64,000 bases of DNA. It comes from Methanomassiliicoccaceae archaeon COG_1. Lineage in GTDB: Archaea > Thermoplasmatota > Thermoplasmata > Methanomassiliicoccales > Methanomethylophilaceae. Location of the stretch: contig JAQQTI010000004.1 of assembly GCA_028561875.1 (NCBI GenBank), forward strand, positions 1 to 64,000. The letters are read 5' to 3'. Below the pieces are notes generated by a model. It was not told the DNA's origin. It worked only from the letters and a program-made list of their open reading frames with translations, and made no database searches. Positions 1 through 64,000 of the stretch are shown here, piece after piece (position 1 is the first letter of the stretch; each line of letters starts with the position of its first letter). Both the position numbers and the translations under genes were made by a program.

Positions 1-370
1 TTGTTGGGGGGCCCGCGGCCCGCCCCTCCCCCCCGCCCGGGCCCCCCCGGGGGCGCCCCCCCCGCCGATCCCCCGAGGAACCCCGTGGCGGGCGGGCGCA
101 GGCCCGCCGGTCCGCAAGAGAATCGAGGAATTGGGTTCGGAAGCACACCCTGCCCCGATGCATTTCGTGAGATGCAGGTCTGCAACCGTGACAGGACGGA
201 CTGTTGGTGGAACAGTGATACTCTCGGATTTGATTTCCGGCGGTTACGATGACGAGCTGAGGGTATAATGATGATGGCGATTCTCAACGGGCATTATGCC
301 TTATGGATGATGGAAAAGTGGGCTCAGACGAAGATTCCCCTTCCCTCCTCGATGCCCCTGCCATTTTGGC
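1..370. other. Non-coding start of window with GC tract
   Basis: I see no credible gene here. The first 65 bases are an extreme run of G and C blocks, and the open frames through it give proline/glycine low complexity. It may be a contig-edge artefact or a collapsed repeat. The rest is unremarkable spacer leading to a TATA box. Confidence 0.5.
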
Positions 371-372
371 AG

Positions 373-380
373 ATATAAAT
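373..380 (+). promoter_or_regulatory. TATA box for the 428-2311 gene
   Basis: ATATAAAT lies about 50 bases before the ATG at 428 and 26 bases before a TTG at 404. Archaeal transcription would start near 400-405, so the ATG at 428 with a short leader is the preferred start. Confidence 0.5.
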
Positions 381-427
381 ACGAACGTCGGGATATCCAT
401 ATATTGAACCAAGCCGACCGCAAAACC

Positions 428-2311
428 ATGGGAGATTGCCAAAATTCGAAAGCAACAGAGAGCGAATCGGTGAGGGGATCTGAAGAAGGAAACGGCCAAA
501 TGGCAACCATGCGGGACGGAGATGAAACTGGAAGGGGTTCGGAAGCGAAACAGTCAGATGGCCCCGAGCCAGTTTACGAAACGCCGAAAAGAACAGGCGA
601 TGCCGAAGACGGTCAGGACGAAGGACCGTCGTCCGACACACCAGAATTCAAATCGCACGATGAACGTATTGAATACGATATATTTGGACTGGCTAACTTA
701 GAAAACGGTGATGCGGTCTCCGGCTTTCTCACGGACCGCGCCGTTGATGATGCGAGGGGGGAATTCGTTTGCTCAGAGGCCTCTTCCTGTGGCTCCGAAC
801 CGGACGATGATCTCCCCGAAACCGAAACGCCGTCCGGCCCTTACGCGCCCATAATAATCAGAAACCCAACCGAGATCTCGAGAGAAGCAAAGCTGGATGG
901 CCCTCTCCTAGTTAGCGGGGAGCTCGAGACAAGGACCGACACGCCGCTCTCGGAAAGACGTACCGCCGGGGAACCGTTCGCGCCGCTGATCCTCGATAAC
1001 ACGGACGATCTGCCCGAGGAGCTTGAGGTTGACCCCTCCGCCTATGCGGACAGGTTCAGAGCAGATGAGCCTGGTCCGCCCATAGAACCGGAAACCGTCC
1101 AAGCCGAAACGGACACCCCCTCGCCCGAAGCAATGAAGCCTGATATGCCGATCCAGGCCGCAGACGGCGGTACAGGATATGCCCCGGTGGACAGCGGGAT
1201 GCCGCAACCGACTACGGGAGGGCGGCCGATAGCGGACCTGGACCCGGGCGAGATACTCGCCGTTATGCTGGATGTCAACCGCGGATATTCGTCGTCTTCA
1301 CGGCAGCAGTCCGCCGCGTCGCCCGGGTCAGACCTGGACCCGGGCGAGATCCTCTCCCTGATGATCGATATCCGCCGCATGAGGAACGGGCAGTCCTGCA
1401 CTGGTTCTCGGAGCGGAACATGGCAAAGGGGTGATCGCGAGCGTGATACCCGCGATGCCGACCCCTCCCCGGCCGTGTTCATCGGCCTATGCATCGCCTC
1501 CCTGTTCTTCGGGACGTTCTCGTTCAAGGGAATCGTGGGTCTCGACCCCATAGTCCTGGGGATGGTCATCGGCGGAGGGGCCCTCATGCTCGTCGGCGGA
1601 GGGCGGGCGAACCGGATCGGCAGGACCCCTCTGGCCGCGACCGGCACGATACTGGGGACTTTCTGGCTGATGATGGGCCTGATATGCGGCGCGGACTATT
1701 TCGACATAACCGTCGGAGACATGTCGTTCTGCCTCTTCCTGTGCGTATGGGGTGCGATGGCGCTGTTGCTCTCAATATCCATACCGAACGTGAACCTCGT
1801 GTCGCAGCTCGCCCTGATGTTCACCGCGGCCGGGGCACTGCTGATGTCGGTATCTTACTACGACTACTCCTTCTACGGAGAGGATTTCATCAAGGCATCC
1901 TCGGTGACGTTCGTCATCGCAGGACTGGTCGGAGCGTACGCCGGCATAGCGGGCGTCGCCAACGCCGACGCCGGCGCCCACGTGCTGCCGCTGCTCGGGA
2001 TCAAGAGGGTGCCCGTCCTGGTTGCGAAGAACGACAGAGGAGAGGACATCTACATCGGACCAGATGGTAAGATGGTAAGCCCGGGGAGAGTAATGGGCAA
2101 GCATGCGGGACGCGGGAGCCGCGGACCCGCCCGGAAAGAAGGTGCCCCGATCAGGCCGAGGAAAGTAGTGAAGGTAAAGGTAGACGCCGCCGGAAACTAC
2201 ACTTACATGGATGCCGACGGGAACCCGATGGACCCTCCGAGAGGTGCTCCTAAACGGGCGAGATCGAGCAGGCGCGGGGCGCGGAAGCGCAAACCGGGAA
2301 GCTCTCCGTGA
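428..2311 (+). CDS. Hypothetical multi-pass membrane protein with long acidic N-terminal region
   Basis: 627 residues, family not recognised. The first 340 residues are acidic and low in complexity and contain short imperfect repeats: a GxxxAPxIxxN motif near residues 137 and 180, and DLDPGEILxxMxD near 270 and 302. Residues about 348-520 hold five or more hydrophobic segments rich in Gly and Met. The C-terminus is a basic K/R/S/G tail. The acidic half and basic tail look cytoplasmic, flanking a membrane domain. The gene is more AT-rich than its neighbours and uses AGA and CGT freely, yet none of its roughly 45 arginine codons is CGA. It stops with TGA and converges on the next gene. The upstream TTG at 404 is an alternative start. 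Confidence 0.6.
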   Translation: MGDCQNSKATESESVRGSEEGNGQMATMRDGDETGRGSEAKQSDGPEPVYETPKRTGDAEDGQDEGPSSDTPEFKSHDERIEYDIFGLANLENGDAVSGFLTDRAVDDARGEFVCSEASSCGSEPDDDLPETETPSGPYAPIIIRNPTEISREAKLDGPLLVSGELETRTDTPLSERRTAGEPFAPLILDNTDDLPEELEVDPSAYADRFRADEPGPPIEPETVQAETDTPSPEAMKPDMPIQAADGGTGYAPVDSGMPQPTTGGRPIADLDPGEILAVMLDVNRGYSSSSRQQSAASPGSDLDPGEILSLMIDIRRMRNGQSCTGSRSGTWQRGDRERDTRDADPSPAVFIGLCIASLFFGTFSFKGIVGLDPIVLGMVIGGGALMLVGGGRANRIGRTPLAATGTILGTFWLMMGLICGADYFDITVGDMSFCLFLCVWGAMALLLSISIPNVNLVSQLALMFTAAGALLMSVSYYDYSFYGEDFIKASSVTFVIAGLVGAYAGIAGVANADAGAHVLPLLGIKRVPVLVAKNDRGEDIYIGPDGKMVSPGRVMGKHAGRGSRGPARKEGAPIRPRKVVKVKVDAAGNYTYMDADGNPMDPPRGAPKRARSSRRGARKRKPGSSP

Positions 2312-2429
2312 TATGCGCCAGAAGCGAGAAGATCGGTCTGGGAAGATGGACAGGCAATGCCCCAGGGTACGTGCGGAACCGCCATATGCCCAGCCTCTAA
2401 AGGACAGGTCCACGATACTCGCCTGTGCA

Positions 2430-4070
2430 TCATACGACCCTGGAAATCAAGAATACCGAACCGATGCTGGTTATCGCGAAAATCACCACCATCATAGTCG
2501 CGATCGGCGTGGAATAGTCCGGGCCTGCAACGGTGGCTTTCGGCATGGGTGCGGGATCGGGGACCGTGACGGTCCTCTCGTAGCCGCAGGTGTCGCAGAT
2601 GGTATCGGAGTCGTCGGAGAAGACGTGTGTCCCGTAGTCCCGGATTTCGTGACATTCGGCACACTCGTGCCAATGGCCGATCTCGTTCTTCTTCCATTCC
2701 TCGGACCATACGTGTTCGTGTGCGGAGCCCGAGGGGGCAAACGTCGCTTTGATCTCCACGTCCGCGTTGGGCATGACGAACGTGTTCCCGGTTATCTCCA
2801 ATCCGTCCGGCGCGACCACGGTCCATTTCTTCAGAGCATAGCCGCTCTCCGGCTCCGCAACCAGTCTGACCACCGTATCTTTGAGCGCGGACGCCGCATC
2901 GGCGGACGCCCTGCCGTGGCCCCCGTCGACGACGACCGTTATGCTGTGCTCCTTCGGCCCTTCCGAAGGGTCGAAGACATGGTATGCTGTCTGGGCCTTG
3001 ATGTCCCCTTCGCCGAGGGTCGCCCTCTTGCCGTTCACGGTCACAGCCAGAGGCTGCGTGAACCTGTATCCGGGCCTCGCTTCGATGCCGACCTCGATCT
3101 TGTACACTTTCCCCTCTTCGAAGACCTGTGCGAAGGGGGTGTCCGAGCCTTGCAGATACCACACTGTTTTTACGTTCACGCCCTTGCCATCCGGCTCGGC
3201 ATTCTGCGGAGTGTTCCCGGCTACGGGCTCGGGGACCGTGACGGCCACGGATCCAATCGACGTCTTAGTCATAGCAAAATGCGCCACCAGCTTCACATCT
3301 TCGGATGGCATGGTGAAAGAGATTGCTCCTTCCCCGGAGTGATTCGCTCCGAGGGACGGCGTTACCTCCCAGTAATCTAAACACATTCCCTTCCGTGGCA
3401 CGGCGACGGCTTCGATTGTTCCGCCCTCCACCCCCCTGGCGGGTACATCGACGTATCCTCCTGCCGAACTGTCTGTAGCAACAGATCTGGCAAGAATCCG
3501 GTGTTCGTTCTCCACGGAGATTACATGAAACACGGGCGATACGAAAGATGCCACGTAACTTTTAATCGTACCATCATCTTTAAGTTGTTTAGAGACGTGT
3601 TTGCCCCCCGGCTGGTCGGGATACGGACTCCATTCCATCCACTCTTCGACACCGCCGTATTCTTTGGTATAAAGGGCGAGATCGTCTTCGATTACGACAT
3701 TCAACGGAACATCGGAGAAGAAACTTTCCCACTTGAGACGTATGACCGCCTGATAATAGCCCGTTTCGAACTTTCCCGAAGCCCGATCGCCCGGATTCCC
3801 CCCGTCGGAATGGTGCCATGCCAGGCTTGATCCTGCCAGCCCTGGGGGACGCTTTTCTTCGAATCTGATTCTTAGAAAATCATTATACAATAGCTTGGAC
3901 ATCTCCGACACGGATTCGCCTGCGCGGGGCTCGACGAAACCGTACATATGCAGTTCGTCCACACTCACCGGGCCATCAGCCGAAACGGGGTCCTGATGCT
4001 GAAGGACCGCGGCCGAAACCGCCGACAGGGAGCATACTGCCAACACCATATACAGGGCCCGTTCGTTCAT
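2430..4070 (-). CDS. Secreted surface protein with InlB-type repeats and C-terminal membrane anchor
   Basis: 546 residues. The ATG at 4070 begins a classic signal peptide (MNERALYMVLAV, then small residues); an in-frame ATG at 4085 is an alternative. At least two modules resemble bacterial InlB B-repeats: a glycine-rich strand, a GxxVxLxAxPxxGYxxxxW strand, and an FxMPxxDVxxxAxF end. Near the C-terminus a His/Cys-rich segment (HVWSEEWKKN, HWHECAECHE, CDTCGYER) matches a motif common in surface proteins of gut bacteria. A final hydrophobic segment of about 20 residues ends in SRVV and should anchor it. It is probably an adhesin-like cell-surface protein; the ligand is unknown. The stop is TGA. 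It is convergent with the 428 gene and downstream of the dockerin protein on the same strand. Confidence 0.65.
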   Translation of the reverse strand: MNERALYMVLAVCSLSAVSAAVLQHQDPVSADGPVSVDELHMYGFVEPRAGESVSEMSKLLYNDFLRIRFEEKRPPGLAGSSLAWHHSDGGNPGDRASGKFETGYYQAVIRLKWESFFSDVPLNVVIEDDLALYTKEYGGVEEWMEWSPYPDQPGGKHVSKQLKDDGTIKSYVASFVSPVFHVISVENEHRILARSVATDSSAGGYVDVPARGVEGGTIEAVAVPRKGMCLDYWEVTPSLGANHSGEGAISFTMPSEDVKLVAHFAMTKTSIGSVAVTVPEPVAGNTPQNAEPDGKGVNVKTVWYLQGSDTPFAQVFEEGKVYKIEVGIEARPGYRFTQPLAVTVNGKRATLGEGDIKAQTAYHVFDPSEGPKEHSITVVVDGGHGRASADAASALKDTVVRLVAEPESGYALKKWTVVAPDGLEITGNTFVMPNADVEIKATFAPSGSAHEHVWSEEWKKNEIGHWHECAECHEIRDYGTHVFSDDSDTICDTCGYERTVTVPDPAPMPKATVAGPDYSTPIATMMVVIFAITSIGSVFLISRVV

Positions 4071-4137
4071 AGCGTCATCCCGCATGAAGCTTGGAAAGCT
4101 TGCGGACCGGCGGGCTGGCGCCCGCCGGCAAGGGGTT

Positions 4138-6882
4138 TCACGGGGTGATCGGCGGGGGGTTCGCCCCGGGGATCGCCGGGCAGGTGGGCAGGACCGGCCT
4201 GAGGCCCGCCAAGTACTCCGCGACCCTCGTGCCGTCCTGGTAGTCGAAGGTTCCGTCGCCGTTGACATCGCCGTACCTGTCCAGGCCGGGGACCGTCGAC
4301 GGGTCGCGGAGGCCCCCTAAGATCTCCCCCATCCAGGTCGCGTCATAATAATCGACGACGCCGTCGGGCGCCCCGGCGGGCCCGGTTATGTCGCCGAGCA
4401 CCCTGCCGTCGTAGGTCCCCAGGGCGTGGTTGCCGAACACGGAGTGCTCGGGGCTGCTGGCTGCCGGGAGGTCGAAGCCCTTCTGCAGGTAGCCCCACTG
4501 GGCGTTCTCCTCGGTGTACCCGGAGTGCTCGGGCAGGGTGTAGGTGGCGGCGGCGCCCCCGCCCACCCATGCCAGCATGGCCTCCTCGACCGTGGCGTAC
4601 GGCGAGCCGGCCGCGAGGCTCAGGCCGAAGTACGCGGGGTTGACCTCCCCGTTGACGATGACCCCGGGCGGGTAGTCGAAGTGGTACTCCGGGGGCAGGT
4701 TGTAGTTGTCCCAGTACGTCTCGTACACCAGCGTGGCGTAGTCCACGTCCCTGAAGTCGGGGTACGGCGGGTTCCGGGCGTACTGCAGGCCGTAGGTCGC
4801 GGCCCCCGGGCGGTCGGAGGCGTACCCTATGTCGTTGGCGGTGAAGCCGCTCGTGTCCCAGAAGTACTCGTAGGATATCAGGTACGTGGTGACCTCCGCA
4901 TCCCTGCCGAAGGTGTTGCCCAGGTACCAGCCGTTCGTCGGGGTCCAGTCCCATATGCCGAAGTTGGCGCCGAAGGTGTTGCCGTTGCTCTGCCACCCCG
5001 CGCACGGGACCCAGTCGCTGAAGTACGCCGCGGGCGTGAAGTAGACCTCGGGCGTGTAGTGGCCGAACCCGGTGTACGTCACGCCCGCGCCGTCCAGGAC
5101 GGTGCAGAACGCGTCTATGACGGACGTGCCGTCCGCCTCGTGCCAGCCGTTGAGGGCGGTGGACGTCCCCGTCCCGTAGTTCCCGCCGACGTCGGCGGTC
5201 TCGCCGGAGGCGGAGTTGTACAGGTAGAAGCGGTACGTGCTGACGGTGGCGCTCACGGTCACGTCGCAGTGGGCGGTGAATCCGCCGTCCTCCGTGGTGA
5301 CGGTTATCCTCGCGGACCCTTCCGCCACGCCGGTGACCCGTCCGTCGGCCACCGTGGCCACGCCCGTATCGTCGGACGACCACGCGACGTTCTTGTTCGT
5401 CGCATCCGCCGGGGACACCGTGGCGACGAGCGTCGCGGACGCCCCGACCCCCAGAGACAGCGTGTCGCTGTCCAGCGAGACGCCGCTCACGGCGACGGGC
5501 GCCGAGACGGGCGCCACGCACAGGAGCTTCCCGTCGAGCTTGACGAGGAGCTCCCCGCCGGCGGCGACCGACACCGCCTGGTAGGAGTAGTACGTTGAGG
5601 ACGCGAGCGGGTAGTGGTACACCTCCGGTGCGGTCTGCCCCGCCCGGTCCACGGCGACCACCAGCCCCTCCGAGGCGGTCACCTCGTAGGGCGTGAAGTA
5701 CAGGTACCGCGTCCCGTCCGCGCAGGCGCGGACGACCGTCGGCGACTTGGTCTTCTCGTCGATGTAGTACGCCGTGGTCATCGTGCCGTCCGCGGCGATG
5801 TCCACGACGCTGACCTTGGTGTTGGTGCCCATCGTCGCCCCGCCGCCTCCGAGGTAGAGGCGGCCGTCCACGACGACCGCGGCGGACTGCGTCCCGATCG
5901 GGCTGTCCCCTCCGCCCGCGTAGCCCCACACCTTCCCGTCGCTGAACGTCGCCGAGTCGCCGGAGACCGCCACCGCGTAGGAGAAGACCTTCACCGCCTG
6001 CGGCGTGTAGGTGCTGTTCTGCAGAGAGCACGGCACGTACAGCCTCCCGTCGTAGAGCGCCATGGCGGACATGCAGCGGCAGTCGTCGTCGACCGTCACC
6101 GAGCCCAGCAGGGCGCCGGTGGCGAGGCGCACGGCGCGGACGGTCGACCCCTGCCCGGAGCCGGTCTCGGGGTTGACGCTCGTCCCCGTGTCGGCGAACA
6201 GGCACACGTCCCCGACGATCACGGGTACCTGGTTGTAGAACCTCGCGCTCTGGACCTGCCAGAGCCTCGTGCCGTCCGTGGCGTTCAGGCACCCGTAGCG
6301 TCCGTTGTACGTCCCGGTCAGGAGGTACTTCCCGCCCCCGCTCTCGACGTAGGTGAGGTGCGTCGTGCTCGGGTCGGCTCCGCCTATGCTGTTCGCGGCC
6401 GTCGATTTGTACGCCAGGGAAAGGTCGCTGGCGCTGTACGCGGCCACCATCTGCAGGACGCCCGTGCGGAACGGCACGAAGACCTTGCCGTCCCCGTAGG
6501 CGACGGGGACGTTGTAGAACCCGCCCGAGGCGAGCTCCGGTACGGGCGTGCGCGCATTGACGGCGCCGGTGGGGATGTTTCTTTTTACAAGCTCGAAATG
6601 GTTGGCGGTCTCCGACCATCTCACGTAGTAGGCGTAGTCGCCCACGCAGACCGCCGTGCTCGGCGTGTGGTTCACCGTGTCCGAGGTGTCCGACCACAGC
6701 GTCGTCGCCTGTACGGCTCCGCCGGAGACCGTGGGCGTCGGGGATTCGGTCACGTAGGGATGGCTGTTGTCGCCGCTTATGTTGGGCCAGTCGCCGCCGT
6801 CCGAGGGTTCTGATGCCACGGCGCAAGCGGCGACCGACATCAGGGTCACGGCGATGACCGCGAACAATAATGTCGTTCTCAT
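4138..6882 (-). CDS. Large secreted protein: beta-propeller, Big_2 domain and C-terminal dockerin
   Basis: 914 residues. A signal peptide (MRTTLLFAVIAVTLMS, ending AVA-S) is followed by a repeat region of about 440 residues with the pattern of PQQ/YncE-like beta-propellers (DGRLYV, GDVCLFADT, DGTRLWQVQ). A bacterial Ig-like Big_2 domain (GVSLDSDTLSLGVG to HCDVTV) and an aromatic, Gly/Tyr-rich domain of unknown type follow. The last 75 residues contain two calcium-binding dockerin half-repeats, DGVVDYYDATWMGEILGGL and GDVNGDGTFDYQDG. A type I dockerin predicts docking to a cohesin, none of which is visible in this window. No membrane anchor is seen, so it may be held through the dockerin. The stop is TGA. 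Its promoter carries a perfect inverted repeat over the TATA box. Confidence 0.7.
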   Translation of the reverse strand: MRTTLLFAVIAVTLMSVAACAVASEPSDGGDWPNISGDNSHPYVTESPTPTVSGGAVQATTLWSDTSDTVNHTPSTAVCVGDYAYYVRWSETANHFELVKRNIPTGAVNARTPVPELASGGFYNVPVAYGDGKVFVPFRTGVLQMVAAYSASDLSLAYKSTAANSIGGADPSTTHLTYVESGGGKYLLTGTYNGRYGCLNATDGTRLWQVQSARFYNQVPVIVGDVCLFADTGTSVNPETGSGQGSTVRAVRLATGALLGSVTVDDDCRCMSAMALYDGRLYVPCSLQNSTYTPQAVKVFSYAVAVSGDSATFSDGKVWGYAGGGDSPIGTQSAAVVVDGRLYLGGGGATMGTNTKVSVVDIAADGTMTTAYYIDEKTKSPTVVRACADGTRYLYFTPYEVTASEGLVVAVDRAGQTAPEVYHYPLASSTYYSYQAVSVAAGGELLVKLDGKLLCVAPVSAPVAVSGVSLDSDTLSLGVGASATLVATVSPADATNKNVAWSSDDTGVATVADGRVTGVAEGSARITVTTEDGGFTAHCDVTVSATVSTYRFYLYNSASGETADVGGNYGTGTSTALNGWHEADGTSVIDAFCTVLDGAGVTYTGFGHYTPEVYFTPAAYFSDWVPCAGWQSNGNTFGANFGIWDWTPTNGWYLGNTFGRDAEVTTYLISYEYFWDTSGFTANDIGYASDRPGAATYGLQYARNPPYPDFRDVDYATLVYETYWDNYNLPPEYHFDYPPGVIVNGEVNPAYFGLSLAAGSPYATVEEAMLAWVGGGAAATYTLPEHSGYTEENAQWGYLQKGFDLPAASSPEHSVFGNHALGTYDGRVLGDITGPAGAPDGVVDYYDATWMGEILGGLRDPSTVPGLDRYGDVNGDGTFDYQDGTRVAEYLAGLRPVLPTCPAIPGANPPPITP

Positions 6883-6932
6883 GTCGCACTCTCCTCCCCC
6901 CTTCCATCTCTGGAATGGTGGATGTATGTTCC

Positions 6933-6955
6933 AATATCCTTGTGGATATTAAATA
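6933..6955 (-). promoter_or_regulatory. TATA box with overlapping inverted repeat
   Basis: On the minus strand the TATA element is TTTAATAT. A perfect inverted repeat, AATATCC-TTGT-GGATATT (6933-6950), overlaps it, about 55-65 bases before the start of the dockerin protein. An operator here would block TBP binding. The CCAATAT core recurs at the promoters at 15.6 kb and, in part, 16.3 kb. Confidence 0.5.
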
Positions 6956-7008
6956 CGAGGCTGTACCCTCGCAGACATCCGGGAGGACAGGCAGCCCGCG
7001 CCCGTATT

Positions 7009-8613
7009 TCAGGCGTTGGATACCTTGTCCATGAGGCCCTGGGCCGCGCCGATCTCCGAGGCGGACATGAGGATCTTGTTCTGGAGCCGGTAGTCGGTAT
7101 GCACCTCCATGCAATCCACCGAGGCGGTGAGTATGCCCTCGTTGGACGCCACGAACGTGACGGTCACAGGGGTGTCCTTGGTAACGTTGCCCGGGAGGTC
7201 CATCTCGAACTCCCCCACGGGGGTGCCGTCGACGACGTCGACGTTCTTGCTGCCGCCGTTCTTCTCCGCGGACGACTCGTATATCTCAACTTTGATCGAG
7301 ACCTGCCCATCCTCCATCGGGTAGTAGGTCTTGACCTCGGAGATCGGCAGCACCTCGTTCCTGAAGATGATGTTCGAGATGTGCTCGTTACCGCGTTCGT
7401 CGGACGCCTTGATGCCGAACGACTTCGAAAGCACGTTGCGGACGTTCAGCGCCTCGCGTAGGCCCAGCTCCCCCGCGGCCGCTGCCGCCTCGGACATGGG
7501 GACGCTCTCCCCGCCGGCGGCCACCACGGCCTCCTGCGCGTCCGCGTTGGACTTGCAGTATATGGCCGCGCCCTTCGCCACCGACTGGTCGGGGTCGAAT
7601 ATCTCGATGTTCACGCCGGGGAACCTCTCCTCTATGCCCTGTCTCACCTGGGGCATCCTCGAGGACCCTCCGACCAGGAGGACGGCGTCCAGGTCGGCGG
7701 TCCCGAGGCCCTTGGACTGGAGCACCCTGTCGACGATCCCGAAGGTGGTCTCCAGCAGGGACCTCGTGGCGGTGTCGAACTCCGTACGGGTAACCGTGTA
7801 GATCACCTTCTGTCCGGAGACCGTTATTGTGCCCTTGGTGGACTCCGCGGTGGACAGCCTCTTCTTCAGTATTTCCGAATCGACGATCAGGCTCTGCCTG
7901 ACGTCCTCGTCGGCCTCGATCTCCTCCTCGTCCAGGCCGCTCTGCTCGGCGATCTTGGAGACGATGACCCTGGTCAGCGCCTCGTCCCAGTCCTTGCCCC
8001 CGAGGAGCCTCTCGCCGTCGGTGGCGACCGCCGTGAACGACCGCCCGTCGATCTCGAGGACGGTGACGTCGAACGTCCCCCCTCCGAGGTCGTAGACGAG
8101 TATCCTCCTGCTCCCCCCGCCCGGGCTGCCGAAGCCGAAGGAGATGGCGGCGGCGGTGGGCTCGTTGATTATGGTCACGTCCTCCAGCCCGGCGACGGTG
8201 CCGGCGAGCTTGGTGGCGTCCCTCTCCTCCTGCCCGAAGTAGGCCGGGCAGGTGATGACCGCCTTCCGGAGGTCGCACCCGTGGTTGTCGTTGAAGTCGT
8301 TGATCATCTTCCTGAGGATGGTCGCCGACAGGGTGACGGGGGTGTACTTCTGGCCGTCGATGTCCACGGAGTAGTCCGTGCCCATCCTCCTCTTGATGGA
8401 GGTGACGATCCTGTCGGGGGGGTACATCAGGGCCATGTCCTTGGCCGGCGAGCCGACGATGATCTCCCCGTTCTCGTTGAACAGGATCACGGACGGGGTG
8501 GTCTCCTCCTGCTCGAAGTTCTTGTCCACGGCCGGGCTCCCGTCGTCGTCCATGTACGCGATGCAGGAGTACGTCGTTCCCAGGTCTATCCCTACGCTGT
8601 ATTCGTTGCTCAT
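7009..8613 (-). CDS. Hsp70 (DnaK-type) chaperone lacking the full lid
   Basis: 534 residues. All Hsp70 ATPase signatures are present: GIDLGTTYS at the N-terminus, DLGGGTFDVTV in the middle, LVGGSSRMPQV before the linker. A beta-sandwich substrate-binding region follows, but the protein is about 100 residues shorter than canonical DnaK, so the helical lid is largely missing. It is the last gene of a five-gene minus-strand operon together with an Hsp70-vWA fusion and a GrpE-like protein, so it is probably dedicated to that system and not the housekeeping DnaK (no dnaJ is adjacent). The ATG at 8613 is chosen because GGAGTG sits 8 bases upstream; a GTG at 8622 overlaps the previous stop. Confidence 0.85.
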   Translation of the reverse strand: MSNEYSVGIDLGTTYSCIAYMDDDGSPAVDKNFEQEETTPSVILFNENGEIIVGSPAKDMALMYPPDRIVTSIKRRMGTDYSVDIDGQKYTPVTLSATILRKMINDFNDNHGCDLRKAVITCPAYFGQEERDATKLAGTVAGLEDVTIINEPTAAAISFGFGSPGGGSRRILVYDLGGGTFDVTVLEIDGRSFTAVATDGERLLGGKDWDEALTRVIVSKIAEQSGLDEEEIEADEDVRQSLIVDSEILKKRLSTAESTKGTITVSGQKVIYTVTRTEFDTATRSLLETTFGIVDRVLQSKGLGTADLDAVLLVGGSSRMPQVRQGIEERFPGVNIEIFDPDQSVAKGAAIYCKSNADAQEAVVAAGGESVPMSEAAAAAGELGLREALNVRNVLSKSFGIKASDERGNEHISNIIFRNEVLPISEVKTYYPMEDGQVSIKVEIYESSAEKNGGSKNVDVVDGTPVGEFEMDLPGNVTKDTPVTVTFVASNEGILTASVDCMEVHTDYRLQNKILMSASEIGAAQGLMDKVSNA

Positions 8614-8618
8614 CTCAA

Positions 8619-9287
8619 TCACTCCACTGTATTTCCGCTGCCGTCGGTCTGCGCGGGGGCCTCCTGCTCGACGGCCTTGAAGACGTTTACCCTTTCCTTG
8701 AGGAGTGCCCGTCCGCCGTATTCGTACCCGTCGGCGAGTCTCTCCGATATCGTCATGTTCTTGGACGGGTCGTCCGTGGGGACCACCTCCACAATCCGCT
8801 GGTGTTTCGTGTCCAGCCTGTCACTCCCGTACGGCCCTATGAAAACCCCGGCGTCGAGCAGGATGTTCTCCATGTCGACCTCGTACGCCCTGAACGATTC
8901 GAGGACGTCCCTGGAGGAGAAACTGTCTATCTTCCCCTCCATACCGTTGCACAGCCTGAAGAAGTCCTCGCGCATGGCGCACAGCTGCTCCATCATGCGC
9001 ATGAACTTCCCCTCGGCGAGCTCCCCGTTGCGGCGCTCTATGATCTTGCAGTACGCGTTCAGCTGCTCGCGCGACGTGACGTACTGCTCGCAGTCCCGGG
9101 GGACCCCCCTTCTCTGCAGCGCGGCGGCGATCTCCGACAGCTCGGCGGACAGGGCGTCCATCCTCTTCGTCAGCCCCGCGTTGGGGTTCCCGCTCCGTTT
9201 CTTCGGCGCCGCCTTCTTCCTCGTCTTTTCGAGAGTTCCCGTAGGCTGCCCGGCGGCCGGCATACCGGCCGGATGCTGGTCGCTCAT
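8619..9287 (-). CDS. Divergent GrpE-like nucleotide exchange factor
   Basis: 222 residues. The N-terminal 60 residues are disordered and Lys/Ala/Pro-rich. Residues about 60-125 look like a long helical coiled segment, and the C-terminal part has the GrpE end pattern of a beta domain closing with GYEYGGRALLKERVNVFKA (GrpE: GYxxxxRxLRxxxVxV). The match is weak, so GrpE-like is inferred from pattern plus position directly before an Hsp70. Its start overlaps the GTPase stop (ATGA), which shows tight translational coupling. It would promote ADP release from one or both Hsp70s of this operon. Confidence 0.6.
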   Translation of the reverse strand: MSDQHPAGMPAAGQPTGTLEKTRKKAAPKKRSGNPNAGLTKRMDALSAELSEIAAALQRRGVPRDCEQYVTSREQLNAYCKIIERRNGELAEGKFMRMMEQLCAMREDFFRLCNGMEGKIDSFSSRDVLESFRAYEVDMENILLDAGVFIGPYGSDRLDTKHQRIVEVVPTDDPSKNMTISERLADGYEYGGRALLKERVNVFKAVEQEAPAQTDGSGNTVE

Positions 9288-10543
9288 TCCGACTCCTCCC
9301 CCCCGCCGCAGGTGTTCAGAAGCCAGATGAGGGGGTCCTCCACCCTGAACGGGGCGATCCCGCGGGGTATGGCCTCCCCCGATGGGCTGCTCCCGAGCGC
9401 CGACACGGCGAAATATTCGTGCTTACTGAACCGGTCCACCGCCTGGATGAAGCCCTCGGACACCGTCCGGCGGAGGTACTCCTCCACCTCGGCGCCGACC
9501 TCGTCGAAGTTTCTCTCGTCGTAGGTCCCCCGCCGCCTCATCACGCGCACCGACGATTCCGGGCCGAGAAGCACCTCTTCCTCCTCGTCGCCCTCCGGGT
9601 CCCTCATCAGGACGTCGGCCTTGGTGAGGACGACGGCCAGAGGCACGTCTATGCGGTCGCCGGGCCTCAGGCCCTTCCTGCTGCGCAGGATGTCGGCGAT
9701 GTATCCGAGGCGGTCCCCGACGTCGGGGGACGCGTCGGGCTTGTCCTCGACGTTGATCCTCGCGTTCACGTAGGGGATCTGCAGGGGGTCGACCAGGTAT
9801 ATGATGCCGGAAGCCGCCGCGACGAACGAGCCGATGTTCAGGGCGTCCACCCTCTCGACGGAATCGAGGTCCTCGCCAGCGGTGTCGAAGAACGCCAGGG
9901 TGCAGGAGCGCGGGGGTTTGCCCTTGTCTAGCCTGAGGTAGTATATCAGGGGGTCGCGCGCGGCCCGCTCGTCGTCGTACGGCGTCGCCGAGGGCAGCGT
10001 CCTCCCCTCCTCGAACAGCCTCTTGTAGTACTCGTTGCGGTACTTGACCGTCGTGCGGTCGGAGGCCGGCGTGAGGGTAGAGCCGAACTCCGCGGAGAAC
10101 GGGTTTCTCAGCTGGTCGATTAGGACGGCGACGTAGTGGCTCTTCCCCGCCCCTCTGGGGCCCAGCACCGTGAAGATGGTGTCGCTCCCCTCCTCGGCGC
10201 TGTGCGGTATCGGGTTGTGGCATACCGGGCATAGGCGTATGAAGGCCGCGCGACGACACACGTCGCACAGGCCGTCCTCCGAACGCCTTATGATGTGGCT
10301 TTTCGTGGTGACGGCATCCCTGCCGGCGGGGTCCCTGCCGAGGAATACGGAGTTCTCCACATCTATCTCCTCCCCCTCGTGGTATAAGGAGCGGTACCTC
10401 TTCGCCTTTTCCTTCCCGCAGTGCTCCAGGAACCTCTTGGCGCACAGCGGGTTGCCGCAGGCGTAATGGGCGTCGACGAGGTCGATTCTGCTGAAACAGA
10501 ACGGGCACAGGTATTCCGCGCCCGGCCGCCTCCCTCCTCCCGA
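9284..10543 (-). CDS. Zinc-ribbon P-loop GTPase of the DO-GTPase (double-GTPase) type
   Basis: The frame is readable from 10543. It begins with a Cys-rich module (YLCPFCFSRIDL, ACGNPLC), then a second one (CDVCRRA, LCPVCHNP), then a P-loop GTPase core with GPRGAGKSHY (Walker A), FFDTAGED (Walker B/switch II) and LTKADV (base specificity). This order fits the double-GTPase 2 proteins described next to vWA, Hsp70 and other proteins in bacterial conflict systems; the family assignment is by pattern. No ATG, GTG or TTG precedes the first zinc motif in this frame: TGA is at 10544-10546 and the first possible standard start is a GTG at 10360, which would remove the first zinc module. A frame break with the previous gene is likely. 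The stop is TGA, overlapping the GrpE-like start. Confidence 0.7.
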   Translation of the reverse strand, partial: SGGGRRPGAEYLCPFCFSRIDLVDAHYACGNPLCAKRFLEHCGKEKAKRYRSLYHEGEEIDVENSVFLGRDPAGRDAVTTKSHIIRRSEDGLCDVCRRAAFIRLCPVCHNPIPHSAEEGSDTIFTVLGPRGAGKSHYVAVLIDQLRNPFSAEFGSTLTPASDRTTVKYRNEYYKRLFEEGRTLPSATPYDDERAARDPLIYYLRLDKGKPPRSCTLAFFDTAGEDLDSVERVDALNIGSFVAAASGIIYLVDPLQIPYVNARINVEDKPDASPDVGDRLGYIADILRSRKGLRPGDRIDVPLAVVLTKADVLMRDPEGDEEEEVLLGPESSVRVMRRRGTYDERNFDEVGAEVEEYLRRTVSEGFIQAVDRFSKHEYFAVSALGSSPSGEAIPRGIAPFRVEDPLIWLLNTCGGGEESE

Positions 10544-13500
10544 TCACCCGCCCTCCCTCCGTACAGGGTGCACCAGGCTGTAGAGTTGTATTCCTCCTGT
10601 CGGGGAAGAACAGCCTCAGGTTTGGGAGCTTCATGCCGGCCATGGCGGCGTCGAAGGAGACGGCCGCCCTCCCGTCGGAAAGCTGAATGGGGCCGTCGGA
10701 ATCCCAGAGGACCTCGCCATCGCGCATCCTGAGGGGCACCCCTCCGGCCATGCCTACGAGCACGCATCTCGGGACGGAGGACGCCCCCCGGCATTCCAAG
10801 GATATCGACACGTGCGCTTCTCCGGTCTGTGCGTCCGACTCTTCGGCATCCACGGTGTACGATACGTTGTCCGTCCGTCCCGAGTAGATGTCCAGGGTCC
10901 TGCCGGCCGATTTGAGCTTCCTGCCCTCCACGTCGTACACGGCGCACACGGTGACCCTTTTCCTCCTCTCCCTCCCCAGAGGCACCCGTATCCTGCTGTT
11001 CGCGCGGTAGCCCTCGCGGCTCACCGCGATCCTTTCCGTCCCGGCCCCGTCGGCTTCCGCGGACGTCGTCGTGGCGGTGACCAACGCATACTCGGCGTCC
11101 TCCGGCCAGGTCATGGTTATGTCGCAGGCGTCCCCGGCGGGCCTCTTCTCCAGGTCGCTGAACGGGTGCAGGTTCACGATCATGACGTCCTTGCCCTTCA
11201 CGGCGACCGGTCCGACGGGGATCATCGGGTACACGTACTCCACGACGCCCCCGGGCAGTTCGAAGCGGCAGCCATTCTCGTAGCTGTCCAGGGGCTCTAT
11301 CCTGGTCATCATCCTCTCCAACTCCTCGACTGGCACGGTGGGGCCCGGCATCTTGGCCCTGACGGGGGAGCGGTAGAGGACTACGCCCTCCCTCGTCCCC
11401 CACCTGGCGGTGTACGTCCCGTCCGCCCTGTTCCACCCTATCTCGATATCGTCCACCGGGTCCGGGCGCCGGACGGTCCTTCCGGCGAACACGTTCCCGA
11501 GCGACCTCTCCGTCCTGCCTTCGACGTCGTATTCCGCGACGAACAGGTAGCGGAACGTCACGCCGCCCTCGAGGCCGCGGTCGACCGCGGTCCCGCTGCC
11601 GTCGTGTATGACCTCTATGTTGTCCGCCTCCCCCTCGGCTCCCCTCCACCCTCCATATGCGGACGCGGCTGCACCCGGGGAGGCGAAGGTCAGCCTGAGC
11701 CCGTCCTCGACGGGCTCGATGCGGACGTCGGAAACCTCGCGCAGGACCATCACCGGGCCGCACCGCGCGCTCTCGCGCGAAAGGGCGCCCCAGCGCCTGG
11801 AGTGCACGCTGTAGTAGTAGTCCGCGCCGGGGTCCAGCGCGCGGTCCACGTACACGCCGCCCGGCACCTCAGCGATGGGTTCCGATCTCTCTATGTCGGG
11901 CAGGCCCCCCCTCCCGCGGTAAACGCAGAAGGTCGTGCCGCGCCTGTCCTCCGGCGTCGCGAACCTCAGGGTGACCGCACCGTCGTGCACCTGTACCGTA
12001 GCGTCCGAGGGCCCGTCGGGGGGGTAATCCCTCAGCCCGGACACGACGTCCGGATGGTCCGGGCACAGCTCGGCGGCCCGCAGGTAGGCCTGCAGAGCCC
12101 CCTCGCCGCCGAGGGAGGCCGCCGTCTCGGCGAGCTTCCCCGCTTCTTCGCATTTGCCGCGCGCCTCGGCGTACATCAGCGACATCTGTTCGTCGCCGAG
12201 CAGGTTCGGCACGGTCTTGCTCCCCTCTTCCAGGAAGGCCTTGAGGGCGTAGAGGCGGTTCGCCTTGTACTTCTCCGAGGCCCTTCCGCGTATGCTCTCG
12301 ACGTCCTCGGCGAGTCCGTCGACCGCCTGCCTGATCCCCGGGAGGTCTTGGTAGGACGGGTACCTGCGGACGAGCTCCGAGAGCCCCTCCGAGGCCTGTT
12401 TCAGGTCGCCCTCGGCGACCGCTGCCCGGATCCCCTCGTCCAGCGATTTGGCGTCCCTGAGCCCGTCGGAGAGGCCGAAACCGCATCCGACGCAGGTCCG
12501 GCCGACCACGCTCTGGAAGGTGCCGCACTGCGGGCATCTGACGGTTATTTCGCCGCCGCACACCGGGCAGAACCTGCCCGATTTGTACGCCATTCCGCCG
12601 CACGATGGGCAGAGGGCCAGGCCGCTGTCCTTCTCCGAGAAGTTCGCGACGTACTTCTTCCGGCAGCAGTGGGCCTCGAGTATGGTCAGGCACATGCCGC
12701 CGTCGACGCGGTTCTTGTTGACGCAGTCGGCGAGGAGGCCGTCGAGGTACTCGCGCGTGAGGGGAAGGCTGTAGTCGCCGTCGACCGTGTCGAGGGCCGG
12801 ACCCATGGCATCCATGCATTCGCCGTACGCCGTGAGCAGGCCCAGCCGGTCATCGGGGGTGAGCACGAGCTTAAGGCTCCTGACGGCCTGTATGTACGCG
12901 TCCTGGTTGGGGATCTTCCCCGCTTTGACGGAATTCAGCCTGGTTTCCACGGCATCGAAGGCGATGCGGATCCGGTCGGGGTCGAACGGCCCGTCGAGGC
13001 GGTCTATGGATATCCTCAGCTCGGGCATCTGCGCGAGGGTGCTGAGGAGCTCGGCGGGCGTGCTCAGCCCGACGTCCGAGATCCTCTGATACGCCATGTC
13101 CACCTCGGGGGGCACGGGCTCGGGGATGTCCGCCGGCGCGATCCCGGAGGCCCTCAGGAGGTCGGCGCCGGTCACGTCCCCCCACTTCATCCTCTTCGCG
13201 ATCGTGTCCTCCTCGCCCGGGAAGAGGTAGATCCCCCCGTCGTGGAGGGTGACCGCGTTCTTCCTCAGCTTGGACGCCCTCGCCTTGAGGAGCTTGCGGC
13301 CCTCCTCGAATTCGTTGGCGCGCAGGACGGGGCTTTCCATGGTCGTGCGCATGTCCTGCACCATGTCCCCGTACGCGGAGAACTGGAATCTCCTCTTGAG
13401 GGCCTCCTGCGGGTCCTGCGCGCCCTTCTTCCACGCTTCCTCCTTCTTCTTTATCTTGGCCGCGATGTCCGCGGGCTTGTACCCGTCCTCGCTGAACGGG

Positions 13501-13544
13501 TTGAGGCCGATCAGGAAGCAATAGTTCTCTCTGCCCTGTGTCAT
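10482..13544 (-). CDS. Hsp70-associated protein with zinc ribbons, helical repeats and FN3-like domains
   Basis: About 1,000 residues. The ATG at 13544 lies 2 bases after the Hsp70-vWA stop. Order: an N-terminal module (YCFLIGLNPFSEDGYKP, then a charged KIKKKEEAWKK helix); a long helical part; tandem zinc ribbons near residues 308-350 (CPSCGG, CPVCGG, CPQCGT, CVGCGF); TPR-like helices; and several beta-sandwich, FN3-like segments to the end. I infer a scaffold or client-recognition subunit for the two Hsp70s. The end is uncertain. This frame stays open to a CGA at 10482, overlapping the GTPase frame. If one C is extra in the CCCC run at 10602-10605, the protein instead ends LYSLVHPVRREGG at the TGA 10544-10546. 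Confidence 0.65.
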
Positions 13545-13546
13545 GC

Positions 13547-15613
13547 TCAGCGCTCCAAAATTCCTCTGTTCCCGTGTTCGACCAGCCCGGCGGCCCCGCG
13601 CTCCCGGAGGCCGCTGCTCCGGCAGATCGTGCTCGCGATGGTGCTGAACGCCGCACCCAGGTTGTTCAGGGTGGTGAACAGGGCACCCTCTTCGACGGTG
13701 GCGATCTGCTTGAGGAAGGAGCGGTCCGCCCAGGAGAAGCCCACGGCTGCGATGTAGATCCTCTCGCTGCGGCATTCCATCGCTTCCTCGACCGCCTGGT
13801 CCCTGTTGCCCCATATCCCGTCCGTGAGGACCACTATCACCTTGGCGCCCCTCGCACCGCTGAGGAGCGAGCGGGCGGCATCGAGGGGGCTCGCATCCGT
13901 ACCTCTGCCAGCGTCCTTGACCCGGAGGTCGCCGATGGCGTCCCTGACCCTGTCCCAATCCCCGGTAAGGTTCTGATAGACCTTCACCCTGTCCCCGAAG
14001 CCGATCAGCGCCATCCGGGTGGACCCGTCGGCGAGCCTGGTGGCGAAGTCCGTCAGGGCGTCCCTGACCTCGTCCATGGATTCGCTCATCGACCGGGAGA
14101 GGTCGACGCACATCACGATGCTCTTCGAGACCGGCGCATGGAGGGCGTGCTCGGCGGGCGTCCCGTCCATCCACGACACGTCGCCGGGGGCGTCCTGGTG
14201 TTGGACGTCGAGCGGACTGCCGTTCTGGGCGGCCGTGACGTGCACCACCCCGCTATCGTCGTAGCTGTACCCGATGTCCACGATCAGCCCCGCTCCCCCG
14301 TTCTGGAATCCCGTGATCACGTCCTTCCCGAGGACCACGCAATCGAGGGGGACGGGGCTCTCGCCCTGCAGGGTGTACACCTCGACCCTGTCCGTGATGT
14401 TCCCCTCTTTGATGGCGAAGGGCTTCGTCACGGTGGCCGGCACCTTGGAATTCTTCTCGATCATTATCTCGTTGACGAACCTCGTCCCGTCGGGGCTGAC
14501 CGATAGAGCACCCAGGCTGTGGGCGGTGACGTCGGAGATGACGACGTCTCTGACGCGGGTGTCGCTCCCGCAGTAGAGCTCGGCGGCGATGGCGGCGCCC
14601 CTCGCCACGGCGAGGTCGGTGTCCGTGTGCGCGATGACCTCCCTGTTGAGCAGTTTCCCGAGGAATTCCGGGACCTGGGGCATTCTGGTGGAACCGCCGC
14701 AGAGCAGGACCTCCGAGATCTCTTCCGGGCGGATGTCGAGCTCGTCCAGAAGTTTTGCGATCACGTCCTTGGTGGCGCTGAGGAGGTGTTCCGTCCTCAT
14801 CTCGAACTCCTTGCGGGTGATCGTGTAACGGCCGGTGTTGCCGTTGAGTCTGATGCTGACCGCGGCCTCGTCCGACTTGGTCAGGACTTTCTTGTACTCC
14901 TCGCACGACACGATGAGCTCGCTCGTAGCGGTCGGATCGTCCCTCGGGTCCTCGCCGAACTCATCGGAGAACCTGCCGCACGCGCAGTCCATGAGGACCG
15001 CGTCCCAGTCCTTCCCTCCCAGTACGTGGTTCCCCGCCGTCCCCAGGACGTCAATGAGCCCTTCGCTCACCCTCACCACGGTGACGTCGAACGTCCCCCC
15101 GCCGAGGTCGTAGACGAGGATAGTCTTGTCGGCGGAGTGCCTGTAACCGTAGGCGATGGCGGCGGCGGTCGGCTCGTTGACGATCTTGGGCACCCTGATG
15201 CCGCATGCCTCCCCCGCGCGTATCGTCGATTTCCTCTGAAGGTCGTTGAAATAGGCCGGCACGGCGATCACCGCCTCATCTATCTTCTCCTTCGACGACT
15301 CTTCGGCCTCCTTTATGAGTTCCCTGAGTAGCAGCGTCGAGAGGTCTTCCGCGGAGTACGCGCGCCCGTACGCTTCGACACTGAACCCGGGGTCGCCCAT
15401 GCCGCGTTTGAAAGAAGCGGCGTTCACGCCCGCCCCTCCCGCCTGCATGTCCTTCGCGTCTTCGCCGATGAGTGTCTCGTTTTCGAGGAAGCATATGACC
15501 GATGGCGTGAGCTCTTTGCCGAACCTGTTCGGTATGATTACGGCTTTGGACGATTTCCTGTCGTATTTTGCTATAGCGGAATACGTCGTTCCGAGATCTA
15601 TTCCAACCCTCAT
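13547..15613 (-). CDS. Hsp70 ATPase fused to a C-terminal von Willebrand factor A domain
   Basis: 688 residues. Residues 1 to about 480 are an Hsp70: GIDLGTTYSAIAKY, VYDLGGGTFDVTVV, LLCGGSTRMPQV and a beta substrate-binding part. Residues about 495-660 are a vWA domain with a complete metal site: DLSRSMS near residue 503 (DxSxS), GRGTDAS (threonine) and VLTDGIWG (aspartate). The fusion joins ATP-driven folding to metal-dependent ligand binding and replaces the Hsp70 lid. First gene of the operon that continues with the zinc-ribbon scaffold, GTPase, GrpE-like protein and second Hsp70. The TATA box and CCAATATT repeats lie directly upstream. The stop is TGA. Confidence 0.88.
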   Translation of the reverse strand: MRVGIDLGTTYSAIAKYDRKSSKAVIIPNRFGKELTPSVICFLENETLIGEDAKDMQAGGAGVNAASFKRGMGDPGFSVEAYGRAYSAEDLSTLLLRELIKEAEESSKEKIDEAVIAVPAYFNDLQRKSTIRAGEACGIRVPKIVNEPTAAAIAYGYRHSADKTILVYDLGGGTFDVTVVRVSEGLIDVLGTAGNHVLGGKDWDAVLMDCACGRFSDEFGEDPRDDPTATSELIVSCEEYKKVLTKSDEAAVSIRLNGNTGRYTITRKEFEMRTEHLLSATKDVIAKLLDELDIRPEEISEVLLCGGSTRMPQVPEFLGKLLNREVIAHTDTDLAVARGAAIAAELYCGSDTRVRDVVISDVTAHSLGALSVSPDGTRFVNEIMIEKNSKVPATVTKPFAIKEGNITDRVEVYTLQGESPVPLDCVVLGKDVITGFQNGGAGLIVDIGYSYDDSGVVHVTAAQNGSPLDVQHQDAPGDVSWMDGTPAEHALHAPVSKSIVMCVDLSRSMSESMDEVRDALTDFATRLADGSTRMALIGFGDRVKVYQNLTGDWDRVRDAIGDLRVKDAGRGTDASPLDAARSLLSGARGAKVIVVLTDGIWGNRDQAVEEAMECRSERIYIAAVGFSWADRSFLKQIATVEEGALFTTLNNLGAAFSTIASTICRSSGLRERGAAGLVEHGNRGILER

Positions 15614-15620
15614 TCGGTAT

Positions 15621-15655
15621 CCAATATTGAATCGTGCGCACCAATATTAAATATG
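15621..15655 (-). promoter_or_regulatory. Operon promoter with CCAATATT direct repeats
   Basis: Upstream of the Hsp70-vWA ATG (15613), CCAATATT occurs at 15621-15628 and again at 15641-15648, exactly 20 bases apart. The second copy merges into the minus-strand TATA box (ATATTTAATATT). Two copies spaced by about two helical turns, one over the TATA box, suggest a dimeric or cooperative regulator of the five-gene chaperone/GTPase operon. Confidence 0.5.
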
Positions 15656-16260
15656 TCGGGACTCGGAAGCGGACCTCGCGACGGCCCTGTCGCGTTAATG
15701 GATGGTACATCCCCTCTTGCGCACCGAACCGATAGCCGTGCCCCGCCGCATGCTGACGTCCAGCGCCCTGAAAGCCCCATCGGGTCCCGGCGACGCCGTC
15801 CGGCCCATTTCCCGCCGGTGAATGGGCCCCCGCCCCTTCAGGGCGTCGTCGCACCTGGCACGCCCCCCCCGCCGGACCCCCTCTTTCGGACGCTTCGCGA
15901 GCGTCGGACGGCCCGCCGCGCCTCCGTACACCTCCAAGGAATTGCCGCGCAGTCAGGGGGATTCTGTTCCCAGGAGCACCGTCGAGAAGGCGAGCACGAT
16001 TCGCGGCACAGTAGCCTCAGAGCGGAGGGCCCCCCGTGATTCGATTTCTGCGAAGCCCTCGCACGCCCCTGTGCCGGCCTCTCGACGATGCGCGTCTTGC
16101 CGGCACGCCAGCGAAGGCGGGACGATCGGCGATCATGCTTCGGTCTTCCACCCGGAGGGCTCGGGATGGGGCACACGCGATGCCCCCCGCATCCCCGGGC
16201 GCCTGCCTTCGCTACGTGCCGGTCCCGGAACGTACGCAGGGTTCTCTTTCGGTACCCCTA
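15656..16260. other. Non-coding spacer
   Basis: About 600 bases of GC-rich sequence between two divergent transcription units. All open frames are proline/arginine-rich shadows without initiation signals. I see no tRNA, no known RNA fold and no repeat array. It may hold remnants of a lost gene. Confidence 0.4.
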
Positions 16261-16270
16261 AATGTAAGTG

Positions 16271-16307
16271 TTCCAATGCTGGCACAGTATTTATAGCAGT
16301 ATTGGAA
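16271..16307 (+). promoter_or_regulatory. Promoter with TTCCAAT/ATTGGAA inverted repeat around a TATA box
   Basis: TTCCAAT at 16271-16277 and ATTGGAA at 16301-16307 form a perfect 7-base inverted repeat flanking TATTTATA (16288-16295). It would drive the 16398-22717 transport cluster with a leader of about 75 bases. The CCAAT/ATTGG half-sites resemble those at 6.9 and 15.6 kb. Confidence 0.45.
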
Positions 16308-16397
16308 TAGAACTCCAATGCATCCAATTCTCGCAACGTTTTATTGTCGTACCGGATAGTACCCCTAGACAAATCACGCCCTCTGGAGGGTCTTTCT

Positions 16398-18321
16398 ATG
16401 AAGTGGGGATACTTTGCGATTCTGGCAGTCGCGGCCGTGGTCGCATCGGCGGCCGTGGTCGCCGTCTCCGACTGTTCGGATGCCGCGGACGACAGGGGCG
16501 TCTACGTGTACGTCGATGGGTCGCCGGTCGAGATCCGGGGGAGTGCCAGCCTCAAGGACGCGGTGCAGAGGGCCTTCGACCAGAAGGGGATCGGCGTGAT
16601 ACTGAGCGGGACGGGCGTCGCGGCCGTGGACGGCCAGGCCGCCCCGTCCGGCAAATCATGGACGATACAGCAGTGGTTGCCGCCTCGGGGCTGGAAGGTC
16701 GTCAACTTCATCAACGCCCCCGGCAACTTCGTGAAGGGGACGTCGTACGCGGTGCACCTCGCCGACCAGATCCCCGACGGGGGCTCCGTCACGTACAGCG
16801 CGCCCTCCTTCGAGCCGCGGGGCACGGCCTGGTTCTACATAAAGTTCCTCGAGGACATAGACGCCAACCCCCACGTCCGGAGGATCCCCACCGAGGACCA
16901 GAGGAGCGGGTTCTGGGTCAAGGGGGACGGCTCGATGGCCGCCTGGGCGTTCAAGGACGCCTGCGCCACCAACGGCTTCGAGCTCAACATGAGCGACGGC
17001 GTGAAGGGGGACATAGTCGACCCGGACTACATCGGGTGGCTGTTCTCGTTTCTCGGCCTCGGGGACGTGAACGTCGGGAAGGATGCGTGGAAGTACTGGT
17101 CCCAGTTCTACTGGGACGGCTCCAAGTGGATCTACGGGGAGACCCTCGGGCACTACGACCCCAACGTGACGGGGTACTTCGCCCTGTTAAGGCAGATAAC
17201 CCTGGGAAGCGGGGAGGAACCCGAGCCCACGAAGTACACCCGCCCTGACGTGACGCCCGCCGACGCGACCTCACGCCCTCGAGGTACGTCGTGACGTTCG
17301 TCGACGGGGACGGCAGGACGATCAAATCCGAGACGGTGAGGTCGGGGCATCGGCCACCCGCCGGAGACCGCCGCCAAATCTCCGGAGAACGGGGTGACGT
17401 TCACCTTCAAGGGCTGGGAGGGCGGGTACACCAACGTCCGTTCCGACGTCACCATACGCCCCATCTTCAAGGCCTCGGCGGGGATGAAGCCCACGGGCGT
17501 GAAGATCGTCAGTTCGGCGACCAAGATGAGCGTCGGCGACTCACATCTTCCTCGCCGAAACGTTGCCGATGGAGATCGAGGATTCCAAGTTCGAATGGTC
17601 TTCGGACGATCCCAGCGTCCTTTACTTCAAGGGGGGCGGCGTCGCCGTCGCCAAGGGGGAGGGCAACGCGAACGTCACGGTGTCGGCGGGCGGGTACGCC
17701 GCATCGGTCGCGGTCTCCGTCGAACTGACCAACGAGGCCAAGGCGTCGAACGCTTACACCAGCGCGGAGGAGATCAAGGGGCTGATCGACAACGGGTTCA
17801 TCGACAGCACGGGGACGCTGGGGATCACCGTACCGTCATCGGCGCTCATCATCGCCAACACGGTCAACATCGAGATGAAGCGGCTCTCGGTTATCAGGGA
17901 CCTTAACGACGCGGAAAGGGTCGTGGCGGGCTCGAACAAGGTCTACAGCATAGAGGTCAAGGTCAACAACGTCCTGTTCGACCAATGGTCCAGCAGGCCC
18001 TTCAAGATCACCCTGCCTTACGACGGCGAATTCGGCTCCGACGTGGCGGTGTTCTATCTCGACCAGTCGAAGGTCGAGAGGTTCCCGTGCACCTGGGACC
18101 GCGAGGGGGGGAAAGTGACGTTCGAGACGCACCACCTGTCGAAGTACTTCATCGGCGAATCGGCCGACGGCGGCGGGGAGGGGGGAGGCGGCTCCGGCAA
18201 CGGCACCGCGGTCTACATCGCCGTCGCCGTAATGGCCGTCGCCGCGGTTGCGATCGGCCTCATGCTCGTCCGCAGGGCCCATTCGGAAGACGAGAGATTA
18301 GATGGAAGCGATAAGGATTAA
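16398..18321 (+). pseudogene. Broken or frameshifted surface protein (beta-grasp-like, InlB, Big_2, C-terminal anchor)
   Basis: The start is firm: GGAGGG at 16386 and ATG at 16398 begin a signal peptide (MKWGYFAILAVAAVV). The first 294 residues, including a DUF4430-like beta-grasp region, run in one frame to about 17,275, where that frame meets a CGA (17280) and a TGA (17292). Coding sense continues in three further pieces: RYVVTFVDGDGR (frame changes near 17,280), an InlB-like repeat through GWEGGYTNVRS (changes near 17,350, in GGGG), and a Big_2 domain plus anchor (changes near 17,541) ending in a TM segment and RRAHSEDER at a TAA. Three single-base indels would restore one protein of about 640 residues. 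Decay or assembly error is possible. It overlaps the next gene by 20 bases and is its operon leader. Confidence 0.6.
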
Positions 18322-19675
18322 ACTGCTAGCATCCGCCGCGATCATCCTGGTCGTGGCGGCCTCCCTCCCCTTCGTCGGGCTGACCGAGTCGTCGGCCGAT
18401 GACCGGGAGGGCCTGGTCCTGGACTTCGGGTACTGGGAGGCCGAATGGATAGAGATGCCCCTGGCCCCTGGCGACACGGGTGACGGCGTGATCGACCGCG
18501 CCTGTGCCATGAAGGGCTACCAGCTCGTCCGCCTTGACGACGGCTCGGTCTACTCCGTCGACAAGAAGGAGAACCTCATCGGCGTCAAGTGGGGGTTCTA
18601 CGTCCTCGAGGGCGGGAAGTGGAAGGACGCCGACCCCGCCTCCGACATCGGCGGGTACCGCCTGGTGTCGTGGGCGCGGGCCTCCGGCGCGGAAGCACTC
18701 ATCCCCGGCGCCGACTACGACGGCTTCGGCTACTACAGCTACGCCGAGGGCGGGAGGTCCCTCAGGACCGGCGAGAGCCTGCGCGTCGTCACCCTCGCCC
18801 CCTCGATCACCGAGAGCGTCGTCGCCGTCGGGGGGCTGAAGCACATAGTGGGCACCGACCTCTACAGCGACTACCCCGCGGCGATCAGGGAGAGGAAGGC
18901 CTCTGGCGAGATAAAGAAGGTCGGCGGGTACATCGATCCGAATTACGAGAGCATCATCGACGTCGAGCCCGACCTCGTGTTCTGCGACGGCGGCGTCGGG
19001 CAACACGTCATCATGGCCGACAAGCTGCGCAAGGCCGGGGTGAACTGCGTCGTCCTGTACGACGCGGTGGGCATCGGTGCCATGTACGACAATCTCTGGA
19101 TAATCGCCAGCGCGCTCGGGATGTCCGACAGCGCCCGCGACCTCGTCGTCAAGCTCCGCGGGTCGATAGACATCGTCTCCGGCATCGCCGGCGAGACCAA
19201 CAAGCGCGTGTTCGCGGCGCTGTCCGCCGACCCCTCGCCCTGGACCGCGGGCTCCGACACGTTCATGTCAGACATCATTGCGAACGCCGGCGGGAGGAAC
19301 GTCTTCGAGTCGCAGTCCTCGTCGTGGTTCATGGTGGGGAAGGAGCAGATATACATCAAGCAGCCACAGGTCATCATCGTCCTCTCCGCCTCGAACGTCG
19401 ACGGCGACTCCGGGTACGACAAGTTACTCGACAGGCTCGACCCGATGTGGAAGAGCACTCCCGCCTACGAGAACGGCGAGGTGTACGTTCTGTACGGCGA
19501 GGCCGCCGACGTCATGCAGAGGCCGGGGCCGAGGCTCGCCGAGGCGACGGAGCTGGTGGCGAAGATACTAAACCAGGAAGCGTTCATCGACCTGGACCCT
19601 CTGGACGCCATACCGAAGTACATCGGCGACGAGTATCACTATTACATACAGTACACGGAGGACGTGTTCGCATGA
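18302..19675 (+). CDS. BtuF-like substrate-binding protein of an ABC importer
   Basis: 457 residues. A signal peptide (KLLASAAIILVVAASLPFV) leads to an N-terminal domain of about 120 residues with a WGFYVLEGGKW strand, similar in pattern to DUF4430/transcobalamin-like beta-grasp domains. The rest is a class III periplasmic binding protein: VVTLAPSITESVVAVGG, VGTDLYSDYP, KKVGGYIDPNYESI, EPDLVFCDGG, and a TAGSDTFMSDIIANAGG C-terminal lobe. The typical ligands are cobamides, iron-siderophores or haem. With methyltransferases that need corrinoid nearby, corrinoid is the best guess. The ATG overlaps the end of the broken surface gene, and the next gene starts inside its stop (ATGA). Confidence 0.8.
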   Translation: MEAIRIKLLASAAIILVVAASLPFVGLTESSADDREGLVLDFGYWEAEWIEMPLAPGDTGDGVIDRACAMKGYQLVRLDDGSVYSVDKKENLIGVKWGFYVLEGGKWKDADPASDIGGYRLVSWARASGAEALIPGADYDGFGYYSYAEGGRSLRTGESLRVVTLAPSITESVVAVGGLKHIVGTDLYSDYPAAIRERKASGEIKKVGGYIDPNYESIIDVEPDLVFCDGGVGQHVIMADKLRKAGVNCVVLYDAVGIGAMYDNLWIIASALGMSDSARDLVVKLRGSIDIVSGIAGETNKRVFAALSADPSPWTAGSDTFMSDIIANAGGRNVFESQSSSWFMVGKEQIYIKQPQVIIVLSASNVDGDSGYDKLLDRLDPMWKSTPAYENGEVYVLYGEAADVMQRPGPRLAEATELVAKILNQEAFIDLDPLDAIPKYIGDEYHYYIQYTEDVFA

Positions 19676-21567
19676 GGGCCCGCATCGCCGCGGCCGTTCT
19701 TCTCGCCGTGCTCTGCATCCCCGCCTACGTGCCGTCGGCGGACGCCGACGGGGGGGCGGACACCGTGCTCATCGACATGGGGAACGGCATCACTTACTGG
19801 TCCGACGCGCAGGCCGGCGGGACGTGCGCCGACGCCGCGCGCGCCGCCGCGAAGGCGGCCGGCCTGGGGTTCGACGCCCCCGGCGGGACCGTAACATCCA
19901 TCGGGAACATGTCCAATCACGGCGTCGGCCCGCAGCAGTGCTCGTGGAGGCTCTACCGGTGGGAGGGCGACGCATGGAGGGAGTCGTCCGACGGCGCCTA
20001 TTCCGGCGGCGCCATAGCCTACGGTTTCTACCCCGACGGGTCGATAGCGCCCGCCGAGACCCCCCCCTCCCGCGAGGCGTGGACGATGCACCGCGGAGAC
20101 TCCGCGTCGTCCGGCATATCCGGGTCCCGCGGGACCATGGACCCGAAGTCGCCGATGGAATGGTACCGCACGTACACGACGGGGTACGTCGACTCGTCCC
20201 TCATCGTCGCCGGAGACTACCTGTTCCACACCACGGGCGGGAGGTACGGGGCCGGCGGCACCGATAAGAACCCGTGGGTCTACTGCCTCGACCGTTCCAC
20301 CGGCGACATCGTGTGGTCGTTCATGATGGCCTACGGGCAGGGGTACGAGGTGACCTCCCCGGTGGTGGTCGGCGACATGCTGGTCGTCACCGCCACGAAC
20401 TGGAACGTATACTGCTTCGACATCCCGGCGAGCGCCGCCGCCGGGGAGGGCGTGCTCATCGACACCCTCGCCCTCCCCAAGGACGGGTTCCCGTACACCG
20501 CGGACGGCGACGTGGCCTGGAGGGGGAGGACCTTCTACACCGGTGCCACCACGCCGGTGTACGACTCCGGGGCCCTGTACTTCGGCACCGCCGACGGGCA
20601 CATCTCCGCCTACACCGTCACTCGCGGGAGGGGCTTCGAGCTCCTGTGGGACTACCTCCCCCCCGCCTCCGGCGAGAAGGAGGGCTACACCGGGGAGAGG
20701 GGGTGCTTCTACTTCCACGCCCCGCTGGTCACCGACGCCGGCGGGAGGAGGATGGTGTTCATGGGTAGCTACGAGGGCTATCTCTACGCCCTCGACGCCG
20801 CCACCGGGGGGGAGGTCTACACCGAGAGGCTGATTGACCTCGACGGCGCCAACAAGCCCCACCCCGGCACGCCCGGCTCCGTCGCCGGCATCACCGACAT
20901 GGGGGACGGCAGGCTGCTCGTGTCCTGCACGGACGGGGGGCTGTCGCCGCAGACCGGCTACACGGTGTGCATCGACGCCGCCACCGGGAGGGGCCCGGGC
21001 GGCTCCGACCGCTACTGGACGATCGACGCCATGGTGGGCGGGGGGGTGGTCGCCGGCGGGAGGTTTTACTCCTACGTGCAGCCGTCCGCCAACGGGGCCA
21101 AGGAGCTCGGGTTCGCCGACGGGAGCAGCCAGGCGGTGCGCATGGCGGTGTACGCCTTCGACGGCGACGGGAAGGTCGTCTGGGTCTCCAAAGACTATGC
21201 GTGGATAAAGGCGGCGCTCACCCTCGCCGACGGCGTGCTCTACGGCAACGACTACTCCGCGGGGATTTACTACCCGTCGGGCGGGGGGGTGACCGCCCTC
21301 GCCGCCGAGAGCGGATCGGAGCTGTGGAGGATAAAGCTCTCGCCCTACTCCAGGGACTCCTACTCGATGGTGTCGGCCACCGTGCTCGGCGGGAAGGTCT
21401 ACGTCGGCAATGACTACGGCGCGGTGTACTGCATCTCGGACGTGGCTGGCCCGCAGATCGGGGACAGCGGCGAGATACAGGTGGAGGCCGGACTCAGGCA
21501 CTGGTCCTGGGCGGCCCTGGCGGCCGCCGCGGTCGTGTGCCTGGCGTTCCTGAAGCGGTTCTACTGA
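19672..21567 (+). CDS. Membrane-anchored beta-propeller protein of the uptake operon
   Basis: 631 residues. A signal peptide (MRARIAAAVLLAVLCIPAYV) and an N-terminal beta-grasp-like domain with a SWRLYRWEGDAW strand (compare the BtuF-like protein) precede a beta-propeller of PQQ type: blades end in patterns such as YCLDRSTGDIVWSF, YALDAATGGEVY and ALAAESGSELWRI. The protein closes with a C-terminal TM helix and KRFY, so it sits on the outer face of the membrane. A surface receptor or ligand-capture subunit working with the binding protein is inferred. Start and stop overlap or abut its neighbours in one operon. The stop is TGA. Confidence 0.7.
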   Translation: MRARIAAAVLLAVLCIPAYVPSADADGGADTVLIDMGNGITYWSDAQAGGTCADAARAAAKAAGLGFDAPGGTVTSIGNMSNHGVGPQQCSWRLYRWEGDAWRESSDGAYSGGAIAYGFYPDGSIAPAETPPSREAWTMHRGDSASSGISGSRGTMDPKSPMEWYRTYTTGYVDSSLIVAGDYLFHTTGGRYGAGGTDKNPWVYCLDRSTGDIVWSFMMAYGQGYEVTSPVVVGDMLVVTATNWNVYCFDIPASAAAGEGVLIDTLALPKDGFPYTADGDVAWRGRTFYTGATTPVYDSGALYFGTADGHISAYTVTRGRGFELLWDYLPPASGEKEGYTGERGCFYFHAPLVTDAGGRRMVFMGSYEGYLYALDAATGGEVYTERLIDLDGANKPHPGTPGSVAGITDMGDGRLLVSCTDGGLSPQTGYTVCIDAATGRGPGGSDRYWTIDAMVGGGVVAGGRFYSYVQPSANGAKELGFADGSSQAVRMAVYAFDGDGKVVWVSKDYAWIKAALTLADGVLYGNDYSAGIYYPSGGGVTALAAESGSELWRIKLSPYSRDSYSMVSATVLGGKVYVGNDYGAVYCISDVAGPQIGDSGEIQVEAGLRHWSWAALAAAAVVCLAFLKRFY

Positions 21568-21586
21568 TTTCGAAGAGTGTTTTCAT

Positions 21587-22717
21587 ATGGGAGACGGAAA
21601 TAAGAGGAGGTGGCTGAGGGCCGCGTTCAACGGCCTGGCAGAAGGCATGGCCCCCGCGGACGGCGAGGAGAGCGAGGTCGCGCGCAAGAAGAGGCGGTTC
21701 GCCGTCATAGTGGTGTTCGGCATCGCCATGTCCTTGATCGCCTTCCTGATCTCCATATCGGTATCGTCGGGGGGGATCATCCCGGTAAGCGACGCCCTGG
21801 CGGCGCTGTTCTCATCCATCGGCAAGGAAGTCGCCGACATGGATTCCACGGAGAAGTTCATCTACGCGTCGAGGCTGCCGCGCACCATCGCCGCCATCGC
21901 CGTGGGCGCCGGGCTGTCCATCGCCGGCTGCATGTACCAGGCTCTGATACGCAACCCCCTGGTCGACCCGTACATCACCGGCGTGTCCTCCGGCGCTGGC
22001 TGTCTCGCCATCGCCGTGGTCGCCCTCGGCGCGTCGCTCCCGTTCATGGACACGGGCTCGATCTACATCATCCCCGTCGCCGCCATCCTCGGCGGCCTCG
22101 TCGCCTTCGCCTTGACGATGGCGGTGGCGGAGGGCTCCGGCGGGTCGGCGACGAACTACATCCTTGCGGGCGTCATCGTCGGGTTCGCGTTCTCGTCCTT
22201 CCAGACCATCTTCCTCTCCATGGGGAAGGACAACATCGTGAACGCCATGTGGTGGATGTTCGGGTCCTTCGCGCAGGTATCGTGGGAGAACGCGTGGATG
22301 GTCTTCATCCCGGTAATGGGGGTGTCCCTCCTCTCCATGGTGTGGGCGAGGGAGTTCAACCTGTTCATGATGGGCGAGGACCAGGCGAAGCAGCTCGGCC
22401 TCAACGTCAGGAGGTTCAAGCGGGCGATGATGGTCATCGCCTCGGTGCTCACCGCCCTGTGCGTGGCGTTCTGCGGCATCATCGGTTTCGTCGGCCTGGT
22501 CATCCCCCACGCCTGCAGAATGGCGCTGGGCAGCGACCACAGGCTGGTGATGCCCGCGTCAATCATCCTCGGCGCCATGCTAATGCTCTTCGCCGATCTG
22601 CTAGCGAGGATCCTGATATCTCCCGCGGAGCTCCCGGTGGGGGCGATCACCGCAATCATCGGGACCCCCGTGTTCGCCTACATGTTGTTGAAGAAGGGGC
22701 GTGCGTACAACGGATGA
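21587..22717 (+). CDS. FecCD/BtuC-family ABC transporter permease
   Basis: 376 residues with about ten TM segments. Family landmarks: a SRLPRTIAAIAVGAGLSIAG entry motif, QALIRNPLVDPYITGVSSGA, FCGIIGFVGLVIPHACR (the coupling helix), and GAITAIIGTPVFAYMLLKK at the end. The first 40 residues are a charged extension. It forms the channel for the BtuF-like binding protein and the ATPase, whose start codon lies inside the 3' end of this gene. The stop is TGA. Substrate is probably a corrinoid; haem or siderophore cannot be excluded. Confidence 0.88.
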   Translation: MGDGNKRRWLRAAFNGLAEGMAPADGEESEVARKKRRFAVIVVFGIAMSLIAFLISISVSSGGIIPVSDALAALFSSIGKEVADMDSTEKFIYASRLPRTIAAIAVGAGLSIAGCMYQALIRNPLVDPYITGVSSGAGCLAIAVVALGASLPFMDTGSIYIIPVAAILGGLVAFALTMAVAEGSGGSATNYILAGVIVGFAFSSFQTIFLSMGKDNIVNAMWWMFGSFAQVSWENAWMVFIPVMGVSLLSMVWAREFNLFMMGEDQAKQLGLNVRRFKRAMMVIASVLTALCVAFCGIIGFVGLVIPHACRMALGSDHRLVMPASIILGAMLMLFADLLARILISPAELPVGAITAIIGTPVFAYMLLKKGRAYNG

Positions 22718-23501
22718 CCTGCTGCGCGTGGAGGGCCTCTGCAAGGACTTCGGCGACTTCCATGCACTGAAGGACATCAGCTTCTCCATGGGGAGGGGGA
22801 AGATGGTCGGGCTGATCGGCCCCAACGGGTGCGGGAAGTCCACCATGATGAAGTGCATCTGCCGCATCCACGACCTCACCGCCGGGAGGGTGTCCATCGA
22901 CGGCGAGGACGTATCCGGCATGCGCCTCGCCGACGTGGCGAAGGTGGTGGCGACCGTCCCCGCCGAGCCGGGGGACACCTTCGGAATGTCCGTCATGGAC
23001 ATGGTCATGCTCGGCAGGTACCCCTTCGTCGACAGGATATGGTGGGAGACGCCCGAGGACGAGGAGAAGGTCCGCGAGGCCCTCCGCACGTTCGGCCTCG
23101 ACGGCCTAAGGAGGAAGCAGGTGTCGATGTGCTCCTCGGGGGAGAGGCAGAGGGCGCTGATCGCCAAGGCCTACGTGCAGGAGCCGAAGCTCATGCTGGT
23201 GGACGAGCCCACCTCGCACCTCGACATGAAGTACAAGCTCGACGTCATGGAGTACCTGCAGGGCATGTCGCGGACGGACATGACGGTCATGGTCGCCGAG
23301 CACGACATCTCCCTCATGGCGCGGTACTGCGACGTCTGCATCATCATGAAGAGGGGGGAGATAGTCACGATCGGCGACCCGAAGGAGGTCATCACCGAGG
23401 GCCTCATCCGCGACGTCTACGAGGTGGACGCCCGCGTCGGCCTCGACGAGGACGGGGAGATCTACGTCCTGCCGAAGAGGTTCGCCGGGCACCGGGACCG
23501 A
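22701..23501 (+). CDS. ABC transporter ATPase (BtuD/FecE type), CGA-terminated
   Basis: 266 residues. The GTG at 22701 overlaps the permease and has AAGGGG upstream. Walker A is GPNGCGKST, the signature is a degenerate CSSGERQRA (LSGGQ class), Walker B is LMLVDEPTSHLD, and the H-loop is VAEHD. The normal C-terminus is reached at YVLPKRFAGHRD, where the next codon is CGA (23499-23501), followed two codons later by another CGA (23508). Under the standard code the frame would run on into an unrelated zinc-ribbon protein, a fusion unknown for this family. I read CGA as the stop. Confidence 0.85.
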
Positions 23502-23522
23502 CCCCGGCGAAGGAACCTTTTT

Positions 23523-24119
23523 GTGCGCGATACCCATCTTGGAACATATGGCCAACTACCTTGGGGAATCGCGGGGGGTGCGTCCGGGACGCCGACCGTT
23601 CGCTACGACAGGATCGCGGTGTGCAGATGCTGCGGCCGCGAATGGCAGAAGAGGGGGGACGCCGACCCCGCGCGCTGTCCCTCCTGCGGCAGCCGCAACT
23701 GGAAGGACGGCTGCCGCGAGTCGCTGTGCCGGCGCTGCGGGTACCGGTGGGTTCCGAACCGCGGGAACCCGCAGGGCCCGGCCAAGTGCCCGAAGTGCAG
23801 GTCATCACGCTGGAGGGACGATGCGACGGGCTGCATGTGCCGGATTTGCGGTTACGCCTGGATCTCCCGCTCCAGTACCAGGCTACCCTACCGCTGCCCG
23901 AAGTGCAGGTCGGCGAGATGGTCGCGCGCATGTGAGCACGAGAGGGAGGACGCCCTCGCCAGGCGCGCCGCGCGCCGCGCCGGCGATAAGGAGATGTCCA
24001 CCGTGATCAAGAGAGTCGGCACGGGCGAGAGGCTCATGGCCATCGCCGTCGACACCGGCCTGCCGCTGTCCGCCCTGATGGACGAGCTGAACAGGCAGGA
24101 CATCTACTACGTGCTGTGA
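23523..24119 (+). CDS. Triple zinc-ribbon protein
   Basis: About 198 residues from a GTG at 23523; not recognised. It contains three tandem ribbon units with the pattern CxxCGxxW, then PxxCPxCxSxxW (CRCCGREW, CPSCGSRNW; CRRCGYRW, CPKCRSSRW; CRICGYAW, CPKCRSARW), followed by a basic helix and a C-terminal segment ending QDIYYVL. Tandem ribbons suggest nucleic-acid or protein binding. The start is doubtful: an ATG at 23548, placed well for leaderless expression after CCTTTTTGTG, is in a different frame and would need one more G in the run at 23573-23578. It stops with TGA close to the next gene. Confidence 0.55.
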   Translation: MRDTHLGTYGQLPWGIAGGASGTPTVRYDRIAVCRCCGREWQKRGDADPARCPSCGSRNWKDGCRESLCRRCGYRWVPNRGNPQGPAKCPKCRSSRWRDDATGCMCRICGYAWISRSSTRLPYRCPKCRSARWSRACEHEREDALARRAARRAGDKEMSTVIKRVGTGERLMAIAVDTGLPLSALMDELNRQDIYYVL

Positions 24120-24124
24120 TAGAC

Positions 24125-25495
24125 ATGCGCTCCGCATACCTGATCGCCATCCTCGCCGCCGTCCTGGTCGCCGCGGCGGCCACCTATGCCGCGTTCGGGG
24201 CGGACGACGACAAGGGAAACCCCCGCGCTTCGGAGTACCGCTCGCCCGACGGCACGTACGGGTACACTACGGCCGGCGCCGAGAAGGACGACTACAGGAG
24301 CACCGTACGCTACTTCGATACCGGGGATGCAGACGTCGTGTTCGTGCAGTCGTCGCTGGAGGGGTACACCCTCCGCGCCATCGAGTCTCTAAGCGGCTGC
24401 CGCGCCGGGACCGTGGTCGTGCCACAGACGGTGACGTCGGTCGCCGAGGGGGCCCTCAAGGGGTGCGCCGCGTCCGAGGTGCTGTTCCTCGGGGACTACA
24501 GCGAGGGCATAGCGGTCCCGGGCGGGGTCTCCGTCTCCGTCCTCGCCACGTCCAAGGGGTGGCCGGAGGCGCACGCGCGCGTCCCCGTGTCCGAGGTCCT
24601 CTCGGGGGACGGCGTCCTCGAGTGCTTCTCCCTGCACGGCAAGGCGTACGTGCTGTCCGGCAGGGAGGGGAAATCGTACGTCGTCCCGGACGAGGTCGGC
24701 GGCGAGCCGGTGGCGAGGATCTGTGACGAGTGCTTCCGCGACGACACCGGCATCCTGGCTATCGATCTCGGCAACGTCCCGGAGATAGGCGTGCGCGCCT
24801 TCTACGGGTGCACCCACCTGGAGAGGGCCTCCGGCTCCGGCGCGGCGGATTACCGCGACGAGTGCTTCCGCGAGTGCTACCGCCTGGGCTCCCTCGACCT
24901 GGCCGGGGCGCGGACGATAGGCTTCGAATCGTTCAGGGACTGCAAGGCGGTAAGGTCCGTCGCCGTGCCGGAGTCGGTGGAGTCCATCGGCGGCGGCGCG
25001 TTCTACTGCTGCAGCGGCCTGAGGAGCGTCGACTACCGCACGCCGTGCGGGGAGATCCCGGAGAGGACGTTCGGGTACTGCGACATCAGGGTCGCGGAGT
25101 TCGGGGGCATCTCGAAGGTCGGCAGGTGGGCGTTCAACAACTGCGTGAACCTCGAGAGCATGACCTTCTCAGGCGGCCTCGCCGTCCTCGGCGACGGCGC
25201 CTTCGAGGGTTGCAGGTTCCTCTTCTCGGTCAACCTCGGGGAATCGCTGGAATCCATAGGGGCCAGGGCCTTCTCCGATTGCGTCTCCCTCTCCTCGGTC
25301 GACCTCCCCGGCACCCTCAGGAGCATCGGCGCCGATGCGTTCCTCCACTGCCGCACCCTCGCCGACGCCCGCTTCCACGGCGAGATGCCAGAGATGCCGG
25401 ACGGCGTCTTCGAGGGCCTCCCCACGACGGTCCATGTGCCAGACCGGTTCCGCTCTTCGTGGTCCGGCTACCGCGGCGCCATCGACTTCACGCGA
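24125..25495 (+). CDS. BspA-like leucine-rich-repeat surface protein, CGA-terminated
   Basis: 456 residues. The ATG at 24125 starts a signal peptide or anchor (AYLIAILAAVLVAAAATYAAF). The body contains about nine BspA/LRR_5 repeats (for example SIGGGAFYCCSGLRSV, VLGDGAFEGCRFL, SIGARAFSDCVSLSSVDLP), typical of surface proteins in host-associated microbes. The last repeat ends at YRGAIDFT, where CGA (25493-25495) follows. Continuing would add a proline-rich tail encoded by the next promoter (two TATATA elements), so CGA is read as the stop. Function is probably adhesion or protein-protein contact. Confidence 0.75.
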
Positions 25496-25525
25496 GCCCC
25501 CGCCCCCCTCCCAGCGCCGACGCCC

Positions 25526-25581
25526 TTATATACCGCGTGACGATGGGAGAGGCAGAACGCGCCCTACCCAACGGTTATATA
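25526..25581 (+). promoter_or_regulatory. Two TATA boxes upstream of the L10e gene
   Basis: CTTATATACC (core 25526-25532) and GGTTATATAGC (core 25575-25581) precede the L10e ATG at 25628. The first lies downstream of the CGA of the BspA-like gene, inside what would be its 3' extension under the standard code. Confidence 0.55.
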
Positions 25582-25627
25582 GCGAACCGGGATTGGGCGT
25601 TCCGATCAGCAGCGACAGGTGGCAATC

Positions 25628-26146
25628 ATGGTAAGAAAGCCGGCATCAATGTACAGGGAGATCAAGGGGCAGGCCTACACTCGCCGCGAGTATATGGGCG
25701 GCGTCCCCGCGGTCCGCATCAGCCAGTTCGACATGGGCAACCTCCAGAGGGACACCGACTTCCCGGTCGTCCTCACCCTCAGGGTGAAGAACAGGGTGCA
25801 GGTCAGGCACACCGCCATCGAGGCCGGCCGTATCGCCGCGAACCGGGTCCTCAGCCCCCTCGGCGAGGCCTACCATTTCAAGGTGAGGGCGTACCCCCAC
25901 GTCGTCCTCAGGGAGAACAAGCTCGCCACCGGCGCCGGCGCGGACCGTGTGTCGAGCGGCATGCGCCGCGCCTTCGGCAAGACCGTCGGCACCGCAGCCA
26001 GGCTCGAGTGCAACCAGGCCATCTACACCGTCTACGTCACCTCCGAGAAGGCCGTCCAGGCCAAGGACGCCCTCTGGAGGGCGTCCATGAAGCTCCCGTC
26101 CCCCTGCTACATCGACGTGGAGAGGGGACTGGAACTCATCCACTGA
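25628..26146 (+). CDS. rpl10e: 50S ribosomal protein L10e (uL16)
   Basis: 172 residues, the normal length. Conserved uL16 features: MVRKPASMYREIKGQAYTRR start, the GRIAANRVLSPLG loop, FKVRAYPHVVLREN, RVSSGMRRAFGKTVGTAARL and QAIYTVYV. It is a large-subunit protein near the tRNA-binding sites. The ATG at 25628 is preferred over a GTG 9 bases upstream. Its TGA overlaps the Dph2 start (TGATG), coupling ribosome and EF-2 modification genes. Confidence 0.95.
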   Translation: MVRKPASMYREIKGQAYTRREYMGGVPAVRISQFDMGNLQRDTDFPVVLTLRVKNRVQVRHTAIEAGRIAANRVLSPLGEAYHFKVRAYPHVVLRENKLATGAGADRVSSGMRRAFGKTVGTAARLECNQAIYTVYVTSEKAVQAKDALWRASMKLPSPCYIDVERGLELIH

Positions 26147-27129
26147 TGCGGTTCGACCTGCAGATGGACAGGGTCGAGGACTGGATCCGCGACAGGGGGA
26201 TCTCCTCCGTGGCGCTCCAGTTCCCCGAGGGCCTGAAGGCCCGCGCCACCGAGGTCTCCGGCCGCATCTGGTCGGACCTCGGCGTGCGGGCCGTAATACT
26301 CGGCTGCCCGTGCTACGGCGCGTGCGACCTCTTCACGGACTACAGGAAGTACGCCGAGGGGCTGGTCCATTTCGGCCATTCCCCCATACCCGGCCTCGCG
26401 GACGACGACGGCGTGCTGTTCGTGGAGGCGAGGGCGGAGGTCGCCATCGAGGGGCCGCTCAGGGCCGTGCTCGGCTCCCTGCCGGACAGGGTGGGGCTGC
26501 TCGCCTCCGTGCAGTACGTCGGCCTCCTGGAGGATGCGAAGCGGATCATCGAGGGGTCCGGGCGCACGGCCGCCATCGGGAAGGGGGACGGGAGGATATT
26601 CTACCCGGGGCAGGTGCTCGGCTGCAACTGCTCCGCGGCGCTGTCCGTCTCCGGCGAGGTCGATTGCTTCCTGTTCATCGGCGAGGGGGACTTCCACCCG
26701 CTAGCCGCCGCCTTCGGCGTGGATAGGAGGCTGATCGTGCTCGACCCGATGACCGGGGAAGCGCGCAGCGTCGACGACCTCCGCGACCGCATACTGAGGA
26801 AGAGGTTCGCGCAGATGGAGGCCGCCCGCGGCGCGAGGTCGTTCCTCGTCGTGCTCTGTGGGAAGGTCGGGCAGTATCGTCCCCGCGAAGCGGACCGCGC
26901 CGAGGCGATGCTGCGTGAGGCGGGCAGGGAGGCCCACCGCATGGTGGCCGACGAGGTCTCCCCGCAGGCGCTCCTGCCGTACAGGGTCGACGCGTTCGTC
27001 AGCACCGCCTGCCCCCGCGTGGCGATGGACGACCAGGCGAGGTACCCTCGCCCGATGCTCACCGTCCCCGAGCTGGAGATCGTCCTGGGGAGGAGGGCGT
27101 GGGAGGATTACGCGTTCGACTCCATCCGA
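26146..27129 (+). CDS. dph2: Diphthamide synthase, Dph2-type radical enzyme, CGA-terminated
   Basis: 327 residues. It catalyses the first step of diphthamide formation, transfer of the 3-amino-3-carboxypropyl group of SAM to the EF-2 histidine, using an unusual 4Fe-4S cluster. The three cluster cysteines are in the expected places: GCPCYGACDLF near residue 50, LGCNCSA in the second domain and STACPRVAMDD in the third. The protein ends at EDYAFDSI followed by CGA (27127-27129). The standard-code frame would instead end at a TAG (27160), the codon a pyrrolysine user should avoid as a stop. Confidence 0.88.
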
Positions 27130-27165
27130 GGGCGGCCGGCCTCTCCCGCCCGGCCATCATAGCGG

Positions 27166-27173
27166 TTAAATAC
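27166..27173 (+). promoter_or_regulatory. TATA box for mtxX
   Basis: TTAAATAC lies 24-31 bases before the ATG at 27197, the spacing of a leaderless archaeal start. It begins right after the standard-code end of dph2 and supports the earlier CGA stop. Confidence 0.6.
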
Positions 27174-27196
27174 GCACGCACGATGGCATCCGCCAT

Positions 27197-27946
27197 ATGC
27201 TCACATCTGAACTGCTATCGGGGGCGTACGCCGGGGATGTGAAGGTCGGCATCGGCTGCTGCCCGCAATCGAAGCACGTCGAGGCCAGCGTCCGTGCGAT
27301 GGATAACCCCAACATAATCACGTACGGATCGTCCGAGGCGCTCGCGAGGGACCTCGCCTCCGGGGGGATAGACGCCGCCGTCCGCGGCGACCTCCCCTCG
27401 TCGCACCTCCTCCCCCTGATCAGGGAGGCCTTCGGCCTGAAGGTGCTCGAGAGGGTGGTCCTCATAGACGTCGGGGGCAGGGTGGTGTTCATGGCCCCCG
27501 TCGGCATCGACGAGGGCTATGCCGTCAAGGACAAGGTCGACATGGCGGAGAGGATCGTGAGGCTCGCCGACGGCCTCGGTATGGAGGAGCGGCGCATCGC
27601 CGTCATGTCCGGCGGGCGCTGCGAGGACCGGGGCCGTTGCCCCGCCGTAGACCGGAGCATCGACAGCGCCCTCGACGTCGTCTCCCGCCTCAAGGAAAAG
27701 GGGTACGACGCGTACCACGCGCAGATCCTCATCGAGAGGGCCATCGACGAGGCGGACATCATCCTCGCCCCCGAGGGCATCGCGGGCAACCTGATATTCC
27801 GGGTGCTGCATTTCATCGGCGGGTACGCCACCCTCGGCGCGCCCGTCATAAACTCGGACCGGGTGTTCGTGGACACCTCCCGCGAGAAGACCGACTACAC
27901 CGACGCGCTGGCGCTGGCGCTGAAGCTCGCGGGGATGAGGAAATGA
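27197..27946 (+). CDS. mtxX: MtxX / methanogenesis marker protein 4
   Basis: 249 residues. The sequence matches the MtxX family (phosphotransacetylase-like fold) found in methanogens next to methyltransferase functions: VKVGIGCCPQSKHV, ALARDLASGGIDAAVRGD, VLIDVGGRVVFMAPVGID, a Cys-rich GGRCEDRGRCPAVD loop and LAPEGIAGNLIFRVLHFIGG. Function is unproven; methyltransfer has been proposed. The ATG overlap with QueD (ATGA at 27943) makes it the head of an operon with the preQ0 genes. The stop is TGA. Confidence 0.82.
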   Translation: MLTSELLSGAYAGDVKVGIGCCPQSKHVEASVRAMDNPNIITYGSSEALARDLASGGIDAAVRGDLPSSHLLPLIREAFGLKVLERVVLIDVGGRVVFMAPVGIDEGYAVKDKVDMAERIVRLADGLGMEERRIAVMSGGRCEDRGRCPAVDRSIDSALDVVSRLKEKGYDAYHAQILIERAIDEADIILAPEGIAGNLIFRVLHFIGGYATLGAPVINSDRVFVDTSREKTDYTDALALALKLAGMRK

Positions 27947-28419
27947 GCACGCTGGAGATTGACGGCGGATATTCGGGCATAAGGTTCTCCGCCAGCCATT
28001 TCATCCCGAGGCACGAGAAGTGCTCGCGCCTGCACGGGCACAGCTACATCGTGCACCTGAGGCTGGAGGGCGACATCGGCGAGCAGGGGATGATAATGGA
28101 CTTCGTGGTCCTGAAGAGGAAGCTGCGCGAGATGGTCGATGAGATGGACCACGCGGTGCTCCTACCGGCGCGGTCGGAGGTCGTCAGGATCGACGTCGAC
28201 GGCGAGGGCGTCCACGTGGAATCCCTCGGAAAGAGGTACACGTTCCCTAAGACGGACGTGCGCCTGCTCCCGGTCCCCACCACCACCGCCGAGGAGATGG
28301 CGAAGTACATGGCGGAGAGGATGGCCGCCGAGGCGGAGGTCCCGGCGAACGTCCGCTCGCTCTCCATCGGCCTCGACGAGGAGAGGGGGCAGACCGCATG
28401 GCACACGGTGGTCCTGTGA
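27943..28419 (+). CDS. queD: 6-carboxy-tetrahydropterin synthase QueD
   Basis: 158 residues. It belongs to the PTPS family, converting dihydroneopterin triphosphate to 6-carboxytetrahydropterin, the second step of preQ0 synthesis for archaeosine. Zinc-binding histidines appear as FSASHF and [13 protein letters not shown], and the [24 protein letters not shown] segment (in parts) is typical. It lies in an operon with queC and queE; its TGA overlaps the queC GTG. Confidence 0.93.
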
Positions 28420-29096
28420 AGCGCTGCGTGGTGCTCCTATCAGGCGGACTGGACTCCACGACGGCCCTCGCCCAGGCCATCGCCGACGGCTACGCTCCGA
28501 CGGCGTTGAGCTTCCGCTACGGGCAGAGGCACGCCAGGGAGCTCGAGTCGGCGGGGAGGGTGTGCGAGCACTACGGCGTGGCGCACGCCGTCGTCGACCT
28601 GGACCTGTCTTCTTTCCGCTCCGCGCTCACCCGCAGGGAGATCGACGTGCCGATGGACCGCGAGGGGGGGCCTGACGAGGGGATCCCCGTCACCTACGTC
28701 CCGGCGAGGAACATAGTGTTCCTGAGCATCGCCGCCGGCTTGGCGGAATCGATAGGCGCCGACCGCGTCTACATAGGCGCGAACGCGGTGGACTACTCGG
28801 GCTACCCGGACGACCGTCCCGACTTCCTCGAGGCGTACGAGAGGATGCTGGAGAAGGGCACGAAGGCCGGCGTGGAGGGGCACCCGGTAAGGATCGCAGC
28901 GCCGCTGCTGGACCTGTCCAAGGCGGACATCGTCCGCCTCGGCATGAAGCTGAGGGCCCCGCTGGAGCTGACCTGGTCGTGCTACAACGGCGGGGACAGG
29001 GCGTGCGGCCGCTGCGACTCCTGCCGCATCAGGCTGCGGGGGTTCCGCGAGGCCGGCTTCGAGGACCCCGCCCGGTATGAGGAAGGCGTCAGATGA
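28416..29096 (+). CDS. queC: 7-cyano-7-deazaguanine synthase QueC
   Basis: 226 residues. An ATP-dependent enzyme converting 7-carboxy-7-deazaguanine to preQ0. The PP-loop is [17 protein letters not shown], and the zinc site is [15 protein letters not shown] near the C-terminus. The GTG at 28416 overlaps the queD stop (GTGA). An ATG at 28398 in the same frame is less likely. Its TGA overlaps the queE start. Confidence 0.94.
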
Positions 29097-29722
29097 GGGT
29101 CGTCGAGCACTTCTACTCGCTGCAGGGCGAGGGGACGAGGATCGGCGTCCCCACCTATTTCATCCGGGTCGCCGGCTGCTCCCTCAGGTGCGCATGGTGC
29201 GATACGAAGTTCTCCCTCGACCCGGGGGGCGGGGAGGAGATGTCGCTCGACCGCATCATGCGGCTCATCGGCGGTTGCGGGGACGTGTGCCTCACGGGGG
29301 GCGAGCCCCTCGAGCAGGCGGACTCGATCGACCTCCTCCGGATGCTCGCCGAGGCGGGGAAGACCGTGGTCCTCGAGACGAACGGGGCGGCGGACGTCTC
29401 CGCCGTCCCGGACGATCCGCACATCATAATCAGCATGGACATCAAGTGCCCCTCGTCGGGGATGCAGGACCGCATGCTGCTCTCCAACCTGGACCGCCTA
29501 GGGGGGAAGGACCAGCTGAAGTTCGTCATCGCCGACAGGAGGGACCTCGATTACGCCGAGGCCTTCCTCGCCGAGCATGCGGTCGGGGCGAATGCGATAT
29601 TCAGCCCGGTGGGCGGGACCGGCCTGCGGGAGATCGCCGACGAGGTCGTCGCGAGGAGGCTCGGCGTCAGGGTGCTCCCGCAACTCCACAAACTCATCTG
29701 GGGAGACAGGAAGGGGGTCCGA
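29093..29722 (+). CDS. queE: 7-carboxy-7-deazaguanine synthase QueE, CGA-terminated
   Basis: 209 residues. A radical SAM enzyme with the CxxxCxxC motif ([13 protein letters not shown]), GGEPLEQ and VLETNGA. It converts carboxytetrahydropterin to CDG. The family ends a few residues after the [15 protein letters not shown] segment; here the next codon is CGA (29720-29722), not TGA. Continuing would add about 33 residues of Pro/Arg shadow sequence. This is one of the clearest CGA terminators because the C-terminus is so conserved. Confidence 0.92.
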
Positions 29723-29838
29723 CCAGGCGGCCCACCGCCGGACGATGGGGAGGCGAGACGTTCGCCGCGGCGAGCCCCTCGACCGCCCGGAAGGCGGAGC
29801 TCCCGGCGAGGGGTACGGTAGCAAGGGCCCGCGGGAGC

Positions 29839-30174
29839 TCAGGAGAACCTCTTCTCGAGCTCAAGCCTTCTCTTGAAGTCGTCGAGGCACTCCTGCACGG
29901 TGCCGTCGTTGTCGTACGAGACCCTGATCCCGGCGTCCTGAAGGATCTTAAGGCCGTGCGTGCCGATGCCCCCGACGATGCAGGCATCGACCTTGAGGGA
30001 CACGATCGCCTCGGCGACCTTGTAGCCGGCGCCCTGCCCCTCCGCGAACTCGTTCTCCACGACCTCGTAGTCGTAGGTGTCGCGGTCGACGATCAGGAGA
30101 TACGGCGAGTGGCCGAAGTCCTCCCCGACCAGGGAATCGAGGGTGTCCCCCTCGGCAACCACCCCTATCCTCAT
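29839..30174 (-). CDS. NifX/NifB-like dinitrogenase cofactor family protein
   Basis: 111 residues, single-domain Nitro_FeMo-Co family (RNase H-like fold). The pattern is a start like MRIGVVAEG, FGHSPYLLIVD, VENEFAEGQGAGYKVAEAI, CIVGGIGTHGLKIL and AGIRVSYDNDGTVQECLD. In methanogens without nitrogenase these proteins accompany Mrp/NBP35 carriers and are thought to bind Fe-S precursors. The ATG overlaps the stop of the adjacent NBP35 gene. The stop is TGA. Confidence 0.82.
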   Translation of the reverse strand: MRIGVVAEGDTLDSLVGEDFGHSPYLLIVDRDTYDYEVVENEFAEGQGAGYKVAEAIVSLKVDACIVGGIGTHGLKILQDAGIRVSYDNDGTVQECLDDFKRRLELEKRFS

Positions 30175-31079
30175 CAGCCCTTCTCCTGCTGAGCCATCCT
30201 CCGCGCGTCCTCCTCCTTGAACCTGGCGCGCTGTCCGGCGAGGACCTCGGTGTCGCGTTCGACGATGTCGACCACCTTCTGCACGAAAGCCTTGAAGGCC
30301 TTCGCGGCGGCGCTGTCAGGGTCTCTCACGACGATGGGCAGGCCCGAGTCGCCGGACTCGACCACGCCGGGCTCGAGGGGGATCCTCCCGAGGAACGGCA
30401 CGCCCATGTCCTTGGCGGCGGCCTCTCCGCCGCCGCTCTTGAAGATGTCGACGGCCCTGCCGCAGTGGGGGCAGACGAACCCGCTCATGTTCTCCACGAT
30501 GCCGATGACGGGGATGTGGCTCTGCGCCGCGAAGGTGACGGATTTGCGGGAGTCGAGGAGAGCCACCTCCTGCGGGGTGGTGACGATGACCGCCCCGTCC
30601 GCCTTCGGGATGAGCTGCGCGATCGAGAGGGCCTCGTCGCCGCTCCCCGGCGGCATGTCGATGACGAGGTAATCGAGAGGGCCCCACTGCACGTCCTCGA
30701 CGAACTGCTTCACAGCACCCATCTTGACCGGGCCCCTCCACATCAGGGCGGAGTCCTTGTCCGGCAGGAGGAACGCCATGGACATGACCCTCAGGGACGG
30801 GGGGACGTCGACGGGGACCAGCTTCTCGCCCTCCACGGTGAGGCGCTCGTCCTCGATGTGGAACATCTTGGGGATGTTGGGCCCGGTGATGTCCAGGTCC
30901 ATGATGCCGGTCATCAATCCCATCATGGAGAGCGACTGCGCCAGGTTGGAGCTTACGGTGCTTTTCCCGACACCGCCCTTCCCGCTCAGCACTATGATGA
31001 CGTGCTTGATCCGTGAGAGGGTCTCCATGAGTTTGGTGTCGTCTTCGATCTGTTCTGCGCTTAGCATCGGCCCTGCCAT
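30174..31079 (-). CDS. Mrp/NBP35-family Fe-S cluster carrier ATPase
   Basis: 301 residues. A deviant Walker A (VLSGKGGVGKSTVSSNLA), DLDITGPNIPKMF, MPPGSGDEALS and the CxxC cluster site (GFVCPHCGR) identify the ApbC/Mrp family, which carries 4Fe-4S clusters to targets. Methanogens need many such clusters. A minus-strand TATA box (CATTTAACG near 31112-31120) lies about 33 bases before the ATG. Operon with the NifX-like gene downstream (TGATG overlap). Confidence 0.92.
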   Translation of the reverse strand: MAGPMLSAEQIEDDTKLMETLSRIKHVIIVLSGKGGVGKSTVSSNLAQSLSMMGLMTGIMDLDITGPNIPKMFHIEDERLTVEGEKLVPVDVPPSLRVMSMAFLLPDKDSALMWRGPVKMGAVKQFVEDVQWGPLDYLVIDMPPGSGDEALSIAQLIPKADGAVIVTTPQEVALLDSRKSVTFAAQSHIPVIGIVENMSGFVCPHCGRAVDIFKSGGGEAAAKDMGVPFLGRIPLEPGVVESGDSGLPIVVRDPDSAAAKAFKAFVQKVVDIVERDTEVLAGQRARFKEEDARRMAQQEKG

Positions 31080-31260
31080 GATCAGTACTTCCGCCCTCGG
31101 AATCGCGACGTCACGTTAAATGTTGTTGTCCGGGCCCCGGCGACGCCCGACCTTCAGATCGATAGTCGGGCCGACTGCCGGCGGTACCGTACTCGCGGCC
31201 GGAGGGCGTGGAGCGCATAGGGGCGACGCCTAGATATCCACGTCCGCGCATGACCTTCCC

Positions 31261-31689
31261 ATGCCCATAGGCGACCCGCACGGCGGGAATTTTCGGTACA
31301 CGACGGAGGGCCTCCCCGAATCGGTATTCATGGCGAGCGTGCCCTCCCGCGAGCCACGCTCCCTGATGCACTTCTACCGCGACGTCCTTATGATGGACGT
31401 CGTCCTCGAATCGGAGGACGAGGTGTTCATGCGTCGCGGGTCGGCGCGGCTGCGCATCTACCGCTCCGGCTCCCCGGGGATCGACACGGGGATATTCATC
31501 GGCGTGGAGGATCCCTACGACTTCCACCGCCGGATGATCGACGAGGGGGTCCGCTTCGCGCTGGACCCAAAGCGTCTCCCCCTGGGCGTGGCCACCTCGT
31601 TCCTGGACCCGGAGGGGAACACCCTCTACGCGATCGAGACGGGGGCGGAGCCGAAAGACCTTAACGATGCGCAGGGATGCGGCAGGCGA
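31261..31689 (+). CDS. VOC-superfamily (glyoxalase-like) protein
   Basis: 142 residues with the beta-alpha-beta-beta-beta repeat pattern of the VOC fold: SVPSREPRSLMHFYRDVLMMDVV, a short loop with RLRIYRSG, YDFHRRMIDEGVRF and SFLDPEGNTLYAIE. The substrate is unknown. It ends in CGA (31687-31689) immediately followed by TGA, and the A of CGA is the first base of the next gene's ATG. It has a TAGATATCC element near 31230 as a possible promoter. Confidence 0.7.
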
Positions 31690-32276
31690 TGAGAGTAATC
31701 GCGCTCAACGGCAGCCCCCGCGTCGTCGGCAACACCAGCAACATCGTCATGGAGTTCCTGGACCTCCTCAACCGGGACGGCATCGAGACGGAGCAGGTGC
31801 AACTCTACGGGTACGATCTCACCCCCTGCAACGACTGCCGCACCTGCGAGATGCGCGGCGACGGGCGTTGCAACGACGAGTACGACGGTTTCAACGACCT
31901 GCTCGCCCGGCTCCGCGCCGCCGACGGGGTCCTCCTCGCCTCGCCCGGTTACGCCGGGGCGGCGACCGGGGTGATGAGGCTGTTCCTCGAGAGGGCGCAA
32001 CTCACCCTCGCCATGGGCGACAATGCCCTGCGCGGGAAGGTCGGCGCCGCGATCTCTGTGTCCGCCCACGACGGGGCCGAGAGCGCCTACGGCGAGCTGT
32101 GCAGGTGGATGCTCATGAACGAGATGCTCGTCGTCGGGTCGCACCCCCTGCCGGTGTTCAGGGCACTGAACTCCCCCCAGTACGGGGAGGATAAGGGGGC
32201 CATGAAGGGCCTGGAATGTCTGGCCCAGAACATGTCCTGGGCCCTGAGGGGCTTGGCCGGGGAACGGGAACGGTAA
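31689..32276 (+). CDS. NAD(P)H-dependent FMN reductase / flavodoxin-like iron-sulfur flavoprotein
   Basis: 195 residues. FMN-binding loop ALNGSPRVVGNTSNIV, a CNDCRTCEMRGDGRCNDEYD segment with the cysteine spacing of iron-sulfur flavoproteins, and SPGYAGAATGVMRLFLER. This is the NADPH-dependent FMN reductase fold, common in methanogens and probably for electron transfer or oxygen/quinone reduction. Start overlaps the VOC gene stop. The stop is TAA. Confidence 0.8.
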   Translation: MRVIALNGSPRVVGNTSNIVMEFLDLLNRDGIETEQVQLYGYDLTPCNDCRTCEMRGDGRCNDEYDGFNDLLARLRAADGVLLASPGYAGAATGVMRLFLERAQLTLAMGDNALRGKVGAAISVSAHDGAESAYGELCRWMLMNEMLVVGSHPLPVFRALNSPQYGEDKGAMKGLECLAQNMSWALRGLAGERER

Positions 32277-32340
32277 CTGCCAGGGCCCCATGCCGGCCCG
32301 TCTCGGGGACGTCCGCGGCTTCCGACCCGGTTCCGGCCCT

Positions 32341-33060
32341 TCAGAAGAAGTAGAACCCGCACTCGCCGTCGGCGCAGGCCCTGGCCATGGCCTCCATCCT
32401 GTCGAGCGGGCCGGAGTAGCGCCTGACCGCCATCTTGCCATCCTCGGCCAGGGCCGGCCTGAGCTTCTCGATCTCCCCGAGGAGGGCGGGCGCGTCGGAT
32501 GCGGCGTACCTCCTTCCGGACCTCACGCACTCGGGGACGGAGGCCACGATGGGGCATCCCGCCTTCTGCGCTATCTCCGGGAGCCTGCTGTCGTCGGGGC
32601 CGAAGGCCCCGATGCAGCCGCGGCCCTTGTCCCAGGACAGGGGGCACTCGGAGCATATGGCGCCCATCTCGGAGAACTCGACGAGCGTCCACGCGGTGAC
32701 CGCGTCGCCCTTGATCGAGTCCTCGTAGACCTTCTTCGCGGTCGCGTCGTCCAGCTTGGTCAGGTCGACCCACCCGGTGGGGGCGCCCCTCACATAGGGC
32801 CTGAGCCTCTCGGCGTCATCGGCCTTCTTGACCTTCTCCATGTACACGGCGTCGGACTCGGGGTTGATCCTGTTCCTGGCGAAGAACGCCTCCAGGTCGC
32901 CGACCGCCTTCCTCGCGTCGTCGAGGGTGACGACGTCGTCGGAACCCTGGTATTCTACGAAGTCTCCGGCTTTCACGTGGGCTTTCACGAACTTGAGCTT
33001 GAGGTCTCTGCAAGGCGCCTTAGGCGATTCGGTCTCGCAGATCGCGATATTGATCCCCAT
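32341..33060 (-). CDS. Conserved hypothetical protein with Cys cluster
   Basis: 239 residues, not recognised. The N-terminal half is charged and helical and contains acidic turns (YQGSDDVVTLDDARK). The middle has four cysteines in ICSECPLSWDKGRGCIGAFG and VASVPECVRSGRRY, and the end has CADGECGFYFF. The cysteine set could bind a metal or Fe-S cluster. No signal peptide or TM segment. It stands alone between a flavin reductase and a PUA-domain gene, divergent from the latter. The stop is TGA. Confidence 0.5.
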   Translation of the reverse strand: MGINIAICETESPKAPCRDLKLKFVKAHVKAGDFVEYQGSDDVVTLDDARKAVGDLEAFFARNRINPESDAVYMEKVKKADDAERLRPYVRGAPTGWVDLTKLDDATAKKVYEDSIKGDAVTAWTLVEFSEMGAICSECPLSWDKGRGCIGAFGPDDSRLPEIAQKAGCPIVASVPECVRSGRRYAASDAPALLGEIEKLRPALAEDGKMAVRRYSGPLDRMEAMARACADGECGFYFF

Positions 33061-33149
33061 GCGGAGCCCATCGGGGCCGCTGTTTATTATGTTAGCGGGA
33101 GGGCGCGCCGCCGACCCGGTTATGTATGTCGTATGCCTTGCGTGGTCCG

Positions 33150-33641
33150 ATGGCAGACATCAGGATTCGCAAGAGGAAGAGGCTCAGGGAAAAGGAGGCG
33201 AAAGCGCTCGCCGGCGAGCTCGAGGCGTTGCTCGGGGCGAAGGTCTTCGACGAATCCCTCCCCGTCGACAGGGCGGAGAGCACGGACTTCGACCTCATCT
33301 TCGTGGGCAACGACATCCTCGGCCTGATAAAAGACGGCAAGCCCTTCCTCACCGTGAGGGGGGTGCTGAGGTACCGCCCGGAGAGGAGGTTCGTGACGGT
33401 GGACATGGGCGCCGTGCCGTTCATCACCAACGGCGCCGACTGCATGGGCCCCGGCATAGTGGAGGCGGACGACGGGATCTCCGCGGGCGACCTGGTGTGG
33501 ATCCGTGACGTGAAGAACATGGCCTGTCTCGCCGTGGGGACCTCCCTCCGCGACTCCGCGGGGCTGCGCAGCAAGCGGCCGGGCAAGGCGATAATCTCGC
33601 TGAACAACGTCGGGGACAAGCTGTGGAAGGCGGGCGTGTGA
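33150..33641 (+). CDS. PUA-domain RNA-binding protein (MCT-1/Tma20-like)
   Basis: 163 residues. A basic N-terminus (MADIRIRKRKRLREKEAK), a small alpha/beta pre-PUA part and a C-terminal PUA domain (VDMGAVPFITNGADCMGPGIV, SAGDLVWIRD, KRPGKAIISLNNVGDKLW). Archaeal homologues of MCT-1/Tma20 act in translation initiation or recycling. The ATG at 33150 lies about 30 bases after TTATGTATG. Its TGA overlaps the GTG of the HD gene (GTGA). Confidence 0.8.
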   Translation: MADIRIRKRKRLREKEAKALAGELEALLGAKVFDESLPVDRAESTDFDLIFVGNDILGLIKDGKPFLTVRGVLRYRPERRFVTVDMGAVPFITNGADCMGPGIVEADDGISAGDLVWIRDVKNMACLAVGTSLRDSAGLRSKRPGKAIISLNNVGDKLWKAGV

Positions 33642-34954
33642 GCGTCAAGACGGTGCACGACCCGGTCCACGGGAGCATCAGGGTGGACGGGCCATTCCTG
33701 GGGATCCTCGACCGGCACGAGATGCAGAGGCTGCGTGGCACGCGGCAGCTCGGGGCGGGGTACTTCGTCTTCCCCGGCGCGAACCACACGAGGTTCGAGC
33801 ACTGCCTCGGCACATACCGTCTGGCGGGCAGAATGGCGGAGGCCATCGGGCTCTCCAAGGAGGACTCCGACGCGGTGAGGGCGGCCGCCCTCATGCACGA
33901 CATCTGCCACGCGCCGTACTCTCATACCCTGGAGGCGGTCATGGAGGACCGCACGGGCTGCGGCCACATGGAGCTTGCCCGCGACCTGATCATGGGGAGG
34001 GTCCCCTCGCACCGTCCCGAAGACGATGACCTCTTCGGGGGCGAGGAGCCGATATCCTCCCTGCTTGAGGGTGCGGGCATCGACCCCGTCGCGGTCTGCG
34101 AGCTGATCTCCTCCCCGGGCACCACCGAGAGGGAGGAGGCCCTCGACGCCTTCGTCGGCGCGCCGGCGGACCACTTCCCCTCGAAAGACTACATCCATCA
34201 GATCATACACGGCCCGGTGGACGCCGACCAGATGGACTACCTCGTTCGCGACGCTCACTACACCGGGGTGGCCATGGGCAACATCGATATCGATAGGCTG
34301 GTTTCCACCATGGAGGTCTACAACGACCGCATCTGCATACGCCGGGGCGGGGCGCCCGCCGCCGAGGGGCTGATGGTCTCCCGTTCGCTGATGTACACCT
34401 CGGTCTACTTCCACCAGACCGTGAGGGTCCTGGGCAGGATGATCGTCAAGGCCGCCGACGAGTCGGGGCTGGACCTCTCGGACGTCTACCTCTGGGACGA
34501 TGCCGACCTGGAGAAGGCGATCATCGCCCGCGGCGGGAGGCCGTCGGAACTCATCCGTCGGGTGCGCGGCCGGAGGTTCTACCGCCGCGCGGTGTCGGTG
34601 ACCTCCGGCGACACCGACGAGGACCTCGCGAGGATGCTCTCGCATTACTCCCCCTACAATCGGAGGACCGAGCTCGAGGCGGCCGTCGCTGACAAGGCCG
34701 GGCTGGAGGCCTGGCAGGTCGCCATCGATATGCCGGCGCCGTCCACGCTGCTCTCCAAGGTGCAGATCGGGAAGACCGACGTGTCGATCCTGGACGGGGA
34801 CGGCAGGGTGAGACCGCTGACCCGGTCCTCGCCCCTCGCCAAGGCGCTGCAGTCCCGCGACGCCTTCGGATGGTCCGTCGTCGTCGCCTGCCCGGAGGGC
34901 GCGGAGGGCGCCGTCCGCAAGGCGGCCTCGAAGGTCCTCGGCATCGGCCTTTGA
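33638..34954 (+). CDS. HD-superfamily phosphohydrolase
   Basis: 438 residues. Metal-binding motif of the HD domain: TRFEHCLGTYRLAGRM, then AALMHDICHAPYSHTLE, then a distal aspartate in DADQMDYLVRDAHYTGV. This is the dGTPase/COG1078 type; nucleotide triphosphate hydrolysis is likely but the substrate is not shown. The GTG at 33638 overlaps the PUA gene. Its 3' end overlaps the end of the convergent rtcB gene by 11 bases when the CGA stop is used, against about 400 bases under the standard code. Confidence 0.82.
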   Translation: MSVKTVHDPVHGSIRVDGPFLGILDRHEMQRLRGTRQLGAGYFVFPGANHTRFEHCLGTYRLAGRMAEAIGLSKEDSDAVRAAALMHDICHAPYSHTLEAVMEDRTGCGHMELARDLIMGRVPSHRPEDDDLFGGEEPISSLLEGAGIDPVAVCELISSPGTTEREEALDAFVGAPADHFPSKDYIHQIIHGPVDADQMDYLVRDAHYTGVAMGNIDIDRLVSTMEVYNDRICIRRGGAPAAEGLMVSRSLMYTSVYFHQTVRVLGRMIVKAADESGLDLSDVYLWDDADLEKAIIARGGRPSELIRRVRGRRFYRRAVSVTSGDTDEDLARMLSHYSPYNRRTELEAAVADKAGLEAWQVAIDMPAPSTLLSKVQIGKTDVSILDGDGRVRPLTRSSPLAKALQSRDAFGWSVVVACPEGAEGAVRKAASKVLGIGL

Positions 34955-36395
34955 CTACCCCGACCGGCTTGAGCCTCGCCACCTTCGCCGAGAGCCCCGC
35001 GTTGCAGACGACCTCGATGACCTCGCTCACGTCCTTGTAGGCCTGCGGGGCCTCCTCGAGGAGTCCCCTGGTGGAGCCGCTGCGCAGGCTGATCCCGCGT
35101 CCGGCAAGGTCCCTCCTGAGCTCCGCCGCGTCGACCGACTCCACCGCGGCCTTGCGGGACATCCGCCTGCCCGCGCCGTGGCAGGTGGAGCCGAACGTCT
35201 GCTCCATACTGCCCTTCCTTCCCGCGAGGACGTACGTGCCCGTTGCCATGTCGCCGGGGATGAGGACGGGCTGCCCGTGGTCGCGGTACCTCATGGTGAC
35301 CTCGCTCCGGCCCGGGGCGAAGGCGCGGGTGGCGCCCTTCCTGTGCACAAGGACGTCGCGGCCGTGGCCGTCCACGTCGTGCCTCTCCATCTTCGCGATG
35401 TTGTGCGCCACGTCGTAGACGACGTCCATGCCCATGTCCTCGGCGGACCCGCCGAGCACCTCCTCGAAGGACCTCCTCGCCCAGTAGGTGATCATCTGCC
35501 GGTTGGCCCAGGCGTAGTTGGCCCCGCAGCACATGGCGCGGTAGTAGCCCTCGCCGAGCCTCGACGTGAGCGGCGCGCAGGCGAGCTGCCGGTCCGGCAG
35601 GTCGACGGGGTTCGTCCTGAGGAAGACCTCCATCTCCCGCAGGTATTCGGTGGCGATCTGATGCCCGCAGCCGCGGGAGCCGCAGTGTACGGTGATGGTG
35701 ACCGCGCCCGGCTCCAGGCCGTAGGCTTTGGCGGTGCGCTCGTCGAACATTTCGTCAACCACGTCGAGCTCCAGGAAGTGGTTTCCGGAGCCGAGGGACC
35801 CCAGCTCCCCTCTGCTGCGCTTGCGCGGCCTCTCCCCCACCCCCTCCTGGTCGGCGTCGGCCATGCGGCCGCCCTCCTCGGTGACCTCGAGGTCGCGCTC
35901 CCAGCCGTAGCCGTTCTCGATGCACCACTCGGAACCGAGTTCCAGCACGTCCGAGAGCTGTCTGTCGTCGAGCCTGACGAGCCCCTTGGACCCGAGACCC
36001 GAGGGGACGTTCCTGCAGAGGCTGTCCATGAGCGCCCCCATCCTATCCCCGATATCGCCGAGGGTGAGGTCGGTCCTGATTAGGCGGACGCCGCAGTTGA
36101 TGTCGAAGCCTATCCCGCCGGGCGAGATCGAGCCCTCGTAGGCGTCGACGGCGGCCACGCCGCCGATGGGGAAGCCGTATCCCCAATGTATGTCTGGCAT
36201 CGCCATGGAGTTGCCGACGATCCCCGGCAGGGAGGCGACGTTCGCCGCCTGCTGCGGGGAGTTGTCGCCGAGGACGGTCCCGATAAGCGCATCGCTGGAG
36301 TAGATGACGGCGTCGGTCCTCATCCACGGAAACTCGTCCCGCGGGATCATCCACCGGTTGCCGTCTATCTTCTCGAGCCTGCCGTTCCACGCCAT
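34944..36395 (-). CDS. rtcB: RNA 3'-phosphate/cyclic phosphate ligase RtcB, CGA-terminated
   Basis: 483 residues, the family length. It ligates tRNA exon halves with GTP and Mn. Conserved motifs: GFDINCGVRLIRT (Mn-binding Cys), GSLGSGNHFLELD, TVHCGSRGCGHQI, the guanylylated-histidine region GSTCHGAGRRMSR, and the C-terminal VARLKPVGVVKG that always closes the family. Here GGC (Gly) is followed by CGA (34944-34946) and CGA again two codons on. Under the standard code it would gain 131 residues antisense to the HD gene. The ATG at 36395 is preceded by GAGGTG. Downstream of tRNA-His. Confidence 0.96.
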
Positions 36396-36465
36396 CGTAT
36401 GCCACCTCGCGGGCGGCGTTATCCCGAAGGGGGCGTGTGGGACGCGTCGCCAATACAAAGGGAGG

Positions 36466-36540
36466 GGCCGAGGCCGAGATTCGAACCCGAGTCAAGGGAT
36501 CCACAGTCCCCTAGGATAACCAAGCTACCCCACCTCAGCC
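36466..36540 (-). tRNA. tRNA-His (GTG)
   Basis: Minus-strand cloverleaf: acceptor GCTGAGG/CCTCGGC, D arm with GGGTAGCTTGG, anticodon loop with GTG (36502-36504 on the plus strand), T loop TTCGAAT. An extra G precedes the 5' end and the discriminator is C, giving the G-1:C73 pair that identifies tRNA-His. CCA is not encoded. A TATA-like CTTTTATC lies about 32-40 bases upstream. No intron. Confidence 0.95.
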
Positions 36541-36657
36541 ACTTTGTGGACGAGCCATCCGCTCGTCGTAGATAAAAGTTTGGTGAAAACCAGAGGGGCG
36601 GGGAGGCCCGCGGCCGGGGCCGCGGTAAAGCGTTTGCCGAATGCTCTCTCGGACGGT

Positions 36658-37704
36658 TTACCTGGAGAAGGATTTGACGGTCGCGACCATCATCTTCATG
36701 TTCTCGTCCGGGGTCTGGGTGGCGATGCCGCACCCCGAGGAGACCACGCTGAAGCCGGCCTTGCAGGAGTCGAGGGTGGCCTCCTTGACCTCCTCGGGGG
36801 TGCCCTGGAAGAGGGGCTTGACGGACCCGACGTTGCCGATGAGGGCGGTCTTGCCGCCGATCTTCTCGCAGGCCTTGAAGGGGTCGACCTTCTCCTCGAT
36901 GGAGATGCCCTCAACGCCGGCTCCGGCCATCTGGTCGAGGATCGGATAGGCGTCGCCGCAGATGTGCAGGGCGTTGCCCATCTTCTTCTTCACGGCGCCG
37001 AGGCTCTCCCTGACCGCCTTTCCGGCGGCCTCCTCGAACATATCGGGGGCGAGCATGTCGGTGGAAGCGGAGGGCTCGGACATCTGGATGATGTCGGCCC
37101 CGGCGTCGAGCAGCGCCTGCGCGTACCCCTTGCAGATGGGTCCGGAGGCGGCGACCCACTTGTCAACCTCCTCGGGGGCCATCATCATGCCGAAGATGAG
37201 GTTCTCGGTGCTGACCATGTGGCCGGCGAGGGTGAAGGGCCCGGTGGTTCCGGCGACGATCGCGTAGTTGGCGCCGTGGGACTTCTGGAGGAACTCGCAG
37301 GATTTGATGACCTCGGCGACCCGGCCCCCCTTGAGGAACTCGTCCACGGGCATCATGGAGGAGGGGTCATCGTAGACTCCCTCCATGCAGTCGAACTTGA
37401 ACGGATGGTTCTTGATCATCGGGGCGGCGTCCTTCTTGTCGACGGCCACCGTGCATCCGAGTCTCTCGGCTTCGGCGGTGAGGCAGAAGGAGGTCCTGCA
37501 GCACTCGAAGCCGAAAATATCGGCCTGGGCGGCCGCCAGTTTGGCCATAAGCTCTGCGTTCTTGTGGGCCTCGGGCCATGCGGCGCCGGAGATGTCCATC
37601 TGTCCCACGGTCGCGGACTGGGTGAAAATCGCGACGGGGGGCCTGTCGAGGTCCTCGAGTTTCATCGCGGACTCTACTCTTTGCCTGGGAGTCATATCTG
37701 CCAT
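36658..37704 (-). CDS. mtbA: Methylcobamide:CoM methyltransferase (MtbA/MtaA type)
   Basis: 348 residues of the uroporphyrinogen decarboxylase fold. It moves the methyl group from a corrinoid protein to coenzyme M, feeding MCR in methylotrophic methanogenesis. The zinc site is visible as HICGDAYP (HxC) near residue 240 and SSGCGIATQTP near 325. MTPRQRVESAMKLE at the start is typical. Which corrinoid protein it serves (methylamine, MtbA, or methanol, MtaA) cannot be settled by eye. TATA GGTTTTATAGG near 37742-37750 and AAGGAG just before the ATG. The stop is TAA. Confidence 0.87.
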   Translation of the reverse strand: MADMTPRQRVESAMKLEDLDRPPVAIFTQSATVGQMDISGAAWPEAHKNAELMAKLAAAQADIFGFECCRTSFCLTAEAERLGCTVAVDKKDAAPMIKNHPFKFDCMEGVYDDPSSMMPVDEFLKGGRVAEVIKSCEFLQKSHGANYAIVAGTTGPFTLAGHMVSTENLIFGMMMAPEEVDKWVAASGPICKGYAQALLDAGADIIQMSEPSASTDMLAPDMFEEAAGKAVRESLGAVKKKMGNALHICGDAYPILDQMAGAGVEGISIEEKVDPFKACEKIGGKTALIGNVGSVKPLFQGTPEEVKEATLDSCKAGFSVVSSGCGIATQTPDENMKMMVATVKSFSR

Positions 37705-37823
37705 GATTGTTTTCTCCTTGGCGCGGGAGATGCAATCTTCCTATAAAACCGATGGGGACAATTCACGACCGGGCCCCGCTCCCCTTCCTGTCTCCCCGAA
37801 TCGGAACGTGCAGATGCTGGCAC

Positions 37824-38552
37824 TTACAGAGACAGGTCGTCGAGGTTCGAAAGCCCGCCGATGTGCATCAGCCCCATCTCGGACACCCCCCAGATGTCGG
37901 CGCGTCCCAGGTCGCACCCCTTCAGGGCGGGGGCCATGGCGGAACCCTCCCCGCCGTTGAGGTCGTTCCCGGAGGCGAACGGGCTGAAGGGCGGGATGAC
38001 CACCACCCCCTCCCTCTCGGCTATGACGTAGCATTGCATCTTCACGCTCCCGCTCATCCCGCCCGGAATCCTCAACGAGGGGTGCTCGTGGCCGATGATC
38101 ACCGGCCGGGCGCCGGAGTCGACGTGGCCATGCTCCAGCCTGTAGCCCATTATGTCCACGCTGTCGAGGGCGGTGAGCCCGAGGTCGGCGAGGATGTTCT
38201 GAAGGAAGTTGTCGTGGTTGCCTCTGACGACTACGGTCTCGGCGGCGTCCGAGACTAACCTGACTATGGCGCGCACCTCTTCCCGGGCCTGGTAGCTCGA
38301 GCGGCGGAAGTCGTGTTTCACGTCGCCGAGGAGGACCACCCTCGCCGGCTCGTAGTCATCGAGGATGACGTTGAGGGCGTCGCGGACCGACCCGGTGTTG
38401 ATCCGGGGTATGAACATCCCGTCCGCCTCGAGGGCGGACTCGTAGCCCAGGTGCAGGTCCCCTATGACCGCCGTCGGCCCATCCCTGAGCAGGAGGCAGC
38501 GCTCGTTGGTGACGGTCACCCCCGGCAGGACCTCCGCGTTCTTCAGTCCCAT
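37824..38552 (-). CDS. Calcineurin-like metallophosphoesterase
   Basis: 242 residues. Metal motifs: AVIGDLHLGYE (DxH), VVLLGDVKHDF (GD), VVRGNHDNF (GNHD) and GHEHPS (GHxH). This matches the archaeal phosphoesterase group found next to helicase or DNA-repair genes (MJ0037-like). The ATG at 38552 begins MGLKNAEVLPG. It is divergent from the DHH phosphoesterase; the two starts are about 65 bases apart and share the intergenic promoter. The stop is TAA. Confidence 0.85.
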   Translation of the reverse strand: MGLKNAEVLPGVTVTNERCLLLRDGPTAVIGDLHLGYESALEADGMFIPRINTGSVRDALNVILDDYEPARVVLLGDVKHDFRRSSYQAREEVRAIVRLVSDAAETVVVRGNHDNFLQNILADLGLTALDSVDIMGYRLEHGHVDSGARPVIIGHEHPSLRIPGGMSGSVKMQCYVIAEREGVVVIPPFSPFASGNDLNGGEGSAMAPALKGCDLGRADIWGVSEMGLMHIGGLSNLDDLSL

Positions 38553-38616
38553 GTCGCCTGCCGCATGCGCCCCCGCCCGAAAAAGGTTATTGGAGCGCAG
38601 CGCATGGGCGGGCATC

Positions 38617-40044
38617 ATGAGCGACGACGGAGCCGAGGAGATGAGCCCCGCCCTCCTCCGCGAGGCGAGGAGGGCCGCCGCCGCCCTGAGGGGGGCGGAG
38701 TCCGTCCTCGTCGTCACGCACATCGACGCCGACGGGATCACCTCCGGCGCCATCGCTGCCGCCGCCTGCCGCCGCCTCGGCAAGAGGTGCGAGGTCGACT
38801 TCGAAAAGAAGATCACCGAGGAGACGGTGGCGATGATCAACGCCTCGGAGGCGGACGTCGTATGGGTGTGCGACCTCGGCTCGGCGTACATGTCAATGTT
38901 CACCCGCGAGGGGATCATCGTCACCGACCACCACGTCCCCGACCCCGCGTGGCGTTCCGGGCAGACCTTCCTCGACGGGTACGACTCCTCTTACCAGATG
39001 AACCCTCACCTTTTCGGCGTGTCGGGCGCGTACGAGGTGTGTGGGGCGGGGATGACCTACATCCTCGCGAAGGCGATCGACCCCGCGAACGTGGACCTCG
39101 CGTACCTCGCGGTGGTGGGCGCCGTCGGCGACTTCCAGGACGCCCGCGAGTCCAGGCTCGTCTCGTGGAACCGCATCATACTGCGGGACGCGGTGGGCAA
39201 CGGCGACGTGGCCGTCTCCCGCGGCGTGAGGTGGTACGGCCGCGAGTCCCGGCCCCTGCTGCAGTTCCTGCAGTACGGCGACGAGCCGAAGGTGCCGGGG
39301 ATCACCGACGACCGCGAGGGGTGCGCCGAGCTGCTATACTCCTACGGCGTGGAGCAGAGGGGGCCGGACGGGGGTTGGAGGACGTGGTCCGACCTGCCCG
39401 AGGGCGACCGCGTCGCGCTGGCCGGTGCCCTCGCGTCGCGCCTAGGGGACCCGGCGGACATCGGGAGGCTCATCGGCGAGGTCTACTCGATCGAGCGCTA
39501 CGAGCCCGGTTCGGGCCTGCACGATTCAAAGGAGTTCGCCACCACCCTCAACTCCTGCGGGAGGTACGACGACGCGGCCACCGGGCTGAAGATCTGCGAG
39601 GGCGACCTCTCCGCCCTCGCCGCCGCCGAGCGCAACCGCACCGAGCACCGGAGGAGCATATCCGCCGCGCTGGCCCACGTGAGGTCCAACCACCTCCTCC
39701 GCAAGAGGAGGTACGTGCAGTACTTCGACGCCGGCTCCGAGGTGCGCGAGACCGTCGTGGGAATCGTCGCGGGCATGGTCCTGAACTCGGAGGACGCCGA
39801 CCCGGGGATGCCCGTGATAGCGTTCGCCGACGCCGAAGACGGGGTGAAGGTCTCCGTCCGCGCGCCGAAGGCGCTCGTGGACAGGGGGCTGGACCTCTCC
39901 GACGTCATGAAGGAGGCGTCGAAGAGGGTCGGAGGCCTGGGCGGAGGCCACAGCGTGGCCGCCGGCGCCACCATCCCGCCGGACAGGAAGGGGGTCTTCC
40001 TGGACGAGGTCGAGGACCTCGTCCGCACCGCGCTCAATCCTTGA
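38617..40044 (+). CDS. DHH-family phosphoesterase (archaeal RecJ-like / GAN)
   Basis: 475 residues. The DHH motifs are HIDADGITSGAIA, VCDLGS and IVTDHHVPD, with a GGLGGGHSVAAGATIP DHHA1 end typical of RecJ-like single-strand exonucleases. Archaeal versions work with the replisome (GINS-associated nuclease) or in RNA 5' processing. ATG at 38617 just downstream of a GGTTATTGG element. Ends in TGA and overlaps the convergent ornithine carbamoyltransferase by 11 bases. Confidence 0.87.
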   Translation: MSDDGAEEMSPALLREARRAAAALRGAESVLVVTHIDADGITSGAIAAAACRRLGKRCEVDFEKKITEETVAMINASEADVVWVCDLGSAYMSMFTREGIIVTDHHVPDPAWRSGQTFLDGYDSSYQMNPHLFGVSGAYEVCGAGMTYILAKAIDPANVDLAYLAVVGAVGDFQDARESRLVSWNRIILRDAVGNGDVAVSRGVRWYGRESRPLLQFLQYGDEPKVPGITDDREGCAELLYSYGVEQRGPDGGWRTWSDLPEGDRVALAGALASRLGDPADIGRLIGEVYSIERYEPGSGLHDSKEFATTLNSCGRYDDAATGLKICEGDLSALAAAERNRTEHRRSISAALAHVRSNHLLRKRRYVQYFDAGSEVRETVVGIVAGMVLNSEDADPGMPVIAFADAEDGVKVSVRAPKALVDRGLDLSDVMKEASKRVGGLGGGHSVAAGATIPPDRKGVFLDEVEDLVRTALNP

Positions 40045-40951
40045 GCAGGGTGTACAGCACGGCCTTCTGCGCGTGCAGCCTGTTCTCGGCCTGGTCGAAT
40101 ACCATGCTGTGCTTGCCCTCGATCACCTCGTCGGTGATCTCCTGCCCGCGGTGGGCGGGGAGGCAGTGCATGACGATGCAGTCGGGGTTCGCCATCGAGA
40201 GGAGCGCGTCGTTGATCTGATACATCTGGAAAAGCTTGACCGCCTTATCCGCCGGCGTCTCGTCCCCCATGGAGACCCACGTGTCGGTGTAGAGGACGTC
40301 GGCATCCTTGCAGGCCTCCTGGGGGTCGTGCGAGGCGATGATCTTGCTCCCGTTCTTCTCGGCGATCTGCGCCGCCTTGAGCATGATCTCGGCGTTGGGC
40401 ATCCTCGTCGCGGGGCAGCAGGCGACCATGTCGAGGCCGGCGATGGCGCTCGCGTAGAGCAGCGAGTTGCAGACGTTGTTCCCGTCGCCGAGGAAGACGA
40501 GCTTCCTGCCGCGGAAGCCGCCGAACTTCTCCTTGACGGTCACCATGTCGGCCAGGGCCTGGCAGGGGTGCTCGAGGTCGTCGAGGCCGCTGATCACGGG
40601 AACGCTGGCCCACTCCCCCAGCTTGTCCATCATCTTGTAGTCGAAGGCGCGGTACATTATGCCGTGCACGAAGCGGCTGAGGACGCGGGCGGTGTCCTCC
40701 ACCGTCTCGCCGTGCCCCATCTGCATTCTGGTGACGTCGAGGTAGAGGGCGTGCCCCCCGAGCTCGGTGATGGCGACGTCGAAGGACGTGCGCGTCCTGG
40801 TGCTGGGCTTCTCGAACATCATGGCGAGGGTCTTTCCCGCGAGGGGGTCGCCGTGGCGTCCGCGCTCGGCCTTGAGCTTGATGGCCAGGTCCACGAGCCC
40901 GGGCCATTCCTCCTGCATGTCCAGGACGGAGATCAGGTTTCTTTTTCCCAT
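40034..40951 (-). CDS. argF: Ornithine carbamoyltransferase
   Basis: 305 residues. It makes citrulline from ornithine and carbamoyl phosphate in arginine synthesis. Carbamoyl-phosphate loop FEKPSTRTRTSFD, HPCQALADM, GDGNNVCNSLL, and the ornithine-side HCLPAHRGQEI are all present. Start is the ATG at 40951 (MGKRNLISVL), about 25 bases from a TGTTATTATCC element. It is interesting that an arginine gene sits in a genome with an apparent change in an arginine codon, but I see no link. The stop is TGA. Confidence 0.96.
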   Translation of the reverse strand: MGKRNLISVLDMQEEWPGLVDLAIKLKAERGRHGDPLAGKTLAMMFEKPSTRTRTSFDVAITELGGHALYLDVTRMQMGHGETVEDTARVLSRFVHGIMYRAFDYKMMDKLGEWASVPVISGLDDLEHPCQALADMVTVKEKFGGFRGRKLVFLGDGNNVCNSLLYASAIAGLDMVACCPATRMPNAEIMLKAAQIAEKNGSKIIASHDPQEACKDADVLYTDTWVSMGDETPADKAVKLFQMYQINDALLSMANPDCIVMHCLPAHRGQEITDEVIEGKHSMVFDQAENRLHAQKAVLYTLLKD

Positions 40952-41182
40952 GGGCACCGGATAGCCAAGACCGGATAATAACATGACGGGTCGGGAACCG
41001 TTCCCGCCATGCGCGGGGCGCGCAGCGGAGGCGGATACCCCACGGATCGGAAGGAACGGCCGTCGCACGTGCGCCGGCATCAATCCGGCAATACGAACGG
41101 GTCGCAGCCGGCGTGCGTCCCGATGCGCACGGTGCGGGCGGCGGGCGACATCCTTTAACGGTCATCTCCTGATACGCGTACC

Positions 41183-41893
41183 ATGTCTACTGCACTGGAA
41201 TCGAACGCGGACTACGCCGAGAAGATGAAGCGCATCATGCGCCTCAGGTACGAGCCCGTTGCCGTGAAGCTCGTCCGCGAGGGCGAGAGTTTCCCGCCCG
41301 GGCTCTCCCGCCCGGAGAAGCAGATGAGCCACTGCCAGGCAGTGTTCGCGGCGAAGAACGGCAGCTGCCTGGAGATGCATGCCGAGGACGAGCAGTGCCA
41401 TGTCGGCGCCTCCTGCCTCGGCATGATGCCCGCCCCCGGGAAGGTCGTCAACGGCGAGTTCCACGCGAGCATCGGCATGCACGATTCCCCCGCCGCCGCG
41501 GCGGCGATGATCGCCGCCCGCATGACCGTCCCCGGGAGGGTCGTCGGCGAGGCGGTCTGCCCCCTCGCGAAGGCGGATTTCGTCCCCGACGTCGTCGACT
41601 TCGTCGACATCCCCGAGAGGATATACTGGTTGGTCCCGCTAAGCACCGCCGCGGCGGGCGGTCGCGCCTCGTTCTCCACCGCGCCGTTCCAATGCGCCTG
41701 CGAGGACACCGTCGCCCTGCCGATCATCACCGGGGAGGTCAACATATCCCTCGGCTGCTTCGGCTGCCGCAGGAAGACCGACATGAAGGCGGACGAGATG
41801 GCCGCGGGGGTGCCGTACGCCAAGATCCCGGGCTTCGTCAAGCGCCTCGAGAGGTACGAGGGTGGCGTCATGGCGAAGGCCAAGCGCGACCGA
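41183..41893 (+). CDS. DUF169 family protein, CGA-terminated
   Basis: 236 residues. DUF169 pattern: MRLRYEPVAVKLVREGE, QMSHCQAVFAAKNGSCLEMH, CHVGASCLGM, PIITGEVNISLGCFGCRRKT. Common in methanogens and anaerobic bacteria; the cysteine set suggests metal or cofactor binding, function unknown. A CCTTTAACGG element about 30 bases upstream suggests a leaderless start. The frame ends at AKAKRD followed by CGA (41891-41893). Under the standard code it would continue 27 residues up to a TAA inside an AT-rich stretch before the mcr promoter. Confidence 0.82.
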
Positions 41894-42075
41894 CGCGGCG
41901 CCTTAACGGACCTTTTCTTGCCCCCTTCTTATGCGCGTCCCAGCAATCCGGTGTTATCGGCAAGAATCATTAAATAAAACGTGCGGACCCGGAACCGGAT
42001 TCCCGGGAAACGGCCGGCCTCCGAAACATGCGGATTTTCGCGGCCTCAAGCGTTTTCCGCTGGTTTTCGGTAGTC

Positions 42076-42083
42076 TTTATATG
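42076..42083 (+). promoter_or_regulatory. TATA box of the mcr operon
   Basis: TTTATATG lies about 80 bases before the mcrB ATG, giving a leader of roughly 60 bases with a strong AGGAGGT at 42151-42157. A second AT-rich element (ATTAAATAAAAC near 41970) could be an upstream promoter. Confidence 0.6.
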
Positions 42084-42162
42084 GCATCCCGATATTCCCA
42101 AAAATCGCAAGGGGAACCGCGTTGGGAGCTTCTTCCAATGCGGAAGCAAAAGGAGGTATGTA

Positions 42163-43491
42163 ATGCCAAAATACAAGGACGTAATAGACCTGTATGATGA
42201 CTACGGCAAACGCATCGCGAAAGATGTGCCGCTGGAAGCCATCAGTCCGTTGCGCAACAAGGCGATTCAGAGGATCGCCTCCCTTACCAAGAGGACTGTT
42301 GCCGTCAACCTCGCCGGTATCGAGAAGGGTCTCAAGACCGGCGTCGTCGGCGGAAGCATGATCGCCGGTAAGGAGATCGACGTACCGCTCGTCAAGGACG
42401 CCAAGAAGATCGCCGCGGACATCAAGAAGATGGTCCAGGTGGTGGAGGGCGACGACACGACCGTCGAGGTGAAGAATGACGGCAAGAGCCTTGTCGTCGT
42501 CGTCCCCTCCGACAGGACGGATGCGGGCGTCGAGTACACCACCGGTTTCACCACCGTCGCCGCCGCAGTCACCGAGGCAATCATAAACAGGTACGAGGTG
42601 CCGATGTACAAGGCCAACATGGTGAAGGCCGCGGTCTGGGGCAAATACCCGCAGACCATCGACTTCGAGGGGTCCAACATCAAATCGATCCTCGAAGTCC
42701 CCCAGAAGAACGAGGGCGCCGGCTACGCTCTCAGGAACATCATGTCGAACCACGTCGTCGCCCTCGTCAAGAAGAACGCGATGCAGGGCACGGCGCTCTC
42801 CTCCATCTTCGAGACCTGCGCCGCCTTCGAGATGGGCGACGCGATCGGCCCCTTCGAAAGGGGTCACCTCCTGACCCTGGCCTACCAGGGCCTCAACGCC
42901 GACAACCTCGTGTACTCCCTCGTCAAGAAGAACGGCAAGACCGGGACCGTCGGCACCGTGGTCGCCTCCCTCATGGAGCGCGCCACCGACGACGGCGTGA
43001 TATCCGTCAAGAAGACCCTCCCCAGCGGGTACAAGGTATACACCACCAAGGACCTTCCCCTCTGGAACGCCTACGCCGCCGCCGGCATGGTCGCGGCCGT
43101 CATGGTCAACGTCGGTGCCGCCAGGGCCGCCCAGGGCGTCCCCTCGACCGTCCTTTACTACAACGACCTCCTCGAGCACGAGTCCGGCCTTCCGGGCGTC
43201 GACTACGGGCGCGCGGAGGGTGTCGGGGTCGGCATGTCCTTCTTCTCCCACTCCATCTACGGGGGCGGAGGGCCCGGGCTGTTCCACGGCAACCACGTCG
43301 TCACCAAGCACGCGAAGGGCACCCTCATCCCTGCCGTTACCGCCGGTAACTGCCTCGACGGGGGAACGCAGACCTTCTCCGCGGAGGCCACCTCCGGGCT
43401 GTTCCTGACCGTTTTCGGGAACATGCCCGAGTTCAACACCCCGATGCAGTTCGTCGGGGCCGAGGCGAAGAAGATCAAGAGGAAGGTCTGA
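42163..43491 (+). CDS. mcrB: Methyl-coenzyme M reductase subunit beta
   Basis: 442 residues, normal length. Starts [16 protein letters not shown] at the ATG 42163 with AGGAGGT 6 bases before it. Conserved glycine-rich C-terminal segment includes [20 protein letters not shown] beta forms part of the F430 active-site channel with alpha and gamma. First gene of mcrB-D-G-A; mcrC is not in this operon but at 52.2 kb, as in other Methanomassiliicoccales. No CGA codon occurs in the gene. The stop is TGA. Confidence 0.98.
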
Positions 43492-43509
43492 GGGAGCAGA
43501 GGTCTGTAG

Positions 43510-43935
43510 ATGCCCAAGCCAACGGTCGAGTATGCGAGCGTCCCCCTGCCCGAGGTCCGCATCATGACCAACCGCCTTCTCAGCGCCGAGAGCACCGAGA
43601 GGATCCTCAACGCGATCGACGGCATCGAGAACATCAGGCAGGTCAACATGTCCGGCGAGAGCATCCCGGCCACCGTGGGCAGCGGCCCGGGCAAGGGGCT
43701 GCCGGTCAACCACACGGAGCGCCGGACGATCAACGTCGGCGGCCGCGAGGTCGAGCTGCGCTGCATGGTCGGAGCGTTCTACATAGAGCTGCTCGTCGAC
43801 GACGCCGACCAGCTGGAGGCGACAGTGGCTGAGATAAGGAAGGCCTGCGACAGGACGATCGCCGACGGGTACACCGTCGAGGTCGGCAGGTACTCGAAAT
43901 ACAGACCCACCCTAAATGATTACAGGAGTGCGTAA
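43510..43935 (+). CDS. mcrD: Methyl-coenzyme M reductase operon protein D
   Basis: 141 residues. McrD is not part of the final holoenzyme; it binds MCR during assembly or cofactor loading. Recognised by [27 protein letters not shown] (prior to the conserved beta sheet) and its place between mcrB and mcrG. The stop is TAA. Spacing to mcrG is one base. Confidence 0.93.
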
Positions 43936-43936
43936 A

Positions 43937-44713
43937 ATGGCTAAATACAAGAGACAGTTCTACCCGGGAACCACCTCGCCCGCCAAAAACAGGCGCCGCC
44001 TGATGGATCCCAAAGTGAGGCTGAAGAAGCTGCGCGACGTCCCCATGGACGACGTAGTCAAGCTCATGGGGCACAGGAACCCCGGAGAGGCGTACAAGAG
44101 CATCCACCCCCCGATTGCGGAGGGCAAGGAGCCCAAGTGCCCGATCAGGGAGCTCGTGGAGCCCATCGAGGGCGCCAAGCACGGGGACCGCGTCAGGTAT
44201 ATCCAGTTCACCGACTCGGTCTACTTCGCCCCCGTATCCCCCTACCAGAGGGCGTGGATGTACATGTCCAGGTACAGGGGGATCGACACCGGTACCCTTT
44301 CCGGGAGGCAGATCATCGAGGTCCGCGAGAGGAACCTCGAGCAGATCGCGAAAGAGCTCATCGACAACGAGACCTTCGACCCCGCCCTCACCGGCATCAG
44401 GGGCGCGACCGTCCACGGGCACGCCTGCCGTCTCGACGAGCACGGCCTGATGTTCGATGCCTGGCAGAGGTACCTCTGGGACGACAAGAAGAAGGAGGCC
44501 GTCTACGTGAAGGACCAGGTCGCCATCCCCCTCGACAAGAAGGTCTACGTCGGCAAGCCCGCCAGCATGTCGGACCTCAAGAAGAGGACGACCATCTTCA
44601 GGGCTGACGGCGTCGACATGAGGGACGACAAAGAGGTCACGGACTTCTATATCAGGATCCACAAGCTCAGGACCCTCGGGGGGTACAGGCCGTTCGACGT
44701 CAAGGGTGAGTGA
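43937..44713 (+). CDS. mcrG: Methyl-coenzyme M reductase subunit gamma
   Basis: 258 residues. [20 protein letters not shown] start, [38 protein letters not shown] (in parts) and [23 protein letters not shown] are typical of the gamma subunit, which lines the F430 pocket. ATG at 43937. The stop is TGA, six bases before the mcrA ATG. Confidence 0.98.
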
Positions 44714-44718
44714 TTAAC

Positions 44719-46392
44719 ATGGCTACCAAATCCAAGAAAGGCAACGACAAACTCTTCATGGAGGCCGTGAAGAAGAAGTTCACCGAGGACCCGACCTCGA
44801 TGGAGACCAAGTACTACTGCTACGGCGGTTGGAAACAGTCCAAGTCCAAGGTCGAGTTCCAGAAGGAGGCCAAGGAGATCTCCAAGAAGCGCGGTTTCCC
44901 CATGATGAACGAGGACATCGGCGTTCCGCTCGGCCAGAGGTCCTGGATGCCCTACCAGCTGTCCCACACGGACATCTTCGTAGAGCCCGACGACCTGCAC
45001 TGCATCAACAACCCCGCCATCCAGCAGGCGTGGGACGACATCCGGAGGACCGTCCTCGTCGGGCTCGACTCCCCCCACCAGACCATCGAGAAGAGGCTTG
45101 GCAAGGAGGTCACCCCCGAGACCATCAACGCGTACCTCGAGGTCGTCAACCACACCATGCCCGGGGGCGCCGTCGTCCAGGAGCACATGGCCGAGTGCAA
45201 CCCCGCACTCGTCTACGACTCCTACGTGAAGGTCTTCACCGGAGATGACGAGCTCGCGGACGAGATCGACCCCAGGTTCCTCATCAACATCAACAAGAAC
45301 TTCCCCACGGAGCAGGCCGCCAAGCTGAAGAAGGCCATCGGCAAGACCCTCATGCAGGCCGTCCGCGTCCCGACCATGGTCGGCCGCGTGATGGACGGTG
45401 CCACCACCTCCAGGCACGCCGCGATGCAGATCTCGATGGCCTTCATCTCCTCCTACAAGCTCGCCGCCGGGGAGGCCGCCATCGCCGACTTCGCGTACTC
45501 CGCGAAGCACCTCTCCATCAACATGGGGAGCATGATGCCTGCCCGCCGCGCCCGCGGGCCCAACGAGCCCGGGGGAATCAACTTCGGGGCCCTGGACGAC
45601 ATGGTGCAGTCCGACCGCGCCTACCCCGACGACCCCGCCAGGGCCGTCCTCGAGACCGTCGCCCTCGGCGCCATCATCTACGACCAGATCTACCTCGGCG
45701 GCTACATGTCCGGCGGCGTCGGGTTCACCCAGTACGCCACCGCGGCCTACACCGACAACATCCTCGAGGACTACGTCTACCACGCCGTGGACGTCATCAA
45801 GGACAAGTACGGCGGATTCTGCAAGATGAAGGCCGACGACTACGACAAGCAGCTCGCCCTCGGAGACGAGATCTCCTCGTACGCCCTCGAGATGTACGAG
45901 AGGTACCCCTCCGTCATGGAGACCCACTTCGGCGGGTCCCAGAGGGCCACCGTCACCGCCGCCGCCACCGGCATCGCCGGCGCCTTCGCGACCGGCGTCG
46001 CCGACTGCGGCCTGAACCTCTGGTACCAGTCCATGCTCCAGCACAAGGAGAGGACCGGCAGGCTCGGGTTCTACGGGTTCGACCTGCAGGACCAGTGCGG
46101 TTCCGCGAACTCCTATGCCTACAGGTCCGACGAGGGCCTGCCCATGGAGCTCCGCGGCCCGAACTACCCGAACTACGCGATGAACGTCGGGCACCTGTCC
46201 GGCTACGCGGGAATCCCGCAGGCCGCCCACGTCGCCCGCAAGGACGGATTCGTCTCCAACCCGTTCATCAAGGTCGCCTTCTCCGACAAGTCGCTCGTCT
46301 TCGATTTCGCGAACATCACGAAGGAGATCGGGCGCGGCGGGCTCAGGGAGTTCCAGCCGGCCGGGGAGAGGTCCGCGGTCATCAAGGGCTGA
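44719..46392 (+). CDS. mcrA: Methyl-coenzyme M reductase subunit alpha
   Basis: 557 residues. The catalytic subunit with F430. The modification sites are recognisable: [13 protein letters not shown] (methyl-arginine region), and [11 protein letters not shown], where Gly453 corresponds to the thioglycine and Cys460 to the S-methylcysteine position of characterised MCRs. A YcaO gene that could make the thioglycine lies at 47.5-48.7 kb. ATG at 44719; an upstream GTG-like frame start is not needed. No CGA codon inside. The stop is TGA and a DUF2098 gene follows after 5 bases. Confidence 0.99.
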
Positions 46393-46397
46393 AAGCG

Positions 46398-46682
46398 ATG
46401 GAAAAAGGGGACGTGGCCAAGTACCTCCCGACGTCGACGGTCGGAAGGGTCGAGGACGTGATGGAACGGGACGGCAGGGTCTGGGTCAAACTGGACCGCA
46501 CCGGCCTGTACTACGCGGCCGAGACGCTGACCCCCGCCGACCCGAAGGAGTACAGGGCCACGTCCTTCAAGGAGCGCTCCGCCAAGAAGAAGGACTACAG
46601 GTCGGGGGAGACGGTCGAGGACCTCAACGAGATGGAGAGGAACGTCGACATCGACGACCTGATGCCCAGCGGAGGAGGGCGA
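46398..46682 (+). CDS. DUF2098 protein following mcrA, CGA-terminated
   Basis: 94 residues. The DUF2098 pattern GRVEDVMERDGRVWVKLD, TGLYYAAETL is specific to methanogens and suggests a small SH3-like barrel. It sits 5 bases after mcrA in the same operon. The family length fits a stop at CGA (46680-46682), after MPSGGG. Without it the frame runs through a 12-base GC hairpin and a T-run terminator to 46,943, which is implausible. Confidence 0.8.
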
Positions 46683-46706
46683 GCGCTCCCCGCCACCGAG
46701 GACCGC

Positions 46707-46740
46707 GGGGCGCCCCCCTCGAAAGAGCGGGGGGCGCCCC
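46707..46740 (+). repeat. Perfect 12-bp inverted repeat after the mcr operon
   Basis: GGGGCGCCCCCC at 46707-46718 and GGGGGGCGCCCC at 46729-46740 with a 10-base loop. Each arm also contains a GGGGCGCCCC palindrome. It would form a very stable RNA hairpin that could protect the mcr mRNA 3' end. It lies in the 3' untranslated region only if the CGA at 46680 ends translation. Confidence 0.75.
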
Positions 46741-46758
46741 CGATCCAGAAACGCCTTG

Positions 46759-46783
46759 CCCGCTTTCAGGAGCGGGATTTTTT
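46759..46783 (+). terminator. Terminator of the mcr operon
   Basis: CCCGC-TTTCAGGA-GCGGG stem-loop followed by ATTTTTT. T-runs terminate archaeal transcription. The 320 bases between the CGA of the DUF2098 gene and the next gene at 47004 hold this, the GC hairpin and no gene. Confidence 0.7.
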
Positions 46784-47003
46784 CCTTCCATCCGGCCTTC
46801 GCGGGCCGGCCGTGCGTCACATCGTCGGTTCCCACGGCCCGAACCCCGCCTGCCGATGCTCGCCGGCGCCTCCCCTCGGACGTCGGATGCCGAACATGGC
46901 GAGGTCGGAAACGGCCCCCGAGAGCGGGGGCAGGTCGTTCTAGGGTCTGGCCTCAGGAAAGCCGTTGTGTCCGCATACATACCTGGATCAAGATACCGTA
47001 GGT

Positions 47004-47417
47004 ATGGCACACTATCAGGAGTCGAGCCCAGCATATTGCAAGAACTGCGGCCATAGGCTGGGGACGGAATCGAACTTTTGCAGCTCTTGTGGTTGTTCCT
47101 TGAGGGAGGAGGGGGCGGGGGAAGAGTACGGCCGCTCCCCGTACGTGTTGACGGATAAGAACGTGGGCATAGCGGTTCTTCTGTCCCTTTTGCTCGTCGG
47201 GGCGGGTCACATGTACGTCGAAAAGGTAGCCATAGGGGTTATCTGGCTCATAGGCACCTCACTCATCGCTCTGGTTTCCTTTGCCGTGGCTGCAATGTAT
47301 TTCACTCCTATCTTGCTCCTCCCCCTGTTCATGTACGTTTGCGCAGCCTATGACGCTTACAAGCTGGCTAAAAGGTACAACGAATCCATCCGCATAAAGG
47401 GCAGGAGGCCCTGGTGA
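47004..47417 (+). CDS. Zinc-ribbon TM2-type membrane protein
   Basis: 137 residues. An N-terminal zinc ribbon (YCKNCGHRLGTESNFCSSCG) is followed by two TM helices of TM2-domain type (VLLSLLLVGAGHMYV and a second with a C-terminal YDAYKLAKRYNE). Such proteins are small membrane proteins of unknown role. A GCATACATACC element 22-31 bases upstream and the ATG at 47004 suggest leaderless expression. Codon use is more AT-rich than the surroundings. The stop is TGA. Convergent with YcaO. Confidence 0.7.
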   Translation: MAHYQESSPAYCKNCGHRLGTESNFCSSCGCSLREEGAGEEYGRSPYVLTDKNVGIAVLLSLLLVGAGHMYVEKVAIGVIWLIGTSLIALVSFAVAAMYFTPILLLPLFMYVCAAYDAYKLAKRYNESIRIKGRRPW

Positions 47418-47510
47418 CCGGGGCCCGCGCGGTCGGAAGCGCCCGGAGGCGGGCCTGGAACATCCGGCCCCCCGCTCGGACTTATGTTTCGAGACCCTCG
47501 GCCGGAGGCC

Positions 47511-48725
47511 TCGAACCCCCCTCAGCCTCCCTCCCCTTCTCGCGGGGTCCATCGCTGAGACCTCCAGGCCGGGGACGGTCATGCGCACTACGGGGACGCC
47601 CGTCTCGGGGCGGGTGATGTCGCTGCATATCACCATGTCGAAGCCCGCGTCCATGAGGTGTCTCAGAACGACCTCGATGTCGTCTAGGACGTAGTCCGTG
47701 GCCTCGTCCCCCATGCTCTCCAGGGACCTCGAGGAGCGGGAGCCCCTGAACCACAGCGGGTTGGCCCTCTTCACGCCCTCGTAGCCCATGCCGCGGGCGG
47801 CCCTCTGCAGCTGTGCGTTGATCTTCGCGCCGTCCTTATGGGTCGCCCTGCTCTGGGCGACCTCGGTGAGCGCGCGCACCGCGGCGATCTCCGGGTCGAG
47901 GTGGGTGCCCACGCCGATGGTGAGCATCTCGGGGTCCTTCGTCCGCACGTCGTCGGCGGCGGCCCCGATGGTGGTGATGCCGACGTCCGAAGTGATGTCC
48001 TTGAGGTGCACTTCGATGCCGGCGTCCTCGAACTTCCGGAGCAGCCTCCCGGGCGCCGAACTCCCGTCCTCTATGACGATGTCCGAGTTGGCGCGTTCGT
48101 TGTGCTCCGCGATCGACCAGGCATCCCTCTCGACGTCCTCGAAGAGGGCGTGGAGGATGGCCTCCTCGACGGTGTTGCCGGCGGCGATGCCGTTGGTGTG
48201 CGAACGGAAGAGCGGCATGTCCGTGGTGCTCTGGTAGGGGTGGTACACGCAGGCCGCCGGCAGGAACACCGGGCATCCGCGGAACATCTCGTACCCCACC
48301 GTCCACGCGATCCGCTGCCCCGCCCATGCGCCCGACGTGTCCGGCGGGAGGATGAGGTCCTCGGGGCGGACGGCGAGGCCCGCCGAGCGCGCGTCCTCGT
48401 ACGTCCCGTAGACGAGCTCGTCCCCCTCCCGCGGCTCGGCCGCGAAGCGCTCCATCGCCTCCATTATTCCCGATGCCTCGGCCTGCTCGGGGGTGGCGCC
48501 CTTGCCGTTGTAGAAATGCCCCCTCTCACCCGGGTAGCGGCCGTCGGCCGGGCGGTCCACGGAGAACACGGGTATCCCGACGCGGTCGAGCCCGGTGATG
48601 TCCCTCGGCGGCCGCATGCCCGCCGCGGGCATGAGGGGGCGGACGCGTTCGAGGGTCTCGGAGGGGAGCACGGTGCGGATGCCCGCCTCCCTCCGGCGTT
48701 TCGGACAGCGTTGGAGCTGCAGCAT
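47511..48725 (-). CDS. ycaO: YcaO-domain protein, CGA-terminated
   Basis: 404 residues. ATP-dependent YcaO enzymes activate backbone amides; in methanogens they install the thioglycine of McrA. Seen here: SGIMEAMERFAAEP, TNGIAAGNTVEEAILHALFE, VERDAWS, the EVAQSR ATP-site region and VPVVRMTVPGLEV near the end. No TfuA partner is visible next door. The gene ends at RRGGRLRGV followed by CGA (47511-47513). The standard-code frame would run over 80 codons further into the antisense of the TM2 gene. Its TATA box (CGTTAAATCGC, 48751-48760) lies within the standard-code 3' extension of the gene upstream. Confidence 0.83.
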
Positions 48726-48812
48726 GGCCGGTCAACGTTGATCATGCGATTTAACGGTTTGATCCCCCCTCGAAGCCCTCTCGGCGCCGGCAGGGGGCCC
48801 CGCCGCGGGGCC

Positions 48813-49376
48813 TCGGGCCGTCCTCCCGGAATCGTTGAAGGCGATGAGGACGGACGCTAGCTTGGGGTCGTCCTGCAGGCCGCGGCGCTTCCTCATGAGG
48901 AGGTCGCAGGTGGGCGCGGGCGAGCACGAGATGACGTCGTAGCACCCGTTGCCCGGGTTGAGCTCGGGGAAGCTCACCGGGGGCATGACGAACTGCTCCC
49001 CGCCGTTCCCCTTCACCGACGGGAACATCACGAAAGCGTCCGACAGCCACACCACGTCGTCCCTGTTGAGGTACTCCTGGGCGGTGAACGGGAACACCTC
49101 CAGGCCGAGTACCTTGCCGTCCTTGGAGAGGAGCTCCACGGTGGGCTCGGGCGGGGGCCTGAAGCGGGGGTCCTTGATGATGGCTATCACGTGGTCGCGC
49201 TCCAGGGCCTGGTTGAACCCCCGGTTGTCCACGGTTATGGTCGCGCCGGCGGCGCGGACCTTCGCCTCCTCCTCGCGCATTATCTGGAGGGTCTCGTCGT
49301 CGAGGTAGAACGCGTCCACCACCCCCCTGAGGCCGCGGACGGTCTTCAATGGCAGCTCGGGGCCGTTTTCTGTCAT
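48813..49376 (-). CDS. Conserved hypothetical protein upstream of ycaO, CGA-terminated
   Basis: 187 residues, not recognised. Soluble alpha/beta-looking protein with VVDAFYLDDETLQIMREEE, TITVDNRGFNQALERDHV, LGLEVFPFTAQEYLN and a Cys-containing ISCSPAPTCDLLMRK segment. Position between a methanogen-specific regulator and ycaO suggests a link to MCR maturation, but this is inference. It ends at NDSGRTA followed by CGA (48813-48815). A TATA element (GTTTAATG near 49403-49411) lies about 30 bases before the ATG. Confidence 0.6.
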
Positions 49377-49411
49377 GCGATTATCTACACTCCCATTCGT
49401 ACATTAAACTT

Positions 49412-50377
49412 TCAGAGGTCGTCGTCCCCGTGTAGCCTTATGGGGTTGTCGATCCCAGCCATGGTTCTCACGTCGACGACGCCGATGGCGGCGACGACGG
49501 CGTTGTTGACCTCAAGGGGGGTGACGATCACCCTGATCCCCTTGTAAGGCCCGGACTTGGCGATACGCCTGATGGTGGTGCCGACGCTGAGGACCTCCTC
49601 GAGCACCGCCCCGGTGTAGGCGTTGTCGATGACCTTCCCGCCCTCGATCCTGATGCCGAGGTCGTCGCGGCTTTTCGCGCAGACCGGGAGCCCGCCCACC
49701 AGGTCGTGGACCATGAAGGACAGGGCGATGAGCTCGTTGGTCGTGCTCATGGGGGAGAAGGTCTCCTCGGCGCCGCGCTTGATGTGGAGCCCGCCGATGA
49801 GCTCCAGGCCGGCCGTGACCGCGCCCTCCTCCGCCATGCCCGGGTCGTCGGCGGTGCCGATTATGATCGCGTCCTCCTCGGCGAGGTCGAACGCCCCGCG
49901 GAGCTCCCGGTCGGACTTGGTGTCGAGGGGGTAGTCGTTCCCGGGAAACATGATGGCCCCCCGGGAGTAGATCAGCGTGGTCGCGCCGGTAGCGCCGGAT
50001 TTGATGGCGCTGTCCCTCTCCTCGCACCCGTATCTCACCTTGGGGGCCCCGTGGGGGACCTGGACGGCGCAGTTGTAGCGGCCGATGGTGAGCGAGTTGG
50101 AGCCGATGTAGGCGGTGTTCATGGCCACGGCGTTCCAGGCGCTTCTGCCCTCGGGGGTCAGGCTGACGCCGTTCTTCTTGATGGATATCAGCCTGCAGTC
50201 CTGCAGTATGGCGAGGATCGTCCTGGTGCTGCCCTCGCCCACGCCGATCATCTGCGCGAGGTTCTTGCGCCCGATGGGACCCCCCTCGGAAAGGCAGGAC
50301 AGGGTCTTCCATATGTGGTAATCCTTGAACTTCGGGATGGGTCCACCCATGTGCGTCCTGGCTTCGGATGTGGCCAT
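49412..50377 (-). CDS. DUF4443/DUF2111 winged-helix regulator
   Basis: About 321 residues. The N-terminal winged helix (WKTLSCLSEGGPIGRKNLAQM, GEGSTRTILAILQ) is followed by a DUF4443-type middle and a C-terminal DUF2111 domain (NELIALSFMVHDLVGGLPVC, IEGGKVIDNAYTGAVLEEVL), restricted to methanogens. It probably senses a ligand and regulates methanogenesis genes, possibly the divergent MCR activation operon. The ATG at 50377 fits a leaderless start from a TATA at 50401-50406; an ATG at 50398 is an alternative. An inverted repeat sits between TATA and start. The stop is TGA. Confidence 0.72.
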   Translation of the reverse strand: MATSEARTHMGGPIPKFKDYHIWKTLSCLSEGGPIGRKNLAQMIGVGEGSTRTILAILQDCRLISIKKNGVSLTPEGRSAWNAVAMNTAYIGSNSLTIGRYNCAVQVPHGAPKVRYGCEERDSAIKSGATGATTLIYSRGAIMFPGNDYPLDTKSDRELRGAFDLAEEDAIIIGTADDPGMAEEGAVTAGLELIGGLHIKRGAEETFSPMSTTNELIALSFMVHDLVGGLPVCAKSRDDLGIRIEGGKVIDNAYTGAVLEEVLSVGTTIRRIAKSGPYKGIRVIVTPLEVNNAVVAAIGVVDVRTMAGIDNPIRLHGDDDL

Positions 50378-50381
50378 GCCG

Positions 50382-50406
50382 ATGGATAAATAGTTCATCC
50401 ATAAAA
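50382..50406 (-). promoter_or_regulatory. Inverted repeat at the DUF2111 regulator promoter
   Basis: ATGGAT at 50382-50387 and ATCCAT at 50397-50402 form a perfect inverted repeat with a 9-base spacer, next to the minus-strand TATA (TTTTAT, 50401-50406). A likely autoregulatory operator. Confidence 0.45.
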
Positions 50407-50496
50407 ACCTCTTCCATTGCCGGGCTCCACCGGAGATTTAGCCTAGCCGAACACTGGCACAACGGCCTCCGCGGGAGGCGGCGGGCGTTGGATAAG

Positions 50497-50505
50497 CTAT
50501 AAAAC
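50497..50505 (+). promoter_or_regulatory. TATA box of the MCR activation operon
   Basis: CTATAAAAC lies 26-34 bases before the ATG at 50531, the spacing of a leaderless archaeal mRNA. It is divergent from the DUF2111 regulator promoter about 95 bases away. Confidence 0.65.
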
Positions 50506-50530
50506 GTAGGGCGTGGTTGGTCGTGGCATC

Positions 50531-52177
50531 ATGTCCAAGTCGGTCGAGCTCATCAATATCGAACACGTCACGAAGAAGTTCGACGGCCGCGAGGTCCTCA
50601 GGGACTTCAGCGCCACCGTCGCCTCCGGCGAGATTGTGGGCCTGATAGGCAAAAGTGGCGCCGGCAAGAGCGTCCTCCTGCACATGCTCAGGGGGAGCGC
50701 GGAGTACAAGCCGGATTCCGGCCGCGTGCTGTACCACTTCAACCGCTGCGAGTCCTGCGGCGACGTCTCCCTGCCATTCGAGGGCACCGCCTGTCCCAAG
50801 TGCGGAGGGGACACCGAGACCGAGACGGTGGATTTCTGGTCCCTGAAGGAGCACGACCCGCTCCGCGAGCAGGCGAAGGACAGCATAGCCATCATGCTGC
50901 AGAGGACGTTCGCCCTCTTCGGCGACAAGACCGTCATCGAGAACATCATGGAGGCCATCCCCGACGGCGTCCAGAACAAGGTGCAGAAGGCCATCGAGCT
51001 CCTCGAGTTCGTCAACATGTCCCACCGCACCATGCACATAGCCAGGGACCTGTCCGGGGGGGAGAAGCAGAGGATCGTCATGGCCCGGCAGCTCGCCAAG
51101 GAGCCCATATTCTTCCTCGCCGACGAGCCCACCGGGACTCTCGACCCGTACACCGCCGAAATCGTCCACAACAAACTCGTCCAGTACGTGAAGGAGAACG
51201 ACATATGCATGATCTTCGCCTCCCACTGGCCGGAGGCCATCGACAGGATGGCCGACCGCGCCTTCTGGCTCGATGCCGGGGCGGTCGTCATGGAGGGCAA
51301 GCCGAGCGAGGTCACCTCCAAGTTCATGGAGGGCTACCACTTCGAGAAGAAGGAGGTCGCCACCATCGGCGGGCCGATCATCAGGCTCACCGCCGCCGAG
51401 AAGCACTACTTCTCCGTGGTCAGGGGGGTCGTGAAAGCCGTCGACGGAGTCACGTTCGACGTAGGCGAGAGGGAGGTCTTCGGCATCATCGGCGTATCCG
51501 GCGCCGGCAAGACCACCACCTCGCGCATGATCGCCGGCCAGACCCCCGCCACCGGCGGGACGGTCGAGGTGCGCATCGGGGACGAGTGGGTCGACATGTC
51601 GAAGGAGGGCGTCGCCGGCAAGGGCCGCGCCACCCCGTACATCGGCATACTGCACCAGGAGTACACCCTGTACCCCTTCGACACGGTCCTGCAGAACCTC
51701 AGCACCTGCATCGGCATCGATATGCCAGCGGAGCTGGCCAGGATGAAGGCCATCCAGGTCCTAATCAGCGTCGGGTTCGAGAAGAAGGACGTCTCGAGGG
51801 TCCTCGATTCCTACCCCGACACCCTCTCCGTGGGGGAGTGCCAGAGGATCGCCTTCGCGCAGGTGCTCATCAAGGAGCCGAGGATCATCATCCTCGACGA
51901 GCCCACCGGCACCATGGACCCCATCACCAAGGCAATCATAGCCAAGTCCGTCCTGCGCGCCAGGGAGACCCTCGGCGAGACGTTCGTCGTCGTGTCCCAC
52001 GACATGGACTTCGTGCAGAACTGCTGCGACCGCGCCGTGTTCATGAAGGGGGGGAAGGTCGTCACCGTCGGGAAGCCCGACGACATCGTCAGGAGGTTCG
52101 ACGTCGACGAGGAGGCGGACGGCGATAGGCCGCCCGAGGGGCCCGGGCACGACGAGATGTCCCACATGAGCCTGCGA
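50531..52177 (+). CDS. atwA: MCR activation component A2 (tandem ABC ATPase), CGA-terminated
   Basis: 548 residues, the family size. It drives the ATP-dependent reductive activation of MCR. Two ABC domains: first GKSGAGKS, a zinc-like insert CESCGDVS...[17 protein letters not shown] and [11 protein letters not shown]; second [20 protein letters not shown] and [11 protein letters not shown]. The natural end falls at MSHMSL, followed by CGA (52175-52177), 10 bases before the mcrC start. Read by the standard code the frame would continue 171 codons across mcrC in the wrong frame. A GTG 18 bases upstream is a weaker start. Confidence 0.95.
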
Positions 52178-52187
52178 GGCGGTCGCG

Positions 52188-52808
52188 TTGAAGAAGCAGA
52201 TAGGGAGGCACCTGAGCTTCGTGGAGTGCCGCGAGTCGCAGGGCATGGGCGTAGGCGGCGGCCTCGCCCACAGGGGGTCCATCTCGGAGAGCGGGAGGGA
52301 CGTCGTGGTCCTCGCCATGGGCCCCGGCAAGAGGCACATCACGAAGCCGGTCTGCGAGATCACCTACGAGCTCCGCGAGGCGGGCATCGACACCTCCGTC
52401 CTCGTGGTGAACGCGGGAAACGGCGTTCCCACCGACGCCCCCGACATGACCACCGGCTCGCGGTTCGGCCTCGACCCCATCGAGGCGGACAGGATAAGGC
52501 AGTACAGGGTGGCCCTCATCCACCTCGGGAACGTCAGGAACCATATAATCTACAAGGCGAGGCTGATCCTCAGGAACGTGGACCTCCCTTCCATAGTCGT
52601 CTGCCAGTGCCCGGTGGACTTCGAGGACTTCGCCGCCATCGGGGTGAAGACCCGCGACGTCATGCCGCCGGAGGACCAGATCGCCACTAAGGGGGAGATC
52701 AAGGAGATAGTGACCGGCGTGGTGAGGATGGTCACCACCCCGCAGGAGAAGCTCGACGAGATCGTCTCCAAGGTGCAGAGGGTCCTGCCCAGGGGGGGCG
52801 GGGAATGA
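52188..52808 (+). CDS. mcrC: McrC, methyl-CoM reductase operon protein C
   Basis: 206 residues from a TTG start ([19 protein letters not shown]). It is a core subunit of the purified MCR activation complex together with A2, Mmp3, Mmp7 and Mmp17 in characterised methanogens. Conserved [33 protein letters not shown] and [14 protein letters not shown] are present. GAGGCGG upstream may serve as ribosome binding site. It lies apart from mcrBDGA, next to its partners. The stop TGA overlaps mmp3 (ATGA). Confidence 0.93.
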
Positions 52809-54316
52809 AGGTGACGGTCAACGGGGCGGAGAGGTCCCTCAAGCCCGGCGCCACCGTGAAGGACGCCCTCGCCGGCGAGCGGCACGCCAAGGACGTCTGC
52901 GTCGCCGTGCACCTCTCCACCGAGAAGGTCGAGGAGACCACGAACGACTTCGAGCTGTTCACGCCGAAGGGTTCCATGGTCGTGCGCCTCTACGACACCC
53001 GGGACGCCGGGCTCTTCCGCAAGATGGCCAAGGACATAAAGGGCGTGAGCACCCGGTGGGTGACGAGGGACGTCGTCGCCATGGGGTCGTTCAGCTCGGG
53101 CATCGAGCCGGACCCGGCCGAGGGCGACTACCGCCGCTACGAGATGTTCTTCGCGCTGGGCGGGAACGACAGCCACACCACCTACGTCATAATCGCGAGG
53201 AACCCGCAGAGGCGGTCGTTCGGCACCGGCGGCGTGAAGATCGGGAGGGTCACGGTGGGCAAGCACCTGCTGGACTCCATCGAGGAGGGCGAGCCAATAG
53301 TGGACATACGCCCCGTGGTCTCGGAGACGAGCAGGGAGAACATCATCATCACCCGGGACCCCGCATGCAAGCTCTCCGAGGGCTGCGCCGTCGACTCGCG
53401 CGTACTGATCAGGCTGGACCCCGCGTCCCCGGAGTCCGCCGAGCAGGTGCTCATCGTCTCCGCGAAGGGGTACATGGACGTCTCCGAGGGGAGCGGTACC
53501 TTCATGGGGTGCCGGGACGACATGGACGTGAAGATCCCCGTCGAGAGGATCGCCGCCAGGGAGGCGGGCTCCGTCGCCGTCAGGAACGAGGGCGTCGGTA
53601 CCGGGCACATAATGGTATATAGGGAGAGGAGGCCGCTCAGCCCCTCGCTCAACATCGCGGGGACGGTCGTCGGCGGCATGTGCCTCGCCGCCCGCGCCGG
53701 GGCCGGCGACAGGGTCGCCGTCGCCACCGAGCCGGAGAGGTTGCTCTCGGTCGGTATGACGCAGAGGGAGGCGGGGGAGTTCCTCGCCGCCCACGGCATC
53801 AGGCAGAGGCGCACCGGGGACGCGGCCGACGGCGCCGTCGTCGTCGACCAGAGCCCGGAGCAGACGATGCTCGCGTTCTCCGCGGGGGAGGTCGAGACCT
53901 TCGGCGCCCCCAGGGGGGATGTCCACAGAATCAGAATCACGGCGGAGGACGAGGCCACCGTGCACTACTTCAAGAAGGTGACCGGCCTCAGCCACAAGCC
54001 GATCGGGACGCTCAGGACGCAGTTCTCGTTCCCCGGCTCGCCGATGGCGACGTTCTACGGCGACGAGGGGAGGGGGCAGGACCTCTATCCCCAGGACCCC
54101 TTCCGGAGATGCAGGAGGGGGGACATAGGGGTAACCAACCAGTCGAGGCCTCACCACGGCCTGATCGGGGTGAGGCTGCAGGACAGCAAGCAGTACGGGC
54201 CCACCGGCGAGGAGGGCTACGGCACGAACATCCTCGGCCGCTTCGAGGGGGACCTGTCGCGCCTCGAAGAGCTCGGGGACGACCAGACGGTATACGTCAC
54301 GGAGAGGGACCTATGA
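52805..54316 (+). CDS. mmp3: Methanogenesis marker protein 3 (UPF0288)
   Basis: 503 residues. The N-terminal ubiquitin-like start ([15 protein letters not shown]), an [14 protein letters not shown] core and the C-terminal [39 protein letters not shown] segments match Mmp3/UPF0288, which has a peptidyl-prolyl-isomerase-like part and co-purifies with the MCR activation complex. Start overlaps mcrC and stop overlaps mmp6 (ATGA at both ends). Confidence 0.92.
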
Positions 54317-54738
54317 GCGAGGAGAGGGAGACCCGGCTTCTCATGATTTCGCCGGATTCGAAGCTCACGCCGGACCAGCTAGTCCGCGGCGTGAACACCA
54401 TGGCCGAGGCGCTGAACGTCAAGGAGACCTGCTACGGGTGCCTCATCGAGGCGGACCGGGCGACGATGGCCTCGGTCATGGCGAAGGTGCGCGCGGAGTA
54501 CCGCAACGAGGTGTTCTCCAAGCTCAGGGGGTTCCCCCTCGGGGACCCGCTCCGCTGCCGCGCGCAGTACGGCACCCGCCCCGGTTTCTCGCAGCTTGAG
54601 GCGGAGTGGGAGGCCCTCCCCCTCATACAGGCGGCGCTCGACGCCATCGACGCGGGCGACCCGGGCTACGAAGAACCGGCCGCCCGGGAGCCGATCCCGG
54701 CGTCGGAGATGAAGAAGATCGCAGAGGAGTACAGATGA
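54313..54738 (+). CDS. mmp6: Methanogenesis marker protein 6
   Basis: 141 residues. Mmp6 pattern: LLMISPDSKLTPDQLVRGVN, ETCYGCLIEADRATMASVM, RDKxG-like FSKLRGFPLGDPLRCRAQYG and a GPRPGFSQLEAE-like segment. Function unknown; always in the MCR activation neighbourhood of methanogens. ATGA overlap with mmp3 and with mmp5. Confidence 0.88.
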   Translation: MSEERETRLLMISPDSKLTPDQLVRGVNTMAEALNVKETCYGCLIEADRATMASVMAKVRAEYRNEVFSKLRGFPLGDPLRCRAQYGTRPGFSQLEAEWEALPLIQAALDAIDAGDPGYEEPAAREPIPASEMKKIAEEYR

Positions 54739-55169
54739 AGGTTTTCATAGACCCGCCGAACAGCATGATCCTTTTCGACCTGGTGGAGAGGTTCGGCCAC
54801 GAGCCCCTGAGCACCATGGCCGCCCTGCAGGAGAAGATAGACAACATCGAGGTCGACATGCCGCCCATGAACTTGCAGCTCGAAGACGTCGTCAAGGGGC
54901 TTAAGTACGCCGGCGTCGAGGTCCCCTCGGGGATCCGCGGCAGGCTCGCCGTGTGGGGCCCGATGATCGAGGAGGCCGACGCGGCGATCATCATAGACGA
55001 CCCGCCGTTCTCCTTCGGGTGCGTCGGGTGCGACCGCTCGAACGAGATGGCGAAGTACCTCCTCCGGAGGAGGGGGATACCCGCGCTCGTCGTGCGCTAC
55101 CCGGCGGACGAGGCGGAGGCGAGGACCATGGTGGGGCAGATAAAGGGATTCCTGGAGGGACTGAAGTGA
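54735..55169 (+). CDS. mmp5: Methanogenesis marker protein 5
   Basis: 144 residues. [22 protein letters not shown] start, a long helical part with [17 protein letters not shown] and [21 protein letters not shown], where a CVGC pair may bind metal. Conserved in all methanogens with unknown role. Overlaps mmp6 (ATGA) and mmp15 (GTGA). Confidence 0.88.
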
Positions 55170-56389
55170 CGATCAGGATCGCGCAGCTCTCGTGCGGCAC
55201 GGAGTACAGCGGCGTGCAGTACGAGATCGAGAACGCCGCCCGCTCGGTGGGCGCCAAGATCGTGTACCCCGACGTGTCCTATGCCGACGTGAAGGCGGCG
55301 CTCGACCGCTTCGGAATGAAACCCCGCTCCTCGCAGCTGCAGCTGATGATCGCCCGTGCCGCGTCGCTCGCCGACAGGAAGTACGATGCGGACGCGGTGT
55401 TCGTCACCACCTGCTTCCGCTGCGCCGAGGCCGCCCTCGTGAGGAACGAGCTCAGGCGCTTCATACAGGACAACACGAGGCTCCCGGTGGTTACCTACTC
55501 CTTCACCGAGAGGCTGAAGGCGTCGCAGCTGCTCACCAGGATGGAGGCCCTCGTCACCATCGTGACCCGGAAGGAACTGCTCGCCAGGGAGAGGCAGACC
55601 GGCCTCACCGCCGGCATCGACTCCGGGTCCTCGACCACGAAGGCGGTCATCATGCGGGACAACGAGATCATCGGCAAGGAGTGGACAGGCTCCGGCGACG
55701 TCATACAGTCGGCGACGCAGGTCCTCGAGGCCGCCATGAAGCAGGCCGGCGTGGAGCTCAAGGACATCGAGGCCATCGGCACCACCGGCTACGGGAGGTT
55801 CACCCTCGGCAAGCACTTCAACGCCAAACTCGTGCAGGAGGAGCTCACCGTCAACTCGAAGGGCGCGGTCTGGCTCGCCGACCGGCAGAGGGGCGAGGCG
55901 ACCATCCTCGACATCGGCGGGATGGACAACAAGGCCATCACCGTCAGGGACGGCGTACCCGACAACTTCACCATGGGCGGCATCTGCGCCGGCGCCTCCG
56001 GGCGCTTCCTCGAGAACACCGCGAGGAGGATGAAGATAGACATCGCCGACCTCGGCAGGTACGCGGTCAAGGGCGACTGGCGCAACGCCAAGATGAACTC
56101 CTACTGCACCGTCTTCGGAATCCAGGACCTCGTGACCCAGCTCGGCGACGGGAAGTCCTTCGAGGACGTGGCCGCCGCCGCCTGCCACTCCGTCGCGGAG
56201 CAGGTCTACGAGCAGCAGCTGCAGGAGATCGACGTCCGCCACCCCATCATCGAGGTCGGCGGCACCTCCCTCAACGCCGGCCTCGTGAAGGCCGTCGGCG
56301 AGGTGCTCGGGGAGCCGCCGATCGTGCCGAAGGATTCGCAGTACATCGGCGCCGTCGGCGGGGCGCTGCTCAGCTCCGGGTTCCTGTGA
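55166..56389 (+). CDS. mmp15: Methanogenesis marker protein 15 (ASKHA ATPase)
   Basis: 407 residues. The N-terminal 150 residues are specific to Mmp15; the rest is a BcrAD/BadFG/HgdC-type activator ATPase: [22 protein letters not shown], the cluster-binding [14 protein letters not shown] and [13 protein letters not shown]. Related activators use ATP to drive low-potential electron transfer, which would fit reductive activation of F430, though this is inferred. GTG start in GTGA overlap with mmp5. No CGA inside. The stop is TGA. Confidence 0.9.
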
Positions 56390-56398
56390 GGCGTTCCC

Positions 56399-56983
56399 AT
56401 GGCGGAGACGGTAGTGCAGGGCACCGAAGAGAGCGGCAACGGGCTATATGCCGCGCTGTACGAGGAGATAATGTCCGACGTCGGCAAGATGGCCGCCGTC
56501 GAGCGCTCCTACCTCAGGCTCAAGCCAGAGGTCCCGCTTTTCATCATGTCGGTGAGGATGAGGGCGAAGCCGGCGGCGAAGACCATCGGCGCGGTCGCCT
56601 CCACCCGCGCGGAGAGGGGGAGCGTGTACGTGAGCATCTCCGACGAGCTCTACGCCCCCGGCGTACTCAGGGCGCTGTGGGCGAGATACGGCAGGGACGA
56701 CGTGGTGCAGACCGACCGGTCCGACATCACCGTCCGCGGCGCGGACGCCTCCGAGGAGGTGGACGGCCTGCCGGTGGAGTCGCAGGAACAGCCGGTGCAG
56801 GAGATCATCGGCGCCCTGTGGAGGGTGATGCCCGAGGGCATACGCAACCGCAGGGTGATCTCCGGCGGCGGCGTGATAACCGCGGTCGCCACCGAGGAGG
56901 TCACGAAGCCGGAGTACATCGAAGAGGCGATGGAGGTGCACGGGAAGATGGTCAGGGGGGAGCTCCGACGTTCCAGGTGCTGA
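56399..56983 (+). CDS. mmp17: Methanogenesis marker protein 17
   Basis: 194 residues. The Mmp17 pattern is MRAKPAAKTIGAVASTR, VYVSISDELYAPGVLRALW and GIRNRRVISGGGVITAVATEE near the end. A subunit of the MCR activation complex in Methanothermobacter. Ten bases separate it from mmp15; its TGA overlaps the mmp7 start (TGATG). Confidence 0.88.
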   Translation: MAETVVQGTEESGNGLYAALYEEIMSDVGKMAAVERSYLRLKPEVPLFIMSVRMRAKPAAKTIGAVASTRAERGSVYVSISDELYAPGVLRALWARYGRDDVVQTDRSDITVRGADASEEVDGLPVESQEQPVQEIIGALWRVMPEGIRNRRVISGGGVITAVATEEVTKPEYIEEAMEVHGKMVRGELRRSRC

Positions 56984-57909
56984 TGTACGACGGGGGGGTG
57001 TACCGCTCCCAGGAGCTCTACGAGCTCGTCGAGGACGTCGGCGGCGTCGTGCTCCTGAAGAGCCAGAGCTCCCAGCTGCTCACCGTCACCATGTCTATTC
57101 CGGAGGAGGACCGCGGGCTGGTGGAGGCGCTCTGCAAGGACATGGGCGGCGAGGTCAAGGAGGTGCCCCTCGCGGGCACGGAGATCGCCGTCGTCGGCCC
57201 GTCCCTCGGCAGGCACCACATGCCCCACCCGATCTGCGACATCGCCGAGTACCTGAGGAGGAGCGGCGCGTTCACCGTGGTCATGGGCCTCGCCCGCGGC
57301 CGCGGCAAGAACACCTCGCAGATCAACCTGATGGAGAGCACGATCATCGACGAGTACGACGCCTGCGTGTTCATGATGGGCAACTTCAAGCACTGCGTCG
57401 AGGCCAAGGCCGGCATGATACTCTCGCACATCAACGCACCGACCGTCCTCGTCTGCGGCCCCGAGCCGGAGGGCGTGCAGGGCACCTGCGACGCCGTAGT
57501 CTCCGGCGTGGGGAGGAAGGCGTCGAGGATGAGGGAGACCTCCGAGAGGGACAAGCTCGACGAGATAACCGGCCGCGTCATCGAGGTGCTCGGGGAGAAG
57601 AGGAGGGCCATCGAGGAGGACCCGCCGTACGTCCTCCCCTCGGAGGTGAAGGCGCTCCTCGAGAACTACGGTCCGATCGACATGTGCCTCCGCCCCGCCC
57701 CCCTGGTCATGCACCTCGACGGACTGCGCGCGAAGATCCCCTACGACGAGAACCACGAGGCCGTCGAGAGCATGGAGGTCTACGGGCGCCCCCTCGGGGA
57801 GGTGTGCGTCATAACCCCCTCGAAGATTGACGACAGCAGCATTCTGATCAGGATCAAGTCGAGGTCCCAGGTGGAGTACGAGGACTCCCTCCGGGCGGAG
57901 AGGGCATGA
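56983..57909 (+). CDS. mmp7: Methanogenesis marker protein 7
   Basis: 308 residues. MYDGGVYRSQELYELVEDVGG start, VVGPSLGRHHMPHPICDIAEYL, GLARGRGKNTSQINL and FMMGNFKHCVEAK identify Mmp7, related to McrC and part of the activation complex. A GTG at 56977 would add two residues and may be the true start, since homologues have a few residues before the YxGGVY motif. The stop overlaps the GIY-YIG gene (ATGA). Confidence 0.9.
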   Translation: MYDGGVYRSQELYELVEDVGGVVLLKSQSSQLLTVTMSIPEEDRGLVEALCKDMGGEVKEVPLAGTEIAVVGPSLGRHHMPHPICDIAEYLRRSGAFTVVMGLARGRGKNTSQINLMESTIIDEYDACVFMMGNFKHCVEAKAGMILSHINAPTVLVCGPEPEGVQGTCDAVVSGVGRKASRMRETSERDKLDEITGRVIEVLGEKRRAIEEDPPYVLPSEVKALLENYGPIDMCLRPAPLVMHLDGLRAKIPYDENHEAVESMEVYGRPLGEVCVITPSKIDDSSILIRIKSRSQVEYEDSLRAERA

Positions 57910-58319
57910 ATGTCAGGAGGGGGACGTACGTCCTCGCCCTGACGTTCTGCTCCCCCGCCGACGCGGAGGCGGGGGCCCTCGGCCCCGTGCACCTTGAACC
58001 GGGGACGTACTGCTACGTGGGCAGCGCCATGGGCGGCCTCGACCAGCGCCTGTCGCGGCATCTGTCGCGCACAAAAACGCTGCACTGGCATATAGATCAT
58101 CTGACCGTCATATGCGATCGCGCCGAGGCGTGGGAGTCCTACCCGCGTTTCCTTCCGGAGTGCGAGCTGGCACGTCTGGCGGAGGAGTGCGGGATGGCCC
58201 CTGCCGCGGAGGGCTTCGGATGCTCGGACTGTCGCTGTCGCACCCATCTCTTCAGGGCGGGCGAGGATTCCGTCCAATCGCTGGTGTCCAGAGCCGGCCT
58301 CAGCCCCTATCCCGGACGA
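57906..58319 (+). CDS. DUF123-type GIY-YIG family protein, CGA-terminated
   Basis: 137 residues. Typical DUF123 features are GTYVLALTFCSP, LEPGTYCYVGSAMGG (YCYVGSA is the YIG half), LSRHLSR, LHWHIDHLT and SDCRCRTHLF. Members are small nuclease-like proteins common in archaea. Last gene of the activation operon, ATGA overlap with mmp7. It ends at SPYPG followed by CGA (58317-58319), seven bases before the TATA box of the next gene; the standard-code frame would run 12 codons through that promoter. Confidence 0.82.
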
Positions 58320-58325
58320 CAACTG

Positions 58326-58336
58326 TTATTTAATAA
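58326..58336 (+). promoter_or_regulatory. TATA box for the GlcD-like gene
   Basis: TTATTTAATAA lies 57-67 bases before the ATG at 58393, immediately after the CGA stop of the GIY-YIG gene. A leader of about 35 bases is expected. Confidence 0.6.
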
Positions 58337-58392
58337 AAGAGGCTACCCACGGGCATAAACCCGAGCTGCCCCTCTGCAGCAGGACGATTAAC

Positions 58393-59994
58393 ATGGATTC
58401 GGACAAACTATCCCGCGAGGTAACCCCCGAGATTATCAAAGAGCTCGAAGATGCGATTGGCAAAGACAACGTCAACACCAACGGCGAAGAGCTGCTCCTC
58501 TACACGCACGACCTCGCGCCCCTGCCTAAGATGGCGGGCCTGGCCTTCGACTGCGTCCCCGATGCCGTGGTGAGGCCCTCGAAGGTCGAGGACGTCGCCG
58601 CGGTCATGAAAATCGCCTACAGGCACGGGATCGCCGTCGTCCCCCGCGGGGCCTCCACCTGGGGGATGGGGGGATGCATGCCCGTCGCGGGCGGCATCGT
58701 CCTTGACATGTCATCGAAGATGAACAAGGTCATTGAGATAAACACCGAAGACATGTACGTCAAGGTCCAGGCCGGCATCACCTGGAAAGAGGTCCTCGAC
58801 GCCGTCATGGAGAAGGGCTTCATCATCGGGTCCTACCCCTCCTCATTCCCCGCGGCCACCGTCGGCGCGTGGATGAACACCAACGGCATGGGCGTCGGCT
58901 CCTACAAGTACGGCTCCGCAAAGGACAACGTCAGGAACCTCCAGGTCGTCCTCCCGGACGGCACCGTCATCGAGACCGGCTACGACCAGATGAACTCCAA
59001 CATGACAGGCTACAACCTGAACCAGTTCTTCGCCGGCTCGGAGGGCACGCTCGGCGTTATCGCCACCGCCACCATGACGATCTACCCGATGGGGATCGTG
59101 AGGCCCATCGCCTACGAGTTCGAGACCATGCAGGCCATGCATCCCGCCATCCAGGCGCTGGTCAGGCACCCCAGCATAATCCCCTACCACATCTCCTGGG
59201 CGGACTCCAGCCACTTCGCCCACCAGTTCCAGGCCGGGGAGCACATCCCCGAGGGCATGAAGAACATCCTGCTCGTCACCCTCCAGGGCGCCCAGAAGAA
59301 CGTGGAGTTCGAGGAAGCCGAGCTCGACGAGATCATGGCCTCCTTCAACGGCGTGAAGAAGGACGACTCCGTCGGCGAGCACGAGTGGGAGGAGAGATGC
59401 TACGAGTTCAGGGCCAGGCGCGTCGGCGTCGGTGAAATCCCCGCGGAGGTCCTCATCCCCGTCAAGCACTGGGGGGAGTTCGTCGAGGAGTGCGTCCGGG
59501 GCTTCGACGTCATGAAGATGGAGATGGGCGGGCAGGTCGGCAACATCGTCGACCGCAGCACCGCGCTGTTCATGCCCTACTACTTCAAGGACGACGAGAG
59601 CATGCTCGGCATGACCGCCTTCGCCTACAACTTCTACATGGGCGACAGGGCCGCCGCCTACGGCGGCAGGAACACCGGCCTCGGCGTGTTCTTCGCATGG
59701 AATCTCGACATCTACCACGACGCCGACACCGTCGAGTTCATGAGGGAGCTCAAGACCTTCGTCGACCCCCACGACGTCATGAACCCCGGCCACGTGGTAT
59801 GCGGGCAGACCAGGTTCGGGGTGAACCTCAGCCACGGGCTGATGTCCTTCGCCTCCGAGCTCATGCAGACCGTGAAGAGGCTCCTGCCGGAGAACACCAC
59901 CTTCCAGGACAACATCGAGAGGTTCAGGTACAACCAGCTCGAGGAGGAGAAGGCCGCCGACAGGAAGCACGTCCTCGGGCGCGGGTACGACTGA
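58393..59994 (+). CDS. glcD: GlcD-like FAD-binding oxidoreductase
   Basis: 533 residues. FAD_binding_4 domain: AVVRPSKVEDVAAVMKIAYRH, VPRGASTWGMGGCMPVAGG, SYPSSFPAATVGAWMNTNGMG, GSEGTLGVIATATMTIYP, and a C-terminal FAD-linked oxidase part with DPHDVMNPGHVV. In Methanomassiliicoccales a GlcD-like flavoprotein has been proposed to partner HdrD in heterodisulfide metabolism; no hdrD is in this window. Own promoter. The stop is TGA. No CGA inside. Confidence 0.88.
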   Translation: MDSDKLSREVTPEIIKELEDAIGKDNVNTNGEELLLYTHDLAPLPKMAGLAFDCVPDAVVRPSKVEDVAAVMKIAYRHGIAVVPRGASTWGMGGCMPVAGGIVLDMSSKMNKVIEINTEDMYVKVQAGITWKEVLDAVMEKGFIIGSYPSSFPAATVGAWMNTNGMGVGSYKYGSAKDNVRNLQVVLPDGTVIETGYDQMNSNMTGYNLNQFFAGSEGTLGVIATATMTIYPMGIVRPIAYEFETMQAMHPAIQALVRHPSIIPYHISWADSSHFAHQFQAGEHIPEGMKNILLVTLQGAQKNVEFEEAELDEIMASFNGVKKDDSVGEHEWEERCYEFRARRVGVGEIPAEVLIPVKHWGEFVEECVRGFDVMKMEMGGQVGNIVDRSTALFMPYYFKDDESMLGMTAFAYNFYMGDRAAAYGGRNTGLGVFFAWNLDIYHDADTVEFMRELKTFVDPHDVMNPGHVVCGQTRFGVNLSHGLMSFASELMQTVKRLLPENTTFQDNIERFRYNQLEEEKAADRKHVLGRGYD

Positions 59995-60051
59995 ACGGGC
60001 CCATCGGCGCCGTCCCTTCTCAACAGGGAGGAGGGGTGCTGACGATCCCCG

Positions 60052-60732
60052 TCGGATCATCGGGATGAGGTCGGCCACGCTGCGGACGGTCTCCACGCCC
60101 TCCCCCACCATGCCGACCCAGTCGGAGCGGGTGTTCCGGCCGGTCTCCACGCCGATGAACCTCGCACCGGAGTTGGCGCAGGTGAGGTAGTCCACCAGGC
60201 CGTCTCCCAGGTAGAGGATTTCAGAGCACTCGACGCCGAGCCTCTCCGCGAGGTGCTCCATGGCGACGGCGGACGGCTTCGCCTGTTCCTCGGGGTAGTC
60301 GTCCCTCGCGACGACGGCGTCGAACTCGTCGTACACCCCGGCGGACCCGAGGACGGTCCTCGCGTAGTCGCGCCCGCCGCGGGTGAGGATGCCGACCTTG
60401 TAGCCCCGCGACTTCAGGAGGCCGAGCGCCTCGACGGCTCCCGGGAACGGTTCGGCAAGGGCGGCGTTCTCCATTTCGATCTCCGTCGCCCTCGCGCCGA
60501 TCCTCTCGTTGAGGCCGGGTATCCTGTCGCCCATGCAATGCTCGGCGAGCCACCTCCTGCCGTCGTCGAGGGTGAACTTGTACCCTCCCTGGGGCAGGTC
60601 GCGTACCGGTACGCCGAGGCTCTCGAACTCGTCGAGGACGACCCGCTCGAGCTTGGGATAGTCCACGAGGGTGTGCATGAATGTGCCGTCCATGTCGAAG
60701 CCGACGGCCCTTATGCCGTTTCCGAGAGCCAT
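60052..60732 (-). CDS. HAD-superfamily phosphatase, CGA-terminated
   Basis: 226 residues. HAD motifs: GFDMDGTFMHT (nucleophile Asp), VGILTRGGRDY (Thr), KPSAVAMEH (Lys) and LYLGDGLVDYLTC (Asp). The cap is short and helical, phosphoglycolate phosphatase-like; substrate unknown. ATG at 60732 (MALGNGIRAVG). The frame ends at VADLIPMI followed by CGA (60052-60054); otherwise it would run antisense through most of glcD. Upstream on the same strand is RNase P RNA. Confidence 0.85.
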
Positions 60733-60776
60733 GATACAGGGATGTGGTCCCCGTTCATAAACCGAACGGGGACGGG

Positions 60777-61080
60777 CGTCGATTGGGAGTAGTAGCCCCC
60801 CTTCTGTTTCAGACGGCATTCAACTACGCGTTCTACCCGCCGGTCGCAGGCATCTCATCCCGGCTGTGCGAACTTGCTCCGATGAGGAGTCGCCGTTTCA
60901 TCAGGTCTCCGGGAACGTCGCCGCCTGGCGGGTCATGCTTCTTACCGGAGCTGTGTCGTTTCTGGGCCCTTGCCGCGGATCTCTCCGCGCCGGATTTCCC
61001 GGCTCATCACTGCCCGTGGAGGAGGGAACTTCCTCAGCCGCGCCGAAGCGCTACCGCCGGCCGTCCTCTCCCTATCGACG
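60777..61080 (-). ncRNA. rnpB: RNase P RNA
   Basis: About 304 nt on the minus strand. The 5' and 3' ends pair (CGTCGAT with ATCGACG, then GGGAG with CTCCC) as helix P1. Universal elements are in order: GAGGAAGTTCCC (region I), CAGAAACGACAC then GGTAAGAAGC (regions II/III), GCAAG, and TTGAATGCCGTCTGAAACAGAAGG... with ACAGAAGGGGGGCTAC (region V). The P4 helix pairs AGTTCCCTCC with GGGGGGCTACT, with the usual bulge. It processes the 5' ends of tRNAs. TATA (TATTTAG) at 61103-61109. Confidence 0.92.
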
Positions 61081-61102
61081 GGGGATGATTGGCGGTGCTG
61101 GG

Positions 61103-61130
61103 CTAAATACAATCCCAACAAGGTTTATTA
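61103..61130. promoter_or_regulatory. Divergent promoters of RNase P RNA and tRNA-Leu
   Basis: On the minus strand TATTTAG (61103-61109) is 23-29 bases before the RNase P RNA 5' end. On the plus strand TTTATTA (61124-61130) is 27-33 bases before tRNA-Leu. The two stable RNA genes share a 76-base spacer. Confidence 0.65.
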
Positions 61131-61156
61131 AGCAAATGATTATGGGGTTGGGTGCT

Positions 61157-61243
61157 GCAAGGGTAGTCAAGCATGGCCAACGACGCTAGCTTGAGGGGCT
61201 AGTCCATAGCGGTCCGCGAGTTCAAATCTCGTCCCTTGCACCA
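61157..61243 (+). tRNA. tRNA-Leu (GAG)
   Basis: Acceptor GCAAGGG/CCCTTGC with discriminator A and an encoded CCA (61241-61243). D arm TAGTCAAGCATGGCCAA, anticodon stem CTAGC/GCTAG with loop TTGAGGG (anticodon GAG), a long variable arm as in class II tRNAs, and T loop TTCAAAT. No intron. Confidence 0.95.
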
Positions 61244-61442
61244 CCCCCCTCATCGAAACCGGGTGCGGGCCCGCACCCTGCCCGCCCGCCGCCGGACGGC
61301 ACCCCTTCATGGAAGACTCTGCCTGGCACTTCGGGAATCCGGGAGCGGACCACCGTTTCCGGGTTTTTTCTGCAACCGACACAAAAAGGATTCCGGGCAA
61401 GGGGCATGATTCAAATACGCCGTACCGCGTCCAGCCGCTAGC

Positions 61443-61748
61443 ATGATGCCGAGGAAGAAGCTTGAGTACTATGCGAAGAAGCACGGTCTCGAACACACAG
61501 CGAGCGTGAGGCTGACGGATGAAGAATGCGAACGCATCTGCAAGGCGGTCGGCACTTCGAAGGTCTACGGCGTATCCGACACCGGCGGTAGGCTCTGGAC
61601 GCTGATAGACTGCGTCATGGACGATGAGGCCTTCCGCGGGAGTCACGGCAGCTCCGGGGCGCACCCCGACTTCCTCCTCTCGAGGTACCCGGACTACGCC
61701 GCGGACGAGGTCATGGAAGAGTATTCCAGGATCAAATCCGCGGACCGA
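61443..61748 (+). CDS. Small conserved-looking hypothetical protein, CGA-terminated
   Basis: 101 residues, not recognised. MMPRKKLEYYAKKHGLEH start, a charged helical N-terminus with RLTDEECERICKAVG, then GVSDTGGRLWTLIDCVMDDEAF and a final helix YAADEVMEEYSRIKSAD. No TM or signal. It is a short soluble protein upstream of pylB, possibly unrelated. CGA (61746-61748) is followed three codons later by TGA, a backup stop. A weak TTCAAATACG element lies about 25-34 bases upstream. Confidence 0.5.
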
Positions 61749-61930
61749 AGCCAGCTCTGAAAGCCGCCGCGGCCCCCCACTTTCCGCGCCATCGTTTAGT
61801 ATGATGATGCGCATTCGTCCGGCATGAACGCTTAGACGGGGGCCGTTCGGCCGAGCGGCCCCGTCCGCACCCCCCCAAGGGTCCCAGGGCCGTCCGGCGG
61901 CTGGCCGGATAAGCAATCGCAGGTGGACCA

Positions 61931-62980
61931 ATGGGGATCGGGGACATCATCGACCAAGTGCGCAGCGGCGCCGAGGCGTCCCGGGAGGACGTCATCGCCA
62001 TGCTCTCCGCGGAGGGCAGGGACAGGGAGCTACTTTTCGAGAACGCAAGGGACGTCAGGGACGGGAAGTTCGGCGACAAGGTGTTCGCCTACGGCTTCGT
62101 CTACTTCTCAACGTACTGCCACAACAACTGCACGTTCTGCTACTTCCGCAGGACGAACGGCATCGACCGCTACCGGAAGACGCCGGAGGAGATCGTCGAC
62201 CTCGCCCTCGACCTGAAGGAGGAGGGCATCGACCTCGTCGACCTGACCATGGGGGAGGACGATCGGATGTACGGTGACGGCTTCTCCGGGCTCGTCGATA
62301 TCGTCTCCCGCGTCCACGGCCTGGGGGTCTCCGTGATGGTGTCGCCGGGGGCGGTGGGCGAGGAGGCCATGCCGCGCCTGAAGGAGGCCGGCGCGGACTT
62401 CTTCGCCGTCTACCAGGAGACTTACAACAGGGAGCTGTACTCCCGTCTCCGCCCGGAGCAGGACTTCGACTTCCGGTGCAACCAGAGGGCGTGGGCGAGG
62501 GCGGCCGGCATGCTCACCGAGGACGGCATGATGGTCGGGCTCGGCGAGACCGTGGCCGACCGCGCCGACGCCATCCTCGCGATGTGCGCCGGGCCCTGCG
62601 AGCAGATCCGCTGCATGACGTTCGTCCCGCAGACGGGGACGCCGCTGCAGAACCTCGAGCCGACGGGCTCCGGCATGGAGCTGAAGGCGATCGCCGCCAT
62701 GAGGCTCCTCCGCCCGGACAGGTTCATCCCCGCGACCCTCGACGTCGAGGGCGTCGGGGGCATGAAGGCCCGCCTCGACGCGGGCGCGAGCACCATAACC
62801 TCGATCGTCGTGCCGAGGAGGCACCTCGCCGGCGTGGCGCAGCCCGAGAAGGACATCGAGAGCGGTGCAAGGGGGGTCGACCACGTGTTCGAGCTGGTCG
62901 ACGGGATGGGCAAGAAGGTCGCCTCGCAGAGGGACTTCTCCGCCATGCTCCGCCGGATGAAGGATGCCCTTCCGCGTCGA
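61931..62980 (+). CDS. pylB: Methylornithine synthase PylB, CGA-terminated
   Basis: 349 residues, the PylB length. Radical SAM lysine mutase making 3-methylornithine, the first step of pyrrolysine synthesis. The cluster motif is CHNNCTFCYF (Cys63, 67, 70), then LVDLTMGEDDRMY, FFAVYQETYNRELYSRLRPE, MTFVPQTGTPLQ, RFIPATLDVEGVGGMKARL and GASTITSIVVP, all matching PylB more closely than HydE or BioB. The end is DALPR followed by two CGA codons (62978-62983), then a TATA-like TTAAATAC. pylS, pylC, pylD and pylT are not in the window. Confidence 0.9.
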
Positions 62981-62983
62981 CGA

Positions 62984-62991
62984 TTAAATAC
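62984..62991 (+). promoter_or_regulatory. Possible TATA box for the SMR genes
   Basis: TTAAATAC directly follows the double CGA of pylB, about 107 bases before the first SMR gene. It would lie in coding sequence if CGA were read as arginine. Confidence 0.4.
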
Positions 62992-63097
62992 CCGCTCCCC
63001 CCATCCCCGATGCGGTGTGCCGGCGGGTCCGTATCCGGCGGAGCGGGGCCGCCCGGCCCTCCTCCCCCGCAGGAGTCGGACCGCGGGTTGAATAAGC

Positions 63098-63439
63098 ATG
63101 GACGGATTGATCTACGTCGTAGCAGGCGGGCTAGTCGAGCCCGTATGGGTGTGCGCGCTCGAAAGGTTCGGCGCTGCCGGGAGGCCCGCGAGCAGGGCGG
63201 CGTGGGCCGCGCTCGCGGCCGTGGGGATGTTCGGCAGCCTGATGCTCCTCTCCTTCGGGATGAACGAGGGCGTGGCCATCGGCGTGGGGTACGCCATATG
63301 GACCGCCGTCGGCTCGGTGTTCACGATAGCGCTCGGCAGGATGCTCTTCGCCGAGCGCCTGCATCGGAAGAAGGTGCTCGCGGTCACGATGATAATCGCC
63401 GGCATCGCCGGCCTGCACCTCGCAGGGGGGATCGGATGA
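63098..63439 (+). CDS. SMR-family transporter subunit 1
   Basis: 113 residues and four TM helices. The essential glutamate is in VAGGLVEPVWVCALERFG, as in the SugE/Gdx branch; the third helix has GVGYAIWTAVGSVFTIALG. Paired small multidrug resistance genes usually form heterodimers that export cationic compounds, guanidinium or quaternary amines. ATG at 63098. Its TGA overlaps the partner's start (ATGA). Confidence 0.85.
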   Translation: MDGLIYVVAGGLVEPVWVCALERFGAAGRPASRAAWAALAAVGMFGSLMLLSFGMNEGVAIGVGYAIWTAVGSVFTIALGRMLFAERLHRKKVLAVTMIIAGIAGLHLAGGIG

Positions 63440-63789
63440 GGGCCAACCCCTGGCTGCTCATCGCGGTGGGCGGTCTCTTCGAGGCCGTTTGGGCCACCAC
63501 GATGAACGAGTCCGCCGGCTTCACCGATCCGTTCTGGACGGCCGTGACCTACTCCATCAACCTGCTCAGCGTCTGGTTCCTCTACCGGGGGCTGAAGACG
63601 GGCATGCCGATGGGCGGGGCCTACGCCGTGTGGGCGGGGTGCGGGACGGTGGTCTCGACGGCGTTCGGGTACCTCTTCTACGGCCAGGCGCTGGCGCCGC
63701 TGGAGTTCCTATTCCTGGCGGTGCTCGTCGCCGGCATACTGCTGCTGCAGTACGCCGAGGGCCCGGACGGCAGGGGCAATCGGCACCGA
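63436..63789 (+). CDS. SMR-family transporter subunit 2, CGA-terminated
   Basis: 117 residues and four TM helices, with the glutamate in VGGLFEAVWATTMNESAGF and GGAYAVWAGCGTVVSTAFGYL. It should pair with the preceding subunit. After LLLQYAEGPDGRGNRH the next codon is CGA (63787-63789). Under the standard code the frame has no stop to the end of the window and runs antisense through the methyltransferase gene. Confidence 0.85.
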
Positions 63790-64000
63790 TCCTCCCAGAA
63801 GCTCCTGCCCGCCCTCCCGAGGGCGGCCACGTTCGCGTCCGGGGAAGAGATGGGGGTCTCGCACCCCGGCGCGAGTATGTACCCCCCGTCCGTCCCGGCG
63901 GCGGCGATGAGGCGGTACGCCTCGCGGGTGATCCCCTCGGGCGTGCCCATCATGATGTGCTTCACGGGGTCGATGTTCCCCATGATCGCGAGGTCCCTCC
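63780..64000 (-). CDS. Methylcobamide:CoM methyltransferase-type (UroD family) protein, 3' part, CGA-terminated
   Basis: Only the C-terminal 73 residues are in the window; the gene continues past 64000. IMGNIDPVKHIMMGTPEGI, GGYILAPGCETPISSPDANVAAL match the end of MtaA/MtbA/CmuA-type and other UroD-fold methyltransferases, including the zinc-binding cysteine in PGC. It ends SFWEDRC followed by CGA (plus-strand TCG at 63780-63782), so the two convergent genes here both end in CGA and overlap by 10 bases. Confidence 0.8.

Follow-up and report, generated by a model that had tools for sequence, protein, structure and literature searches.

Two convergent genes overlap within the window, the whole stretch of 64,000 nucleotides that was analysed. 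The rtcB gene (34944–36395, minus strand) encodes a protein of 483 aa, and the HD phosphohydrolase gene that runs towards it (33638–34954, plus strand; PF01966 and PF19276) ends at TGA. Read on the minus strand, the end of rtcB is AAG CCG GTC GGG GTA GTC AAA GGC CGA TGC CGA, which encodes KPVGVVKG and then presents CGA at 34946–34944. As a preliminary description of this DNA had proposed, CGA lies exactly behind the GVVKG of RtcB, and taking it as the end leaves the two genes overlapping by 11 bases (34944–34954). None of the 483 codons before this end is an in-frame CGA. Under the standard code the frame would continue through CGA and 130 more codons to the next TAA, TAG or TGA; this read-through frame (34554–34943, minus strand), also recognized in the preliminary description, is the antisense of the HD gene, contains 12 further CGA, has a coding score of −88 and is not coding.

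The C-terminus of RtcB, which had been taken to be fixed in the family, is so in the data: profile PF01139 matches over its full length (1–426 of 426, E 2.4e-168) and ends on the last residue (483 of 483), directly before CGA, and all relatives with a readable RtcB end stop right after (V/I/M)KG. The reciprocal best match in G011, a genome of the same genus, aligns from end to end (75.8%; residues 1–483 of 483 in both proteins), with TGA as its stop at the identical position. Nearly all readable relatives carry TGA, TAA or TAG there, and SIG8, from another genus, carries CGA. TGA in independent sequence, which had been named as evidence against a CGA stop, occurs at this site in other species only; most species of the same genus have it, and those species use hardly any CGA at all.

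Other genes in the window also end at CGA. A large gene of 1020 aa (10482–13544, minus strand) has a coding score of 273, and its continuation beyond CGA, 352 codons with 32 CGA, scores −194. The others were compared with their reciprocal best matches in G011, and the fractions that follow give the aligned extent in the genome of the window and then in G011. On the plus strand lie a diphthamide synthesis protein gene (26146–27129; PF01866; 1–327/327 and 1–326/326, with TGA as the G011 stop), two radical SAM genes (29093–29722; PF04055; 1–209/209 in both; and 61931–62980; PF04055; 349/349 and 350/355), a DUF169 gene (41183–41893; PF02596; 1–236/236 in both) and an ABC ATPase gene (50531–52177; PF00005; 532/548 and 533/546), whose read-through would amount to 170 codons with 11 more CGA. 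Further CGA-ended genes on this strand are found at 31330–31689 (116/119 and 116/120), 46398–46682 (94/94 and 96/96) and 56399–56968 (187/189 and 188/193). On the minus strand are a YcaO gene (47511–48671; PF02624; 386/386 and 402/408), a gene somewhat shorter than its ortholog (48813–49376; 182/187 and 190/212), an HAD hydrolase gene (60052–60732; PF00702; 226/226 and 230/230) and a gene at 63780–64000 whose start lies beyond the window, at contig position 64835 (348/351 and 346/348).

CGA at gene ends and in gene bodies

The genome of the window (G000; a gut-type methanogen of the Methanomethylophilaceae type, order Methanomassiliicoccales; 1,508,513 bases in 6 contigs, 65% GC) was searched with a codon-likelihood gene finder, written for the analysis, in which CGA served as a fourth stop. 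It returned 1299 genes covering 81% of the genome, of which 775 end in TGA, 395 in CGA, 98 in TAA and 31 in TAG; an earlier pass had returned 1301 genes, 396 of them CGA-ended. Open segments that run for 500 codons or more without CGA number 204, though CGA makes up 2.8% of all triplets. Out-of-frame CGA is abundant within the genes (26,903 and 8,630 occurrences), so the avoidance concerns the decoded frame. Most continuations past CGA ends score as non-coding; 26 score above 5, and in 23 of these an independent start lies farther downstream in frame. The commonest spacing behind CGA-ended genes is −1 (CGATG; 29 of 223), which is expected where a stop overlaps the next start. The completeness of G000 is given as 86% despite its 6 contigs, an estimate that may be too low if genes called under the standard code come out fused or extended.

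Gene ends were also located by a C-terminus test that is independent of the stops chosen by the gene finder: stops and CGA were masked in all six reading frames of G000, to which the proteins of G011 were aligned. G011 is 99% complete and uses ordinary stops, and 1.2 of its 1.46 Mb were compared. Across 707 C-termini defined by orthologs, CGA occurs 0 times at codons −30 to −8, once at −7 and 116 times at position 0, with about 18 thereafter; against the all-frame background, the chance of at least 116 of 707 at one position is about 10^-52. The first stop-like codon at these ends is TGA in 407, CGA in 220 (31%), TAA in 52 and TAG in 7, and 21 have none. Reciprocal best pairs end no more than 5 aa from the end of the ortholog in 214 of 252 cases when CGA-ended and in 403 of 451 when TGA-ended. 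A stop at CGA is the better fit in 233 of the 252 CGA-ended pairs, and read-through in 19. The orthologs end at TGA in 231 of the 252, as a T-to-C change would give. CGA with conserved flanks on both sides was encountered once in 265,382 aligned residues, the aRF1 gene described below being a further exception.

Two termini, whose identities were assigned from sequence by eye, illustrate the change. A protein resembling archaeal S-adenosylmethionine synthetase ends in GK(I/V)RTF followed by CGA in G000 and by TGA in every other match (61 genomes, order-wide), and a TruD-like protein shares its last 26 residues between G000 and G011, after which the former has CGA and the latter TGA.

A second species bears the same marks. 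SIG8 (SUTA01000004.1) is a separately deposited public MAG from another genus, g4, of the same family. Its RtcB end reads GGC CGA, and five of its eight checkable gene ends, RtcB included, have CGA at offset 0 (four of the seven others). In the stretches compared, none of its 197 Arg codons is CGA. G099 and G104, which also belong to g4, have RtcB-type ends of the form GV(V/I)KG-CGA as well. Within SIG8, several CGA gene ends lie close together in L278, L285 and L215; in L285 two of them, on opposite strands, are near the end of aRF1.

Most members of the family contain 0–2 CGA per genome among aligned codons; the exceptions are G014 with four and L206 with three, both of low GC, and G013 with five on a mosaic contig. 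In other families of the order CGA makes up roughly 4–16% of Arg codons. G011 has four sense CGA among 14,910 aligned Arg codons, and CGA was scored at six of its 715 ends, in no case at offset 0. Disuse of CGA is thus general in the family, and G000 and SIG8 are the genomes found to employ it heavily as a stop.

At the level of sequence, CGA marks the ends of genes and is excluded from their bodies in G000, and it does the same in the independently sequenced SIG8. The recurrence of this pattern at hundreds of gene ends makes the CGA end of RtcB more than chance. Faulty sequencing or assembly of a single site is ruled out, as hundreds of sites and the second assembly agree. The idea that CGA is a stop, first read from the RtcB site, is supported by orthologs across the genome, by the second species and by the near-absence of CGA in coding frames.

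The release factor aRF1 and tRNA-Arg(UCG)

One aRF1 and one Pelota were found per genome searched (one match in G001), and no second release factor beside them was found in these genomes. The aRF1 gene of G000 lies outside the window (C1:331780–333015) and contains a single in-frame CGA, codon 25, at 331852. This codon specifies a conserved Arg adjoining GRGTELIS, equivalent by alignment to Arg28 of human eRF1. All 14 genomes of the genus (g1) have CGA as codon 25, as do 10 of 17 genomes of g5, 5 of 6 of g21 and isolated members of further genera; none of 45 genomes from the rest of the order, beyond this family, has it. In g4, codon 78 is CGA in 25 of 31 genomes, always as NCT-CGA-CT; in G099, G104, G106, G107 and G112 a search for this site with any Arg codon gave no match. 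The aRF1 of SIG8 has AGG and CGC in place of CGA at codons 25 and 78, and the gene is itself CGA-ended. G011 has the aRF1 CGA but few CGA stops, and SIG8 is the opposite, so the aRF1 CGA is not tied to heavy use of CGA as a stop. A mutual exclusion in g4 between CGA in aRF1 and a CGA-ended RtcB looked striking but was dropped, SIG8 being the one genome with a CGA-ended RtcB there whose aRF1 could be read. A low-GC family member, G014, has an aRF1 end of RYKV-CGA-TAG (L297, near 2301) and carries CGA inside its RtcB.

No decisive recoding change stands out in aRF1: the NIKS and YxCxxxF motifs are canonical and intact, and the remaining differences are candidates only, namely a Met or Leu typical of the family at the position of human R68, where other families have Arg or Gln, together with Cys94 and Arg99. 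A CGA that is conserved and nearly unique, in the gene of the stop-reading factor, has the appearance expected of an autoregulatory sensor. In Escherichia coli, prfB is autoregulated through an in-frame UGA at codon 26 and a +1 frameshift. The aRF1 gene would resemble it as a release-factor gene with an early in-frame codon read by that same factor; unlike in prfB, the codon is CGA, the reading frame is identical on either side of it, without a +1 frameshift, and read-through by tRNA-Arg(UCG) is predicted. Because the frame is unchanged across the CGA, aRF1 can share with prfB no more than its way of working and falls outside the frameshift class.

The gene for tRNA-Arg(UCG) is present in G000 (C1:172160–172235), which rules out its loss as the cause and leaves room for some decoding of CGA as Arg. 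Position 73 of this tRNA is U and its gene encodes no CCA, but it is still tRNA-like; the three other intronless Arg tRNAs (GCG, CCU and CCG) have G73 and encoded CCA. Full-length or near-full-length matches occur in 13 of the 14 g1 genomes, G000 included, the others being 78–89% identical. As CGG is also covered by tRNA-Arg(CCG), tRNA-Arg(UCG) may plausibly have survived because it decodes codon 25 of aRF1.

Decoding of CGA and its place among variant codes

Taken together, the sequence data make it very probable that CGA is a genuine translation stop in G000 beside TGA, TAA and TAG. The reader of this stop is probably aRF1, and that aRF1 is autoregulated through its own CGA is a proposal for which we see the balance as even.

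The strongest competing account, which we nevertheless regard as improbable, holds that CGA is unassigned or ambiguous, with ribosomes pausing there and peptides being freed because Pelota/ABCE1 rescue the ribosome or aRF1 acts weakly on CGA as a near-cognate codon, and with some read-through as Arg by tRNA-Arg(UCG). The retention of this tRNA with its deviant U73 would fit, as would the avoidance of CGA in almost every role by G011 and the slight excess of stop-like backup codons behind CGA ends (about 0.07 per codon, against about 0.05 behind TGA ends). The proportion of conserved genes that end at CGA, about 31% and often at the exact homologous position, is nonetheless more than rescue by itself is likely to cope with, and TGA-to-CGA changes have been tolerated at the genes resembling S-adenosylmethionine synthetase and TruD.

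A genuine stop at the level of decoding also accounts better for the data than does C-to-U editing of mRNA, which as in plant organelles would turn a terminal CGA into UGA and leave the code unchanged. The two codons are one C-to-U step apart, and most orthologs of CGA-ended genes end at TGA. In-frame CGA has been purged from gene bodies in any context, however, while out-of-frame CGA is abundant, and such context-blind removal points to decoding and not to the recognition of sites; the bases following CGA ends are varied as well. We know of no archaeal mRNA C-to-U editing of this kind, and consider this explanation very improbable. The standard code, in which CGA would be a rare Arg codon and the proteins would carry C-terminal extensions, is rejected as having next to no probability: although tRNA-Arg(UCG) exists and aRF1 can be made only by reading through CGA, the continuations are mostly non-coding or have their own starts, orthologs end at the CGA, and the codon is nearly absent from gene bodies where other families of the order use it regularly.

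If CGA is a stop read by aRF1, its capture may have proceeded in steps. An ancestor of the family would have stopped using CGA as an Arg codon, and aRF1, the single class-1 factor, would then have come to accept C beside U at the first codon position, and so CGA beside UGA. TGA-to-CGA transitions could subsequently have spread over gene ends in a few high-GC lineages. The CGA in the aRF1 mRNA, at codon 25 or, in the sister genus, at codon 78, would cause termination when aRF1 is plentiful and be read as Arg when it is scarce, and tRNA-Arg(UCG) would have been kept because this mRNA needs it. The full proposal is a first sense-to-stop capture in a cellular, non-organelle system: aRF1 would read CGA throughout the family, most members would merely avoid this codon, in some high-GC members it would terminate about a third of the genes, and aRF1 would control its own synthesis via one conserved CGA that a near-dedicated tRNA-Arg(UCG) decodes. 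In our judgement this could equally prove right or wrong.

To our knowledge, the variant codes of bacteria, archaea and nuclei are stop-to-sense changes or amino-acid swaps, and sense-to-stop changes come from mitochondria only. The mitochondrial sense-to-stop codes, NCBI tables 2 (AGA/AGG), 22 (TCA) and 23 (TTA), resemble the present case in that a sense codon has disappeared from gene bodies and come to stand at gene ends. They belong to organelles that have very few genes and use release factors of bacterial type, whereas G000 is a cellular archaeon that has about 1300 genes and an aRF1-type factor and still contains the gene for the cognate tRNA. The Methanomassiliicoccales are known for a pyrrolysine TAG code, which shares the order with the CGA case but is a stop-to-sense change, in contrast to the sense-to-stop change described here; tRNA-Pyl is present in G000, and G011 has in-frame TAG sites. 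About a dozen of these TAG lie in conserved proteins of G011 (for example at 613226 and 846521), aligned to ordinary residues, which is consistent with pyrrolysine reading across many proteins.

A literature search, covering open-access literature only, found no report of a CGA stop. Reassignment of CGA and CGG to amino acids (Trp or Gln) has been described in low-GC bacteria of the Absconditabacteria and Firmicutes by Shulgina and Eddy 2021 (PMC8629427), whose screen found no amino-acid change of sense codons among 2309 archaeal species and, by its own statement, could not detect new stop codons. Those cases and the present one alike involve the capture of rare CGN Arg codons, but at low GC and towards an amino acid in the bacteria, and at 65% GC and towards a stop in G000. 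As the published screen did not model stops, similar cases may be hidden elsewhere.

Under the standard code, about a third of G000 genes will be annotated as extended or fused. The family displays the stages side by side, with CGA rare, avoided or heavily used as a stop, so that codon capture becomes directly testable within it. The prfB-like sensor codon of aRF1, if the proposal is true, would reveal how the set of codons read by a release factor can grow.
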